A stretch of DNA of 64,000 nucleotides from Chrysophaeum taylorii (lineage: Eukaryota; Sar; Pelagophyceae; Pelagomonadales; Pelagomonadaceae). This document shows positions 1-64,000 of the stretch, one piece after another. The notes under the pieces are model-generated. The model searched no databases, was not told the origin of the DNA, and saw only the letters and a program-made list of their open reading frames with translations. The stretch covers positions 1-64,000 of the forward strand of contig JAQMWT010000141.1 of the NCBI GenBank assembly GCA_029834535.1, in the 5' to 3' direction. A program made the position numbers and the translations under genes. Position 1 is the stretch's first letter. Each line of letters opens with the position of its first letter.

Positions 1-3000
1 TGGGGTTTACCAGGATTGTCTGTAAAACGCGCACACTGATTGACGGTCCAAGTGATATCAGGGCGAGTCACAACAGAAATAATCAAGACACAACCGACAA
101 TACGACGAAATGGGATGCGTGCCATGAAGACGTGATCGGGGGAGCCAGGTGCAGGAAAATCAGCCGCAGAAAGATGAAGACCTTTGGGAGCGGGAGTCAA
201 TTCTGGTTTACTGTGGATAAAGCGATGTTCGGTGAGTATTTCGCGCAGAGCATGGGATTGGTCGATAGCGAGCGTGCGACGTGCGCGATCACGCGTAATG
301 CGGAGACCAACGTAAGTGTGAAGATCGAGTTCATCGACATCAGTGAAGGCTTTGAAACGTAGAAAGAAGGCTTGGTAATGGCCAAGGCAATGACGAGGGT
401 GCGCCACAAGAAGATCATCAACGACAAGAACAAGACGCAGAACGACAGTGGAATTAAGCAACAGCTTGTAACTGCAAGTGTCACCAGATCCGCGGACGAA
501 GCCACAATCGTTGACAAGGAAGCGTTCCAAATAAAGCCACCAATTGCGACAAGCTTGTTTGCAACCATACCAAGAGCGACGGAGTTTGTAAACGATTTTG
601 GAGCCATCTGTGGGTTGGCGAGGAGCATAGCCTTCGGGGGGCCAGACATAGATGTCTTCGTCAATGGGAGCTTGGATAAAAGCGGAGCTGACATCCAACT
701 TGTGCAAATCCCAGTCATGAACAGCAACGAAGGTGAGAAAGAACCGAATGGTGACAATGTTGGCGACCGGAGAATACGTATCGTGATAATCAATGCCGTG
801 AACCTGGGTGTAACCGCGGACAACAAGGCGAGCCTTGTACGATTTGAAGCGGCCAGATTCATACTTCTTGCGGAGGACCCACTTTAAAGTGCAGATGTTG
901 CCAGAAAAAGTAGAAGGAACGCGAACGACATCCCAGCAACCGAGCTGACCGAGGGAATGATATTCTTTGGCGATGGCTTGTAACCAGCCAGGGCGTTCAG
1001 GATTTGTATGAGCTAAAGCTTCGCGTAAATGAGTGGAAGTGATAGCGCCGTCATCAATGTAAGAATATTGAGATGCTTCTTCGGAAGCAGAGTAATAAGC
1101 GTGGACTAATTGGGGTTCAACAAGGGTATGAGCTAGACAAAGGGGAAGGAACACATAATGAACTAACAAACGAAAGCTAGAATAAGTAACATACAGGGAG
1201 TGACAGTGACAGGAGGAAACAGAATCGACATTGCGTTGTGGACAAACGCTAGAATGTGAGTTCATGGTTTCGCGAGTAGGTTCTGTTTCAGCGTAATAGG
1301 CGCTTTGGTCGACTTTGCGCGGTCGGCTCCGTTTGGCTCGACGTGATGGTGCACTTTTCGTATTGTTCGCTGATGGTTGTGGTATTGTTTCTGGGGTGAT
1401 CAGTCCCGATAAGGCCGGCTCCTGAGCATCAAAAACAGGAGACAAGGGAGCAACAGCGGAAGACAAACGAGGGTCATAATAGAACAAATCGGGGAAACGA
1501 GAATCCACAAGAGGAGGAGGAAGGGGTTGGGAGGACAGGGACTTACGCATAGCAAAATTCTCGTCGAAAACGACATCGATTGAAGTGTGTATGACGGGAC
1601 CGGTGGCGCGTTGAAGAAGGACACGGTAACCAGGTCCAGCAGAGGGATACCCAATGAAGATGTCAGTAATAGCTTTGGTAGGCCATTTGTCGCCAGTGAG
1701 AATAGCAGCAGGGCAGCCCCAAACACGAAGAAAATCGACGCGGGGCAAGGTTTCGTGAAGCATTTCATATGGCGTCAGGTAACCAGGGTTGGAGGCGTTT
1801 GGCATTCGCTCGGAGATGAAGTCAGCCGTTTCCATGGCCCAACGCCAAAAATCAGGTGGACGGTGCGCATGCACCAAAAGAGTTCGAGTAATATCAGCAG
1901 TTGCACGATGGGAGCGTTCCACAACACCAGAAAAAGCGTCCGCCTGTGAATTTTTAGACTGGGCAGCAGGAGCCCGTTTGATGGCGATGTTGTTGCCCAG
2001 ACAGAAGGTTTCGAATTGGCCCATTAGGGACTTGTCACGATCTGTGTAGATGAGGGCAATACGATAGCCAAAGGGTCGAACCACAGTACACAGAAAAAGT
2101 TCGAGTTGACGAGCGTTCGTGAGTGCATCGTGTCGAGGAGCAAAGTAACGTGTGCGGCGGCGCGTATGATCATCGACAAACGTAAGGATGGCACGGTCTT
2201 GGTAAATGAAAGAAGGGACACAGGTAAACATGAGATCAGCGTGGATAATAAGATAGGGCGCAACGGCACGTGGGCGGGACAAATTTTCGTTTTCAGGAAG
2301 AGAGCTGGGAGTGGATTCACGTGGTTTACGATGGCCAACATGCGCAGCATGCATTTTACCTAAAGCACAAGCAGGACAAAAAGAAAGAGACGCGGAACTT
2401 GGGAAGAGCGGTGCACCAACAGCGAGAGAAGACAAACGGCGGATATATGCGGGACTATAATGACCAAGACGAGCATGCCAAATGTCGTAGGTGAGTTGGG
2501 TGCGTTGAGACACAACGGGAAACGCACATGGGTCGTGTACGCGAGGGCAAGAAGGAAATGCTGCAAATGGGGAAACAAAGTCCGCGTAGGGCGCGGGGGT
2601 CGTATTGCCGATCCAACAGACGATCAAGAGGAGACCACAGCGACGAAGCAGAGGAATGACATGATGCGTCTGGCGGTGACGTAAGATTCGTTGAGGATGA
2701 GTAGGGCCAACATCCTGGATTGTATGACAATCGTAACCAACTTGCTCAAGGGCATGGTCAGAAAGAATCCGTTTGTCACCAAGGCCAGGAGAGATGAGTG
2801 TATGCGGGAATGCGATATGGATGCCATGAGGGGCGGAAAGAGTGGGTGCTGGAGAAGGAAGACCACGATTGTCAAGAGGACCAATGGAAGGGAACGTTAA
2901 GTGAGCAGTGCCAGAACCAGAAACAGAGCCAGTGCCGAGAGCAGAGTTGATTGAGTGCTGTTGAGTGTTGTCAAGGTCAGTAAAGCCAGCAGGGGAATTG

Positions 3001-4300
3001 AAGAGATTGACGTTGGCACCTGTATCGTAGACAACGAGGCGAAGATTGTTGAAGTGAAGATATTCGCGCTCACGGGCGGTGAGCAGAGCGGTAAGGGAGT
3101 TGGTAGAAGATAAGACTTGGTGAATGGTGGGGGAGATGGAAAAAAAGATGGAAATTGAAAGACGGATAGGTGGGTGCAGGAAAAAATGGGTCAGGAGGGG
3201 AAGATATGGCGGTGGGAGGCGGGACAGAGGGTGCGGTGGAGGGTGGCAACGCAAGAAGCGGCGGAGAGGGTTGAGAGGGAGGCTAGAGTGGGATGGGGGC
3301 GGAGAGATAGTTTTGGTAGAATGGTGGATTTGGGCGAGGTGGGTATTGGGGACGTGGGCGAGGTGGGTATGGGGGACGAGAAAGAGGGCGGGTTGCGGCT
3401 TGGGAGAGTAAGTAGCGTTGGCGCTTGCGACAATCTTTCTTGTGATGACCAGGAATGCCACAAAAGTGACAAAGGTCAGTAGGGCGTGGGCGCTTGGGAT
3501 TAGGAGAGCCACGGTAAAATGGAGGCTGAGGCCTGGAACGGAAAGGTGGGCGAGGGCGGGAACGTGGATGGAAGCGCAAAGCATGGAGACGATGAAAGCA
3601 TTTAGCAGTAGGATGGTTGCTGCGACCACAAAAGTCACAACGATCGCGACGGCGGGGATCCGCACGTAGAGCAACGTTGACAAGCGAAGACTTGGATTGG
3701 AGATAATCGAAAACTTTGCTGTTGAGGCGATCAACGAAACCATCATATGTGCGCAGTTTAGGGTCAAGCGCAATGAGATCCTTAGACAAGATGGAGTCTG
3801 GAATTATAGTTTGAAGCAACTGCAATGCAAGAGCGCCAGAGAAATCTTGATGATGCCGAGCAACTTGAACTCCGGTGATGAACTTGTTAAGAAAGGACTC
3901 AAGATCACCGATATTATTGCACGCCAGTGAATGCAGTGAAGCAATTGCAGACTGAGCTACGCGATCCCCATGGCCCATGTTGCTGCTTGACGCCAAATTC
4001 TTCTTCAGAGCAACCAGAGGTTGAGATGCTAGTCCAAGTTTCGTTGGTCAAGATAATGCGATCGCCGGTGGAAATGATCATGTTTTCAAGACGACGTGTC
4101 CATTGGTGGAAAAGATGTCGCTCACCACTGAGGGCATCAAGTTTTTGCGAAAGCTTAATGTCCTTGATTTCGATCGAGGACAAGTTAGACGACAACGAAC
4201 CGAACACGTAGCAATGAACTGAAGCCGAGAAGAAGTCGCCACGAAGCAAGCTCAGGTCGTCGTCAACGAGCACCTGCCTACCATGTGACAACAGGAATGG
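1..4300 (-). mobile_element. Ty1/copia LTR retrotransposon fossil, cut by the window edge
   Basis: A Ty1/copia-type element lies on the minus strand, 5' end at the right. The gag part (about 3280-4290) carries two CX2CX4HX4C zinc knuckles, as in nucleocapsid proteins, followed by a proline/arginine-rich tail. An integrase-core-like stretch lies around 1400-2600 and a reverse-transcriptase-like stretch at about 1-900, so the order gag, integrase, RT is that of copia rather than gypsy. The element runs off the left edge, so its 3' part and 3' LTR are not visible, and I could not define a 5' LTR in the 300 bases before the sulfotransferase gene. It looks broken, with a few interruptions that I cannot count firmly. 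Protein similarity is still good, so it is probably fairly young. Confidence 0.85.
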
Positions 4301-4611
4301 GGCGTTACTCTAGCGATAAGGGAATGACGTAGGGATACTGGATACGTGGTGCAGGGGTAAGTGTCATAGCTTCCTCGCAGTTCTCGGAATTCTTGGAAGT
4401 CGTTCTTGGTAACAACAGCTGGTACCAGGAAATAATTCAAATTGCCAACGGCTAGCATCACGTGCACGGACGAAAAAAAAAAGGAAAAAGAATCCCGAAA
4501 GCGATTGCGGTGTAGGCGCGCAAAATTATCCCGGAGTTTGACATATTAAGTTTCGTATTCGTACTGACAATTAGGTCGATTTCGGCGTCCGTTTAGAGTA
4601 CTTCTCAGTAT

Positions 4612-5646
4612 ATGAAGACATCAGGCACGAATCAATGGCCTCTTTGCCTATTGATTATTTATGTATTTGGTATCCATTCCCAGAAAATGAGTTGCATGGT
4701 TGTGAGTCGGGCGATGATGCTGGCGTGGGTGGTCGTCGCCGAGGCGCGAATCGTGAACATCGTTGCACACCACAAGAGCGGTACGTTAGCTTCCCTCCAG
4801 GTGCTTCGCTCTCTATGTTGCGAAGAAGGCTCGAATGCAGAATTTTGGAAACGTTGGTTTATTGAATTTAACAATGGGTGTCGCGAGGAGTGCGAAGAAA
4901 ACGGCGTGTACCTGAACGTGAACGGGGCCTCCCAGGCAACGCGGACGGGGTCGAACGACACGGTCGTTCACTTCATTCGGAACCCCGAAGATATGCTTAT
5001 CAGCAGCTACTTTTACCATCAAGCATGTTCGGAACCTTGGACGTACGATTGGGAAACGGATGTCAAGCCCTGGCGCTACCCATCGGCCGTCGAGCACGCG
5101 GCGTTTAAGGAAGCGGGGTACGGGAATACGAGCTACTGCGACTTTTTGCAGAAGGCGCCGTCGATTCTCGGGCTCGCGGCCGAGGCCGTGCGCACGCTCT
5201 ACGCTACCGACGGCATCGGAGGCATGATTCGCGATCACGTCGAGTTTCAGCGGTCGCTGGACCGCCGCAGAGTTGAGACGGTCTGTTTGCTGAGCATCGA
5301 TCCCAATTGGAACCCGGACGACTCGGCGCGCGAGGCCGCGTGGAAGGCTATCGCAAATGCTGTCGAAGTTCCGCTCGACCGCATGCTCTCCATGCTCGCG
5401 GAGCCCGCCGAGGCTGCACAGCACTCGAGCGTCCTCTCCGCTCGCGCCAAAGGGAAGGAACCTGACGATGAACTCCGGGAATATGCTCGGGTTATTCTAA
5501 AGCAGCATTACAAGAACGACCGTGGCCTTTTGGACAACATCACCGATCTCTGCCCGAGCAGAACCACGCATGATCCTCATCACCACCGACGTCTGGCTTC
5601 CGGAAAGAGTGGCTTGACTCTCACGGCCTGGCCGATGGCCGACTGA
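4612..5646 (+). CDS. sulfotransferase-like protein, secretory pathway
   Basis: The 344-residue product looks like a PAPS-dependent sulfotransferase, which moves sulfate from PAPS to a carbohydrate or other acceptor. HHKSGT at about residues 53-58 fits the 5'-phosphosulfate loop. HFIRNPEDMLISSY at about 120-133 fits the 3'-phosphate motif, where Arg and Ser (about R123 and S131) bind PAPS. The first 45 residues are hydrophobic and would act as a signal peptide or anchor, so the enzyme probably works in the Golgi. A second in-frame ATG at 4687 (residue 26) gives a cleaner signal peptide and may be the true start. The acceptor cannot be told from sequence. The C-terminal half is less conserved and ends in a His-rich stretch. 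Confidence 0.75.
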   Translation: MKTSGTNQWPLCLLIIYVFGIHSQKMSCMVVSRAMMLAWVVVAEARIVNIVAHHKSGTLASLQVLRSLCCEEGSNAEFWKRWFIEFNNGCREECEENGVYLNVNGASQATRTGSNDTVVHFIRNPEDMLISSYFYHQACSEPWTYDWETDVKPWRYPSAVEHAAFKEAGYGNTSYCDFLQKAPSILGLAAEAVRTLYATDGIGGMIRDHVEFQRSLDRRRVETVCLLSIDPNWNPDDSAREAAWKAIANAVEVPLDRMLSMLAEPAEAAQHSSVLSARAKGKEPDDELREYARVILKQHYKNDRGLLDNITDLCPSRTTHDPHHHRRLASGKSGLTLTAWPMAD

Positions 5647-5807
5647 ATTCGTTTTGAAAAAATCCTCAGCTCAGCTGGGGAGAGAAAGGCTGCTCTGTTG
5701 TTGTTGTTGGCGGCACCTCATTAATAAGAGCGAGCCTGTCATCATCAATCATGATGTCGGCTTTTTACCACAACAAAACAGTCGGCTTTCATCAGAAATT
5801 TCACCCC

Positions 5808-5839
5808 TCGACAACAACAACAACAACAACACAGGCTCG

Positions 5840-5870
<31 letters not shown>

Positions 5871-5893
5871 GAAGAAGAAGAACAACAACACAG
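5808..5893. repeat. CAA/GAA trinucleotide tract
   Basis: Two runs of CAA units separated by a short spacer, the second passing into GAA units, fill most of the gap between the sulfotransferase-like and deiodinase-like genes. The short frames that cross it have no recognisable protein content. Confidence 0.9.
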
Positions 5894-5995
5894 GGTGCTT
5901 GCTTTGCTTGCTGCACACAATGAAATAAAATTCAATTCCACCCCCTGCCATTGACATTGTTGTAAAAACGAGGTGACGTCATATTGATTTGGAGT

Positions 5996-6700
5996 ATGTT
6001 GTTTACTTTAAGCAGCAGCATCATCATCATCGCGGGGGGCTTCGCGCAGAACTTGAGCACCGACTGTTACGGGTTTCCGGCGCGGTCGTTTTCCCGTTCG
6101 AACTGCGTCAAGTGCCGGTACGGGTCGTCGCCGCACATTCCCGTTGAGGTCGGAAATCGCGTGCCCGAGTTCGCTCTGGACGGGACGTCGCTCGCGTCGT
6201 TGTTGGATAAGCCCGTGGTTTTGATATGGGGGATGTGGACGTGCCCCGCGTTCCAGGGGCTCGGGGGCTCGCCGCCTTTCGACCAGTGCTCGTACATGGA
6301 CGAGTACGGTTTAGTCGACAAATACGTCGATCGAGCGAATTTTGTTCACTTGATGGGGCCCGAGCCGCACCCCGTGACCCCCGACGTGAACTTCGATTCG
6401 GGAAGAATGCTGATGAACTACTGGTCGACGGTGCCGCAGCCGCGGACCTGGGCGGATCGCGCGACGCTGGCGAGTCGCGTCGCGCCGATGCTGCACCCGA
6501 AGGCGCGCTTCCTCGTCGACACCCTCGGGGACAATCCCAAAGACCCCCGGAACTCGCCGGTCTGGTGCAGCTTGGGCCAGGGGGCGCGCACCGCTTTGTT
6601 GGTGGACACCCAAGGTTACCTCCGGTACGCCCAGGAGTGGTTCCACGCGGGCGACATGGCTGACCAGATCGACCAATTCTATCGTAGTAGTGAGCGGTGA
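5996..6700 (+). CDS. secreted iodothyronine deiodinase-like thioredoxin-fold protein
   Basis: The first in-frame ATG gives 234 residues. The N-terminus (about 1-18) is a signal peptide, followed by a Cys-containing stretch with CVKC near residue 37. The core LIWGMWTCPAF (about 76-86) matches the deiodinase active-site region, in which a selenocysteine or cysteine follows a Gly-x-x-Thr stretch; here it is Cys (about C83, codon TGC). GPEPHPV further on fits the family's EAHP motif, and the tail LVDTQGYLRYAQEWF fits the last strand and helix of the thioredoxin fold. The substrate is unknown: algal members of this family need not act on iodothyronines. The gene ends 45 bases before the convergent transporter gene. 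A peroxiredoxin-like role is the main alternative. Confidence 0.6.
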   Translation: MLFTLSSSIIIIAGGFAQNLSTDCYGFPARSFSRSNCVKCRYGSSPHIPVEVGNRVPEFALDGTSLASLLDKPVVLIWGMWTCPAFQGLGGSPPFDQCSYMDEYGLVDKYVDRANFVHLMGPEPHPVTPDVNFDSGRMLMNYWSTVPQPRTWADRATLASRVAPMLHPKARFLVDTLGDNPKDPRNSPVWCSLGQGARTALLVDTQGYLRYAQEWFHAGDMADQIDQFYRSSER

Positions 6701-6733
<33 letters not shown>

Positions 6734-6745
6734 AAGTAAGAAGAA

Positions 6746-8143
6746 TCAAGCAAGATGGGCGCCGAGGGTCTCGGGGAGGGCAAGGGATGCGAGGGCGCTG
6801 GCGAGAGCGGCGGCGGCGAGGACGAGGACGACGAACGGGAGGGGAAGGGTGGAGTCGACGACGTAGGAGGAGGCAAAGGCGGAGAGGCGGGAGACGGCGA
6901 GCGCGAAGGAATGGGCGGTGGAGCGGACGTCGGTCGGGAACAACTCGGGAACGTGGACCCAGGCGGCCGAGGAGGCCATCATCTGGGCGCCGAGGGCTAG
7001 ATAGAGACAAGAGAACACAACCCAAGTGGTGTCGAGAAAAAATAAGATAGGGACGAGGGAGGAGGCGGCGACGACGTAGGGTATCGCCTGGGCTTTGACG
7101 CGGCCAAGACGATCAATAGAGAAGAGGAGCGCGGCCGCGCCGGCGATTTCCGACGTCGTAACCAGGAGAATGAACGGGTACCGGAACGCGCAGTCGGCAC
7201 CCTGGCGATCGAAAAGCTTCGTCACCAAAAGCGATATGCCGTAAAAGTCGAGCCCGAATCCAATCCATACCACCCAAACCAGAAAAGTTTTTGTTCTCAA
7301 ATCTTTCGCCCACAGTCGCGTCCACGACGCGGCGGCGGCTTTCGTCGGTACCTGCTTGAAGGCGTAGGTCGCGGTCGTCGAACCGTTGACCTTCGCAACC
7401 TTAGCCACCACACTCTGGGCCTCTGCCGTTTTCCCCCGCGACACCAACCACACCGGGGACTCGTCGAGAAAAAGCGTCGCGGCGAGAAACGCGAAGACGA
7501 AGGGCAGCGCGCAGGCGAGGACCAGCAGCCGCCAGTTTCGACCCGTCGCCCAGCTCGCCGCGGTCGCGTACATAGCACCTCCTGCCCACGCAAACTCGAG
7601 AAGTGTGAGGTTTTTCCCTCTCGAGTCGTTCGGCAGAAATTCTGCCGCGAGATCGAACGGCACGGCGAGCGCGCCGACTCCAACGCCAACGATGCCGCGC
7701 AGCACCACAAACACCGCGAAGCTCGGGGCTGCGGCGGTCGCGATCCCGGCAACCGCAACAACACCCGCGGCCGCGAGGCTCGCGGGTTTCCTGCCGAGAG
7801 CGTCGGCCGCGGGTCCAGCGACGGCCGAGCCCACCAGTTCCCCAGCAAACACGATCGAGACGATCGACGCCGCGCGCACCGGAGTCAAGTTCAGCGACGC
7901 GCCCACGCAGGAATACAGAAACGACAGCAGCGACACCTCCATCGAGTCCGCCATCCACAACGCTGCAGACAAAAACATCAATCGTTTCTGGTACCACCCG
8001 TACCCTATGCGCGATATCGCCTCCTCCACGTCGATGCTTCGCGACTCTTCCTGCGCGACGTGACCGTACGGGCCGTGGATTGGATTCATCGCAATCCCGT
8101 CCTCCCTTGCACACTCTGCGGCGGCGCCCGAGTCCTCCATCAT
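6746..8143 (-). CDS. SVOP/SLC22-like major facilitator transporter, copy 1
   Basis: The 465-residue membrane protein has about 12 hydrophobic segments. It starts with the SVOP-type leader motif (IGYGWYQKRLMFLSAALWMADSMEVSLLSF region, about residues 44-75), then the MFS loop motif DALGRKP, a RGIVGVGVG segment in helix 4, an AEFLPNDSRGK loop and DESPVWLVSRGK after helix 6. These match synaptic-vesicle-2-related and plant or algal organic-ion transporters. The substrate (organic cation, nicotinate or sugar-like) cannot be assigned. A close paralogue lies at 52592-53923. The start is ATG, followed at once by a second ATG. The 3' ends of this gene and of the deiodinase-like gene face each other 45 bases apart. 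Runs of GAC/GTC codons near the C-terminus also open long antisense frames, which I did not annotate. Confidence 0.85.
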   Translation of the reverse strand: MMEDSGAAAECAREDGIAMNPIHGPYGHVAQEESRSIDVEEAISRIGYGWYQKRLMFLSAALWMADSMEVSLLSFLYSCVGASLNLTPVRAASIVSIVFAGELVGSAVAGPAADALGRKPASLAAAGVVAVAGIATAAAPSFAVFVVLRGIVGVGVGALAVPFDLAAEFLPNDSRGKNLTLLEFAWAGGAMYATAASWATGRNWRLLVLACALPFVFAFLAATLFLDESPVWLVSRGKTAEAQSVVAKVAKVNGSTTATYAFKQVPTKAAAASWTRLWAKDLRTKTFLVWVVWIGFGLDFYGISLLVTKLFDRQGADCAFRYPFILLVTTSEIAGAAALLFSIDRLGRVKAQAIPYVVAASSLVPILFFLDTTWVVFSCLYLALGAQMMASSAAWVHVPELFPTDVRSTAHSFALAVSRLSAFASSYVVDSTLPLPFVVLVLAAAALASALASLALPETLGAHLA

Positions 8144-8232
8144 CCCTTCGTATCATCCAACGGACGTTTAACGTCCCCTTTTTTTCGAGAGGGCCCGTCT
8201 TCTTCACCGCGCTCTGACGGGCGAACCACGTC

Positions 8233-8418
<186 letters not shown>

Positions 8419-8658
8419 ACCCTCCAATTTCGGATGCCGCCGAAAGGAGCGAGCACCAAGAAATCAAAGCGTCTAATAAGACCTACGGTCTTGATTTAAG
8501 CAGCGAATTGAATCCGGCGCAGGCAACCCTCGGGCGGGAAAGGGGAATGCACCTTCCCCTATTTATCTCTCAACCAAGGCGCGGTCGACGCCGAAGGCCC
8601 TCTCGTCCTGTTATAATTTCGTACCGGCGATAGAGGCATGATCGACGACTTCTTGAGC

Positions 8659-9129
8659 TCATAATTCGTCGGGGAGGTCCGGGATCCGATTGGCCAATCG
8701 CCTAAAGTCCCTTAGCGTTCGAGAGAATGCGTCGAACTTGAGACCGCCGTTGCGGACGTTGTTATAGATGGCGAGGAACTGTTTGAAGGTCAACGGGTGC
8801 GCGGACATCATCGCGCGACATTCTGATCTCGATGGCTCGCAGCCAGTCACGTCAGCTAAAATGTCCCGCAGGGCGTCGACCCCCAGGTTACCGCGATACT
8901 TGCGCTGGTGGTCCTTGAAGATCCGAAAGAGCAATTCTCGCTGATCCTCCTCCACGAAGCAGGCTGTTATGATGGCTCTCGATTCTTCCTTCGAACCCTT
9001 GAAGCTCAAGGCGGCCTCCTCAATGCGCCGCGACGATCGTTCCTCGCGCTCCTTTTGGCGCGCGGCGAGTCGCTCGCGGTCGAGTTCGAGCTGCGTGCGC
9101 CGGGCACGGATGGCATCGTCATGGGACAT
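8659..9129 (-). CDS. small helical protein, possible degenerate EF-hand pair
   Basis: I do not recognise this 156-residue protein firmly. Residues 1-45 are charged and likely coiled coil (many Arg, Glu, Lys). Residues about 62-135 form helix-loop-helix units (FRIFKDHQRKYRGNLGVDAL, then LTFKQFLAIYNNV) spaced like a calmodulin-type EF-hand pair. The loops lack the Asp/Glu ligands of a working calcium site. The C-terminus is acidic (PDLPDEL). The ATG start is the first in frame, and the gene lies 119 bases downstream of the HugZ/PGR7-like gene on the same strand. Codon use matches its neighbours, so I think it is real, but the EF-hand link is tentative. Confidence 0.6.
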   Translation of the reverse strand: MSHDDAIRARRTQLELDRERLAARQKEREERSSRRIEEAALSFKGSKEESRAIITACFVEEDQRELLFRIFKDHQRKYRGNLGVDALRDILADVTGCEPSRSECRAMMSAHPLTFKQFLAIYNNVRNGGLKFDAFSRTLRDFRRLANRIPDLPDEL

Positions 9130-9219
9130 GATTTTGAATTGATGATAGAAATAAATGCCTATTGATTGGTGAGTTCATCATCATATAAAAAGCTCTACAT
9201 GTAGTTTTCATTCCTGGCC

Positions 9220-9220
<1 letters not shown>

Positions 9221-9255
<35 letters not shown>

Positions 9256-9256
9256 T
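9221..9256. repeat. (TTTA)n tract at the 3' end of the flavin-fold gene
   Basis: About nine TTTA units lie here, and the stop codon of the minus-strand gene at 9249 falls inside the run. Length changes in the tract would alter only the last codons and the 3' UTR. Confidence 0.85.
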
Positions 9257-10235
9257 CCTCCTCCTGGTCCTGGATGGCCTTGGCTTTTTTTGAGAGAGCC
9301 ACGATCGCGTCCTTGACTTGCTTGCGCTCCGTGACGGGTTCCTCGAAGGGGACGCGGAGCACGCCGGTGGCGCCCGAGGCCTGGTCGGTGACGCGGACGT
9401 CGAAGCCGAAGCGGTCGAGGCGTTTCATTTGGGCGCGGGCGACGGGTGCCGTGCCGACGAGGACCTCGAGGTAGGTCTTGAGGGCGTCCTCGTGGTCGTC
9501 GTTCATGTGGGTGGCGACGGGGTCGAAGGCTTCGACCAGGGGATCGACTCGAGCGTTCGCGTAGTCGTCCGGAGTGACGGTCCCGGCCCTCGCGAAGCCC
9601 CCAACAAAGGAGACGTCCAAGATGGGGTCCATGCGGTACATGTGGAAGTCCCCAAAGTCGACCCAGTAGGCCCCCGGGTGCGACTCTTTGTAGATCTCTC
9701 GAACTGCAACGTCGTCCGCCACGCGCTTGACCTCCCCGGCGAGCACGACGCGCGCGTCCGCAGCGCCTTGAAAGTTCTTCTCCGTTACCGTCAGCGAGCA
9801 CCGCGGGTCCTTGTCGAGGTTCTTGGTGTGCGACGACATGCCCGAAAAACTGAAGATAGGCCGGCCGGCGTCGTCGACCGCGAAGCCCACGACCGAACCC
9901 GACGGAAAACCCTCGATGCCCTCCTTCTGCGCCACCGTCGAGAGCACGGCGAACCCCGCCTTCTGGGCCGTCATCGTCCGGATCTCTTCGGCCCACGACA
10001 GCCGCGGACACTGCTCTTGGTGCGCGCGAATCGCCGCCTGGCGCTTCATCGTCTCCTCGTCGACCGCCTCCATGCCCTTTACCTGGTGTCCCGGTCGCCT
10101 TTCCGGATTTTTGGTCGAATCCTCCTCCTCGAACTTGGTCCCCGTCACGGCGTCGCTCGAGTACCGCGCCACGCGCACCCGCGCCGCCAAAGGCGACAGC
10201 AGCGCGCTGACGCCCGAGAGAAGCACGAGGCGCAT
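9249..10235 (-). CDS. HugZ/PGR7-type pyridoxamine-oxidase-fold protein with DUF2470
   Basis: The 328-residue product has an N-terminal leader rich in Arg, Ser and Ala (about 1-30), suited to organelle targeting. Residues about 80-225 form an FMN-binding split-barrel like pyridoxamine 5'-phosphate oxidase (AGFAVLST, then GFPSGSVVGFAVDD, PIFSFSGMSSHTKNL and DPRCSLTV). The C-terminal domain (about 235-320) has HMNDDHEDAL, the hallmark of DUF2470. In plants this pair of domains is found in the chloroplast glutamyl-tRNA reductase-binding protein (PGR7) and in HugZ-like haem-degrading proteins, so a role in tetrapyrrole or haem handling in the plastid is likely. The gene is divergent from the ornithine cyclodeaminase-like gene, with 93 bases between the start codons. 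Confidence 0.8.
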
Positions 10236-10328
10236 CTATATATACCCTTAGAGACACCCCGACACCCCCCTCTCTCTTAGCAGCACCAGCAGTCGACAAC
10301 ATTTCGAGAGAAACGTCATCACCCGAAC
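10236..10328. promoter_or_regulatory. short divergent promoter region
   Basis: These 93 bases separate two divergent start codons and must hold both 5' UTRs and both core promoters. TATATATA lies just upstream of the minus-strand ATG, and a CT-rich stretch follows. The assignment is by position, not from a proven motif. Confidence 0.5.
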
Positions 10329-11741
10329 ATGATACGTCGTGTTCTTCTTCTTCGACACGCACTCCCGGGGCGCCGGACGCTCTCGACGACGACGACGACG
10401 ACGCTCCCCGTCGTGCCCTTCGAGCTCGAGGAAAACAGCGAAATCCAGATCCTGAAACGCGTCCAGGAAACGCCGCATCCTATCCTCGCCAACCCGACCG
10501 TCGTCGCCGAGGCGGTGAAGAAGCCGTCTATCCAAGCGACCGACGACCAGCTCACGACCTGGCTGACGGGGCCGTGCGGCTTCCGCACCGAGGTTGCCGC
10601 CGAATACCTCCGCGTGCTGCGGCAGGATGGATTCGATTCGCCCGCGTCGATCGCGATGCTGTCGGTCGACGAGCTCGAGCGCAGGCGCGTCCGCACCGGT
10701 CACGCCCGCCAGCTCCTCGCGCGCGTCGACGACCTCCTCGTCGCCGACGCCGACGCTTCGTCTCCCTCCTCGACGGGGACGCGCCTCTTCGACTACGAGA
10801 CGATCGTCGCCAACTTGACCGTCCGCGACGCGATCGAGGCCGTCGAGGAAGCCTTCGGGAAGCTCGCAAAGGGGCAAGTTGACGTCCCGCTCCCCATGCA
10901 CATCGGGATCGACGAGACCGACGACTACGGCCCGGGAGACTGCCACATCAAGGGGGGCTACGTCTCGGGGTCCCCGACCTGGACGGTCAAGCTCGCCTGC
11001 GTCTCCTTCTACAAGAACCTCGACCGGGGACTCCCCCCCGGGTCCGGAGTCTTCGTGGTGATGGACGCCAAGACCGGCGCGACCCTCGGCATATTCCAAG
11101 AAAACCGGTACCTCACCGATCTCCGAACCGGCGCTGCCGGCGCTCTCGGAGTTAAGTATTGCGCTCGGCCCGAAGACTCGTCGGTCGGCTTCGTCGGCTG
11201 CGGCGCCATCGCGCGCAACATGGCCCGCGCCACTTTTGCCGTCAAGCCCGACTTCGAAGGTATCGCCTACGCCCCCGACGACTCGGCCCACGCCTTCGCC
11301 AAGGATATGGAGGCGGAGCTCTCGGTTCCCTTCCATGTCGTGCCGACCGCGCACGAACTCTGCCGCCGCTCGGACGTTATCTTCACCCAAACCCCCGGCT
11401 CCGACCCCGTCCTCGAGCTCCGCTGGCTCCGCCCCCACGCCACCATCATCGCCTCGGGCTCCGACCAACCCACCAAGCAGGAGATCCCCGTCGACGTCCT
11501 CGTTCACTCCAAGTATATCGCCGACCTCAAGAAACAGACCTCCCGCGTCGGCGAGCTCCGCTCCGCCATCGCGGCGGGCGCCATGTCCGAGGCCTCCGTC
11601 CACGCCGAGCTCGGGGAAATCATCAACGGCGACAAGCTAGGCCGGGAGGCCGACGAACTCGTCGTCCTCGACCTCACCGGCACGGGCGCCCAGGACGCTG
11701 CCATCGGCCAGGTTGCCTGGGACAAGCTTTCCAAACTCTAG
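10329..11741 (+). CDS. ornithine cyclodeaminase/mu-crystallin family protein
   Basis: The 470-residue product begins with an Arg/Leu/Ser/Thr-rich mitochondrial-type leader (about 1-25). A helical N-terminal part follows (about 30-150), which includes a SAM-like stretch (FDSPASIAMLSVDELERRRV). From about residue 160 the ornithine cyclodeaminase/mu-crystallin fold starts (VRDAIEAVEEAF, then VPLPMHIGIDE, IKGGYV, NLDRGLPPGSGVFVVMD, ENRYLTDLRTGAAGALG). The dinucleotide site is VGFVGCGAIARNM at about 285-297. The family includes NAD-dependent cyclodeaminases, ketimine reductases and imine reductases, so the substrate is open. The extra N-terminal helical domain is longer than usual. The antisense strand carries a 451-codon open frame that is only a codon-bias shadow. 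Confidence 0.85.
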   Translation: MIRRVLLLRHALPGRRTLSTTTTTTLPVVPFELEENSEIQILKRVQETPHPILANPTVVAEAVKKPSIQATDDQLTTWLTGPCGFRTEVAAEYLRVLRQDGFDSPASIAMLSVDELERRRVRTGHARQLLARVDDLLVADADASSPSSTGTRLFDYETIVANLTVRDAIEAVEEAFGKLAKGQVDVPLPMHIGIDETDDYGPGDCHIKGGYVSGSPTWTVKLACVSFYKNLDRGLPPGSGVFVVMDAKTGATLGIFQENRYLTDLRTGAAGALGVKYCARPEDSSVGFVGCGAIARNMARATFAVKPDFEGIAYAPDDSAHAFAKDMEAELSVPFHVVPTAHELCRRSDVIFTQTPGSDPVLELRWLRPHATIIASGSDQPTKQEIPVDVLVHSKYIADLKKQTSRVGELRSAIAAGAMSEASVHAELGEIINGDKLGREADELVVLDLTGTGAQDAAIGQVAWDKLSKL

Positions 11742-13956
11742 TCACCCCCCGGCGCCGCGGCGCCGGCGCCGGCTTCGTGGCTTTTCGCTGCTGCTGCTGC
11801 TGCTGCTGCTCATCGACTCCACTCAATTTTATGTCTGCGTCCCGATCTTTTTCGCCTTCCTCTTCTTCTTCTTCTTCTTCTTAATCAGCAGCACCCCCTC
11901 CCTCCCTCCCTCCCTCCCTCCCTCTCGAGAGCGAGGGTTGTAGAGAAGAAAGCCTACATATAATGCGCATGCAAAAAGACAGGGTAGTCTCGTGGTTTGG
12001 GTTGTTGTTTTGGCAGGATTGATGTACCAGGCGTCGTCGTCTGCGTCCCGGGCCACGTCGTCGCCGGTGGCCGTGGGGCATATGCAAAGTGAGAAGGGGC
12101 TTTCCGCCCGCGACTGTTATTATTATTATCATTATTCGAATATTATTGTTAATTATTACCTGGTACCGATTTTATGGCGGCAAACGAACGAAAAGGGGGG
12201 CTAGACAGACAATGCGGAGCCAAACACGATCTCGAAGATGGCGCGACACGGCCCTCTACGCGCGCGACCTTTCCCGGCACCCTCCTGGCCGAACACGGTG
12301 GCTTGGTAATCTCCTTTTCGATGCTATTATGTGTTTTTTGCTGCGGGCGTCGAGGTCGCGTAGCTCGGGCCCCTTTTTTTGAACGAGTAGTGGCTAGATC
12401 TGCCTATCTGCTGTGACTTTGAATTGATGGGTGACTTATGACGACGACCACCTGAAGGGCTTATTATTACAGGAAAAAAAAGGGGTATATTCGCTGGCGC
12501 GTTCACGGCTGGCTGTACGCGCTCTCGCGCTAGCACGGGCATTGCTGACCTCTAGACAAAAGCTTCATCGCTCAGACGGCGGCCGAACATCCAAGCCGAT
12601 GGAAGTTTTACTTGTCCCGGCACGTCTTCTTGATCTCACCAAGGCTTACGGCACGCTCGTACCACCGGGCTTCGCATCGAGCACCTCTCCGTCCTCGCGC
12701 GCTCGTTAGACTCAATGCTTGTCAACGAAGTTGAAATCCCCTATGCGGCGAGCTCCTACTGTGGTTCCAAAGCCATGGCTATGACGGTGCGTGCCAAAAC
12801 GCCGCTAGGCTGTCGTCCAATCAGCTACTGGCCGCTGCTCTGTGATATGGCCGTCGCCAACGATGCGGCACTGCAGCGTTGGCGTCTCCGGTAGCACGTA
12901 ACCGATCGACTTTCGCGTGCATACCCTGCTCAGAGAAAATCCCGAAAATATTTGTCTCCATAAAACAGGCCTTGAGGGCGGGAAACGGCGCCCCGCTTTT
13001 CGCGCGCGTGCCAACTCTGCGCTACCATCATCATCTTCTTAACAACAGCGTCCTGCAAGGGTGGCACGCAGGGCGTTCGGTCGTTTTTGGAGCTGTGTGA
13101 ATACGCGAGTGGTGCCTACAAGAAGAGTGCCGATGGAAGCGAGCAGAATCACAACGGCAGCGCAACGTGAGGGGGATCCGCAATTTCAGCGGCATCTATT
13201 CCGGTAGCATCCATGGTCCCCCAGAACGTTGGAGTACGCCAAGAGTAAACAAACTCGCGTGGATATGGGCGCGATCCGCAACGAAATCACATCTCCTTAT
13301 GAAGCACTTGCTTCTACAAACCAACCGCGCGCTACAACCTGGCCGGACCACCATGTTGCCTTTTTCGTACCCTCGCCAGACAAACGCGTTGCCATCGTTT
13401 ATCCCTCCCGCGGTTTGCCACGCCTGATCTCGGGCCGAGTCGTTTGACTTTATTGGCGCGCTCGTTGTCTCGGTATCCGCTCGCGCGTCGACCCATCCGT
13501 TCATGGCTTCTGCGGTGCGGTGAGCCCTGCTTGCGGCCGGCTTTGATGTTTCGCACGCGGTGCCTGACGTCAAGGTCGAGAACGCGGTCGCATGACAACG
13601 CAAAGTGCGCGAGTCAGCGTTGGCGCTCGCATCCTCGGCGGGCCAAATCGGGGGCATTCAACCCCATCTGACCAACCGCGGCGGCGCGCGTATGATAAAC
13701 CGCCACTCCACAAAAAAAAACGGAAGCCAACACGAGCTGTGAGTAGTTTTCGGTCCAGTGATTATGCAGTAGGCACGCGAGCGAACGACGCAGGACTGGA
13801 ACTCTTCGATCTCAAAAAGATCATGACGCGAAGTACGGCCTTCGCGCATTCTCAACCCCGACTCGAGTTTGGTCGTGTTTGGCAAAGATTTTCCCTTCTT
13901 CTTCTTCTTCTTCTCGTTAATTACCCTACTACCCATTGATTACCCTAAAGTGCGAG
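11742..13956. other. 2.2 kb gap with simple repeats, no supported gene
   Basis: Simple tracts include (TGC)n at about 11788-11811, (TTC)n at about 11857-11882, (CTCC)n at about 11897-11925, an AT-rich TTA/ATT stretch near 12116-12170 and another TTC run near 13895-13917. Short open frames occur on both strands between 12.4 and 13.9 kb, the longest being 153 codons on the minus strand at 13196-13657. None shows a domain I recognise. This may be a decayed gene, but I cannot name one. Confidence 0.5.
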
Positions 13957-14277
13957 ATGCGACGAATGTTCCACGGTCCTCGGCAGGCGTGGGTCGAGGC
14001 GCGGCTCCGCGAACGGTTCACGCCGACGCACCTCGAGGTCGTCAACGAGTCCCACGGCCCAAAGGAGAACGAGAGTCATTTTTTTGCGTGCATCGTATCG
14101 GAAGAGTTCGAGGGCAAGAAAGCTCTCGATCGCCATCGTCTCGTCAACGCCGCCCTCCAAAACCCCGACGGCACGCTCCCCTTTCATGCTCTCCGGATCG
14201 CCGCGAAGACTCCCGCGCAGTGGGACGCTGACTCCCGCGTCCCCCCCGCCCCGAGATGCGCTGGAGGGGATAAATGA
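13957..14277 (+). CDS. BolA-like protein
   Basis: From the ATG at 13957 the product is 106 residues, the usual size of BolA. It has the family's HLEVVNESHGP, ESHFFACIVSEEFEGK, LDRHRLVNAAL and FHALRIAAKTPAQW blocks in order, so the complete BolA fold is present. BolA proteins pair with CGFS-type monothiol glutaredoxins, bind a shared [2Fe-2S] cluster and help deliver Fe-S clusters or sense iron. With almost no leader ahead of the domain, a cytosolic or nuclear form is likely; a longer frame begins upstream only at a TTG. The C-terminal tail (VPPAPRCAGGDK) is non-conserved. TACCCTAA sits 8 bases before the ATG. Confidence 0.92.
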   Translation: MRRMFHGPRQAWVEARLRERFTPTHLEVVNESHGPKENESHFFACIVSEEFEGKKALDRHRLVNAALQNPDGTLPFHALRIAAKTPAQWDADSRVPPAPRCAGGDK

Positions 14278-14479
14278 GGAGTTAAGCCCTGTTCTTCTTC
14301 GTTCAGACGCGCAGATGACTTTTTTTTTGAAAGAAGGGAGAATCGGTCCTGGGCAGAAAGAAAGAAGCCCTCTTGTTTGGAGAGAGTTCGTTGTTGCCTC
14401 GATGATCAATCCAATCCAATCACATCACATCAGGACTCTCGTTTTTTTTTGAGATTTAAAACCCTAAAGATTCATATTC

Positions 14480-15939
14480 ATGCGAATCGAGGCCGTTATG
14501 GGATGGTCGTCTGGTGAGTTGTTTGAAGAAGAAGAAGATGAGTGGGATGTGGAAGAAGTGGACGGTGCGAGCGTGTTGGTGCGCGACTTCCCCCAGAAGG
14601 AACCCCCGGGTGTCGTGGCCATGGTGTTGGACATCGAACGACCCAAGCTGACAGCGGCGGTGGTGTCGTTCTTGATCGAGCACGATGGCTGTCTGCGGCT
14701 CGTCGAGTGCATGGGTTCGGACCTCGCGCGGTCTCGGCGCGCCGCCCTGCTGCTCGTTGGGAGCCCCCACGAAGAGCACGATAATCTCCTGTCCGCTCTG
14801 ACCCCCGAGCTCGCGGCTCGACTCGCGACGAGTTGCCTAGAGTCGTTCGGGTTGGCAGACGCGAGCCACTTGACGTTTGTGCTGCACCGACTGTTCGACC
14901 GGTTTCCCGACGCCGTGACGATGGGACTCACGGCAGAGAGTTTCCGCGAGGTCGTGCGGCGCACGCCCCACTGTTCGATGTCGTCGACGGTCGTCCTCAA
15001 GCTCGCGACCGTCGACGAGGACGACGTGAAGCCTACTCCCGAAACGCGACGGCATTTTGTGACCAACGTCCTCCCCGACCTCCTGGTGGATGTCGCGAGA
15101 ACCGAGCCCTCGCTCCTCCCGCGCCTCGCGGCGGACGACGCGAGCCTAGACGATTCTGCCGACGTTCTTTTGGCTCACGTTTTCGACGCGAACGCCGCGT
15201 ATCTCGTCAAAGTCGAGGCGGCGAGGGCCTTGGGGGCGCTGGCCCACCGGGCCCGTCCGCGCCTCCTCGCCGTTTTGGAGAATATGTGCGCCTGCTTTGG
15301 GTCTGTTGGCAAGCTCACGTGCTTGCGATTGGGGATCTTCGAGGTCGTGTCGGCGACCGCGACGACTCGGGATACTATACGGAGGATACCCGCTTCCTTC
15401 TGGAAGGCTGCGTGCGACTGCTTCTTCGGCTATGACGCGTCGATCTTCGACGCGGCTTTCTTTCGTCTCGCGTCGCGCGCGATACGGGCGAGAGTCCTCT
15501 TCCTCGACCTTCTCCTCCCAAAGCTGATGGCCGCCCTCGACGCCAAACCCCACGCGGTCGCTCTCTCCGCGATCGCGCGCCTCGCCATCCCTGACGACGT
15601 CAAGTCCCATCCTGCCTGGCGCGACGAAGCCGTCGTCGCCGCCGTCACCAGACAAGCGCGGTTCCGATTCTTCCAACCGCCACCGCAGTCCGAAGAAGAT
15701 TTTGACGTCTCGATAGAACGAGGATCCAGCTACGCCCGCGCCCTCGGCTTCGACGACGATGCTGTCCTCCGCGAGGAGGATGATGATGATGATAATGACG
15801 ACGACACCGTCGTCGTCGTCGTCACCGAACAGCCGAAGCGACACCTCCGTCCCCGCCGATCCGCCGTTGGCGGCGGCGGCTCGCAGCACCCTCCCTCCCC
15901 GCCGGCGACCTCCTCCTTTCGGAGTGGCACGCCCGCCGC

Positions 15940-15972
<33 letters not shown>

Positions 15973-15994
15973 CAGCAGGGGGCACTGGATATAA
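14480..15994 (+). CDS. SAPS-like (PP6/Sit4-associated) helical repeat protein
   Basis: The 504-residue protein starts with an acidic stretch (FEEEEDEWDVEEVD) and then alpha-helical ARM/HEAT-type units from about 45 to 410 (for example PKLTAAVVSFLIEHDGCLRLV and FREVVRRTPHCSMSSTVVLKL). The size and the order of early helices recall SAPS proteins, regulatory subunits of the Sit4/PP6 phosphatase, but I see no diagnostic motif, so the name is tentative. The C-terminal 90 residues are low complexity: Asp/Asn run, Val run, Gly-rich patch and a poly-Gln run of about ten residues before the stop. An exact telo-box-like AAACCCTAA lies 12 bases before the ATG. The gene is convergent with the next, with 39 bases between stops. 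Confidence 0.5.
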
Positions 15995-16033
15995 TGCGTC
16001 ATCGTCGACCACGACCTTACGTTTTGTTTCTTG

Positions 16034-16990
16034 TTAGACGGAATTTCGGCGACGTTGCTGGTGGGGTACCTTTCTCTGGGCCAATCGAATCGCGGCTTCC
16101 CAGGCCTGGCAGGACTCGGCGTGGGGAGCCTGGAGCTTAATAGTAGCGCGGCTCGTCTTGACGACGAGGGTGAGGCCGATATCATCCAAAGGGGGGTGGA
16201 GGTCGACGTCGAGGAGGTCGATGGAGGCGAGGGCCTCGTCGTCGGTGGAGGTCTCGTCGGCGAAACACGAGAGAAGCTGGCCTCTGATAAGAAAATATCT
16301 CTCCTTCCAGACCTCCTTGCCGCTCTTGAGTTTCGCCTTCTTCAACAAAAAGCCGGCCTTGTCGATCTTGTCTTCGGGGGGGTCCAGCTCGGCCTCGGCG
16401 AGGGCTTGGTCCGGCAAAGCGGGCGTCAATTTCGGCACGACTACGCCCGCCCTTTTCGACGGGGCTTCGGGGGCTTCTCTGACAAAAGCCCCCCCGCGTT
16501 CGACCCCCAACAACGCGTCGAGGCGGCCGGCGTCTTCGAGTTCTTGAAGATACTCGTAGGGCCCGTGGCACCGTCCCCCCATCGTGAGGGCGGGAAGCTG
16601 ACGAGCTCCAGACTTCTCGTACTCGGAGCGTCGCTGCGGCGCGAGGTCGAGATACACCACTTCGTGACGCTTTTTCTTCGCCGCCAGCAACGTCAGGAGC
16701 CGCCGCGTGGTCGCCTCGGTCCCGCGGTGGCCCGAGGTCGTGCTCGTCCACATCACGAGGAAGGCGTCCTGCGCCTCGCTTAAGATCTCGATGTTCGTGC
16801 CGGTGACGAACCGCTTCGGCGCCGCCGCCGGCGCCGACTTGCGCCGCCGGTCGAAGACGGTCACCGCGGGGAGCGGGGGCGCCGGCTTCGAGGGGAGCGG
16901 GGGGGGGGCGCTCGGGGGCGCAGGCGGAGCCCGCGTCGGCCGCCGCAATGTCATGCTTCCCCAACGGACCGGACGACCCAAATGCGCCAT
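16034..16990 (-). CDS. SH3BGR-like glutaredoxin-fold domain fused to a PH domain
   Basis: From the first ATG the protein is 318 residues. A Pro/Ala-rich basic N-terminus is followed at about 65-160 by a thioredoxin/glutaredoxin-fold unit of the SH3BGR type (FLVMWTSTTSGHRGTEATTR, then VVYLDLAPQRRSEYEKSGAR, LPALTMGGRCHGPYEYLQEL, DALLG). It lacks a CXXC active site, as SH3BGR proteins do. From about 205 to 310 there is a pleckstrin homology domain (KAGFLLKKAKLKSGKEVWKE, RYFLIRGQLLSCF, then the C-terminal Trp-containing helix QAWEAAIRLA). The protein would bind membranes or partners rather than act as a reductase. The fusion is unusual to me. TTG-started extensions upstream were not used. Confidence 0.7.
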   Translation of the reverse strand: MAHLGRPVRWGSMTLRRPTRAPPAPPSAPPPLPSKPAPPLPAVTVFDRRRKSAPAAAPKRFVTGTNIEILSEAQDAFLVMWTSTTSGHRGTEATTRRLLTLLAAKKKRHEVVYLDLAPQRRSEYEKSGARQLPALTMGGRCHGPYEYLQELEDAGRLDALLGVERGGAFVREAPEAPSKRAGVVVPKLTPALPDQALAEAELDPPEDKIDKAGFLLKKAKLKSGKEVWKERYFLIRGQLLSCFADETSTDDEALASIDLLDVDLHPPLDDIGLTLVVKTSRATIKLQAPHAESCQAWEAAIRLAQRKVPHQQRRRNSV

Positions 16991-17998
16991 CTGGCGCAAA
17001 GTGAGACTTGAGAGTAGCAAAAACTTTGGCTCTTCCTTAACTTACTTACAGACGAGGTTGTCGACCTAGAGCGAGAGCACGTCTCGCGTCGTAACTTTAA
17101 TCGCTGACCCACCTGCTGACCGGCAACTGAGCGTGGCCATTGCTACACCGCCAAGGCCAAGTCGCTGGCAGCTCCAGGCGGCAATGGCGACGGCACTGGC
17201 CTCTACGGTCCCGTCCGTCAGCAGCACGCCTATGATCTATCCCGAGCCAAGAGTTCGACTGTTCAAGAAGCTCGCTCCCGAGGGCGAAATCCGCGTGCGT
17301 CGACCAGGTCGACTACCGCGAGAGCCTTACGACGCCGTCTTTTATCGAGATCCGAGACGACCTTCGATGCGGAGGCTGCCGCCACCGGTTCCGACACAGA
17401 CGTCGAATGCATCCGACAACGAGAGGAATGGCAGAAGGATGCTCATGAGGCTGTCGCCAAAGCCGCCATCTTTTCGTTCGTACGTACGTCGAACGGCGCG
17501 CGAGCGCAACCTCGAGCAGGCAGGCCAGGCCCGCCGATGAGCTGCTGCTGCTGCTGCTGCTGCTGCCCAGCAGAGGTTGAGTACCAAGCTCCATCCCACT
17601 CCTCCTCAAACAACACCCTGAGCCTCCTGCGCGTCCCAACGCGCTGGCTTTTGATTGATTGCGTCTCGTACGACGACGACGATCTCGATCACCAACCCCC
17701 AGCCCGATGATGATGATGATGATCGCGAGTGCGTGACTATTCTTGCCGAGACAGAGACTTAGCCTTTTTTTGCCGTGAAGGAAGCGCCGCCTTGATGGAT
17801 GATAAATAAATAAGCTCGTCGAGGAAGGCAGGCTCGCTCACTGCTTGAAATCGAACCACCCGCACACCCGCCTGCTGCCAGGCATCCCGACCCAAAGAAA
17901 GCCCCCTTTTTCTCATAGTAAGCAGTCGAGCTTGGGGGAGGGGGGACACCCCACTGTGCACACACCCCCTGCCAGCCACACATTGTATTATTAAAATA
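16991..17998. other. 1.0 kb gap, low-complexity tracts, no firm gene
   Basis: A (TGC)n tract lies near 17537-17565 and (GAT)n near 17706-17723. A plus-strand frame from ATG 17184 to 17540 (118 codons, Arg/Pro-rich) and a minus-strand frame at 17737-18258 were considered. Neither has a domain or a clear codon signature. The 270 bases before 17998 are the 3' flank of the NDPK-like gene. Confidence 0.5.
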
Positions 17999-18967
17999 CT
18001 AGGCGACGAGGTCTGAAAGGAACTTGGCCTTTTCGAGGCACTTGTCGGCATTGGTGTCCTCGAGGGTGTCAAAGAGGGAGGCCGTGGCGCCTTGGGCATC
18101 GATGGGGACTTGGGGATCGTCGAACCAGGCACGAATCTTGGGCTCGGGAATCCCGAGGGCGAGCATCGCTTTACCGAAGTGGTCGGTCGCAGGGGTGGCC
18201 TTGAGCCAGTTGCAGCGCTCCGCACAGGCCTCAAAGGGCGAGGCGGAGGCGTGGACACCGTTGTCTCCGGTGTTGGGCTCGAACTCGAGCCCGAGCTCGT
18301 GCCACTCGTAATATACGAGAGCTCTCAGAGAGCCGGCGGCGGCCTCGAGAGGATTGGTCGCGCCAAGAACTTTCCCGCGGAAATCCGCCCACGACAGCGC
18401 GTTGGTGGGCCACTCGACCAAATAGTAGTAGATCGACGCCCCGGGCGCGCAGAACTTGCCGCGCATGGCCATGTAGAATCCGTTGATAACGAAGATCTCG
18501 CCAATTTTTCCGCAGTAAAAACCTCCACCGAACTTGACCAAGTCCACACCTCGCTTCAAATCGCTCCACTTCTTGTCCAGCCCGGCCCCGTCGACACCCA
18601 GTTTCCCGCAAGCCTCTTTGGCGTTGTACACGAGACCCGCGTCCAGCGCCGAAGACCAGGTCAGCCCGAACTTCGCCTCGAATTCGCCCACGGCCTTTGC
18701 AGAAGGCGCGAGCTCGCGCGGCAACAGCTTCACGGCCTTGGCGGCGATCGCGCCGTAGTGGTTGTCGACGAGCGACTCCTCATCAATTTTTCTCGCGTCT
18801 ATCGACCCTTCGCCAACGATTTCGATCCCATTCGCGGCGAACTGCTTCGCACACAACGCCTTCACCTGCGCCGTCACGGCGTGCGGCTTGATGAACACGA
18901 ATGCGCTCGAGTCCTTCTTCGCCGCACGGATCTCGAGCGCGCAGATTCGATTCTCTAGCGATGCCAT
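17999..18967 (-). CDS. nucleoside-diphosphate-kinase-like protein, divergent
   Basis: The 322-residue product opens with an NDPK-type strand and helix: FVFIKPHAVTAQVKAL (about 23-38), then GIEIVGEGSIDA, and LVDNHYGAIAAKA where the family has its KPN-loop tyrosine region. About 100 residues of unfamiliar sequence follow. The C-terminal part resumes the NDPK fold with FRGKVLGATNPLEAAAGSLRA and NGVHASASPFEA. The latter matches the catalytic NxxHGSDS block and keeps the His, near residue 238, but has Ala and no Asp. A family of long NDPK-like proteins of this layout is known in protists. Kinase activity is uncertain because of the changed motif and the insert. A C-terminal helical tail of about 70 residues follows. 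Confidence 0.75.
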   Translation of the reverse strand: MASLENRICALEIRAAKKDSSAFVFIKPHAVTAQVKALCAKQFAANGIEIVGEGSIDARKIDEESLVDNHYGAIAAKAVKLLPRELAPSAKAVGEFEAKFGLTWSSALDAGLVYNAKEACGKLGVDGAGLDKKWSDLKRGVDLVKFGGGFYCGKIGEIFVINGFYMAMRGKFCAPGASIYYYLVEWPTNALSWADFRGKVLGATNPLEAAAGSLRALVYYEWHELGLEFEPNTGDNGVHASASPFEACAERCNWLKATPATDHFGKAMLALGIPEPKIRAWFDDPQVPIDAQGATASLFDTLEDTNADKCLEKAKFLSDLVA

Positions 18968-18997
18968 CCTTCAACAACTCTCCTCCTCACTCACAGA

Positions 18998-20250
18998 AGG
19001 GATGTGCCTGACGGCCGGAGATAAGTTCAAGGGACCTAGTCGGGGTCATCGCCGAATCAGAAGGGGTTTAGGACTAACAAGTGCAGGCCAGTAAGTTCAC
19101 CTAGTCCCAATCTCTAACCCCAGTAAGTTCACCTGGTCCCAGTTAGTTTCTTGAAAATTTATTGAATAAGTTCACCTGGTCAGTAAGTTCACCTAGTCCA
19201 AATCTCTAACCCCAGTAAGTTCGGCGTAAACCCACTCGTGCTCACACCCACTCCTTCGAGCTCGTCGCTTTCGCCTCCGCCAATCTAAGCTGCTTCGATC
19301 CGCACACGCCGCTAACCTTTGAGTTTACTCTTAAACCCCCAGTAAGCTCGCCTGGTCCCAGTAAGTTCACCTGGTCACTATATTCACCTAGTCCCAATCT
19401 CAAACCCCAGTAAGTTCACCTGGTCCCAGTAAGTTCACCTACAGTGCGCGTGTAGACGCCGGGAGGGGGCTTATCGGTATTGCGCAGCACGTGTGGGGTA
19501 GGGTGGAGTCGTCGACTCAGAAGAGCATATCCTCGGGGTTGCCGATCGACAGAGAGCCACGTGGAGCTGGACGTGACAGAAGACGGCCTTGGGAAAGAGG
19601 ACGCCGACCTCGCGGGGCGTCTGGCCCTGGCTCTTGTGGCCCTGGCTCTTGTCGATCGTTTGGCGTCGGCGGGCCTTAAGGGATACAGGTTGGAGGAGCC
19701 TCGGCGACACGACACGATCGATCACGTATCTGGTACCGTTGCAGTGGCCGTGCGACGGGTCGAGGTTGCGAAGACTTTAAGCTCGCCATCAAAGTCAGCA
19801 TGCCGTTGGTTGTCAGGGAGTCGAAAACTCGACTGCAAAGAGCGAGGCGTCGCCTTCCGACCCAACCCAGTCTGCCTAAAAGAACTCCGACGCCTCGTCT
19901 CCGGGAAAAAAAGGCCGCGGTCATGCGCGCGTTGTCAGCATCGACAACATCGTTTCGACGGGGCGTGAGAATGGCGCGCTGGCTAAAAGAGCCGCCGCGG
20001 GTCGTGGAAATAGTCTGCGAGGTCGCCGTAGACGGCTTGGAGGATCAATGCCTGGCTCGTGGGCCTACCTGATCCTTACCCTCGGGGGACAAACAGACAA
20101 ACAAACAGACAAACATCTGTCGATTAGTAGTAGTAAGGATATAAGTTCAAAGCACCTCTCTCTCGGGGGTTGTAGTGGTTTTCTCAGATACCCGCCCCTC
20201 CTGGCCGAACCGGGGGCCTCAACAACCCTTCCTCCCAACCCGAACCGCGG
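18998..20250 (+). repeat. complex dispersed repeat A, copy 1
   Basis: Copy 1 starts with a short piece of dispersed element B (about 18998-19055, GGAGATAAG then GGGACCTAGTCGGGGTCATCG). It continues with a minisatellite built on AGTAAGTTCACCTGGTCCC, repeated about nine times to 19446, and a 600-base unit (about 19441-20075). It ends with (ACAA/ACAG)n and ATCTGTCGATTAGTAG near 20130. The same modules in the same order and orientation occur at about 28990-30345. Both copies keep a short minus-strand frame (19471-19725 here), so the unit may descend from a gene or mobile element, but I cannot name it. Confidence 0.8.
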
Positions 20251-20806
20251 GTGAAACCACCACACGCCCGATCTCAGCGTAATACCTCACGCCATCTCAC
20301 GAAAATCGGACAATGAAATGCGGGTAATAGCAAGAAGACAGCAAGAAAGCAAAACACAAACGTCCGGTAGTACATTGGGTTCTTCAGCGGAAGCGCAGGT
20401 GAAGGTGTCGAGATGACACCCCTCCCCATAAATGCAAGGTCAATACCAGGGCAACAATCAGGGTAAGTCAGGCAGGCAAGTGGGGGAAATGGGCGTTACT
20501 GCCACAGGGTCAAAGCGATGAGGGGACGACGGCCAGGAATCCCGGTCATAAGGGGTATAGCTTGACGACGACACCTAAGAATGGTGGGCCGGCGGCTGGC
20601 TGCTGCGTATGTGATGGGCTCCGCCGCCCTCAGGTCGTCGCGCGATTCGACTCGATTCGCCGCCGACTCGCCGCCGACTCGCGCAACAACACGGATTATA
20701 TATATTCTCGGCGGCAGTGGACAACGAGGCGCGAGTCTCGCTCGATAATGTCGTGACATCATGGAGGCTGCGTGCGCTTATGCATGAGATCGATGAACAG
20801 CGTCGT

Positions 20807-23800
20807 TTAGTCTCGAGCCGGACAACCTTGGAGGTACGACCCCGGCGGATACGCCGCCGCCGCCAAAGCGTCGTCGCGGTTTTCGAGCTGCGCTTTGGGG
20901 CCTAAGATGACCCCAGCAGGGACTACGTCGCCAGCCCATCTTATGGATGCCGGATGCAATATCGCGCCTCTACCAATAGTCTTCTTGCGGAAGGCGATGC
21001 GCCCGTGCTCGAAGACCTGCGAAAAGAAAACAAAACGTTGTCAGCGCGGAACTATTTTCGTAGATGACTTCACGTTTCGTAACACTGTCTTCTCAGAACG
21101 TGAGCAACATTCACTGAATGCTCGTCTATGATGGCGTCAGCCATCATAGACGAGCAACGGTGGCTCGTAGAAATACCAATTGTTCACAAAGGCGGTCGAG
21201 TCAACGTTAGCTCCGAACAAGCACATGTATGCATTGGCAATTCGACTACAGCGGATAAGCAGCATAATTTGGCGGGAGAGGCCTAAGAAGATCACCTGAT
21301 AGTCCATGTATGCGAATCTTCGCCAAGGCGACGACCACGCGGGCGTCGCTCGCGCTTTGAAAAAGTCGCGCACTATCAGCCACTGCCATACGCGGAAGAC
21401 GAGCGCCATCGACACCAAGGCCAAGAGGGCGATGGGCCCGATGAGCAAGAGCGCGGGAGTGCGCGGAACCGGGGGGCGCCATGCTTGGATACGCCCGGAG
21501 GCACGGACGCGGAACCCGTTTTTGTAGTAGTCAGATTTAAAGTAGTTTGCTTTCTCGTACGGTATACCCGAACGGCACATTCGTAAGCAGGAATGAGCGC
21601 AACAATGCTGAGCAAGAATAAAACGAGAGCACGCGAAAGCGGCTGCAGCAATCTTTCGACCATATAGCGTTGCTGCTCGCGATTTTCTGACTGGTCCACC
21701 GTCTTACTTTGCAAGAAGACGCTGGAATCGAAGTACGTCGACCCGGTTTGGACGACGAAGTTCTCCGGTACCACCGTTTGGTGTCCAACAACTGCGCCGT
21801 CTTCGACCACAACACCAGCGTTTAGCCGTGAGCGAAGACCAATTTGCGCGCGCTCACCCCGATCCTCGCCGGCTTGTAATATCCGGCGGCTCCTTTGCGC
21901 GACGTCGCAAACCCCGACAGAGTTGTGAATTCGCAGACCCGAGATGTCAAAAGAAGATGAGATAGAGGGAGCAGCATCCTGCACATATTCATCATCATCA
22001 CAACAGTTACTTATTTTCATCGAGGGAGGAAGCAAAAAGCAGACACTGTTGTTGTTGTTGTTGTTCAAAAAACCTCGATCAAATCCGCTTCGACGGGCGA
22101 AAAGAAAAAGACGCTCGCCATGCTTGCGGTAAAGTGAACGCGCGCGCCCAACGCCTTCATCAACGCCACACTCAACAGGCCGTTTTCTGACCACACCATC
22201 ATACCAAATTTAACCAAGATGCGAAACCAAATCCACTCGATAAACCACGCCCGCAGACGCCACGTCAAATCATATTCGGACTTGCGTGCCCCTGGACGCA
22301 ACCGGCCGATAAGCAGCCACTTCAAGACCACGACGCCAACGCCTGCCGAGACGAACATCGCAAAGAAGTAGCTCGATACAAAATAGATAAGCTCGCGATA
22401 TCGAAAGCGCCAGGAGTACCAATCCAACTGCCGTAAAAAGAACTCGACGAGTATGCTCGTCCCAACGAATGACCCATAGAGGTAGCACGCGAGCGTCGCA
22501 AGTTTTGCAACCTCAAAAAAACAGAACCATGTGATCCGTTTTGTGTCGTCGTCGACGCGTGCGACATTCGCGTCGCCCGACAACAACAGTTGCGCCGGAC
22601 TCGACTGATACAGGCGATCACGGGCCAGGAGTTGGCCGCTCGCCGTCGCGGCGTCGTGGTCGAGCACAGCACCGTATTCTAGCTTGCATCCTGGCATCAC
22701 GACAGCCGCTGACTCGACCTTTGCGCGCGTTTCGATGGCCGCGCGCGCGAAGCGCATGCCACCGTCGGGTTCAAACATACGAGCGTAACAGAAGCCGCTC
22801 GCTCGCGCGTGCTCCCCGACCGAGAAAAGGTCGAATTCTCGGAACAGAACTTCGACGCGCGCACGAACCGAGATCCGGGCGCCCATGACCAAGTAGAACG
22901 CGTTAATGAGGAGCGTGTCGTGGACGAAGGTACCGACCCACGAGTCGAACTGGTCGACGAGCCGATCGACGAGCCACCAGCGCAAGAAGTACGGCGTCAC
23001 GTTTTCCCGACCCGGTAGCGGCCGATCACTAGCCACTTCGCGAGAATGGTGATCGCTGTGAGTGACAACAACATAAAGAGCGGGATGACCAACGGCAGTA
23101 AGAGACCGTAAGCGTAGACGCAGTTCGTCCCAGCAAGCTTGACGTGTGACCACGGCGCGTTGTCGCGTCGAACCTCGACGCGCTTCGTAGCTATCGATTT
23201 GGAACGCCACTGGACCCAGTGCCCAAAGTGATACACGCTGGAATGAGCGCGATCGATACCAACACGACGACGACGATCACCGAGACCGCCTGCACCACGT
23301 CGACGACCCAGTGCGGCAGTCTTCTAGTAGGAGAACCAAGATCGACGCCGTCGGGGAGTGGCACGATATTCGCGAGCGGCGGCTCACTTTCCTGACGCGC
23401 AATACAAAGCACCTCGTTCGCTAGTTCAGCAATCGCGAGATTCGGATCCATAAGCGTTCACTTCCACATTCAAGTCCCGCCGCAACCGTGTTTGCACCAT
23501 CAAAGCGTCTTGCGAAGACAAGCCGAGGCGTGCGACGGATGTTGTCTGCGCGTCGACGTCGGCCTCTGCCACTGATGCGAGGATGTGCAAGAGAGTGGCT
23601 TGCACGTACGCTAGCTGTTCTTGGCGTGCTTTGATATCGGGATAGTTTGTTGCCACTGCCGGCTCCTGAGGTACTTCCCAAACGTCAAACGCGTCGATGA
23701 TGTCGTGCTTCCGAGAGAGCCCGCTGACGACGACAAGATGGGACGCCGCATTTTTTTTCACACCAAAGTCATCTTCTCTGGCGTTTTCACCGCCAGACTT

Positions 23801-23935
23801 CAGAACGCGAAACCGAATCTTATCAAGCCATCCGTGGCCGAGAGCACTTCTCTCGTCATCATCGAACGCCGGAGCACGCCGCCGCAACAACATCTGGTAC
23901 CTCTCGATGATCTGGTGCCGTGACTTGGAAAACAA
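20807..23935 (-). CDS. C-terminal half of a Pls/PosA-like megasynthase: acyl carrier, membrane and beta-helix hexapeptide domains
   Basis: Read right to left, the locus shows an acyl carrier domain around 23460-23580 (LGLSSQDALMVQTRLRRDLN, with the serine expected to take phosphopantetheine, then AIAELANEVL). Hydrophobic membrane segments follow (about 23215-23360, 23020-23120, 22340-22480 and 22140-22240). Left-handed beta-helix hexapeptide repeats appear at 22650-22930, 21740-21870 and again at 20807-21200, with a last membrane stretch near 21400. The very end (VVPAGVILGPKAQLE, PPGSYLQGCPARD, stop at 20807) is the typical end of such a transferase. The layout matches Pls/PosA-type NRPS-like enzymes. 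The coordinates span exons; GT-AG introns at 21017-21099 and 21979-22073 restore the family pattern. One-base breaks remain near 23455, 23236, 23014 and 21137, so the gene may be decaying. Confidence 0.7.
21120..21155. repeat. perfect inverted repeat, 16-base stem with 4-base loop
   Basis: GCTCGTCTATGATGGC at 21120-21135 is followed by GTCA and then its exact reverse complement at 21140-21155. The hairpin lies inside a hexapeptide-repeat coding stretch, and one of the apparent one-base frame breaks falls in its loop. Confidence 0.95.
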
Positions 23936-26304
23936 CGTGGCAAGCTGCGGAGAAGTTTCGACGTTGCGACAAGATCGGCGGCGGCGGCGGCGATTTGTTC
24001 CGAGCTTCGCTGAGATTGCACGAGAGAGTTGGCACCTGGGGGGGCAGAGTTTTTTTCGCGCGAAAGGGCGCCAAAACTAAAAGTAATAGTACCACCCGAG
24101 AGAACAACAAGGTTCTCGAAATCTCAGACTCTGATGATTGGGACGCAAGCCTTTCGCACCTTGCTTACCCAAGGTAATAATGCTGGTTTCCGTCGAGAAC
24201 CAGTCGTAGGTCGCCGCCGCTGAATTTTTCTTATGGTGACAAGCCAAATAAGTGACGTGCACGTTTAGCGTCACGAGACGCATCCACAAAAAAAAAAGCT
24301 GGGTCTTCGTTCGTCAACGATAGCAAGCACGGCACCAAGAAGTTTGCGACGTGAGGCAGGAAAGGGCGCGGGTGGTCTGTGAAGCCGAGCAAGATATTCC
24401 ACACGATATAGAGCTGGACCCATTCCGACATCAACGCCGGGCAGACTTCAAAACGAACCAATTCTGCGATGATGATTCCCGAACTTAGTGTTTTCGTGGA
24501 AACTTCCACGCGTGCGGTTGGTTGGTGAAGCACACAACTCCAGTAGGCTAGTTCAAACCCAGCGCCTGAAAAGGGGTGTGTAGCCACACGTACGCGTCTT
24601 GCTTTTGACAACGGACTCTGAAGACGCGCGCGTTGCAGTCGCACGTTTTGGAGACGCACTCGACGGCTCCCATCACGATTTTTGCCGCGAGAAGCTCTCC
24701 GGCCGCTCGCGCAGTGCCGAGTTGACTCGGGTCGCGTCTCGTCTCGGCTATGCTCCGCATAGCCGAGAGAACAACCTCGCGCGTCATGCGCCTGCGTTTG
24801 AATTCGCTTCGAGTCGAGTGTGGAATAAATAAACGACATACTCTAAGGGCGAAGACGAGTCTACGTCAACAGCGTCGCTGCTCGCGCGATTTATGGCAGT
24901 TTCTTGAGCCTTGAAAAAATCGAGCAAGAAGTCCGAGTTTTTTCCTGGTACGTAGCGCAAACGGACGGAGCATCGATATGCCGAGCGTGTGAAGAGCGAA
25001 AGAATAGAGGACAGCGCGTCGTAGGTCGATGGCAGCGCGCTCTTCTTCTGAAACGGGAAGTTCTCGACCGGGTTGTTCGATTTCAAGTTCTTGCGCAACC
25101 TGCAAGAGAACGGGCATCTTGATGATGTTTGACTTAACTTCGTTGACGAAAGCTGCGACGTCGACGAGAGACTCGTCATACTACTCGAGACGATGCATCA
25201 GCTCCTCCGGAACGGCGAGTTGTCGAAGGATGTCTCGCACGTACGTCGGGGTGGTCTTTGAGCGAGGTGTCTGGCGGGAAGAGTCCAACGATCTGCTCCG
25301 CTACACGGTCGACGAGAGCCAAGCCGAGAGAGCAGCAAGGACAACCAAACGACAGATCATCCACGGCTGGTTTGGCGACCGCACTCGCTGCTCGTGAAGC
25401 AATGGCTTCCTGGCCAGAGCCTTCGCCCTCAAGCGCAACAATAGTGTCGCGGAGTGCGCCCGAAGGTGTCGCACCGTCGACGCCGCCGAGGTGTGCAGCG
25501 AGGCCGGGGCGGGATTAGATGCCCACCAACTTCCTCTCGTTGAAAGTCAGTCGTGACGTTGACGGCGGACCAGAAATAGCGGTTGTCCGTCGCCCAACGA
25601 TTGCAGCGAATCATCCTGCGATCTCGACCCTCGCCGACGACGATGCCAAAACAGAAGCAACCGAATTTATCAGCGTGCCTGGGCTCTTCTTAGAGTCACG
25701 CAAAAGATAAGATAAGATAAGATGAGCGCGCGCACACAACACTACACCCGTCGCGTGCTTTTTTCCATGACACCGCCGAATGCGCAAGATTCATCTCGGT
25801 ATCGAGGCTGTCGCAGCTATCAAGCGCCGCGACGAGGAGTCGTGAGCTCGAGGCGCGAGGGACGAACTTGACTACGCCGTTTTGATGGAGGACAAGCACA
25901 TAAATCTCGTGCGGCAGTTGCGCGATGACGTCCTCTTGAACATGGGGTCGCGTCTCGATGATGTCATCCTTCGATACGACTATCTTTGCGACCACAGCAC
26001 CTTCGTGCGCGCAACGCCCACAGCCCAGATGGTGCTGGCAGTAGAGGTTTTCACCTGGGGAAACGTATTATAATCATCATCGCTTCAATTCATCACAGTC
26101 GTCGTGCACCATATGACTTTCTATTAGGTCCATTTCATCAAAAATATTGATCGCGACTCTGGTTACGAGACTATCGTCGATCGTGTTTTCGGCCTTGATT
26201 TCGATTTTTCGAATCACGTAGTGGTCGTCGAGTACTTCCCAGACGCCCAGAAAGTCGGAAAGCTCGTAGCAGCGTCCCCGAGCCCGAGCTTCCGCGAGCA
26301 AGCA
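23936..26304 (-). other. unrecognised coding-like segment between the ligase and carrier domains
   Basis: Minus-strand pieces have protein-like composition but change frame often. They include a stretch with LGCGRCAHEGAVVAKI (about 25960-26030), one with NRWATDNRYFWSAVNVTTDF (about 25550-25615), a helical stretch (about 24870-25120, VAQELEIEQPGRELPVSEEE) and a hydrophobic one (about 24290-24560). No domain is recognised. The segment may be an extra domain of the megasynthase or a separate small gene with introns. A perfect 12-base-stem hairpin lies at 24742-24768. The piece just after the ligase (26077-26301) reads ELSDFLGVWEVLDD, which loosely resembles DAFDVWEVPQEP near 23660, hinting at a repeated motif. 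Confidence 0.4.
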
Positions 26305-28492
26305 CTAGGACCACTTTAACGTCGGATCGGTTAGCGGGATAAATCGTCTATCCACCTCATCCGGTGGTGCCAGGCCCATCGAATCGAGGGTGTTACCCGC
26401 CGTATCACAAGCAGAGCCGACGAGCCGCCATAGCCACTGGGAAAAGCTACCGCCGTCCTCTGCTGCTGAGTTTCTCCTTCGGGAAACAAAAACGTTGCGC
26501 CCGCAATCGATGGCATTTAGCGGCCGTCGTTTTCCACCGAGTGTTGTTGGGTTTGAATCAAAGACGACGCTAAGCTTGCCAGCTAACAGCGCGTCTCGAA
26601 TCGCCCGGCGCCGTAGCTTCCCGCTCGTCGTTTTCAAAATGGTCTTCTGCTTGATGAACACGACGCGGCGCGGTGCCAGACCAACCGTTTTGCGAACGCA
26701 TTTTGGGAGCGTCGACGCGAGAGCCTCGCACTCGGATGCAGCGTGATCGCGGACTTCGAGCACGATACACAACCACTCGTCGTCGTCGTCGTCGTCAGCT
26801 TCGACGACGACGACGACGACGGAAAAGGCGGCGATACATCCCGGTCTCGCGGCGTCGACCATAGCCTCCGTCGCAGCAATTTCGACGTCGTCGCTGTAAT
26901 AATTTTCGCCGCAAACGATGATCACGTCTTTGATTTTTCGGCCGCAAACGAAAAGGCGACCGTCCTCGACGAACGCTTCGTCGCCCGTCCTCAGGTATAC
27001 CTTGCCATCGTCCGGCTCGAGTCGGGCGCTGAAGATCTCGGTGCTGAGTTCTGGTTTGCCCCAGTAACCCTGAGCGACCGAGCCAGAGCTCAACCAAACA
27101 GCTCGCCGGGCGTGCCGTCGGGTAAAACGCCTCGCGTCTCCGCATCAACGACGCAGAGGTCAATCTGGAATTCGGAGCCGCACGACGCGAGGTCTGGCCG
27201 TCGTCGCGACATCACGAGACCTTCAGCCTCGCCGCACGTCGCGACTACGTGCTCGGCTAGACCATAGTTCGGCACGAATAAGGTACGATTGCCGTCGTCC
27301 AACAACCTGCAGCGAACGGCGAAAAACGCGGCGAACTCGCGGAGGATCGAAGGCACGCATCGCTGGCCAGCGCCACAAGCGAGAAGAACCACGCAACTCA
27401 GGTCAACGTCGTTGATATCGGCACCAGCAGCGGCGCGCTTCGTGCACAGCTGGTAGCCAAAGTCGGGCGCCGCGGTCCACAACGCGCGATACTTCGACAC
27501 GGCGCGCATCCACGCGAGGGGATCGGCGAGGAACGAGAGAGGCGAGAAGTTGACCATGTGGTAGCCAGCGCAGAACGGACCAAGCAACGTCAGCATCAAA
27601 CCCGTGTCATGGAACTGCGGGAGCCACGAAGCCGCGACGACGCGCGACGACGGTTCTCGAAGATCGCGCAACCGGGCACTACTGGCCTCGCCCAAACGAA
27701 GGTCGAAACATCGGCGCTGCGCTGGCAAGAAAATATCGTTGAGATTATGCCAGATGTTGGCGTGTGAAAATCATGACGCCCTTCGGGTCGCTGCGGGAGA
27801 CAATGAGGAGATTTCGGGCGATGATGCGACAAAAAACGCACCCCGTCGAGCAGGACGTGAATTGAAGGAAGGCAACGGCATCGGAGGGGGACTGCTCGAG
27901 AAGATTGCTGCGCTGTTCCTGTAGTGATTCGCTCCCGTAAAAACTCTGCGCGTGAGCTCACCAGCCGATGGAACAGTGCTGTACTCAGGTCGTCATCGTT
28001 GACACCCTCGCCCAGGCCCTCCGTGTTGTGCCAGCGTATCCCGGGCCACGAGTGCCATACGCTCGTCGTCGCGCGCAGCTTATTCACAATACTGTCGGTA
28101 AGACCCACCTCGGCACCGCAGTTTTTGGTTACAAGGTCCAGCTTCTCGAGGCCGCGCCGAAGCTGGGCGGGGTCGGTAGGATAATTCGGTACGGCCAAAA
28201 TGCCAGCGCGAAGACACGCGACGAAGGCGACGAAGAACTCGGGACCAGGAGCGTACGCGAGCACGGCGCGATCGCCCACAGCGAGACCAAGGTCCCCGAG
28301 AAGCCAGTCGGCCACGAACGTCGATCGGGCCCAGACCACTCCAAACGATAGGCTGGTAACTTCGGCGCCAGCGCCGTCGAGCCAAGTTAGGAAGGTCTCC
28401 TTTTCGAGCGTAGTTGCCGTTTTTCGTGCCTGTTCCTGCCAACTTACTTCGTCGCTCCAGGGGCGAAACCATCGCGGCCTGCTCGAAGTCAT
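26305..28492 (-). CDS. fatty acyl-AMP ligase-like adenylation domain, N-terminal half of the megasynthase
   Basis: This stretch reads as a full FAAL-type adenylation domain. The N-terminal part (28492 leftwards) has VGDRAVLAYAPGPEFFVAF and AGILAVPNYP. The phosphate-binding motif reads FTSCSTG, split by an intron (27791-27841) and followed by DPKGVM. The FAAL-specific block SWLPQFHDTGLMLTLLGPF lies near 27590, YGLAEHVV near 27250, YLRTGDEAF with GRKIKDVIIVCGENYY near 26930-26990, and the C-terminal TTSGKLRRRAIRDALLAGK near 26590. Such enzymes make acyl-AMP and load it on a carrier protein. An intron at 27919-27961 joins FHRL to EQRSNLLEQ. Frame breaks remain near 27755 and 27092. The Gly-to-Cys change in the phosphate loop is unusual. 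A Val run and an Asp run occur at about 26780-26825. Confidence 0.8.
27791..27841 (-). other. spliceosomal intron, 51 bases
   Basis: On the minus strand this begins GTGCG and ends CCGCAG. Removing it joins FTSCSTG to DPKGVM and restores the adenylation-domain phosphate motif exactly. It is the best-supported intron in the window. Similar GT-AG introns are proposed at 27919-27961 (43 bases), 21979-22073 (95) and 21017-21099 (83). Confidence 0.85.
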
Positions 28493-28705
28493 ACCAGCGT
28501 CGTCGCTTGCGTCGCTTGCCTGTTCGAGCGCCTAGCGGAGCGCGGCGTCAAGGGTATTCAAACATTGCAAGAGGGGCCGGCCACACATCTGTTTCATGCA
28601 GAATATACCTATTCCGTACCTATTGAAGTGGTACAGGCGACCAGATACTACAAGATACTAAAATTATGACTCGAGTATTTCCGGAAATGTGAGCAGCCGA
28701 CGTGG

Positions 28706-30345
28706 ATTTGTCTTTAAATGTCGACTGCTAAGAGGGGGGGGTGTGTGTGGGGAGCATGAAGGATTTGTCCATTTTCTTCCATTTCCGTGGAAATGTCCGG
28801 AGGTTGGTGAGGAGACTTTCGGCCGACCGAGCCCGAAGTGGCTCGAACACTCAATAAAAGGGACGCGTGGGCGTCCACTGACGTGTCTGTCTGCGGCCGC
28901 CGCCAGCGCGGGGAGTGCAGTGGTGTGCGCACGTAAGTCGTTTAGTGGTTAAAAAAAAAGTCTTTATTTATTATAAAGCCAGGAGTCATAAATTTATGTA
29001 TTATTATTAAAGGTAACAAGTGCAGGCCAGTAAGTTCACCTGGTCCCAATCTCTAACCCCACTAAGTTCACCTGGTCCCAGTAAGTTTCATATAAGTTCA
29101 CCTGGTCAGTAAGTTCACCTAGCTCACACCAACTCCTTTGAGCTCGTCGCTCTCGCCTCCGCCAATCTAAGCTGCTTTGATCCGCACGCGCCGCCAACCT
29201 TTGAGTTTACTCTAAAAACCCTTTACTCTAAAAACCCAGTATGTTCACCTGGTCCCAGTTTCACCTGGTCACTCAGTTCACCTAGTCCCAATCTCAAACC
29301 CCAGTAAGTTCACGTGGTCCCAGCAAGTTCACCTATAGTGCGCGTCTAGACGCCGGGAGGGGGCTTATCGGTATTGCGCAGCACGTGTGGGGTAGGGTGG
29401 AGTCGTCGACCCAGATGAGTATATCCTCGGGGATGCCGATCGACAGAGAGCCACGTAGAGCTGGACGTGGCAGAAGACGGGCTTGGGAAAGAGGACGCCG
29501 ACCTCGCGGGGCGTCTGGCCCTGGCTCTTGTTGATCGTTTGGCGTAGGCGGGCCTTAAGGGATACGGGTTGGAGGAGCCTCGGTGACAACGACACGATCG
29601 ATCATGTATCAGGTACCGTTGCAGTGGCCGTGCGACGGGTCGACCTTAAGCTCGCGCTCAAAGTCAGCATCCCGTTGGTTGTAAGGGAGTTGAAAACTCT
29701 ACTGTAAAGAGCGAGGCATCGTCTTCCGACCCAGCCTAGTCAGCCGAAAAGAACTCCGACGCCTCGTCTCCGGGAAAAAAAGGCCGCGGTCATGCGCGCG
29801 TTGTCAGCATCGACAACATCGTTTCGACGGGGCGTGAGAATGGCGCGCTGAAATAGCCGCCGCGGGTCGTGGAAATAGTCTGCGAGGTCGCCGTAGACGG
29901 CTTGGAGGATCACTGTCTGGCTCTCGCGCCTACCTGATCCTTACTCTCACGCCTACCTGATCCTTACCCTAAATCGAGGGACAGACAGCCAACGCATTAG
30001 GCCGGGCTCGCTGTGCCCTCACCGCCCTTACCCATGTCGCCGCCTCGGGGAACCCCGCCCAGGCCGCCCGATCCCAGCAGGACGTCACCCTTCGTCGCAC
30101 ATACGTCCGGCGGCAGCATGCGTACGACCTACGGGCGGGGCCCGTCCTCTCTTCGCCTGCCCCACGCCTCGGCGATGACCCCGACTAGGTCCCGCGTACT
30201 TATCTCCGCCCGTCAGGCACATCCCTCATACCCCACAAACCCACCCACATCCTTCATGCTCCCCACACCCCCTCCCCCCCCTCTTAGCAGTCGACATTTA
30301 AAGACAGACAGACAAACAGACAGACAAACATCTGTCGATTAGTAG
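28706..30345 (+). repeat. complex dispersed repeat A, copy 2, with nested element B
   Basis: A 5' piece of element B (about 28706-28760, CTTTAAATGTCGACTGCTAA) comes first. The AGTAAGTTCACCTGGTCCC minisatellite (about 29013-29338) and the 600-base unit (about 29333-29945) follow, closely matching 19441-20075. A reversed, nearly complete element B occupies about 30115-30300, then (ACAG/ACAA)n and ATCTGTCGATTAGTAG end the copy near 30345. Copy 1 lacks the nested element B here, so it was probably inserted after duplication. The minus-strand frame at 29365-29595 matches the one in copy 1 over most of its length. Confidence 0.8.
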
Positions 30346-32328
30346 TTAGGACTGCTGAGACTCTGTGAGAGGGGGGGGGGGTGCGAACGTGAGTATGCGG
30401 GGCGCTCAGTGGCTGGTTTGAGTGTTGCGTTTAGCTTCTTCGATTGCAACGCTAGCAGCGTTTCAGACGCAACGCTTGAGGCTTTGAGAGCTGCGAACCT
30501 CAGTCGTCGTCGTCGTCGTCGTCGAAAAGGCTGTCGTCGATGCGGCGGCGCTGCTGGCGAGGAGTCTCGTTGACGTCGGCACCATCTAGGATAAGCGGCC
30601 GGCGGGAAGAGGCAGCAGAGGCAGAGGGGAGTGTCTTCTTCAGATAGCACCAGCAACCTTAGCCTTAATAACAGTCGGAGTTCGACTGTCGTCCACATAG
30701 TTTTCTTCGAGTTTAAGGCCCTTTCTGACCAGGCGTTGTTGTCCCACTGAACGCCGTAGTTTTTTAGACCCGGGCCCGCGACTTGAACTTGACCACCCTC
30801 CTGAACCACCACAGACGGCTCTCAAGGTCGTCGTCGTCGAGGTGTCCAAACAGCAAAGTAGAACGTAGAGCGGGATCATTTCGTCCTCGCGGAGAAAAAA
30901 AGGAAGCCGGCTTATCGACGAACGAGAGAAGCCTGTGGAGGAACTTCAAACTCATCGAAGTAGACCGTAGTGCCATCTTGCTCTTCTTCTCTCCCGTCGT
31001 CGTCGTCTTCCAAATCAAGATCTTCGTCGTCCTTGCGGCCATTGTCGTCATCGTGGCTCTCACCCAGCAGATATTCCCCGATGTTCATGCGCGTTGAATC
31101 TCTAGACCACGATGGGTCCTTCGCCTTGAGCGTCAGCTTTGTCTTGACGTTCGCCGCGACCGTCAAAACTTCGACGGGGTCGTCCGTGTAAAGGTTCCAG
31201 GGGCGTCCAGCATCGCCTCTTCTCAAAAAATAACGCCATCACGTTCAAACCTTTGTCACTGAAAGTACGACCCCTGTAATAATAATGGTTCACTCAGCAG
31301 CGCCTTGTGAACCGCGGGGGGGACCTCCCGCCCATCCCCCCACTCGAGCGTGCGGCCCATGACACCAACACGAACGTTCACGCCGGCGCTCTCACTAAGC
31401 GTTCTCACAGTATGGGCGAACGTAGAGGCCTTGCGCGCGAAAAAAAACATACTGAATATTATTCATGATTTGAATTTTCTGGAAGTTCAAGAAGCGAATC
31501 GTAACAAATCTCACGTAATTCTTCGGACACGACGGCAGCTGTCCACCGGCTCGAGACGCGATGGCGGAACAACCGGGCCCCAAACCCAAGTCGGCGCGCC
31601 GGGCGGCGAAGGACCCACCCATAACTTGCACAAGACGACTTCGGATGCCGTTTCTTCTGCAAAGTAGTGGAAGCAGCAACAGAGTTCGCGGCGGAATTAA
31701 ATACTGCCTGGAGGAAAACGTCGGGGCGAAGAAGTGCTGAATCCTGAGTGGATGCTCAAAGGGAAAAAAGTGTCGTTCAATGACGACGCTGAGCTGTAAG
31801 TTGGGAGCAGTCGCAACTGAGGTCGAGGAGAATTCGCTGTTGGAGCGGGCGATCGCGAAGAACCGGACGCAGTTGGCGATCATGAGCTGTGGGCGTGAAG
31901 GTGCGCCACATCTTGCTGGCGCCACCGGAAGGGCAAGTCTACGAGCATGTGGACCTCAACAGTTCTGCCAACGAGATTCTCTGCGGCAATTCTTATACCC
32001 TCGGCCAAGTTCTTCTCCTGGTTCGTTTCGCGGCACTTGAACTGGCTTACCAAGACAGTCCCCGTATCGCCTGGTATCGATAGCTGTGTCTGCGAGGACC
32101 TTCCCGTCGGCATCGAGGCTTGCGATGCCAGCCGCTTCATCCGGTGCGACGCTTGCGGCGACCTGAAGAAGCGCCTCTGCAAGAAGCTAGTACCACCTTC
32201 CGCACGATGTCTCTGGAGGGCCGTTAAGCCACAGCCCGTCCAACAAAATCGTGCACACCAGAGCGCCTGCTCCATCGGGAAGTGCGGGTGGACTATTTGG
32301 GCCATCATTGGCCGGCGGCCTCGCTGGT
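30346..32328. other. coding-like debris, mostly minus strand, unrecognised
   Basis: Minus-strand frames at 31256-31450, 30912-31226 (acidic Asp/Glu-rich, NIGEYLLGES) and 30764-31063 (LRSTLLFGHLDDDDLESRLW) overlap end to end in different frames. This suggests one host gene with introns or one-base breaks. A second set lies at 31395-31925 and 31880-32308. I recognise no domain in either. (GTC)n is present near 30504-30525. Confidence 0.4.
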
Positions 32329-32519
32329 GTCGGGGGATGTCTTTAAAGGTCGCCTGCTAAGAGGGGTGTCTGTGTCAACGGCATGAAGGATGTGGGTGGT
32401 TTTCTGGGGTAGGAGGGACGGGCGGAGATAAGTATGCGGGACCTAGTAGTCGGGGTCATCGCCGAGTCGTGGGGCAGGCGAAGAGAGGACGGGCCCCGCC
32501 CGGAGGTCGGGGGATGTCT
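32329..32519 (+). repeat. dispersed element B, best-delimited copy
   Basis: The core runs from CTTTAAAGGTCGCCTGCTAA to GACGGGCCCCGCCCGGAGG (about 32341-32505). It is bordered on both sides by GTCGGGGGATGTCT (32329-32342 and 32506-32519), a 14-base direct repeat that could be a target-site duplication or a terminal repeat. Other copies: about 30115-30300 and 60893-60985 (reversed), and fragments at 28706-28760 and 18998-19055. No coding frame is conserved, so a short non-autonomous element is likely. Confidence 0.7.
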
Positions 32520-32579
32520 CTCCCAGACGATGCGAATGCGAGTCGTGAGGGTATTCATTTATTACCCTAAGCGAATGAA

Positions 32580-33203
32580 ATGGAGTGCCGGCTATGCGGG
32601 CGAGCGTTTGTAAGCGTCGATGCGCTGCGGGCCCACTGCGGCGGGGCGATGCCCGAGGACGAGCCGTACTATTGCGGGTGCGGGGATGCATTCTGCTCGC
32701 CGCAGTCGCTCGCAGCACACTGCGAAGCGACAGGTCACTTGCCGGAAGAAGAGCAGCAAGGATTAGTCGAGTGCCCCATGTGCTCGGGCTTGTTCGGGAG
32801 CGAGGACGCGCTCCGGGCGCACTGCGGGGGCGTGCTACCCGACGGCAACGACGAACCGGCCTGGTGTTCGTGCGGTCGCTCCTTCTGCTCGGCGACGGCT
32901 CTCCTGCAGCACGCGAGGGCGACGGGCCATCCACCCGACGATTACGAATCGCTGTCGCGCCTCGACGACGACAACTATCGTCGCGGTCTGAGCGACGCCG
33001 CCAAGGCCGCCCTCGGAGCCAAGGCCCTCAAACCCACGCCGGACGACCTCGAACAAGAGGACCCCATCACGAAGGACAAGCGGAAGCCCTGCGCCACCAT
33101 CGTCCCCCTCCCCTGTGGCCACCGCTTCGACAAACCCATGCTCTGGTTGTGGTTCGACACCCACCGCACCTGCCCCGTCTGCCGCCACGAGCTTGAAGAC
33201 TAA
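32580..33203 (+). CDS. duplicated C2H2-type zinc-finger protein with RING-like C-terminus
   Basis: The 207-residue protein has two tandem halves. Each has a CX2C finger ending in ALRAHCGG (CRLCGRAF, about residues 3-24; CPMCSGLF, about 65-88), then a second finger ending in H-x5-H (CGCGDAFCSPQSLAAHCEATGH; CSCGRSFCSATALLQHARATGH). After a charged linker (about 120-165), the C-terminus has CATIVPLPCGHRFDK and TCPVC. This fits the second half of a RING-H2 domain, so it may be a ubiquitin ligase, though the first CX2C of a full RING is not obvious. An ATG five bases upstream in another frame may lower translation. TACCCTAA lies 9 bases before the ATG. Confidence 0.7.
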   Translation: MECRLCGRAFVSVDALRAHCGGAMPEDEPYYCGCGDAFCSPQSLAAHCEATGHLPEEEQQGLVECPMCSGLFGSEDALRAHCGGVLPDGNDEPAWCSCGRSFCSATALLQHARATGHPPDDYESLSRLDDDNYRRGLSDAAKAALGAKALKPTPDDLEQEDPITKDKRKPCATIVPLPCGHRFDKPMLWLWFDTHRTCPVCRHELED

Positions 33204-34620
33204 TGTCCTCCTCGTCCTATACTCGTATCTTCTTCTTCTTCTCCTTCTTCTTCTTCGCGTTGCTGCAAAGCAATCATCATCATTGCAAGGTAATTAAATC
33301 GCGAGATATCATTCACCGCGCGTGCCGCCGAACGAACTACTTTTCGGGCGTACTTACTGCCGAACATTCCGCATCCTCAGGACTTAAAAATAGTCCCCGA
33401 TCGCGGGCGAGCGGGCGGGCGGGCGGGACGTGACGTCCAGGGTGATAGATAGATAGAGAGATAGATAAATAAATAAATAGTCTCCGCGTGTGTCATCCCG
33501 AAGTATGACATCGTGCTCGAAGCACCCGACTATGGCGGGCATCATACATACTGAATGTTAGCGGAGTTGGCCTCGGTACCGATGAAGGGCGTTGGTGGTG
33601 GCTCGAGCCACGCCTGGCGTAGTAGGAATGGCGGTGCGACTCGGGTGTATTCATTCGCGAAGGCCCGCTGACACGGGGCGCGAAAGATGCAGAATAAGCG
33701 AATACGCGAGATGCTGATACCCTCGACACACCCACTCGTTTGCGGTGCTGTTGAACAGTGAAAACTCAGTTCGCAGACGCAAAGGTAGGCGAAACTCCGG
33801 CGAATTCACATTGCCTGCGCTGTCCTAGCGTCGTAGGAGGCAGAGACAGCCCCCTAGGCACCGTAGGCAGTCTCATTGGTGGAGGGTGTTGCTGAATTTC
33901 TCTCCGAAGTTATTAGCTCGAGGTTCGCAACGACGCGCGCCATCAAGTTGTTGCCAGTTTTGCTTGTCATCTAGCACCAGTTCAATACTCTTCCAAGACA
34001 GGAGAGTGAGCGAGCCTTCATCCGTCACGCCACCAATACGTATTATTGGTGGCCTTCTGCCGTCTGCTAACCGGCGGTTGCGATGGAGGACGGCGCCTAA
34101 CACGCTTGCTCCCTGCGGCGGCCCCGGCCGTCCCGGAGTGAGACGGTGCCTGCTCGCCTCCCGGGCTGGCCGGTTAGCACCCGGAAAGTCCGCGCTGGGA
34201 TGGGGTTCGCTCGGTTGGGCAGAACGCGACGGACAGGTCGATTGTTCGTGGACCAACAAGTTTGCGGCCTGCGACGCTTTTGCACGACTTCGCACAAGAC
34301 CGCGCGCAGTGGCGGTCCGTCATCAACGAGTCCTCGTCCCTCGCCTCTGCCCCAACTGCGTGATTTTCCTCTGTGATACCGTACCGGCCCCTGCCGGTCC
34401 GGCCTGGCTCCCATGCTCGGGAGAGGTCTGAAGTTAGTTAGTTAGATAGTTCTGCCGTCGCGTGCGTCGATGACAGTCACACCTCTAAACCGATAGAAGA
34501 AAATTCTGAGCGCCCAAGACGGGCGCGCAAACGGAGCTCGCCGATGTCATAAGTCAATTATTATTATTCACACCTGAATGTATGAATGTGAATGAATGTA
34601 TGGAGGGCGACGGTGCACCC
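33204..34620. other. 1.4 kb gap with repeat E and decayed sequence
   Basis: (TTC)n lies near 33229-33255 and GATA/AATA runs near 33442-33479. From 33870 to 34430 both strands carry open frames of about 100-180 codons without known domains; the sequence may be the 3' part of an old retroposon. At 34376-34460 lies repeat E, reversed, which matches 49440-49530 and contains TTAGTTAGTTAG plus two GC-rich stem-forming stretches. Confidence 0.5.
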
Positions 34621-35622
34621 TTAAGAAGAAGCCGCAGCGTTTCGTGGTTCGCGCAGCAGGAGCGTTGGCTTGTAGGTGGGCTCGTAGGTGGGGCAAAGAG
34701 GGTCGGCGCAGTCGGGGTCGTCGGCGAGGGGCGTGTCGCCATGGACGTAACCTTTGAGGGAACCCGAACCGAGGGACGCGGGGAGGACGTAAGTAGCCGC
34801 GGCGTCGCCCCGACACAGTGGGATGAGCGCATCGGCCGCCGTCTGCCAGTCCCCGAGATCGTTGTCATCATCGATGGCGTCGTACGCGGCCTGGAACGCA
34901 GATTGGTCTCCAAGAGTGGGCCAAAGCGTAGCGTTGGAGAGCGCGACGTTGAAGAAGTAGCCCCACTCGAACTCAAAGTAGGGGATGCTCGAGCCGTCCG
35001 TGTCGCAGAGCCTGATGAAGCAGCGCTCGCAGTAGTCGTCGTAGTCGCCGCACGATCCCTCGTACTTGCGCGAGAAGCTCGCCAGCGCGCGCCATCTGTC
35101 GTCTACGAAGACAACGTCTTCGTCGGTAAACGAAAAACGCGAGGGTAAGTCAGAGGTCGTGCGCACCGTCGGGAGCGCGTCGGGGCTGTCGCGCGACAGC
35201 AAGTACACCCAATCGGCGGCCTCCATGCGGTCCCAGAAGTCCGAAGCTTCGCGCCAGTCGCAGACGACGTCGATCGTCACCTCGAGGCTGTCCCTCCCGC
35301 TCTTATCCAGCGCGCACAGCGTGTGGTGGCGGTCGATGATGAAAATCGCTGTTGCCTCACCACCGCTCGGACCCAGGACGGCGGGAATTGCGTCCTCGAG
35401 CTCGTCTTGGGCGTCGTCGTCGTTGTCGAACTGCGTCTGGAGCTTGTGTTCGACCCAAGAGTACCCCACGTCGATCTGCGTCGGACGAATCAACGCCTTC
35501 AAATTCTCCCACTTGTTGTCGCAGCGTCCCGTGAACGCCTCCGACGACGCGAGCACGTCGTCGCAGTCGATGAGCCCCTGGCACCGACACAACAGATTTG
35601 TGGTCATCAGAAACAACCACAT
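34621..35622 (-). CDS. secreted ParB-like nuclease-fold protein
   Basis: The 333-residue product has an N-terminal hydrophobic stretch (about 1-16) with Cys residues, consistent with a signal peptide. The body fits the ParB-like nuclease family (ParBc_2): LIRPTQIDVGYSWVEHKL, AIPAVLGPSGGEATAIFIID, RHHTLCAL, VTIDVVCDW, FWDRMEAADWVYL, FVDDRWRALASFSRKY, then YFEFEWGYFF. In that family the DRHH stretch forms part of the active centre. The C-terminus (about 295-333) is a Pro/Thr/Tyr-rich tail (PTYEPTYKPT), as in secreted or wall-bound proteins. Ten Cys residues fit an extracellular role. The substrate is unknown, and DNA cleavage is not implied by the fold alone. Confidence 0.7.
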   Translation of the reverse strand: MWLFLMTTNLLCRCQGLIDCDDVLASSEAFTGRCDNKWENLKALIRPTQIDVGYSWVEHKLQTQFDNDDDAQDELEDAIPAVLGPSGGEATAIFIIDRHHTLCALDKSGRDSLEVTIDVVCDWREASDFWDRMEAADWVYLLSRDSPDALPTVRTTSDLPSRFSFTDEDVVFVDDRWRALASFSRKYEGSCGDYDDYCERCFIRLCDTDGSSIPYFEFEWGYFFNVALSNATLWPTLGDQSAFQAAYDAIDDDNDLGDWQTAADALIPLCRGDAAATYVLPASLGSGSLKGYVHGDTPLADDPDCADPLCPTYEPTYKPTLLLREPRNAAASS

Positions 35623-37022
35623 CGACCCTATCTATCGTGAGGGTAAAAAAAAGGCTGAGGAGGTATTCGTGGTCATCTGATGTGAACGCCAGGCTTGCCG
35701 CCGTATGAGCGCGTGGTGGTTCGAAGCGGGAGCCGTTGAACGCAAGGATGCTGCACCCATGCACGTCGCAACTTTAAGAAGCGTGCGTTTAACGCGTCGA
35801 CAACGAGCTGCTACGGACGGGCGGGCACTTTGGAAAAAATGCCGTACATGTCTTTATAAAGCGTGAGGAAGAGCGGGCTCAATCGCCGCGAGTCTAGCAG
35901 CGTGGACGCCCTGGATGAAGATTTTCGTCGCGACGGCGGTCTCGAATTCGGCTTGCCCCTCAACGACGTCGGCAACCCCGCCGCCGCCGCTGATTTCTGC
36001 GTCGACCGCTCGAGTTCGTACGAGCTCGGCTAGCACGAAGATTTCGAAGACATGATGATGTCGAAGAGAGCGTGGTCTCTTCGAGATCGTTTAGTGCGTC
36101 ATCGTTGTGCGCGCCGGGCATGGCCTCGGTGGCGATCCCGAGCACGTACGGTGGCGCTCTTTCGCGCGTCTTTCTCGCGCAGTTCCTAGTCGCTGCTGCT
36201 GACAGAACGCTGCCGTAAAACTTGGCCCGACGAAAATTATCGAGGAGGCGGTGGTGGATGGCACCCTGAACGTATACGACATCTAGCGTCTGTTCAAGGA
36301 CGCCGCATTGGAGGAGGAGGACCGTATTTTCCTTCGAGTCGCGAATAATAATAATCGAGGAAAAAAAAGTGACGCAGAAAAAAGTCGTGGTCGGCTGTAA
36401 TACTATGAAGGGATGTGATGTGGCAAAACACTCCGAAGTCGGCGGCATTGATGTTTCCGGAGTGCCCCCCCCCCTTCCTTGGCAATCAATGCCCCAGTGT
36501 TCCACGGGCGCCCGTCTTCCTTCTTCTTCTTTTTGCTGCACAGTTGTTTCCGAGTCATACGCGAGCGCGGCATGCTGTAGAACACCAGCCTACGAACCAA
36601 GTCTCGCTAGGAAATTGCGAGACTCACACTCTTATCCTTCGTTCAGACCCCCTACAGCATGTGGTGAGACACGAGCGTCAATACGGCGAAAAAAATCTTT
36701 TTACGGCCGCCGCGGCGCAAGCAACCAGCCTGAACGAGTCTCAACGCCACCAGATCAAGAAACTTGAACGAAAATCTCCTTAGCAGCGCGCGCGCGTGTC
36801 TCTCTGTAAAGAGAGAATGGGAGCGGCGGCACGAGCCTGTGTCGTAATCCCGCGCGCAGGAGGAATAGAGGGCCGACACAGAGCAACGCGACGCTCGATA
36901 TAATAAAATTCGTCTCACACGGCACAGGCACTCGACACAAAAAAGAAGTGAAGTGTTCTCGGGTATATAATAAGTTCGCCATCGTCGCACATTCCGCAGC
37001 AGCAGGAGCAGGTGACATACAT
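35623..37022. other. 1.4 kb gap with possible broken minus-strand gene
   Basis: A minus-strand frame at 35960-36541 (central part LLQCGVLEQTLDVVYVQGAI) and another at 35854-36036 (LAELVRTRAVDAEISGGGG) could belong to one gene with an intron or frame break near 36000. No domain is recognised. The strip from 36560 to 37022 carries only short frames and is probably the 3' flank of the QCR7 gene. Confidence 0.35.
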
Positions 37023-37358
37023 TTAGTTGTAGGTGTTGAGGATTTCGCGCTCGATGCGGCGCTCTTTAGCGTCGTCGATGAGCTTTGTCGCGTAGGGTTC
37101 GAGGGGCTGTTGGAGCTTCTGGAGGTCTTCGGGAAGGTACTTGCGCTTGACGTCGATGTCGAAGGCGCGCTTGAAGCGGCGCGCGCGCAGCTGTAATTCC
37201 TCGGGGGACATTCGGGACAAAGCCTTTTGGTAGTCCTCGTCCTCGACCTTGATGTCGTCGTACTTGAGGCCGTACTGGTTGAGCGACGAGACGACCGAGG
37301 CCTGGTAGGACTTGCAGAAGTTGAGCCAGAGGCGATTGCCAAGGCGCAGGAGGGCCAT
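37023..37358 (-). CDS. QCR7: cytochrome bc1 complex subunit 7 (UQCRB/QCR7)
   Basis: The 111-residue protein matches the 14-kDa ubiquinol-cytochrome c reductase subunit in size and along its whole length: YGLKYDDIKVEDEDYQKALS, MSPEELQLRARRFKRAFDID, then KYLPEDLQKLQQPLEPYATK and a charged C-terminal helix. It sits on the matrix side of respiratory complex III, near cytochrome b, and is needed for assembly. The start is the ATG at 37358; a longer open frame reaches 37913 but only runs antisense to the Cpn20 gene. The start codon lies 42 bases from that of the divergent plastid Cpn20 gene. Confidence 0.93.
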   Translation of the reverse strand: MALLRLGNRLWLNFCKSYQASVVSSLNQYGLKYDDIKVEDEDYQKALSRMSPEELQLRARRFKRAFDIDVKRKYLPEDLQKLQQPLEPYATKLIDDAKERRIEREILNTYN

Positions 37359-37400
37359 GATGTGACGTTGCGACGGTCCGTTAATTCTGTCCGTTGCACA
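37359..37400. promoter_or_regulatory. 42-base divergent promoter between QCR7 and Cpn20
   Basis: Only 42 bases separate the two start codons, so both transcripts must start within it or inside the opposite gene's 5' end. The span contains AATTCTGTCCGTT and no TATA box. A shared bidirectional promoter would tie a mitochondrial and a plastid gene together. Confidence 0.5.
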
Positions 37401-38108
37401 ATGTTCGCTTTTGCTGTGATGGCGAGCGCCTACGCGCTGAGCGTGGCGCCGTTGCGGATGACCGCGACGACGTCGGAGTACACCCTCGACGACATGGCGA
37501 TCGGGTCGGGGATCGAGCCATTGGGGAACTACCTGCTGATCCGTGTCGCGGCGTCGTTGGACGCGACGACGGGGGGCGTGCTGCTGCCGGACAAGGCCAA
37601 GGAGAAGCCGACCGAAGGGATTGTTGTGGCGTGCGGTCCGGGGCGCACGCACCCCGACACGGGCGTGCTGATGCCTGTGCCCGTCGCCGAGGGCGACCGC
37701 GTGCTGTACGGCAAGTACGACGGCACCTCGTTGAAGTACTGCGGAGAAGACCATCAGCTGATTCGCGACGACGATGTTCTGCTCGCGTGGGAGGGCGACA
37801 AGACCCTCGACTCGGTGCGTCCCGTCCGCGATCGGCTGCTTTTGGAGGTGACGAAGGTCGAGGACACGACGACGACCGGTATAGCACTGGCTCCTGGAGT
37901 CGCCGAACAGCAAAAGACGTCCGCCGGTACCGTCATCAAGGTCGGTGAAGGCCGGCTAGCTTCCTCCGGGACCATCATGCCGATGCCGGTCGAGGTTGGC
38001 TACTCGGTCAAGTACCGGGACTATGCCGGTTCCGAAGTCAAAATTGAGGGCAAAGACTACGTCGTCTGCCGCATGATTGACTGCCTCGCCAAGTGGAAGG
38101 ATGACTAG
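37401..38108 (+). CDS. CPN20: plastid co-chaperonin Cpn20, double Cpn10
   Basis: The 235-residue product has two tandem GroES/Cpn10 domains, about residues 37-130 (EPLGNYLLIRVAASLDATTG, GGVLLPDKAKEKPTEGIVVA, GDRVLYGKYDGTSLKY) and about 137-233 (VRPVRDRLLLEVTKVEDTTT, SAGTVIKVGEG, VKYRDYAGSEVKIEGKDYVV). This is the layout of plastid Cpn20, which caps the Cpn60 folding chamber. The leader MFAFAVMASAYALSVAPLRM is a short signal peptide with an ASAYAL junction, close to the ASAFAP motif of proteins imported into secondary red plastids. The first ATG is used; earlier in-frame codons overlap QCR7 and are unlikely. Confidence 0.93.
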   Translation: MFAFAVMASAYALSVAPLRMTATTSEYTLDDMAIGSGIEPLGNYLLIRVAASLDATTGGVLLPDKAKEKPTEGIVVACGPGRTHPDTGVLMPVPVAEGDRVLYGKYDGTSLKYCGEDHQLIRDDDVLLAWEGDKTLDSVRPVRDRLLLEVTKVEDTTTTGIALAPGVAEQQKTSAGTVIKVGEGRLASSGTIMPMPVEVGYSVKYRDYAGSEVKIEGKDYVVCRMIDCLAKWKDD

Positions 38109-38896
38109 ATAGATGCCGTTTCTTCCGTTACTGTGCGTTGTTTCCGATATTTTCTTTCTAAAATGCACTGACTCGCGGGTACCTCCGTCGCTCTTTTCTT
38201 TCATATTTAAGTGGGGGCGAGCGCAATCAAGCACGACCTTGCGAACAAAAAAGAAGGTGGCATATAGTTTGCCAGCGAGCGAGATCTCTATTAGGTAAGT
38301 GCCGGGAGGAGGACGGTCGAGATCAGAGAGCGTGTTGCGAGAAGAGCGGCTTGTCTTCCTGTATTCACGCTCGGCACACCTGCGCCAAGAGCGTCACCTT
38401 CTCAACTGCCGTGCTGGTTTGGTTGCCCCCCCCCCTATAGAGTGGTGGTGGTGGCTTTCCGCGTCAAAAATGCCTAGGGTTTCTGCGTCGTTCGTTCGTT
38501 TTCGGAAGACGTTTCTGAGGGTAAGAGTTACAAAAAGTTTCGCCTCGATTCCAAGCATCATGATGCAGGGGGGTTCCACGCCGCCACCCGGGGGGAAGTT
38601 GGAAGAGGCGCGAGGTCAATCAATCAATCAATCAACGCGCGGGTGGCAGCGTCGCAAGAACGACGACGGCCTTCAAGGCAAGTATCGATCGAGAACGGCG
38701 CTTGGTACGTACTGTACGTACTACCGCGGCGGTTCTCTGTCTGCCCTGTCCTCTTGTTTCGTGCCAGGAAAATATATAACGTCTGCGGCAGTTACCACCA
38801 GCAAAAACCAAACTGTTCTCACAGTTGGGGCAAGATATTCCTAAACCCAGAGAAAATTTTTGTACCTAGGTAGTTGTGTAGACTTCGCCGAGGGGG
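38109..38896. other. 0.8 kb gap, no supported gene
   Basis: A plus-strand frame of 181 codons (38299-38844) has a Ser/Arg-rich, low-information product and no domain. A C run lies at about 38428-38436 and (TCAA)n near 38617-38634. It probably holds the 3' flank of Cpn20 and the promoter of the bZIP gene; AAATATATAA near 38769 could be a TATA-like element. Confidence 0.5.
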
Positions 38897-39598
38897 ATGG
38901 AGACGCCGACGCCGCCGCCGCCGACAGAGGCTCCGTTCGACGACGAGATCCTCGCGCTCCTCGCGCCGCCCGGGGAGGCGATGGACCTCGAGTGGCTCCT
39001 CGAGAAGGATGATCGGGTGTGGAGCCTGCAAAACGTATCGGCCGTATCTCGTTCCCTCGCGGCCGTCAAGCAAGAGCCTTTGTCGAACATGTCGGCCGTG
39101 TCCCACAACCTCGCGAACGTGGGGGCCCTCCCCCAGTGTAACCAGCGGCACGCGCGATGCGTGGCGCCGGTGGCCGTCGCGGAGGACGTCCCGGAGGCCG
39201 TCGTCGTCCAGGAACCGTCTCTGCTCGACGCGGCGAGGCCCTTCCATTTCCAGGCGGCCCCCCGGAAGGGCCGCCGGACGCAGCGGGTCGCGGCCACCGA
39301 GGACCAGCAGAAAAAGCTCGAGCTCCGGCGAACTAAGAACCGGGAGGCAGCCGAGCGGATGCGCCGTCGTCGCCGCGAAGAGACCGCCGGACTCGAGAAA
39401 GCGGTTAGGGAGCTTACGGCACGCTGCGATGAGTTGTCGGCCAAACTTGCGGCGAGCGAGGCGGAGAACCAGCAGCTCCGCGGCCTCAAGCAGCTCGTTC
39501 TCGCGGTGGCTCCGCAGCCAACCGCCGAAGGCGCCGTCGTCGATGCCAAACTTCTGGCCGACCACGTCCACTGCCTCGCAGGGGAGCCGGTCTCCTGA
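38897..39598 (+). CDS. bZIP transcription factor
   Basis: The 233-residue protein has a basic region at about 138-162 containing the N-x7-R signature (RRTKNREAAERMRRRRREE). A leucine-zipper coiled coil follows at about 163-195 (LEKAVRELTARCDELSAKLA then ENQQLRGL). The N-terminal half is acidic and hydrophobic (PFDDEILALLAPP, MDLEWLLEKDD), like an activation domain. Two similar short blocks, NVSAVSRSLAAVKQEPL and NMSAVSHNLANVGALP, look like an internal duplication. It should bind DNA as a dimer in the nucleus. Stramenopile bZIPs act in stress and light responses, but nothing here assigns the pathway. Confidence 0.88.
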   Translation: METPTPPPPTEAPFDDEILALLAPPGEAMDLEWLLEKDDRVWSLQNVSAVSRSLAAVKQEPLSNMSAVSHNLANVGALPQCNQRHARCVAPVAVAEDVPEAVVVQEPSLLDAARPFHFQAAPRKGRRTQRVAATEDQQKKLELRRTKNREAAERMRRRRREETAGLEKAVRELTARCDELSAKLAASEAENQQLRGLKQLVLAVAPQPTAEGAVVDAKLLADHVHCLAGEPVS

Positions 39599-39599
39599 T

Positions 39600-39930
39600 T
39601 TTTTTTTTTATTAATCTGATTGAAACGCGACCTCGTCTACAACGACGACAACATCCGCAACAACATACTCCTCGAATTAATGTGGATCCTCCTGCCCTCA
39701 CACGCGGAGAAGAGCTAATGCCTTCTCCTGCAACGACACAATACACACCACACTCCACACACACCACACACACACACAATCGCGCGCGACCTCCTCTCCT
39801 CACTGACCTCTTCTTGTTGTTGTTGTTGTTGTTGTTCTTGTTGTTTGAAGACCATGATCGTCGTCGTCAACAACGATGATCATCATCTTCATCATCATCT
39901 TCCTCGGGACCCAAGAAAAAATGGATAAAG

Positions 39931-39976
<46 letters not shown>
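39600..39976. repeat. string of simple repeats between two genes
   Basis: In order: a T run after the bZIP stop, CA-rich tract (about 39735-39780), (TTG)n (about 39814-39845), CGTC/CATC-rich tract (39860-39900) and (CCAG)n (about 39932-39976). The last tract abuts the stop codon of the KMO-like gene. Confidence 0.9.
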
Positions 39977-39978
<2 letters not shown>

Positions 39979-41262
39979 TCACGCCACCAGCATCAAGAGC
40001 CCCCCCAGGGCGAGAAGGAAGATAGCCGCGGCACGCAGGGCAACGGTGGTTCTCTGGGCGCGGCGCCAGACCTCGTCGTAGGGGAGGCCCTCGAGGACCT
40101 GCAAGACGGCGGGCCGGGCGCCGTATAGGCCGGGGACACGCGACAGGGCGAGCCGCGCGAAAAAACCAACCATAAACCGAAGACGGGCGAGTCTCGTGCC
40201 CTGGCCGTATTGGTAGGGAAAGCCGACGGCGACGAGGTGTGCGAGGGCCCTCGCAGCCGGCGCGCGCCGGCTCTGGTACTCGCGGACCGCCGTGCTCATG
40301 TCGCGGCAGCAGTCCTCGAGCTCGAGAGCATCCTCGAGGGCCGCGTTGACGCCCTGGCCGAGGTCGGGGGGGAAGGCGTGGGCGCTGTCGCCGACGAGGA
40401 ATACGCGAGTTCCGTTCGCCGTCGTCGCGGCGACCGGATTCCTATATTGGGGCCTGGGAAATTTTCCGGGACGTAGCCGGTCGAATCTGTCGAGATCCGC
40501 CTGATTCCACCGGATCTGCGGGAAAGCGGTTTTCATATCCAGGCCGCCGCGCCAGACGGGATGGTCTTGGTCTGCGATCACGTTGGCGGTTCTCCTGTCG
40601 ACGAACGCGTCGTTCACCGGCAGCAAACCGAGGCGTAGCTTTGCTTCGGGGATCGAGGGCACCGAGTAGGCCTGCCGCGCCGTCGTTTCGCCTCCCGACG
40701 TCTCGAGGTTCGTGGGGACGTTGATAATTTTGTACATTAATCCAGCGCTCGGCGAGTCGAGCGTCGAGGTCTCGGCGCCCATCGCCTCCGCGACTCCGCT
40801 CGAGATTCCGTCGGCCCCGACCACGATCGAGGCCTCCCCAACAACTCCTTCCTCGTACACCACGCTCACGCCGCGCGCCAGTGCAGCCTCTTTGAGCAAC
40901 TCGACGAACTGCGCGCGAGGTATCCACGCCGCGTCCTCCGACGCGATCGGCGGACGTATCGGCGCCGAGGCTGGCCCCTCGGGCGGCACCCGGATGACCG
41001 TGTAGTTGCGGTTCGAGATCCCGACCTCGCGCACCTTGCCTGTCAGGCCGTGCCGGTCGAGCCATCGCTGACCTCGCGGATCGATGAGGTACAAGTATGA
41101 CCTTTCGTCATCCACGATCTCCCTGCGTTCGAACACGACGGTCGAATAACCCAGGGACGCCAAGCTGATCGCCGAGCTCAGACCGGCGGGACCGCCGCCG
41201 ATCACCACAGCGGACGGTCCGAGTCCATGACTCATCGCGACCAACGTGATGACGAAGAACAT
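39979..41262 (-). CDS. FAD-dependent monooxygenase, kynurenine 3-monooxygenase-like
   Basis: From the first ATG the protein is 427 residues. It begins with a hydrophobic signal or anchor, then a Rossmann dinucleotide motif VVIGGGPAGLSSAISLASLG (about 19-38), an FAD-contacting region (VVGADGIS, about 150) and VGDSAHAFPPDLGQGVNAAL (about 290-310), where GD binds the FAD ribityl chain. The order and the helix after it (EDALELEDCC) resemble kynurenine 3-monooxygenase and related squalene- or zeaxanthin-epoxidase-type enzymes. A C-terminal hydrophobic helix (about 405-427) is also like KMO, which anchors to the outer mitochondrial membrane. Because of the signal-like N-terminus, a secretory or plastid membrane location is possible. 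The substrate is not proven. Confidence 0.75.
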   Translation of the reverse strand: MFFVITLVAMSHGLGPSAVVIGGGPAGLSSAISLASLGYSTVVFERREIVDDERSYLYLIDPRGQRWLDRHGLTGKVREVGISNRNYTVIRVPPEGPASAPIRPPIASEDAAWIPRAQFVELLKEAALARGVSVVYEEGVVGEASIVVGADGISSGVAEAMGAETSTLDSPSAGLMYKIINVPTNLETSGGETTARQAYSVPSIPEAKLRLGLLPVNDAFVDRRTANVIADQDHPVWRGGLDMKTAFPQIRWNQADLDRFDRLRPGKFPRPQYRNPVAATTANGTRVFLVGDSAHAFPPDLGQGVNAALEDALELEDCCRDMSTAVREYQSRRAPAARALAHLVAVGFPYQYGQGTRLARLRFMVGFFARLALSRVPGLYGARPAVLQVLEGLPYDEVWRRAQRTTVALRAAAIFLLALGGLLMLVA

Positions 41263-42057
41263 CAATCCGTCTTGGATATTTTGACTACTACTTCTCGAGT
41301 CAAGTAGTCATTCTTCGGGTGTACCGGGCGGGGCCTACATAAGGTACCGGCTTTCTCAATGTCTATAGGACCCTTGTAATATTTTGGAAAAAAGGGGGAC
41401 CGCGACAAAAAATTGTTTTTCTAAATTTAGGGGGTCTGCGATTTTGACGTGACATAAACAAAAAAAATTGTCACAAGCGGACGGACGGACGGACGGACGG
41501 ACGGACGGACGGACGGACTTCAAGCAAAAGTGGTTGTCTGTCGCACACAGTGTGTGTTCGGCGGCGGCGGCGGCGGCGGCGGCGGCGAACTGACCTGGTT
41601 CCTTCTTCACACCGACGACATGCGTCTAGCCAGCGTCGAGAGTGCGCGACTGGAACGCTCAGCGTGGCCTTAGCTGATGACCGGCTCGCGCCGAGCTAGG
41701 TACTCCTCGTCTACTGCCGAGAGCGCTCAATTAATTTCCGACGACGAGTCGCGGACGCCCGTCGTATTGCCGCCTTGAAGGCTTTAATAATTGCCTAGTC
41801 CATCCTCGGCCGGAGCCAAGAAGCTTCTCGAGAAAAAACTTGTCGACTTCGGTTGGTGACAGCAACGCCAGGTATATACCGCCGCGCGTCGCGCGGAAGG
41901 GACCGCGCGTTTCAAGGTCGATATGATATGACCACGCTGTTGATTTTGGGCAAACGACACCCCCGGCTGCTTAATTTCAAAAGGTCAGCGCACCTCTCAA
42001 CTACTTTTTAGTCAGCTCAAAGAACACCGCCTTTTCGTTCTCAAAACCACCGCACGA
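41263..42057. other. 0.8 kb gap with simple repeats
   Basis: (GGAC)n occupies about 41478-41518 and (GGC)n about 41560-41586. A stretch of A, T and G runs lies between 41380 and 41470. The rest (41600-42057) shows no open frame of interest. It probably holds the promoter of the KMO-like gene. Confidence 0.6.
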
Positions 42058-42675
42058 CTAGGGACAAGCAAGAGCCGCCGCGAGGGTGTTGAGTCTCCGG
42101 CGCTCGAATCGGGATTCGCGCATGCGGCGGAGGGCGGCGGCGGGCGAGGGGTCCTCGTGCCACTGGACGCCAAAGTCGGCGGGTAGGGTGTTGAGTTTGC
42201 GCCAGGGGTAGCCCGGGCGGAGCCAAGGTGGTCTCGGGATTGTTGACCTCGCCGCGCAGGCGTGGCACTCGAGCTCGACGTCGTCGTCGGCGACGACGAG
42301 CGTCGTCTTCGTTGCGAAGCACGCTCGGCACGTTTTGAGCCGGGTGATGTCTTCGAGCGACCGGAGCGCTTTCGCGGCATCCAACACAACGAGGGGCGCG
42401 CGGACCGCGAGGCCCTGGCTCCGGAGGTAGAGACGGAAACCGGGGAGGGCGACGTGCAGGGCTGCAGCCGCCGCAGCGAGCGATCTGAAGCGTCGCTTCG
42501 CGTTGCCGTTGAGGCAAAGGTGCCAGATGGAGCCGCCGTAGGGCCTCGCGTCGAGGTCGGGCCACGTCCGCAGGGCCGCAGGTCTCACAACCGCCGCGAG
42601 CTTGGCAGCGAGAAACGCGTTGACGGCCGAGCGAATGTCTAGGAAGGGTGCGGCTAGCTCGAGGACGAGGAGCAT
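42058..42675 (-). CDS. unrecognised protein with a zinc-ribbon-like CxxC pair
   Basis: From the ATG at 42675 the product is 205 residues. The N-terminal 40 residues are hydrophobic and helical (MLLVLELAAPFLDIRSAVNA), somewhat like the first helices of an F-box. The middle is Ala/Leu/Arg-rich. At about 128-152 lies TCRACFATKTTLVV then ECHACAARS, two CXXC knuckles about 16 residues apart that could bind one zinc ion. The C-terminal part (WLRPGYPWRKLNTLPADFGV) looks structured. I do not recognise a family. Codon use is like its neighbours and both other frames are less regular, so a real gene is likely. Confidence 0.55.
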   Translation of the reverse strand: MLLVLELAAPFLDIRSAVNAFLAAKLAAVVRPAALRTWPDLDARPYGGSIWHLCLNGNAKRRFRSLAAAAAALHVALPGFRLYLRSQGLAVRAPLVVLDAAKALRSLEDITRLKTCRACFATKTTLVVADDDVELECHACAARSTIPRPPWLRPGYPWRKLNTLPADFGVQWHEDPSPAAALRRMRESRFERRRLNTLAAALACP

Positions 42676-42719
42676 TAAGAGGTTTTTTAAGAGTAAACTA
42701 AGCACTTAATGGGAAATAA

Positions 42720-43990
42720 TCATTCCCTTTATCAACGTTCTTAGAGTTTGGTCTTGGGGAAATCATGGTACTCTTGGCCGAGTGTTGAGCTCGGTGTACT
42801 TGATGATCCTGGTTGTTGCAATTGAACTCTTTTGTTGTTGTTCGTGCGCAGTAGGGTGACATCGTACGTCTCGTCCGCGTCGAGCATGGTGTTTGTTTCC
42901 CTTTGTTCAGAACAAGATGTCCCGTCGTGCTCAGGCAGCGGTCACAGGAGCTCGACGAGCCATGTGCACCAATTGAACACACTTCGAGGCTCTCGCGATG
43001 TCCGGAATTAATCATTCGCTCGTTGGTGAGCGGCAAATACAACTTTCCAACGTCGAGCACAATCAGTGGAAAAAAAACGACTTCATTCTTCATGTCAAGC
43101 TCATGATTATTAAGCGATTCCAGTTGATCAATCAATCACCTCGAGAGTTTGATCCACAGTGAGTGAAGTCGCGTCAAGACAGGTATTTCCGGTCTCGGTG
43201 AGGGAGGTCAACATCGACTGTCTTACTGTGCGGCATCGATTTCGCAGTTTGTTGCGTTCGTGAGATCGACGACATCTAAAGTTCCAGCTCCTCCTCGCAG
43301 GGACTAGATCATGTTGTATTTGATCAACGGGACGCAAGCCCTCAGGTAGAGGTGTTCGTGTTGCACGAAGATAACGGCTGGCATGAAAAAAAATCGCCTC
43401 AAATTCGGCCAACGCCCCCACTGCGCTGATTTTTTTTCGGGGGAGGTCAGAGTTTTGGTGGCCGCGAAGATTTTCATCGGAGGAACGTGCGCAAAAGGAT
43501 TTATGGATGGATAAGCTGGCAATTTCGCCCGGAACCTTGTTACGTCGAGCTTGCGCGATTTTCCCTCAAAAAAATGGCAATATCGTATGGAGCTCCTAAG
43601 CCAGAAGAAATGAACTTGGGTATATCGTGGGCATTGGTCAGCAGCTCCTGGCCACCAGCTGGGAATAGATTTGTCATCTTCTTTGCATTATCGAGTCAAG
43701 TCGCCACATGCCGCCACACAGACCTTTGATGATAAGATATCACGCACGTCACGCGCTTTGACGAAAACTTCTTCGGCGAAATAATTTATTGCAGCCAGGT
43801 GTAGGACAGCGGTTGCGTTCGCCAAATCGTCGATATCTGCACGCTCTGCGAGCCTGGAGCAAACGTGCCGGCATCATCTGTTCGGTCGTCAGCTGGAAGG
43901 AAGGCCACGTACACCGCCGGTTCACTCGAAATGCTTTATTGGGCCAGATGATGAAGGGCTACGATGATGATACGCACGCTGTCGCTTCCT
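42720..43990. repeat. decayed dispersed sequence D, copy 1
   Basis: This stretch matches 49570-51360 in the same direction in several blocks: 42860-43065 with 49745-49970, 43165-43420 with 50465-50690, 43545-43715 with 50825-51015, and 43790-43950 with 51085-51270. Short minus-strand frames (for example 42698-43135 with LDVGKLYLPLTNERMI) share residues with frames in the other copy (DVGKLYRPLT), so the ancestor probably coded for protein on the minus strand. Frames are broken in both copies and I cannot identify the protein. Confidence 0.65.
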
Positions 43991-44067
43991 TCGTCCTGAA
44001 GTGTTTATTACTGTACTCGCGTGAAATGAAATGAATTCCCAACGCCAAGAACCGGTCCGTTAGGAGG

Positions 44068-44958
44068 ATGAGCACGACACCGCGGAGCCGGCAGCAGCGT
44101 CGAACCCCGTTGGCGCCGCGGAAGAAGCGCGGCGCGACGCAGTTGGAACAAGCCGGCGAGGGAAAACGGCTGTTCGAGGGTCCCGAGGAGGATACGCCCG
44201 AGCCGTGCGTCGTGAGCGAACCGATTAAGCGCGCCTACGCCATCGTGCGCCGATCGAGCAATGGTCTGGGGGAAACGGGAGGTGCGATCTACGGCGAGGT
44301 GACGGCGAGCAGCTTCCAGCGCGTCGTAGATGCGATGGGACTCGAACCAACGTCGATTTTCCTCGACGTCGGAAGCGGCCTCGGGAAACCGAATTTTCAC
44401 GCGGCTCTCCACGCGGGCTGCGCGTCGTTCGGCGTCGAGCTCGAGGAAGTTCGGTGGCAGCTCGCCACCTTTAACCTCATGCAGATGCACGCGGCGGGGT
44501 TCGGGGGCGGGGTCTACTTTCTGCACGGCGACATCACGGCCGCTTATTCCCTCGACCCGTTCTCGCACGTCTACATGTTCGACGTTGGATTTCCGCCTAC
44601 GCTTCTCGAAACCCTAGCGGACCTCTTCAATAGGAGCCAAGCGAGGGTCCTCGCTTCCTTCCAAAAAAACTTGGACGAGAACTATGGTTTTGACGTTGTT
44701 TTGCGGCGCAAAATCCAGACCTCGATGCACGGAAGTACCGAGAAACACGCGTGCTTCGTTTACGATCGACATCTCCGAGCCTCACCAGTTTCCCCGGACC
44801 CCCTTTTTGTGGAGGGCCTCGAAAAACTCCGGGAACCAAAGGAACTCCAGTGCAAGGACGCGGCGGACCGCCTCGATGCCTCGCACTCCAAGCCCCGCCG
44901 GCCGCGCTCGGCGCGCAAAACCGACCCTTACCTGACTCCCCCCCGCCGGATAATATGA
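44068..44958 (+). CDS. DOT1-like lysine methyltransferase
   Basis: The 296-residue protein has a short basic N-terminus and then a DOT1-type S-adenosylmethionine methyltransferase core. IYGEVTASSFQRVVDAM (about 74-90) matches the DOT1 YGE motif, FLDVGSGLGKPNFHAAL (about 97-113) is SAM motif I, FGVELEEVRWQLA is the acidic post-I loop, FLHGDITAAYSLDPF is motif III, and HVYMFDVGFPPTLL is motif IV. DOT1 methylates histone H3 at the nucleosome surface. The short length and a KPNFH rather than NVC-type motif I suggest the protist branch, whose substrate may differ. The basic tail (KPRRPRSARK) could bind DNA or nucleosomes. The gene ends 86 bases before the channel gene on the same strand. Confidence 0.8.
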   Translation: MSTTPRSRQQRRTPLAPRKKRGATQLEQAGEGKRLFEGPEEDTPEPCVVSEPIKRAYAIVRRSSNGLGETGGAIYGEVTASSFQRVVDAMGLEPTSIFLDVGSGLGKPNFHAALHAGCASFGVELEEVRWQLATFNLMQMHAAGFGGGVYFLHGDITAAYSLDPFSHVYMFDVGFPPTLLETLADLFNRSQARVLASFQKNLDENYGFDVVLRRKIQTSMHGSTEKHACFVYDRHLRASPVSPDPLFVEGLEKLREPKELQCKDAADRLDASHSKPRRPRSARKTDPYLTPPRRII

Positions 44959-45044
44959 TTCCTGTGTAATAGATAGAGGTTAACCTTATTCAGGCAGCAT
45001 TGCGTCACTAAATTCTCTCTCTCCACAAGGAAGGAAGAAGGAAA

Positions 45045-47375
45045 ATGGCCAGCGAGCTGCGCGCGAGCCAGACGTCGTTGTACATCGAGACGGGGTCCGG
45101 GCGGCGCGAGCTGGAGGACATCGGGGTGGTGAGAGTGGCGATCCTGAATGCAATGTACGCCCGCGAGGCGTCGGAGGGCGTGATGAGCGGGACGATGTCG
45201 TCGTCGCCCCAGCACAAGCACCGCCGCCGGAAGTTGGCCATACGATGCTACCACGTCCTCCACAATCGATGGCACTATTTGATCGTGTACGGCGCGCTCG
45301 TATGCTATTTGTGGGTCGTGCCCCACCACGAGCGAGGGGGAGTGCTTCGGGGACCCGCGAGGAAGCGACGGATAGTCGCTTATTTATCGTTGTCTTGCCT
45401 CGGAATTTTTGCCGTCGACTGCCTTTGTTATTACGTCGTGATCGGGTTCCACGTGCGAAACCACTTGTGGGGCCTCGCGTACGGGGTTTTGATCGCAGCG
45501 CTCCTCGTCGACGAGTCGATCGCGTGGACGACGCGGCCTCGTAGAGTCGCGAAAGGCAGAATTCTCCTCGCCGTCTTCCGGTTAAAAAACGTCAGGGCCG
45601 CCGGGGCTGCTGTGATCCGGACGATTCCCTCGCTGATCGCCCCCCTCGGTCTCGTTGCGACCCATGTTTTCACTTTCGCTTTCGTCGCCCACTCCTGCCT
45701 CGAAAACTACTACGATTCAAACCATTCTTGCGAAATCAGACCTACCGAATTCGGCCGCAAGCTCCCCGCGGAGTGCGAGGACGTCGGCCCCTGGGAACGT
45801 CAGGACTACTTCGACACGATGACCGAGGCGGTGGTCCAAATGTTTATATGCTTCACGACCGCTAATTTCCCGGACGTCGCTTTTCCGTACCTCTACCGCC
45901 GATCTAAATTCTGGTTTCCGTTTTTTGTCGCATACCTGACAATTGCGGTCATCATGATGAACCATGTTCTGGGGTCCGCGTTCGCGAGCTGGAGCCTCGC
46001 CAAGGCCGACGCGGCTCGGCGCCTCGCGGAGAGGCGCAGGCGCGATTACCTCCGTTTGTTCTCGTTCCTCGAGCTCGATACTACCGACGCGGTCGTGAAC
46101 GTTGCGGCCGTCCGCTTAATCCTCCGGAACCTCCGCCCCGACCTCGCTCCCGAGGTCGTCGACATGATCGCCGCCACCACCACCACCACAAACGACGACG
46201 ACGACGCCGCGGATCTCGACGCGTTTATGGACGTCTGCGAGCTCGCGCTCACCGTCGACGTCGCGAGAAACCCTTTTTTCGGGCACAAATCCCCGAGCCG
46301 CCGAAAGGCAGCTTGGCGCCTCCTGCAGTCGCCCTTGTACTCGACGCTCCAAAACTCCATCAACATCGCCAACGCCTGTCTGATGTTCGCGACCTGCTTC
46401 ATCGACGACAACAACAAGAACCAGAGTTATTTCGGCTCGGCCGATTCTAGCCTCTGGACGCAGCTGGTGATCGCGCAGTACGTGCTCCTCGTCGCACCAA
46501 TCCTGGACATGCTGATCGAAATCTACGCGGTCAGGTGGCACTTCTTCTTCCGGTACAACAAGGTCGCCGCCCTCACGATCGCCACGACCGTCGCCGTGCC
46601 GCTGGCGCTCTCGGCGATCCCGTCCGCGCGCTCTCTCGCTCCGCGCGTCTTCGCCGCTCTCATCCTCCTCAGACTCTTCTTTCTCCGACGATTCATCCGG
46701 AGTCTCGCGAATTTCGGCAAGGCGGTCGAGTACACGATACCTCTCACCATCCACCAACTCGCCGTCCTCGCGTACGTCTTCCACGTCTACGCGACCTTCG
46801 CGGTCTTTCTGTTTGGAAAACACCGCCTGCAGCGCCAAGTCGAGGGGTCCATGTTTTCCGCCGAAGACTACAACTACGTCTTCAACTGCAACCGCTTCCT
46901 CGACGCCCTCTTCTTCCTCTTTGTCGTCTGGGTCGGCAACAACTGGCACATCTTCATGAACGGCGCCGCCGCCGCTTCGGGAGTCGTTTCCGCTCGCGTC
47001 TTCTTCCTATCCTTCTACGTCGTTGTTGTGCTCGTCCTCACCAACGTCGCCACGGCCTTCATCGTCGAACTTATGGACCTCCACCTCCGCAACCTGGCGG
47101 CGGCGGCGGCAGCGGCCGCCGTCGTCACCACGCCCACCACAAAAGACCACCACCACCACCACCACCACTCCGTCGTCGTCGTCGTCAAAAACAAATCGCA
47201 CAGACGACGACGACGAGGTCTCTCCGACAGTCTCAACGACGACGACGACGAGGAGCAGCCCATGTGGCTCTTCCGCTTCCCTAAATCTAGGCAACATCAT
47301 GCCCACATCGCGCGCCGCAACGGCGACGATTCCGCCACTGCAACAACCAAGATCCGGATGCGCGAGTTCGTTTAG
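45045..47375 (+). CDS. two-pore-type voltage-gated cation channel
   Basis: The 776-residue protein has two hydrophobic blocks of about six segments each (about 78-340 and 430-690), the layout of two-pore channels (TPC). The first pore loop holds FICFTTANFPDVAFP (about 266-280), close to the TPC filter FTTANNPD. The second holds FVVWVGNNWHIFMNG (about 625-640), close to the NNW filter of domain II. The linker (about 340-420) has an Asp-rich patch. Arg-rich helices such as LRLFFLRRFIRSLANF act as the domain-II voltage sensor. TPCs conduct Na+ or Ca2+ in endolysosomal or vacuolar membranes. The C-terminus is low complexity (Ala, His, Asp and basic runs), as seen in other genes here. Confidence 0.88.
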   Translation: MASELRASQTSLYIETGSGRRELEDIGVVRVAILNAMYAREASEGVMSGTMSSSPQHKHRRRKLAIRCYHVLHNRWHYLIVYGALVCYLWVVPHHERGGVLRGPARKRRIVAYLSLSCLGIFAVDCLCYYVVIGFHVRNHLWGLAYGVLIAALLVDESIAWTTRPRRVAKGRILLAVFRLKNVRAAGAAVIRTIPSLIAPLGLVATHVFTFAFVAHSCLENYYDSNHSCEIRPTEFGRKLPAECEDVGPWERQDYFDTMTEAVVQMFICFTTANFPDVAFPYLYRRSKFWFPFFVAYLTIAVIMMNHVLGSAFASWSLAKADAARRLAERRRRDYLRLFSFLELDTTDAVVNVAAVRLILRNLRPDLAPEVVDMIAATTTTTNDDDDAADLDAFMDVCELALTVDVARNPFFGHKSPSRRKAAWRLLQSPLYSTLQNSINIANACLMFATCFIDDNNKNQSYFGSADSSLWTQLVIAQYVLLVAPILDMLIEIYAVRWHFFFRYNKVAALTIATTVAVPLALSAIPSARSLAPRVFAALILLRLFFLRRFIRSLANFGKAVEYTIPLTIHQLAVLAYVFHVYATFAVFLFGKHRLQRQVEGSMFSAEDYNYVFNCNRFLDALFFLFVVWVGNNWHIFMNGAAAASGVVSARVFFLSFYVVVVLVLTNVATAFIVELMDLHLRNLAAAAAAAAVVTTPTTKDHHHHHHHSVVVVVKNKSHRRRRRGLSDSLNDDDDEEQPMWLFRFPKSRQHHAHIARRNGDDSATATTKIRMREFV

Positions 47376-47413
47376 GGTTACTACTACTACTACTACTACC
47401 ACCACCAGAAGAG

Positions 47414-48532
47414 ATGGCTCCTCCGTGCGGTAGCGCCGTGGCGGCGAAACGGGTGAAAACGCGGCACCCAGAAGAAGAAGAAGAAGAAGAATACAGTAGT
47501 AGTAGCAGCATAAAACGAAGAGCGTTATTGCGGCTCATCGAGATGAAGCCCCTCGCGATGCTGAACGGCGTCGACGATGATGAAGCCCCCCTCGACACGA
47601 AACGCGGTGTGCTGCTCAGGATGGTGGACGCGAAGGAGGAGTGGCTCTTTGGGTTGGTCGACGGCGTCTCGGAGGCCGCTCTTTTGTCGTTGGTGGAATC
47701 CCGGGCCGCGTCTCAATCGGTCGTCGTGGAACTGTCAAAACTTTTTGACAAGGTCGGCGTCGAGAACCACGTTACCGAATTGCTGAAATTGATGGTCCCG
47801 TGGCACCGGTACGAGCCGAGGATCGACGAGAACGTCGAATTGCCCCCTGGCGTGGGCTCGGATGTTGCCGGGAGTTACGGCGACTTCAAGGACTTTGTCG
47901 AGCTCGGCGCAACAAATTGGGTCGAGCGAATCGTCCAAAAATGCGATCATCTTCGCGTTGTCGTCTGCGCGCTCGCCGCTCACGCCTCCCAACTCGAGGT
48001 CCTCAAATGGGCGCGCGCCAACGGTTGCCCATGGGATGAAGTGACTTGCGAAAGCGCCGCGCTCGGCGGTCACCTCGACGTTCTTCGATGGGCGCGCGCC
48101 AACGAGTGTCCTTGGGACGGAGCAACGTGCGCTGGCGCCGCCAAGAACGGCCACTTGGAGGTCGTCAAGTGGGCCCGAGCTAACGGTTGTCCTTGGGACG
48201 AACGAACCTGCGCTGCCGCTGCTCGCGAAGGCCAATTCCACGTGCTCGAGTGGGCGCGAGCCAACGGGTGCCCGTGGAACGACACGACCTGCCTCTGGGC
48301 GGCCGCGGCCGGCAATCTCGATGTCCTCAAGTGGCTGCGCGCCAACGGCTGTCCCTGGGACAGATACACGTGCTCTGTCGCGGCTCGCGCTGGCCACCTT
48401 GAGGTGCTGAAGTGGGCGCGCCAAAATGGATGCCCCTGGCGCAAGGCCGCTTGCGTCGACTCGACCCACCCGGACGTCCAGGCTTGGGTGCGACGCCAGC
48501 CTGATGATGATGATGATGATGATGATGGCTAG
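47414..48532 (+). CDS. ankyrin-repeat protein of the NGCPW type
   Basis: The 372-residue protein has a mixed N-terminal half with a Glu run (about 18-24) and then about six ankyrin-like repeats from about residue 190 to 355. Each repeat carries LEVLKWARANGCPWD followed by TCxxAAxxGH. This variant, with a Trp-Ala-Arg helix and NGCPW turn, is abundant in stramenopile and giant-virus genomes. It should mediate protein binding; no enzyme domain is present. An Asp run of about nine GAT codons ends the protein. It begins 38 bases after the channel gene on the same strand, so the two may share transcription context. The antisense strand carries a long shadow frame through the repeats. Confidence 0.88.
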   Translation: MAPPCGSAVAAKRVKTRHPEEEEEEEYSSSSSIKRRALLRLIEMKPLAMLNGVDDDEAPLDTKRGVLLRMVDAKEEWLFGLVDGVSEAALLSLVESRAASQSVVVELSKLFDKVGVENHVTELLKLMVPWHRYEPRIDENVELPPGVGSDVAGSYGDFKDFVELGATNWVERIVQKCDHLRVVVCALAAHASQLEVLKWARANGCPWDEVTCESAALGGHLDVLRWARANECPWDGATCAGAAKNGHLEVVKWARANGCPWDERTCAAAAREGQFHVLEWARANGCPWNDTTCLWAAAAGNLDVLKWLRANGCPWDRYTCSVAARAGHLEVLKWARQNGCPWRKAACVDSTHPDVQAWVRRQPDDDDDDDDG

Positions 48533-48669
48533 TACTGATATAATACTACTACCACCTACCTCGGCGTCGTCGGTGTTGAGGGCGCGGGCTTTGGTGGTGG
48601 TGGTGGTGGTGGGGCAATCGTGGCCGGAGAGGCGTCGCGGGCGACGGCGCGACCGTAGTCTCCGATGCC

Positions 48670-49410
48670 CGTGAGAGTTAGGCGCGGCCTCGGCAAGATA
48701 CATGAGGGTGGCGAGCTCGCTCGTCGCGGCGCTCCCGGAAGAGAACCGGGCGCGGTCCTCCTCCAACCGTGCTTCGGCTCGGCGCTCTCTTCCGTCGACT
48801 CGAAAAGCGAGAAGGGCAGAGTCGGGAATAGGGACGAGATGGTCTCCTAGCCTTCGTCGTTGAGCCGCCGGAGTTTAAGACAAACCTGCCACAGCTCGAG
48901 GTCGACGACCGGATCGCCCTCAAAAAGTCGGTTAAGTCCGTCGTCGTGGATGTCCACCCTCACAACTGTCTCCCTATCACCACCCAGATAAGTCAAAAGA
49001 ATCAAAATTTCGCGAAAGACGCTCGCGGTCGCCAACTCGCGATCCAGACGGACCGGATCCCGCAGCAATCCTCCATCGGCCGGGCACCTCCCCATTCCCC
49101 GGAGCGCCTCGATCCCTCTCGTTTCCTCCAAAAGACACGAATGATCAGGAAGTTAAATAAAGCGCGGCGTCGTCGGCAGTCACAACGCTTTGGCGACGCC
49201 TCGCGCTTCGAAATAATCGTCGCGACACCCGCGCCACTCGGCGAGAACCGCGTTCAAAACCTCGAACGCCGCGACGTCGCTTCCTCGAGATCTCCCACAT
49301 CCTCCAACCCCCTCGCCGCGAGGTCGCGCGAGAACCTTCAGATTATTCGGAGAGCAGGCGTTTGGTCTTGGCGATCAGACGGTCGAGGTCGGGCTTTGGA
49401 TTCGCCATAC
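48670..49410 (-). pseudogene. broken or intron-containing helical-repeat gene, unrecognised
   Basis: Minus-strand pieces in different frames follow one another: LARDLAARGLEDVGDLEEA (about 49270-49320), VAAFEVLNAVLAEWRGCRDD (about 49215-49280), an intact 94-codon stretch at 48847-49131 (RGIEALRGMG, then VFREILILLTYLGGDRETVV) and, after its stop, SAATSELATLMYLAEAAP (about 48700-48750). The periodic Leu/Ala pattern looks like ARM or HEAT repeats. Several one-base shifts or short introns would be needed to connect them, and I found no clean GT-AG pair for every junction. It is either a decaying gene or an intron-containing one. Confidence 0.4.
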
Positions 49411-49439
49411 GCCGCACCTCCGCGGGCTCTCCCCGCACG

Positions 49440-49530
49440 AAACAAACTAACTAACTAACTTCGGACCTCTCCCGGGCATGCGAGCCAGGCTGGGCCGGCA
49501 GTAGCCGGTCCAGGATCACAGAGCAAAGCT
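49440..49530 (+). repeat. short dispersed repeat E
   Basis: ACTAACTAACTAACTTC is followed by GACCTCTCCCGGGCATGCGA, GCCAGGCTGGGCCGGC and a GGATCACAGAG end. The same series, reversed, lies at about 34376-34460. It contains two potential stem-loops (CTCCC/GGGAG and CCGGC-type) in the better-kept copy. Confidence 0.7.
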
Positions 49531-49569
49531 GTCTCTTAACCAACCTTATCCGGTATCTTCGTCTGGTTT

Positions 49570-51360
49570 TTCCTCATCAACCTCCATATCCAAAGAGTCT
49601 TCGGGGAATCATGGTGCTCTCGGCGTTTTTGAAAAACTCGGTCTCGTGTCACACGAGGTCCCTGTACTTAATCCGGGCCGCCGCCGCAATGAAGAAATTC
49701 TTGTTCGCAAGCAGTATGCTGGCAACAACTTTGTCCGTCTCGTCCGCGCAGAGCAGCAACGTGTTTCCCTAGTCGTCAGGAGACAAGATTTCCAATGCTC
49801 AGGCTGCGCTCACAGTAGTAGTAGTAGTAGTAGCTCTGCGCGCCGTGAGTACGTACCAATTGAATAATCCTTTAGAGGAAGGAGGCTCTCGCCATATGTC
49901 CGGAAGGAACGAACCCATGCTGCTCCTAGGTGAGCGGTCGATACAGCTTTCCAACGTCGAACCCGGTCTGTGAAGCCGACCTCATCCTTCTTCTCAAGTT
50001 CAAGATAATGCTCTTTCCAGTTGAGCGATCTCGATATCCAGATCCATTGAGTGAAGACCTACCTGCTCAAACTCCACATTGAAATCGGGCATCTGGTTCT
50101 CAGGCATAGCAAGAGAAGGCACGTCGCCACTAATTTCGTCGTCCCAAGCGCCGGGTGCGTCGAGTGCCGCCAAGAGCCTGCGGGCAGGCGCAGACTCGGA
50201 GAAAGGAAGTCTTTGCCATTTCGTGGTGGAATGCAGTCCGTGCGTAAATCACATATTCTTCCTCGAGCAAGCAACTTCCTGGCCTGAGTTCTATGATTCG
50301 ACTGGACGACAGGTGCCGGCAGTTGATAGTCCGAAAGTCAAGAAGGAAGGCAATCAGCTCGCGATCGTTTGAAGAACTCGTTGTCGAAGTGACGCACGTA
50401 GTTTTCATTATCCCCGCAAAAAAAACGACGCTCACATTCGAGTATAGCCCGCTGAAGACAGATTTTTCCGGTCTCGCTGAGGTCGTCAACATCGACAGTC
50501 TTACGTGGCATGGATTTCGCAGTTATTTATGTTCGGGAGATTAATGACTCTTCTAGCGTCCCAGCTCGCAGAGAGTCGATCATGTTGTGCCTGATCAATG
50601 CGGCGCGCGCCCCCAGGTATACGTGTTCATGTTGCACGAAAACAACGGGGTCATCCGTTATAGCAAAAATCGCCTCGAATTCAAAGCCAACGCCACCCAT
50701 TGCTCATCACTGATTGTCCAGGGGAGTCCAATGTTGGTAGCCGTGTACAGTTTGAGCACGTGGTGCATACGCAGCAAGGAACACGAATAAGTTGGTATCG
50801 CGCCCCGAACCTCGTCTTATTGAGGTCGAGCTTGAGCTTTGGCGATTGATTTCCCCGGCTGTAATGGCAAAAGCGCACGCAGATCCTTCAAACGTGTGCC
50901 CCCGAAAGAAAAGTACTTGGCTCCATCGTGGGCACCACTGTTCAGCAGCTCCTGGCCAGCTGGGAATGGATTGATCACCTGCTCGCCTCTGGGTCGTGTC
51001 AAGTCGACACATGCCGCTGCCGAGATTCTTGAGATATCATGCATGTCACACGCTTCGATCTCATCAAAAAATTCTTCGGCGACGCCAATTGCAGCCCGTT
51101 CGTCTTGAACAATGGTTGCGGCCGACAAATCGATATCGATTCTCTACACAGACCACAGAACGGAGCAGAGAAGCCGTGCCAGAATCGGTTCCGTCGTCAG
51201 CTGGAACTAGGCCCACGCGGGAACACCGTCTCAACGCCACTCGAATCGGGCCAGATGAAGGATACAAGGCCAATGGTCTGTCGCTTGAAGTTTTCCTCGA
51301 GTGTCATGCAGCACCTGGGCGAATGGATTGCCGAAAGCCGCCGCTTCATAAATAACTCTC
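49570..51360. repeat. decayed dispersed sequence D, copy 2
   Basis: This is the second, slightly longer copy of the sequence at 42720-43990, in the same direction. Minus-strand frames such as 50817-51128 (EVFFDEIEA-type helix region, then CVDLTRPRGEQVI) and 50130-50492 are the longest remains. A (TAG)n tract (about 49814-49834) is present here but not in copy 1. The identity of the ancestor is unknown; a duplicated gene and a mobile element are both possible. Confidence 0.65.
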
Positions 51361-52591
51361 CATAGCAACGACGTGTATCAAGATTCGAACAACAAAACAA
51401 CGATATTCCGCGTCCACCCATTCATCAAACAGGGCGTTTCGAGTCATCAAAGAGGGCGCTTGCCTTTCCCGCCACCGCCGCGGTAATACGCCGCCTCAAT
51501 TATTTGGTTGCGATGATCTTCGTCGTCAGTCAAAGGTGCGCTTGGAAAAAATCGCTGCGACGTGTACCCGTAGTGCCGAGCCGAGAACGCCATCAGGGAA
51601 GAGTGCTTTTTTTGCCTGGCTGGGCATGGCCATGAAGTATCTCGTAATATCCGGTTTACCCTTCGAGGCTGCCACAACGCTCACGGCCGTCATAAAAAAC
51701 GCCCTCCTTTTCTTGGTCTGTCTTCTGTTTCTTGGTGAGCTGTTGACGTTCCAGCTCGTCGAATCGAATCCTCCTCCGGATGCGCAGCCTTGAAGTGGGC
51801 CGGCCCCAAGAGGGCTTGGTCGTCTGTCTGCCATGTGCCCTTTTCTTGAAGTCTCTCGTCACCTTCAGGCGCTCCCGGCACCGGATACACCCATGCGTCG
51901 TCGCCTTCCCACTGGTCTACGCCGCGGTCAGGATGATTTTCCTTCAGTCGACGCACAAAATGTCCCACCACCACCCCTTGGAAAAAAAAAACCTGGTTGT
52001 TGATCGTCCACTTTTGTTGCCGGGCGTGTTCCACGTCACAACATCGACGTCGCAATCGGCTCCTTATTGTGAATTTCCTCCTTCTGTTAACACCGCGTTG
52101 TTTAAATTCCTCCTCATCATCAACATTATCCTCCACCTCCAGGCAGCACGGCTCGACTTGGCTCATCAGACTTGGCCAAAGTGAATGAACGTGAAAGTGA
52201 ACGTTGGACTTCGGACGAAACTTTTCGGTGAAGTGAAGTGAAGTGAAGTGAAGTGAAGTGAAGTGAAGTAAAGTGAAATGAAATGAAATGAAGTGAAGTG
52301 AACCCAGCGAATCCCCAACGCTGAAAACTATTATATCTCTGAGCGGAGGACACGGACGTCGTGAGGTGTTCGTTCCGGACGCCGCATGCTGTCTCAGGCC
52401 GCTCCAAAGCCGCGGCTCTCCCCTCCGGCACCAAGTCGAGGCCCTCACCAAAAATTCGTCGGCATTGGCACTGGTCGCACGACTCGGAAGAGAACCCTCT
52501 GCGGTCGACAGTCGTTGGCAAGCACCGGGAGGGGAAAAAAAAAAAAAAGCGAGGCGGAGACTGATGAGTTACGACGACGACGTGATGTACA
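51361..52591. other. 1.2 kb gap with a pentamer repeat and protein-like debris
   Basis: (GTGAA)n with GAAAT variants occupies about 52228-52301. Between 51450 and 52150, minus-strand frames carry protein-like stretches (VVVGHFVRRLKENHPDRGVD and KKRAHGRQTTKPSWGRPTSR in different frames) without a known domain. An A run of 15 lies near 52537. No gene can be supported. Confidence 0.45.
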
Positions 52592-53923
52592 TTAATTATC
52601 GGTGGCGGTGGTCGAATCGAGGGGCCGTCCTGCCGTCTCCGGCAAGCCCGCCACAAGGAGGCCTGGCATAATAGCGCCGATAGTCGCGACGACGAGCGCG
52701 ACGAGGGGGAGGGGCAAGGACGAGTCGACGAGGTAGGGCGCGCCAAAGGCGGCGACGCGGGTAACGGTTATCGCGAGTCCGTGGGCCGTTCCGCGCTCTT
52801 CGGTTTCGTAGAGCTCGGCTATCTGGACCCAGCTCGCGCTAGTGGCGAGCATCATAGCGCCGAGGCCGAGGTAGAGGAGCGCGAGGTTCGCGTAAGTTCC
52901 GGTACCGAGCGCGAGCAACGAGAGCGCCGCGCCGCTTCCTATATACCCGGCGGTCTGGCACGGGACGCGACCCGAGTCTATGAAGCGGACAAGAACAGCG
53001 ATGCCAACGAATTCGCTCGAGCTGATGGCTAGAATGAAGGGGTAGTTGAAGCGACAGCGCCCCCCGCTGCTCCCGAATATTCTGGTAACTAGAAGGGACG
53101 TCGCGTAAAAGCCAAGACCGGAAGTTCCCCAAATCAGGAGGACCCGCCAGGTGTGGGGTCGTCGGAGGACCTCGCCAAAATCCTGCTTGTGGAGAGCCTG
53201 GGGGGCGCCGCCAACCGGGGGCGGGGGTGCGGCGCCGTTAGCCTCGGCGACGCGGTCCAGGACTCGGCCGGCGGCGGCGCGGTCGCCCTCGACAACGAGC
53301 CAGCGGGGCGACTCGTCCAACAAGAGGGCCATCGCAACAAAAACAAAGACAAAAGGCAGTGCGCACGCGAGAACGAGGAATCGCCAGCTCCGGCGGACGA
53401 TCCAGGAGACGCCGGCGACGTACGCCGCGCCGATCGCCCACGAAAATTCCAGCGACGCGAGATTGCGTCCTCTCGCGTCCTTCGGAAGGAACTCGGCGAT
53501 GAGGTCGAAGGGAACTCCAAAGGCTCCGACTCCGACGCCCACGAGGAACCGGAACACGGCGAACTGCGCGAAATTTTGAGCTCCGGCCGTCAGGAGGCCG
53601 CCAAACCCGACCAAACAGGCGCTCGACAACGACAACGGTCTACGTCCAAAGCGATCTGCCAGGGGACCCGCGATAGCCGCGCCCACGACTTCTCCAGCGA
53701 ACACAATAGACACGAGAGACGCAGCCTGAAACGAGTCGAGATCGAAGGACCCCCCAACGCACGAGTACAAGAACGCCAGCAAAGACACCTCCATCGAGTC
53801 TCCGCACCACAGCAACGCCGTCAAAAACGTCATACGACGCTGATACGGACCGTATCCGATCCCCTCGATCACCGCCTCGATGCTCGCGCCGCCAAGCAAA
53901 GGCGCCTGCTCGCCGCGACACAT
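52592..53923 (-). CDS. SVOP/SLC22-like major facilitator transporter, copy 2
   Basis: From the first ATG this is a 443-residue, 12-segment MFS protein and a clear paralogue of 6746-8143. It has the same leader (IGYGPYQRRMTFLTALLWCG, then DSMEVSLLAFLYSCVG), DRFGRRPLSLS loop, VGVGVGAFGVPFDLIAEFLP, KDARGRNLASLEFSWAIGAA and LDESPRWLVVEGD. Differences cluster in the N-terminal tail, the central loop (Pro/Gly-rich here) and the C-terminus. The substrate is unknown, as for copy 1. The longer frame upstream begins only at GTG, so I did not use it. The two copies are 46 kb apart in the same orientation, with unrelated neighbours. Confidence 0.85.
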   Translation of the reverse strand: MCRGEQAPLLGGASIEAVIEGIGYGPYQRRMTFLTALLWCGDSMEVSLLAFLYSCVGGSFDLDSFQAASLVSIVFAGEVVGAAIAGPLADRFGRRPLSLSSACLVGFGGLLTAGAQNFAQFAVFRFLVGVGVGAFGVPFDLIAEFLPKDARGRNLASLEFSWAIGAAYVAGVSWIVRRSWRFLVLACALPFVFVFVAMALLLDESPRWLVVEGDRAAAGRVLDRVAEANGAAPPPPVGGAPQALHKQDFGEVLRRPHTWRVLLIWGTSGLGFYATSLLVTRIFGSSGGRCRFNYPFILAISSSEFVGIAVLVRFIDSGRVPCQTAGYIGSGAALSLLALGTGTYANLALLYLGLGAMMLATSASWVQIAELYETEERGTAHGLAITVTRVAAFGAPYLVDSSLPLPLVALVVATIGAIMPGLLVAGLPETAGRPLDSTTATDN

Positions 53924-54278
53924 CTCACAAAAATAGATAGCGTCTAAAACACCTACCTCAACGGATCTTCTCTCGTCGGAACCTCTCACGCTGTGGCTGG
54001 GCGGGCGGGCCCATAAAAAGCATGATATCACACAAGGTAGTTTTAATTTAATTTAATTTAATGATGCCCCGCCGGCGCCCACGCACGAAATAAACCAAAA
54101 AAGAGCTACTACTACCTAACCTACGGTCGTCGTCGTCGTCGTCGTCGCTATAATAATGAATGAATAAAACAGGCCCTTCCTTCGGGGAGGGAGAGAACAC
54201 AACAGTGGGATCCGAGAACCCAGCTGTTGTTCATGCTGTTCGGGGATCGTCAAGGCGCGCGTGGTTTTCCAATCGGTG
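53924..54278. other. transporter upstream region with simple repeats
   Basis: This 355-base gap holds a (TTTAA)n run near 54038-54061 and a (GTC)n run near 54125-54148. It is the 5' flank of the transporter and the 3' flank of the NTF2-fold gene. No gene is seen. Confidence 0.6.
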
Positions 54279-55034
54279 TTAGGTGTCGCGGGAGTGGGCC
54301 GAGTAGACGCTGGCGGAGATTTGCCAGTGGCCGTTCGTTTGCTTGTAAAATAGGAAGTAGTCGGTGAATCGACAGCCGCGCCAGTCCAAGAGCTCCACTT
54401 TGGCGAGGGCGGCGTCGCCGGCTATGTCGATGGAGGCGACGTGGTGGCGGATGTCGGGGGCCGGTCCTGCATCGTTGACGGCGATGTTGAAATCGTCGAG
54501 ATCGTGGTCGTGATAGTCTCCGTCGATCGATCCGATCGTATGGGCGTTTTGATTAAAGGCGGTCCGCAAAAAGTCGCCGTCGCCCAATTTCGCGCCCTCG
54601 ACAAAGACCTGGATCGCCGCGTCGAGGGCCGCGTGGTCGGCGAACTTATCCTGGAAAACATCGTCCCAGATGCTCTTCTTGCCGTAGACTTTACCGCTCA
54701 CGCGCCACCTATCTCCCATCTTGTAGAGCAACAGAAAGTCGGTCACTCGACTGCCTTTGCGATTTTGGAATTCGAGTTTCACCGATGCAGCTGGACCTGT
54801 GATGTCGACGGCTACCGTCAAGGCGGTGGCGGCGCCGCCGCCGCGGTTGACGCGGTCGATGAACTCGTTCAACGTAAGATCCCCCGAGTCTCCAACAATG
54901 CGTGCGTGCGGGTAGAACAAGGTTCTGAAGGCCTCCTCGGCAACGCCTGTGGAGGCCGCGCGCGTGTATGGCTCGAGCGCCCTCGAGACATTTCCATAGT
55001 CATCAAAAGATGCGCGGTCGGCGTCCGTAATCAT
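54279..55034 (-). CDS. tandem NTF2/SnoaL-fold (lumazine-binding-like) protein
   Basis: The 251-residue protein consists of two similar halves, about residues 10-120 and 130-245. Each has an N-terminal helix pair (LEPYTRAASTGVAEEAFRTL; LDAAIQVFVEGAKLGDGDFL), a short strand with HARIVGDSG or HTIGSIDG, and a C-terminal sheet (VKLEFQNRKGSRVTDFLLLY; KVELLDWRGCRFTDYFLFYK) ending WRVSGKVY or WQISASVY. This is the putative lumazine-binding/SnoaL-like branch of the NTF2 fold. Members bind small molecules or act as isomerases or hydrolases; no activity can be assigned. No leader is visible, so it is probably cytosolic. It is divergent from the thiolase gene. Confidence 0.75.
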   Translation of the reverse strand: MITDADRASFDDYGNVSRALEPYTRAASTGVAEEAFRTLFYPHARIVGDSGDLTLNEFIDRVNRGGGAATALTVAVDITGPAASVKLEFQNRKGSRVTDFLLLYKMGDRWRVSGKVYGKKSIWDDVFQDKFADHAALDAAIQVFVEGAKLGDGDFLRTAFNQNAHTIGSIDGDYHDHDLDDFNIAVNDAGPAPDIRHHVASIDIAGDAALAKVELLDWRGCRFTDYFLFYKQTNGHWQISASVYSAHSRDT

Positions 55035-55260
55035 ATTATTATTGGAGTTTGAGATCTCTCTCTCCTTCGAATTCGAACTCGGCGAAAGAAAGACCCTAAT
55101 GTGCGATATCCGAGGTATCTTGCTGCTTTATTTTGTATGGTGGTTGTTGTTGTTGTTTTCGTTGTTGTTGTTCTGAGGACCTGGCGAAGAACGTACTACG
55201 AGTAGTAGAGGGTAAGTCGTCTTCCCGCGTTGGTTGTTGTTGATGTTTCCAACAAGCAAG

Positions 55261-56556
55261 ATGGCAGCGTTCCGGCGGATGATGTCGACATCGTCGAAGC
55301 GCGTGGTGGTCGTTGAGGGCGTGCGAATCCCGTTTTGCTTGTCGTCGACGACCTACGACGACCTCCTCGCCGTCGATCTGGCGCGGATGTCGTTGAAAGG
55401 CTTGATCACGAAGACGGGGCTGGACCCGTCGATGGTCGACTATCTGTTGTACGGAAACGTTGTGATGGAGCCGCGAACCTCGAACATTGCCCGCGAAGCT
55501 GCGATGCACGCGGGGATCCCGAAGGATGTCCCGGCGCACACGGTGACGATGGCCTGCGTTTCGTCTAACGCGGCCATTTCCCAAGGCGCCGAGAAAATTC
55601 TAGCCGGAACTGCGGATGTTGTGATCGCCGGGGGCTGCGAGACCTTTAGCGATGCCCCTATCCGGTACTCCCGGCCTCTTCGTAAGCGGTTGATGGGTGC
55701 CTCCAAGGCGATGAAAAAGGGCCCGGCCGGCCTCTTGAAGCTCGCCAAAGGTTTGAAGCTGAAAGACTTCAGTCCCGAAGCCCCGCAAATAGCCAACTAC
55801 ACGACCGGCGAGGTGATGGGCCATTCGTCGGACCGCCTCGCAGCCAAATTCGGTATCTCGCGCGTCGCCCAGGACGAATACGCTCTTCGTTCTCACGAAA
55901 ATGCTCGGCGAGCTCACGCCGAAGGGTATTATAAGGACGAGCTCGTTCCGGTCGACGCGACGGAAAACGGCATTCGAGTCTCGACCCCCGACCAGCTTGC
56001 CAAGCTCAAGCCCGCTTTCATCAAGCCCCACGGGACACACACGGCGGCCAATTCCTCGTTTTTGACGGACGGCGCCGCGTCCGTCCTGTTGATGTCCGAA
56101 GCCAAGGCCCTCGAATTAGGCTTCAAGCCGAAAGCTGTTATTCGCGACTTTTTGTTTTCGGCCGTCGACCCCTTCGAGGAATTGCTGCTTGGCCCGACCT
56201 ACGCGATCTCGAAGATTCTCCGCAAAAACAATCTTCAACTTTTGGAAATCGACGTCGTCGAGATGCACGAGGCGTTTGCCGGCCAGGTCCTTTCCAACTT
56301 CGCCGCCCTCGGTTCCGATGCCTTCGCTAAGGCGAACCTCTCCCGCGACGCAAAGGTCGGCGACATCGACGTCTCCAAGGTCAATCCCCTCGGGGGCTCC
56401 CTCTCGCTCGGTCACCCCTTTGGCGCGACCGGCGCGCGCCTCGTCACCACTGCTTCAAACCGCCTCAACCGCGACAACAAACAATTTGCTCTCGTCGCAG
56501 CCTGCGCCGACGGCGGCATCGGCCACGCAACCCTCCTCGAGAACTACGCTTCCTAG
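55261..56556 (+). CDS. HADHB: acetyl-CoA acyltransferase, trifunctional-enzyme beta-subunit-like thiolase
   Basis: From ATG 55261 the protein is 431 residues with a mitochondrial-type leader (MAAFRRMMSTSSKR); an ATG at 55243 would add six residues. It is a complete thiolase: VEGVRIPFCLSSTTYDDLLA, nucleophile region TVTMACVSSNAAISQGAEKI (Cys near 99), HEAFAGQVLSNFAA, GGSLSLGHPFGATGARL (His) and the second Cys in AACADGGIGHA. The RxPF start and the long loop region match the beta subunit of the mitochondrial trifunctional protein, which performs the last step of fatty-acid beta-oxidation. Its alpha partner is not in this window. A peroxisomal location cannot be excluded, but no targeting signal for it is seen at the C-terminus (YAS). 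Confidence 0.9.
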   Translation: MAAFRRMMSTSSKRVVVVEGVRIPFCLSSTTYDDLLAVDLARMSLKGLITKTGLDPSMVDYLLYGNVVMEPRTSNIAREAAMHAGIPKDVPAHTVTMACVSSNAAISQGAEKILAGTADVVIAGGCETFSDAPIRYSRPLRKRLMGASKAMKKGPAGLLKLAKGLKLKDFSPEAPQIANYTTGEVMGHSSDRLAAKFGISRVAQDEYALRSHENARRAHAEGYYKDELVPVDATENGIRVSTPDQLAKLKPAFIKPHGTHTAANSSFLTDGAASVLLMSEAKALELGFKPKAVIRDFLFSAVDPFEELLLGPTYAISKILRKNNLQLLEIDVVEMHEAFAGQVLSNFAALGSDAFAKANLSRDAKVGDIDVSKVNPLGGSLSLGHPFGATGARLVTTASNRLNRDNKQFALVAACADGGIGHATLLENYAS

Positions 56557-56900
56557 TGATTTTTTTTTTTTGCCCGCTGTTTGCTGCTGCTGCTCCGAGC
56601 TGGCTTCTTCTCGGCGTAGGAGGAGTAGTAGTACTTACCTCCACCTTCCACTTCCCTCCGCGCTATAATGCGGTTCAAGGGTGCTGTTGTTTTGTCTCAC
56701 TAATGTCTAGGTTTTAGGCGCTCGTTTAATTTGATTGGCTTTTACCTCTCGCTCCACGTCACTTAAACAACAAAAATCAGCGGCGGCGATGACCACGCAG
56801 CGCGGTCATGGTGATCGAGGGAGAAAATTTCATTTTCGCCATGACCCCCCCCACCACCACACCACCACACCCCCCACCCCCCTCCTTCCCTCTCTCGCTC
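56557..56900. other. 3' flank of the thiolase gene
   Basis: A T run, a (TGC)n stretch, (TAG)n and C-rich CCACCACACC repeats are present. No gene is seen. Confidence 0.6.
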
Positions 56901-59900
56901 AAACACATTACGACGTACACGACGCTCAAGAAGTCCGTCGCCTGACACTGTCAAGTGCTGCCGTCCCTGCGTCGGAAGAGACAGGACGCACAGAGGACAG
57001 GCACTTCTTTCTACCACTGCAACAAGGACTCCGCCCAGGCGACAGGTAATTTTCTGTCTCTAGGTTATGGGCCGGCCGCCCAGTAGTGCCGTCAGCAAAA
57101 TACTTGATCTTCAGCACGAGCTTTGTTGTCGAGATGGACGAACGGTCTGGTGGTAAAGGCTCAAGCTGGAATACACCACCATTGGAGCACAGTCCTTCAA
57201 TTTCCTTGCGAATCGAAGAAGCGATATGCTTTTGCTCATCTTCTTCGCTGAGTCCTTTAAGTTCGACAATCTTTTCGGGCTCATAGCCGATGTCTTCAAA
57301 GGTCACGAGCTGTAACACGACGTGATCGATGTGCTCCTCCAAATCATAGTCCATGACTTCTTGGAGGATGTCTTGATTTTTGGATCTTAGCTTTGACTTA
57401 GGAAGAGGCGTCCGAGTTCGTTTGAATCATGCATGAAGAGAAGCGTGCCTGTGACGAGAAGCTAGATGATAGTGCTGATGCGCGGAGATGTCCCACAAAA
57501 GAGAGGAGCCCATACAACAGAATTCTTGGTTCCATTTATTGACGCGCATAGTAAGTAAGTAGTACTCTGTCGGTGACGTCATTGCACGTGTAGTGCTCGA
57601 GAACAGAATTTCGTCGTTATCAAGATGGTCAACCAACACACACGAGTGGGGTGTGGTTTCCTGGGGAAGTCAACGTACAAGAGTTCCGCGTCGGTTTCTC
57701 TCTGCAAGTCCCAGTGCGGTGCCGCCCATGATACCGTAATCTTGTGTGGTACTTGCTAGGAGACATCCTTTCGGGACTCCATTAGGCGGCTTAGCTTCTC
57801 TTCGAATATTGAGAGCAGAGGCGATGCTGGCAGCGTGGGTGCAGAGCGCTGACACTGATGAGGAACATCAATGTACTGGACATGTTGGCTGTGGCGTGAG
57901 CCGTGGATTGCTCTTGCTGGTATTTCCAGTTGCGACCGTACTCTGAGGCGAGAATGCGCGTTTGGTGAAGAGATTTCCGTCGTCAACACGTTTCACGATA
58001 TAGAGTGTTGATCCTTAGGGATCCGGAATCCACGTTCGTCATTGAGATCTGCCTTGAGTTTATCGCGCTCCGGTTGCGATGCACGAGAACTGGAGTAAAA
58101 CCTGAATCGTCGAGAACAACCTCTAGGCGATCTTTTCGTTTGGGCATCGGGATGCTACCATCCGGTGGAGGTGGCCGGTTGAGGAACAAAAAATCCTGTT
58201 CAGGTGTCGAGTTGCAGATGGGACTAGAATCAGCAGCGGGAGTTGGATCCGGTTCTTTGTGTTCGTCGTCATCGCTAGGTTTATCATCGTGCTCGTCTTC
58301 GTGAGTCTCGCCCTCATTTTTTGATTCCTGTCTAACTTCCGGCATTTGCTGTTCGCTTTATAGCTGGTAGCGGGTCTTCTTCTGTCGTGCCTTTGTTGGG
58401 ATCTGTGCGAGTGCTTTGATCTGTGCGATCTCCTTGTTACGGTTGACGGGCATGTCTGCGTCGACATGAAAGTCGTTAGAGGTGACGATTTTTCCATATC
58501 GCCCTTGATGTACAAGCAGGATAGAGCTGTGAACATAACGGATAAATCGGTCCGGGAGGTTCGGGAGATGGTTGTTGCTATGAAAGTAAGAGGGAGAGAC
58601 GCTGGAGGGTCCCAGTTTGTGACTTTGAGGGTAGACGAAAGTGACAGGTTCGCCAAAGGGGAGAAGCTTTAAGAGTGGTGCCATGGGTGACATGACACGC
58701 CGGGGAACGGTGCATGTCATGTTTGTGCGCGAGGGCAGTCCATGAGAGCGCTGGTTGTCGGCTTGGATCTTATGCAGGAGAGCAAATGGGTGATAATACT
58801 CAGCGGCAATAGACTTTCCTTCGATGAGCACATTGCGAAGGTTGAGGAGACGAACCACGGTGCCTCGGGTGTTTTCTTTGATACTGTTTTCAGCAAAATT
58901 CCTCTGGTGGAGGTGGCGACCAAGGACTTGGAATTGGAGACCAAGCTGCACCTTAAGAGGGTGGAAGGCTTCAGAGCGAAAAGTTGAGAATGCGTCAGAG
59001 GATATGATCTTCACACGTGGACATCAAATTCGACTTTGATCACATTAACCACATAGAGGATGCCGGCCAGAACATCTTGTGCGTCTAATTTCCGTAGGAA
59101 ATCGACCCATTTGTGTGCTGAGATGATACACACGAAGTGCATGATGTAGCGAAATCCGCCGTAGCACTTGTGGATGCTCGGGTATGACACGTCCATGTGG
59201 AGGAGGTGTTGGCCAGGGGCGTAGGCCAGTTCGTCCTGTGACCAGGAGGTGTTCTGGTGGCGGAAAGTGACATGCGATTGACAGCGCTTGCAGTCGCTGC
59301 AGTCTTACAGATACCGATCATCATCACCTGGGCGGAGATTCGTTACGTCAGCGGCAATAGTGCGGCGAAGAATCTCTGGTTGGTCTGGTGGTGTATGCGG
59401 TGCCAGCGAGTGACCAAACGGACTCTTTTGGCGTGCGTGCTGAGTGGTGCCGGGCTGGTGCAAGGGAGGCAGAGCGGCAGTCGAAGCGCTGGGGGGGCTG
59501 GGTCGCTTGTCAAATCGGATCTTAGCAGCGGTTGCCTCGGCCAGAAGCGTCTCGAGTTTTTTTGTCGATTTGCTTGGTTTGCGGATCGCATCATCGTGAG
59601 CATCTGCAACGGCATAGAAGAGGGAGGTGAGGTCCAGGTCTTCCTCCTCTGCTAAGAGACGGCTGGAGATGCTCATGAAGAAGTCAAGTCTGCAACCTGG
59701 TTTGTGATGTCTCCTGGGCTGGGGATGCCATTGCGTATTGTTGCCCGTTCGTTCTATGTGAAAGTTCACGTGGTGGTGCGATTCGTGGAATGCGAGGACA
59801 GCACTGTATACTTTGCCTGGAGCATGTGGTTTCGGCGTTGGCCAGTGCCTTGAACGCGAAGTACGGCGGGTGCTGTTTGAATAGTCGGAGCAGTTCCGGG

Positions 59901-60120
59901 TTTACCGAGTGGTGTCCAAACTTTGCGATTTCGTTGAGGGTCGCATAGCGGATGTCTCTTTAAAACACATTACGACGTACACGCTCAAGAAGCCCGTCGC
60001 CTGACACTGTCAAGTGCTGCTGTCCCTGCGTCAAAGGAGACAGGACGCACAGAGGACAAGCACTTCTACCACTGCAACAAGGACTCCGCCCAGGCGACAG
60101 GTAATTTTCTGTCTCTAGGT
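56901..60120 (-). mobile_element. copia-like retroelement fossil between terminal direct repeats
   Basis: Near-identical direct repeats of about 160 bases bound the unit (56901-57065 and 59964-60120), differing by about 4% substitutions plus two small gaps. Inside, on the minus strand, lies an integrase with an HHCC-type zinc region (about 59280-59430), a catalytic core with the expected first acidic residue in HMDVSYPS (about 59185) and later core blocks to about 58800. A short stretch like the start of a copia reverse transcriptase lies near 57070-57200. Gag and most of RT are not seen, so the unit is short for an intact element. It is broken, with several breaks. The repeats do not begin TG and end CA in the form I can read, so calling them LTRs is tentative. 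It looks older or more eroded than the element at the left edge. Confidence 0.7.
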
Positions 60121-61138
60121 GATGTGGTGCTGCGAAGCACGAATCCGCACGCTGAAGGAAAGCGACGAGAAGGCTGAAGCAGTAGCACTAAATTTGGCGG
60201 ACGAGATGCGACGGACGATGTTTGGACAGAGGAAACGACCCCGACGCGACGGTTTCGTCGAGAACTGGCGCACGAAGAGAACTGCAAAAAACTTTTTTGC
60301 TGAGTGGTGGAATTTTTTAAGGCCCGCACAATCTCAACTTGCCTCGACCTCCTGAGAAAAAACAAGGAGCGGCTGCACATCCTCGACGACGCGGCTTCGA
60401 CAATGGCCGCTCTCGCGACTGAAACGTCAGTCATATTACCGACACCCATAATATTGTCTATCCGACCGTCGAGATTCCTTCGCCTCGAGGAATTCCCGAT
60501 CACCGGGTCGTCCGCGCGCAGCACCACTCTGAAGACGCGACGCTCAAGTCGTCGACTCGGGTTGTCGCGCGATCAACGCCGCGAAGCCCCGACCAGGGCA
60601 ACGAGGGGACACACAAAAAAATCCACGGTGCAAGCGCTCCTGCGGTCGCTTGAAGCAGAGCGACCCAATTGCGTCCGGCAAGCACGGCCATCGCGTTCGC
60701 AAGACGACGGCAGCCTCCTGTGTCGAGAGTGGATAAGACTCATTATTACATGCCCGGATATACATAAGCCCGGATATACATAATAAGAGCCCGTCCCTTA
60801 ACTTTATTCGTGCCTCCTCCATACTTGACTGTACAACAATTTATGCGTCGACCGCCCGCAAATATAATATACCCCAGACGAGAGAAGTCCCTCATACCCC
60901 ACAAACCTCATACCCCACAAACCCACCCACATCCTTCATGCTCCCCACACCCCCCCCCCCCTCTTAGCAGTCGACATTTAAAGACAGACGAGAGAAGAGT
61001 GAGCCAAAGAAGAAGCTGTTCAAAGTGTTGGCTCCGTAAGCCTCAAGACTTCTTATTGTTTGAAATACCCCAACAAAGGGTCGGTCGCTCGCAGCAGCAG
61101 GGGTTTAGTTTAGAGTTTAGAGTTTAGTACAACAAATT
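60121..61138. other. 1.0 kb gap with element B fragment and a doubtful frame
   Basis: A plus-strand frame at 60304-60783 includes RTISTCLDLLRKNKERLHIL, which has the look of a helical C-terminal tail, but no domain is secure. A reversed fragment of element B lies at about 60893-60985 (CATCCTTCATGCTCCCCACA then CTTAGCAGTCGACATTTAAA). TTTAGAG repeats precede the dioxygenase start. Confidence 0.5.
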
Positions 61139-62165
61139 ATGGCGACGTCGTCGTCCTTTCGCGAGTGCCTCGAGTCCGGGATTCTGCCCGATTGGTCCGA
61201 CATCTTGGGACCATCGTCGACGTCGTGTCGTGTCGCTTCCCTATCGGCGGGCGTACGCAAAATCGCGGCGGAAAAACTCTCGCGAGAGGGGTATGTGCAG
61301 CTTCCGAGCGGAATAGCGCCGGCGACAAGGGAGCGGTTGGCCCGAAGCGTCGCGCGGCTCCTCAAGCTCGGGTGGCCACCGACCTTCGTGATGGTGCTCG
61401 ACGAGGTATGGGAGCTGTACGAGGGGTTTGGGACCTGGCTTCCGCGGCTCTGTTTGACGGGCGACTTTCTGGCGTGGTACGTCGAGCCCGGAACGAAGCG
61501 TCGGTTCGGGTGTCGCGCGGGCTTCTCGCCCCACCGCGACCGCGTAGATCCGGCGGCGTTCTTTCCTGACGGGGGACCCAAGTACGCGACGGTCTGGCTC
61601 GCGGTTACGCCCGCGACGCCGGAGAACAGCTGCCTGTACGCGATTCCCGCGCACGCCGATCCCGGATATCGCAAAGGCGACGGCGACCAAGACCCGCTGA
61701 GACGCGCGCTGCCGACGAAAGAGAGCTTCCAGGTGGTGAGGTGTCTCGCGGCGAGGCCCGGCGACTGCAACGTCTTTTCGCATCGCCTCCTGCACTGGGG
61801 ATCGGAGGGGAGCGAGCTGCCGACGATGCGGCGCTTGGGGGTCGGGAAAGGCGGCACGCTCGAATTTCTTCGGAGGAATAAAAGGGCGCCGCCGCGGATC
61901 GCGCTGTCTTTTGTCTTTTCGGATCCGTCCTTCGAGCGGCCGTACGTCGCGGGGAAGCCGGACGTCGAGACGCGCGTCGCCCTCGCCGCCGCCCAGATGC
62001 TCTGTTACCAGGACAGGTGGCAATTGTCCAAGGCGGAGGCTGTCTTCTTCTGGCGCCTCGCCTCCCGGAGACCGGAGGTTTTCGACCCGGGCTATTTCAG
62101 GGACAAGGTCCGGGCGGAGTTCGTAGCGTCGGCGTTGAGGTCGGAAGGTGTCGCCGGGTCGTCTA

Positions 62166-62196
<31 letters not shown>

Positions 62197-62308
62197 AGAG
62201 GAGGCGGCGTTGGAGGCTATGCTCGACGGCGAGGCCGAATCCTCCTCCTCCTCCTACTACTGGGACGACTACGACGATGCTATTAGGCATCACCGCTTGT
62301 TGTTGTAA
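61139..62308 (+). CDS. phytanoyl-CoA dioxygenase-like (PhyH) Fe(II)/2-oxoglutarate enzyme
   Basis: The 389-residue protein has a double-stranded beta-helix oxygenase core. GFSPHRDRVD (about 126-135) supplies the HxD pair for iron. YATVWLAVTPATPENSCLYA and IPAHADPGYRKGD follow, as in PhyH proteins. RPGDCNVFSHRLLHWGSEGS (about 203-222) supplies the distal His, and RIALSFVFSD the last strand with an Arg for 2-oxoglutarate. No leader is obvious, so it is probably cytosolic. The substrate may be a lipid or small molecule. The C-terminal 60 residues are acidic (Asp run, EEAALEAML) and end HHRLLL. Its last 19 bases overlap the 3' end of the opposite-strand coiled-coil gene. Confidence 0.8.
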
Positions 62309-63939
62309 GAATCGCGGCGGACTCGGCGGACGCGCTCGACGGGCCGCGGCGGAGGTCGGCGGGAGAGCGGCGGCTCCTCTAAGACGGGCAAATGGCGGGG
62401 GCGTCGCAGTTTGGTGCTGGTGGTGGTAATGGCCTTGGAGTGGTGGTGGTGGTGGTGGTGTCGAAGAAGGCGACGGCGTTTGATGGCCCGAAGCGGGGCC
62501 TCGGCGGCGGCCTTGATGCGCGTCGATGCCGTAGTCTCGGTGACGGCCGATATTTCCGAGATGTCGTCGTCGTCGTCGTCGCCGCCGACCAGCAACTGGG
62601 CGCGGTCCGTTGCAAAGACGAGGGCCGAGGCCGAGAGCGAGTGGACCATGTTGTGCTGCTGCTGCTGGGTCGTGAAGGTGGGCGGGAGCGCGGACGCGAG
62701 GAGGAGCTGGCGGAGGCCGGCGCGGTAGGCGTGGGCGCATTGAACGAGGTGTCCAACGAACGCGAGCTTGCCTGCGGGTTCGAGGAGCGACATGTGCCTG
62801 GGCCACCGCGGTTCGGCATTTCGGAGGAGCACCACGTCGCAGACTCTCGCGGCGGCGCCGCAAACGCCCGCGATCCCGGCGGCCTCCGCGTCTCTCGCGT
62901 CTGCGCGGGCGTCGACCATCGCGCGGCCGAGCAACAAGATGGCGCAGTCGAGGGCCGCGACTAACCTGCCCGCTATCTTCGAGAGACGGGCTGCCTTGCG
63001 GTCGCGCCTCTTCGTCGCCTTCTCGAGCGCCGCAGCATACGGCGGCGGCGGCGGCGGCGCTTCTTCCAACTCTTTGGGGATCGGCGAAGCCCCTTCGCTC
63101 CGGACGACCGCCGGGGCCTCCGCGACACTCTTTTTTGCCCTGGTTGTCGCTCCGACGAGCTCCTCGGCCAGCGCGACTTCGCGTCGCAGCTTCGTTTCCG
63201 TCGCGTCGAGACGCTTGTGCTCGGCGTCGAGGGCGGCGACGCGCTTGGCAGAGGCGAGTAGCTCGGCCCGCGTAGAGCCGTGAGCCGTCAGAATCCTGTC
63301 CTCGATCGTCATATTCTTCCGCGCCCCGAAGACGCTAAGCGTGGTGGCCTCGACCTCCCGCTGCGCGTCCGCCGCCAAGCTCACGCGCAGCCTCTCCTTG
63401 CGGCGGATGCGCTCGCGACGCCACGACTCGCGCGTCGCGACCAACTCGGCCTCGGCGGCGTCGCGCTGCCGCGCGAGGTCCGCCCGCTTCGCCGCGGCCG
63501 CGCGCCGGTCGGCGGCATCCCCCCGCGGAAACACCTCCTCCGGCGCCCCTTCGGGCAGCGCGGCCTCGCGCTGGGCGCGGCCGAGCGTTTCCTTAGCTTC
63601 GATCAGCCGCTCCTTGGCCTCGCCCCGCAACGCCACTCGCTCGCTCTTCAGGGCCTCGAGCTGCTTCGCGTGCCGCTGCGCGCCTCTTTCGTGGTCGACG
63701 CGCGTCTCGATGACGCGCTTCTCCAGCCCGGTTATTGTGTCGTAGTTGTCGTCGAGCTTCTGCTGCAGATAGTAGTACAGGTCCTGCATCTCCGCCCGGG
63801 CCTCGACCACCTCCACCGACACCCGCCTGTTCTCCGCCAGCATCGCCGCCAATCGGGCCCGCGCGGCATCCACTTCGACCCGCTCGGCGGCCTCAACCCG
63901 CGCCTCGATGCTCCGCCGAAGCATGTCGGCCTCCTCCAT
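62290..63939 (-). CDS. long coiled-coil protein, possibly basal-body related
   Basis: The 549-residue protein is mostly coiled coil from about 1 to 290 (Ala/Glu/Arg-rich heptads; for example EMQDLYYYLQQKLDDNYDTI then LEKRVIETRVDHERG). A Pro-rich linker follows (about 300-315) and then a helical, hydrophobic domain (about 325-450; LVAALDCAILLLGRAMVDA). Asp and His runs and a basic tail end it. The first coiled-coil block recalls the DUF4515 family that includes basal body-orientation factors, but similarity at this level is weak, so the function is open. The gene starts 61 bases before the window end, so its promoter is not visible. Confidence 0.65.
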   Translation of the reverse strand: MEEADMLRRSIEARVEAAERVEVDAARARLAAMLAENRRVSVEVVEARAEMQDLYYYLQQKLDDNYDTITGLEKRVIETRVDHERGAQRHAKQLEALKSERVALRGEAKERLIEAKETLGRAQREAALPEGAPEEVFPRGDAADRRAAAAKRADLARQRDAAEAELVATRESWRRERIRRKERLRVSLAADAQREVEATTLSVFGARKNMTIEDRILTAHGSTRAELLASAKRVAALDAEHKRLDATETKLRREVALAEELVGATTRAKKSVAEAPAVVRSEGASPIPKELEEAPPPPPPYAAALEKATKRRDRKAARLSKIAGRLVAALDCAILLLGRAMVDARADARDAEAAGIAGVCGAAARVCDVVLLRNAEPRWPRHMSLLEPAGKLAFVGHLVQCAHAYRAGLRQLLLASALPPTFTTQQQQHNMVHSLSASALVFATDRAQLLVGGDDDDDDISEISAVTETTASTRIKAAAEAPLRAIKRRRLLRHHHHHHHSKAITTTSTKLRRPRHLPVLEEPPLSRRPPPRPVERVRRVRRDSYNNKR

Positions 63940-64000
63940 ATCGTGGGGCGGCGCTAACTTTTGTTTTTGTCCACTAACCCTCCACTGCTTTGAGGTTCGC

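Follow-up and report, generated by a model that had tools for sequence, protein, structure and literature searches.

In this study, we found that a 64,000-nucleotide stretch of DNA (the window) contains what is, quite likely, a pseudogene: the decayed copy of a gene from a multi-copy family that encodes membrane-bound synthases as single polypeptides. The host is a chlorophyll a/c alga, probably Chrysophaeum taylorii. The gene lies on the minus strand, with its ATG at 28492 and its end near 20807, and is one of about 40 related loci in this genome, with C575 as the best intact copy among them. The initial annotation, made from the letters alone, had read here a ligase, an unrecognised segment, an acyl carrier and a membrane/beta-helix part in this order, and domain searches together with paralogue alignments confirmed it. 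The features are as follows.

29014..29948, no strand: dispersed/tandem repeat copy, upstream of the gene.
26545..28492, minus strand: FAAL-type adenylation domain with at least two GT-AG introns and 2 frame shifts relative to C575 (AMP-binding, NCBIfam FAAL models, paralogue alignment A2, frame-aware alignment).
23800..26305 (limits approximate), minus strand: middle region of about 700 residues in several exons, interrupted by 4 frame shifts and by 2 in-frame stops, one of which stands at its start.
23456..23596, minus strand: putative acyl carrier domain with, by eye, the attachment-site motif LGLSSQDAL; a frame break lies just behind the domain.
22068..23330, minus strand: first membrane spans, predicted first left-handed beta-helix block and next membrane pair, with 2 frame shifts (TIGR02353 match, alignment A1, homology to bacterial Pls-type proteins).
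20807..21970, minus strand: predicted second beta-helix block, membrane spans, third beta-helix block and transferase tail ending in LQGCPARD, with 3 frame shifts (tblastn of C575 exons, frame-aware alignment).
21119..21156, no strand: perfect inverted repeat with 17-nt arms, in what was once coding sequence for the third beta-helix and at the site of one frame break.
19075..20083, no strand: second copy of the upstream repeat in the same orientation, downstream of the gene and 84% identical to the first.

The adenylation-domain introns (~27961-27892 and ~27841-27791, both GT-AG) were delimited by eye from the sequence. Elsewhere in the genome, the nearest copies of the upstream repeat share 98% identity with it (68 rows matched, and 40 of 2,656 candidates were scored).

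Within the window, the ligase was matched by Pfam AMP-binding on two stretches (E 6e-12 and 9.6e-16), and FAAL models were among its best NCBIfam matches (PRK05850, E 2.4e-25 and 7.8e-26); these matches also included CoA ligase and NRPS/PKS models, and all were below their own cut-offs. The carrier gave 18.2 bits with Pfam PP-binding (E 0.0031; cut-off 20.8), and one exon matched positions 79-365 of TIGR02353, the model of the Pls/PosA terminal domain, with 59.7 bits (E 1.7e-16; cut-off 423.1 bits). No Pfam hexapeptide match was found in the ten window pieces scanned. Taken alone, the window copy lacks above-threshold matches for both carrier and hexapeptide repeats, and its paralogues rescue only the former: the carrier proposed initially is above the PP-binding cut-off in C575 (22.7 bits) and C551 near 91 kb (26.2 bits), but the hexapeptide model stayed below its cut-off of 27 in C575 (20.9 bits) and C390 (18.7 bits), and exceeded it in no protein scanned. 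The proposed membrane spans and repeat blocks are supported by the TIGR02353 match and by homology of the terminus, though not by the hexapeptide model.

Frame-aware alignment was run on five of nine sequences with C575 as the reference, leaving out C44b, C309 and C45. Over 2,207 aligned residues it placed 12 frame shifts, or ~1.8 per kb of aligned coding sequence, together with 2 in-frame stops in the window copy. The corresponding numbers of frame shifts and stops were 2 and 0 in C44a, 3 and 3 in C670, 2 and 0 in C551 (103 kb), and 11 and 4 in C133 (50 kb); the lack of breaks in C575 is partly by construction since it is the reference, and its frames are long and open. An earlier count from joined BLAST pieces (9 frame shifts, 8 stops) had included stops in out-of-frame pieces and was replaced by this alignment. 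The uninterrupted frame across exons expected of a functional gene is absent from the window copy. As a decayed copy, the window locus is not expected to produce an enzyme.

At 0.17-0.27, pairwise dN/dS for the window copy does not exceed that of the open copies, suggesting that the decay is recent or that some of the breaks are assembly errors. Carried further, the second possibility would mean that the gene is intact and expressed, with its breaks being residual long-read assembly errors, which in a repeated family are difficult to polish away. Besides the low dN/dS, the location of some breaks within T runs (by eye) and the use of Nanopore R9, PacBio and Illumina reads for an assembly of probably the same genome (as stated in PMC10366177) are consistent with an intact gene. 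However, three neighbouring frames of 323, 335 and 210 aa, all with Pfam domains above cut-off, are open despite the density of frame shifts in the gene. In addition, the two in-frame stops and the perfect palindrome, whose site has arms of at most 7 nt in four paralogous copies (C575, the two copies of C44, and C309), are atypical of homopolymer errors. In the terminal exon, the branch of the window copy also carries a somewhat higher share of replacement changes than that of C575 (replacement/silent, 37/24 vs 18/22), with hardly any difference in the FAAL exon (19/15 vs 6/5). We therefore regard an intact gene as rather unlikely, and prefer the decayed copy.

A search of the genome (70.8 Mb, 697 contigs) revealed, after clustering of search rows, 41 terminal loci, 35 of which have a FAAL within 9 kb, and 19 of those 35 also have the middle region. 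Among the open frames, C390 (1,206 aa) holds in a 1,132-aa part the FAAL C-terminus, a carrier-like stretch (19.0 bits with PP-binding) and a three-block membrane terminus, and a C551 frame near 91 kb joins the FAAL end, carrier and TIGR02353 terminus. In C20, one frame joins FAAL and middle, and another, by eye, joins middle, carrier and membrane part. The most elaborate arrangement is a single 4,042-aa frame of C488 with four FAALs, two acyl-CoA-dehydrogenase modules, a carrier-like stretch and a Pls-like terminus. The exon pieces measured are under purifying selection, with dN/dS of 0.16-0.28 in the 17 FAAL pairs listed, 0.26-0.45 in 6 middle pairs and 0.17-0.32 in 10 terminal pairs.

Our results indicate that the ligase is, as initially proposed, of the FAAL type, and not amino-acid-specific. 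The C575 segment matched 17 PDB sequences, of which the 15 best are labelled as FAAL/FadD ligases, polyketide-synthase chains, a saframycin synthetase or acyl-CoA synthases, and the last 2 as amino-acid adenylation proteins. The whole C575 domain scored 266.5 bits with a FAAL model vs 104.7 bits with an amino-acid adenylation model, and in a tree the ligase groups with bacterial FAALs. None of 80 bacterial FAAL loci contained a full terminus; there was one weak match to a short separate frame.

The terminus is, judging from its sequence, a divergent homologue of the Pls/PosA domain. TIGR02353 gave 131.7 bits for C575 (E 3e-38), 114.1 for C390, 90.9 for C488 and 61.4 for C551, all below the 423.1 cut-off; this model also found matches in 13 of 14 control genomes, one of which exceeded the cut-off, and weak matches of up to 32.6 bits in 15 genomes searched. 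Alignment A4 spans all three blocks, with 19-23% identity to C575, and His663 and Glu667 are invariant in its 5 rows; by eye, the Glu is not retained in C390. Three pairs of hydrophobic stretches in C390 are spaced as in the bacterial Pls-type protein L053, and are less clear in C575 and C488 in the same hydropathy scan. By tblastn, the terminus also matched 9 plasmid records (best E 8e-16). Pattern scans with alignment A1 confirmed no relatives of the terminus in genome or viral contigs, and were evidently too narrow, because tblastn and the model search did find bacterial relatives. Folding the window's first beta-helix exon from its sequence alone yielded just helices at a mean pLDDT of 45, which is uninformative, and the beta-helix fold that we infer for the terminus thus rests on homology.

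The 2.4 kb segment left unrecognised in the initial annotation is a conserved part of the protein, seen in C575, C44, C133, C551, C670 and C20. Neither singly nor as a profile did it match Pfam or PDB, and there was no match worth keeping in viral contigs or, with a 257-aa core as the only query, in plasmids. The idea of a decayed dehydrogenase was dropped, as its match to the acyl-CoA-dehydrogenase region of C488 had a probability of 0.2%.

Like the FAAL-ACP parts of bacterial PKS/NRPS systems, the algal family combines FAAL-type activation with an in-cis carrier, but it is completed by a membrane terminus and not by PKS/NRPS modules. A further parallel is offered by the A-domain-led polyketide synthases of C. 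taylorii, probably from the same genome, where adenylation and LbH domains have been noticed (PMC10366177). The main text of that paper seems not to describe the algal family, its size or its middle region, although the nine NRPS genes reported there may include family members. Since these polyketide synthases have N-terminal adenylation domains and some have an LbH domain, and since a 4,052-aa frame of C24 combines AMP-binding and ketoreductase domains with a weak match to the terminus (E 3.6e-7), the intact relatives could be starter-loading or release modules serving such synthases rather than self-contained acyltransferases. This seems unlikely considering that the C390 and C551 frames have their own carrier and terminus, and that no ketosynthase match was found in the family pieces scanned.

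The Pls/PosA family comprises the epsilon-poly-lysine and delta-poly-ornithine synthetases, whose terminal domains are known to join diamino acids. According to PMC10522769, the characterised enzymes activate diamino acids and consist of an adenylation domain, a carrier and a membrane domain, whose three repeats are modelled as left-handed beta-helices lying over pairs of membrane helices. The algal family likewise has a carrier that follows the ligase and precedes the membrane part (its Pfam score falls short of the cut-off in the window and C390) and a homologous terminus of three repeats with paired hydrophobic stretches. Unlike Pls/PosA, it is eukaryotic and intron-bearing, and many of its members contain the middle region. 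The family resembles Pls/PosA but lacks its defining feature, since its ligase is a FAAL and not an adenylation domain for diamino acids. The Pls/PosA-like layout suggested for an alga holds at the family level, in terminus homology, hydrophobic-pair spacing and joined paralogue frames, but not for the ligase. The shared domain order and terminus, together with reports of homologues from fungi, Amoebozoa, Metazoa and alveolates (PMC10522769), might still suggest a homopolymer synthetase polymerising a diamino acid; this is very unlikely, because FAALs are closer matches to the adenylation domain than amino-acid domains are. Of 30 bacterial Pls-type loci, 23 had an adenylation domain that could be read, and in each of them it was of the amino-acid type, scoring higher with the amino-acid reference.

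FAAL-like domains also occur in the eukaryotic DIP2/CPS1 proteins of animals and fungi, and PF23024 matched the window weakly. DIP2, however, has a DMAP1-binding domain and two FAAL-like domains, and no such terminus in the description of PMC8460268. This combination was not found, there being no DMAP1-binding domain in the window pieces scanned, and the window ligase is followed by carrier and terminus instead. Finally, two adjacent genes, as the broken frame between ligase and carrier/beta-helix part in the window might suggest, are extremely unlikely, since in C390 and in C551 (91 kb) a single open frame extends from the C-terminal end of the FAAL into the terminus; in the paralogues, ligase, carrier and terminus are encoded as one polypeptide.

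As to substrate, acceptor, single transfer or polymerisation, and the role of the middle region, we infer a scheme for the intact relatives in which the FAAL would adenylate a fatty (or other non-amino) acid with ATP, the acyl group would be loaded without CoA onto the phosphopantetheine of the in-cis carrier, and the terminal domain would then hand it, at the membrane, to an acceptor; the third block's conserved His is the candidate catalytic residue. More tentatively, the family may represent an expanded eukaryotic class in which fatty-acid activation replaces the amino-acid activation of Pls/PosA and a middle of new fold was gained, making fatty-acyl conjugates or oligo-esters/amides at the membrane; its extreme form, C488, might also desaturate the bound chain.

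In summary, a homologous Pls/PosA-like membrane domain is found near fatty-acid-activating ligases in 35 loci of one alga. This points to unexplored lipid- or polymer-making chemistry in a probably mucilage-forming bloom alga, and the long open frames of C390, C488 and C575 are open to expression and assay.

Domain searches of the window bore out the order that the initial annotation had read on the minus strand at 20807..28492, namely a FAAL-type ligase, a middle region, a carrier and a membrane/beta-helix terminus. Two stretches of the FAAL matched Pfam AMP-binding (E 6e-12 and 9.6e-16), the carrier matched Pfam PP-binding under its cut-off (E 0.0031), and a 403-aa exon matched TIGR02353, the Pls/PosA terminal model (E 1.7e-16, 59.7 bits; cut-off 423). 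The hexapeptide Pfam family had no match in the window, and in the paralogues C575, the best intact relative in the genome, and C390 it reached 20.9 and 18.7 bits, both below the 27-bit cut-off; the carriers of C575 and C551 were above the Pfam cut-off. The initial annotation had counted missing carrier or hexapeptide hits against itself and, as the window lacks a hexapeptide match and has a sub-threshold carrier, this objection partly applies to the window alone. The megasynthase architecture is real, although it was seen in a decayed copy, broken by frame shifts and stops.

To count the breaks, nine exon pieces of C575 were aligned to the window in a frame-aware manner. Across 2,207 residues the window copy has 12 frame shifts and 2 in-frame stops; C575, being the reference, is zero by construction.

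Breaks in the window copy (20807..28492, minus strand) relative to C575
FAAL: 2 frame shifts
Middle region: 4 frame shifts and 2 stops
Directly behind the carrier site: 1 frame shift
First membrane/beta-helix part: 2 frame shifts
Last part: 3 frame shifts

By the same procedure, shifts and stops were 2/0 in C44a, 11/4 in C133 (43-52 kb) and, without the last piece, for which there was no seed, 3/3 in C670 and 2/0 in C551 (103 kb). One break maps to a perfect inverted repeat in former coding sequence (21119-21156; 17-nt arms, 4-nt loop), whose arms are at most 7 nt in C575, both C44 copies and C309, and which looks like a template-switch event. Neighbouring window frames with Pfam domains are open, which argues against generally poor sequence. 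At 0.17-0.27, pairwise dN/dS of the window copy does not exceed the values for open copies, so that either the decay is recent or some of the breaks are errors. In a weak branch test, replacement/silent changes were 37/24 on the window branch and 18/22 on the C575 branch for the terminal exon, and 19/15 and 6/5 for the FAAL exon. A repeat of about 1 kb lies in the same orientation on either side of the gene (19075-20083 and 29014-29948) and recurs in the genome at up to 98% identity and in short tandem arrays, e.g. on C281. Two similar long minus-strand frames (6746-8152 and 52592-54052) appear by eye to be transporter-like members of one family.

The genome searched for the family comprises 70,800,356 bases in 697 contigs; the published Chrysophaeum taylorii assembly has 71 Mbp and 702 contigs (PMC10366177). 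In the genome searched, the light-harvesting family PF00504 has 84 matches, which marks the host as an alga, and fucoxanthin-type proteins are among the best solved relatives. Clustered at 3 kb, and as lower bounds that include broken copies, at least 102 stretches matching the terminal exon form 41 loci, at least 88 matching the FAAL exon form 49, and at least 30 matching the middle core form 25. A FAAL match lies within 9 kb in 35 of the 41 terminal loci (none nearby in 6), and in 19 of these 35, but not in the other 16, the middle is also matched within 6 kb; nearby terminal matches are missing at 14 FAAL loci. Many of the family loci sit next to each other on a contig, e.g. C44, C133, C551, C351 and C24.

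Single open frames join the parts. On C390 the terminal match lies inside a 1,206-aa frame, of which a 1,132-aa part (L026) begins within the FAAL C-terminal domain, continues into a stretch that resembles a carrier (19.0 bits against a cut-off of 20.8) and then covers the terminus up to its tail. Near 91 kb on C551 the FAAL end shares one frame with a carrier (26.2 bits) and TIGR02353. C20 has a 936-aa frame of FAAL plus middle and, read by eye, a 648-aa frame of middle, carrier and first membrane part; on C309 a 1,000-aa frame, also read by eye, lacks the middle but has the C-terminal part of the FAAL, the carrier and the first block. At about 13.6-25.7 kb of C488 (L061 1156-9600, L062 2-3780) four FAAL domains in tandem share a single 4,042-aa frame with two acyl-CoA-dehydrogenase modules, a stretch that by eye resembles a carrier, and a Pls-like terminus; loci related to it lie farther along the same contig and on C451. 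C320 (L039 1-2520), possibly another type of fusion, has a FAAL with a carrier match under the threshold and hydrophobic stretches behind it, and no match to the window terminal query. A 4,052-aa frame on C24 (L006 1321-4041) carries AMP-binding and ketoreductase domains, with a weak terminus match downstream, and agrees with the A-domain-led polyketide synthases that PMC10366177 reports in C. taylorii.

The middle region, of about 700 residues, had no match in Pfam (E up to 1) or PDB (E up to 5) and no confirmed match in viral contigs or, for its core, in plasmids, nor did it resemble the dehydrogenase region of C488. Within its alignment (A3), three rows share 68-76% identity with the first, and dN/dS of the core is 0.26-0.45 (six pairs).

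The ligase is of the FAAL type. Among 17 PDB sequences matched by the C575 segment, the top 15 are labelled FAAL/FadD ligase, acyl-CoA synthase, saframycin synthetase or polyketide synthase, and the last two amino-acid adenylation. The whole domain scored 269.6 bits over the first 564 positions of an NRPS/PKS model, 266.5 against a FAAL model and 104.7 against the amino-acid adenylation model, each under the model's own cut-off. In a quick-method tree of 90 rows, four of the family's FAAL domains (three genes) form one fully supported clade adjoining one Acidobacteriota and one Proteobacteria sequence (SH-aLRT 95); the tree says little on origin, since its 80 bacterial rows were picked by similarity to the algal query. 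Records of an Acinetobacter phage (H10, H11) encode a ligase, annotated as putative AMP-dependent synthetase, that shares 30% identity with the algal FAAL across 92% of the latter.

The C575 terminus scored 131.7 bits against TIGR02353, which also matches in 13 of 14 control genomes, above cut-off in one; weak matches reached 32.6 bits across the 15 genomes searched. Homologues of the terminus occur in nine plasmid records, of which two bear a Pls/PosA annotation. The hydrophobic stretches of C390 form three pairs with the same spacing as in L053, a bacterial Pls-type locus, and the pattern is less regular in C575 and C488. In the terminus alignment (A4), His663 and Glu667 are invariant in all five rows (two algal, three bacterial) and, judged from sequence, are candidate catalytic residues; C390 keeps the His but not, by eye, the Glu.

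In bacteria, the algal terminus was matched in 17 of 398 genomes from the phylum of a Methylosinus locus. An adenylation domain was readable in 23 of 30 loci drawn from this search and from that of the control genomes (weak TIGR02353 matches L147-L157 left out), the 23 coming from 17 genomes, but not in L163, L164, L172-L174, L181 and L183. In all 23 the amino-acid reference from L053 outscored the algal FAAL. Of two control bacterial FAAL loci, L063 was clearly FAAL (308 vs 60.8 bits) and L066 near even (269 vs 262 bits), perhaps because that stretch holds both adenylation kinds. Conversely, a full terminus lay in the examined flanks of none of 80 bacterial FAAL loci (the best 80 of at least 517). 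At E 1e-3 the flanks gave a single match, to a frame of 198 aa in L097 (22.9 bits), presumably an ordinary hexapeptide protein. As both sets are samples, absence of the FAAL-terminus fusion holds for the sampled loci rather than for bacteria at large.

The algal family thus resembles Pls/PosA in layout but differs in its adenylation type, which is FAAL rather than amino-acid, and in scoring below the TIGR02353 cut-off, and for these two reasons we place it outside Pls/PosA. By analogy with activities reported for FAALs (PMC8460268, PMC11837247) and PosA (PMC10522769), the FAAL would adenylate a fatty acid, the carrier would then be loaded with the acyl group, and the terminal domain would carry out acyl transfer. 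Fatty acids that lack a second functional group would allow a single transfer only, and polymerisation would require hydroxy or amino fatty acids.
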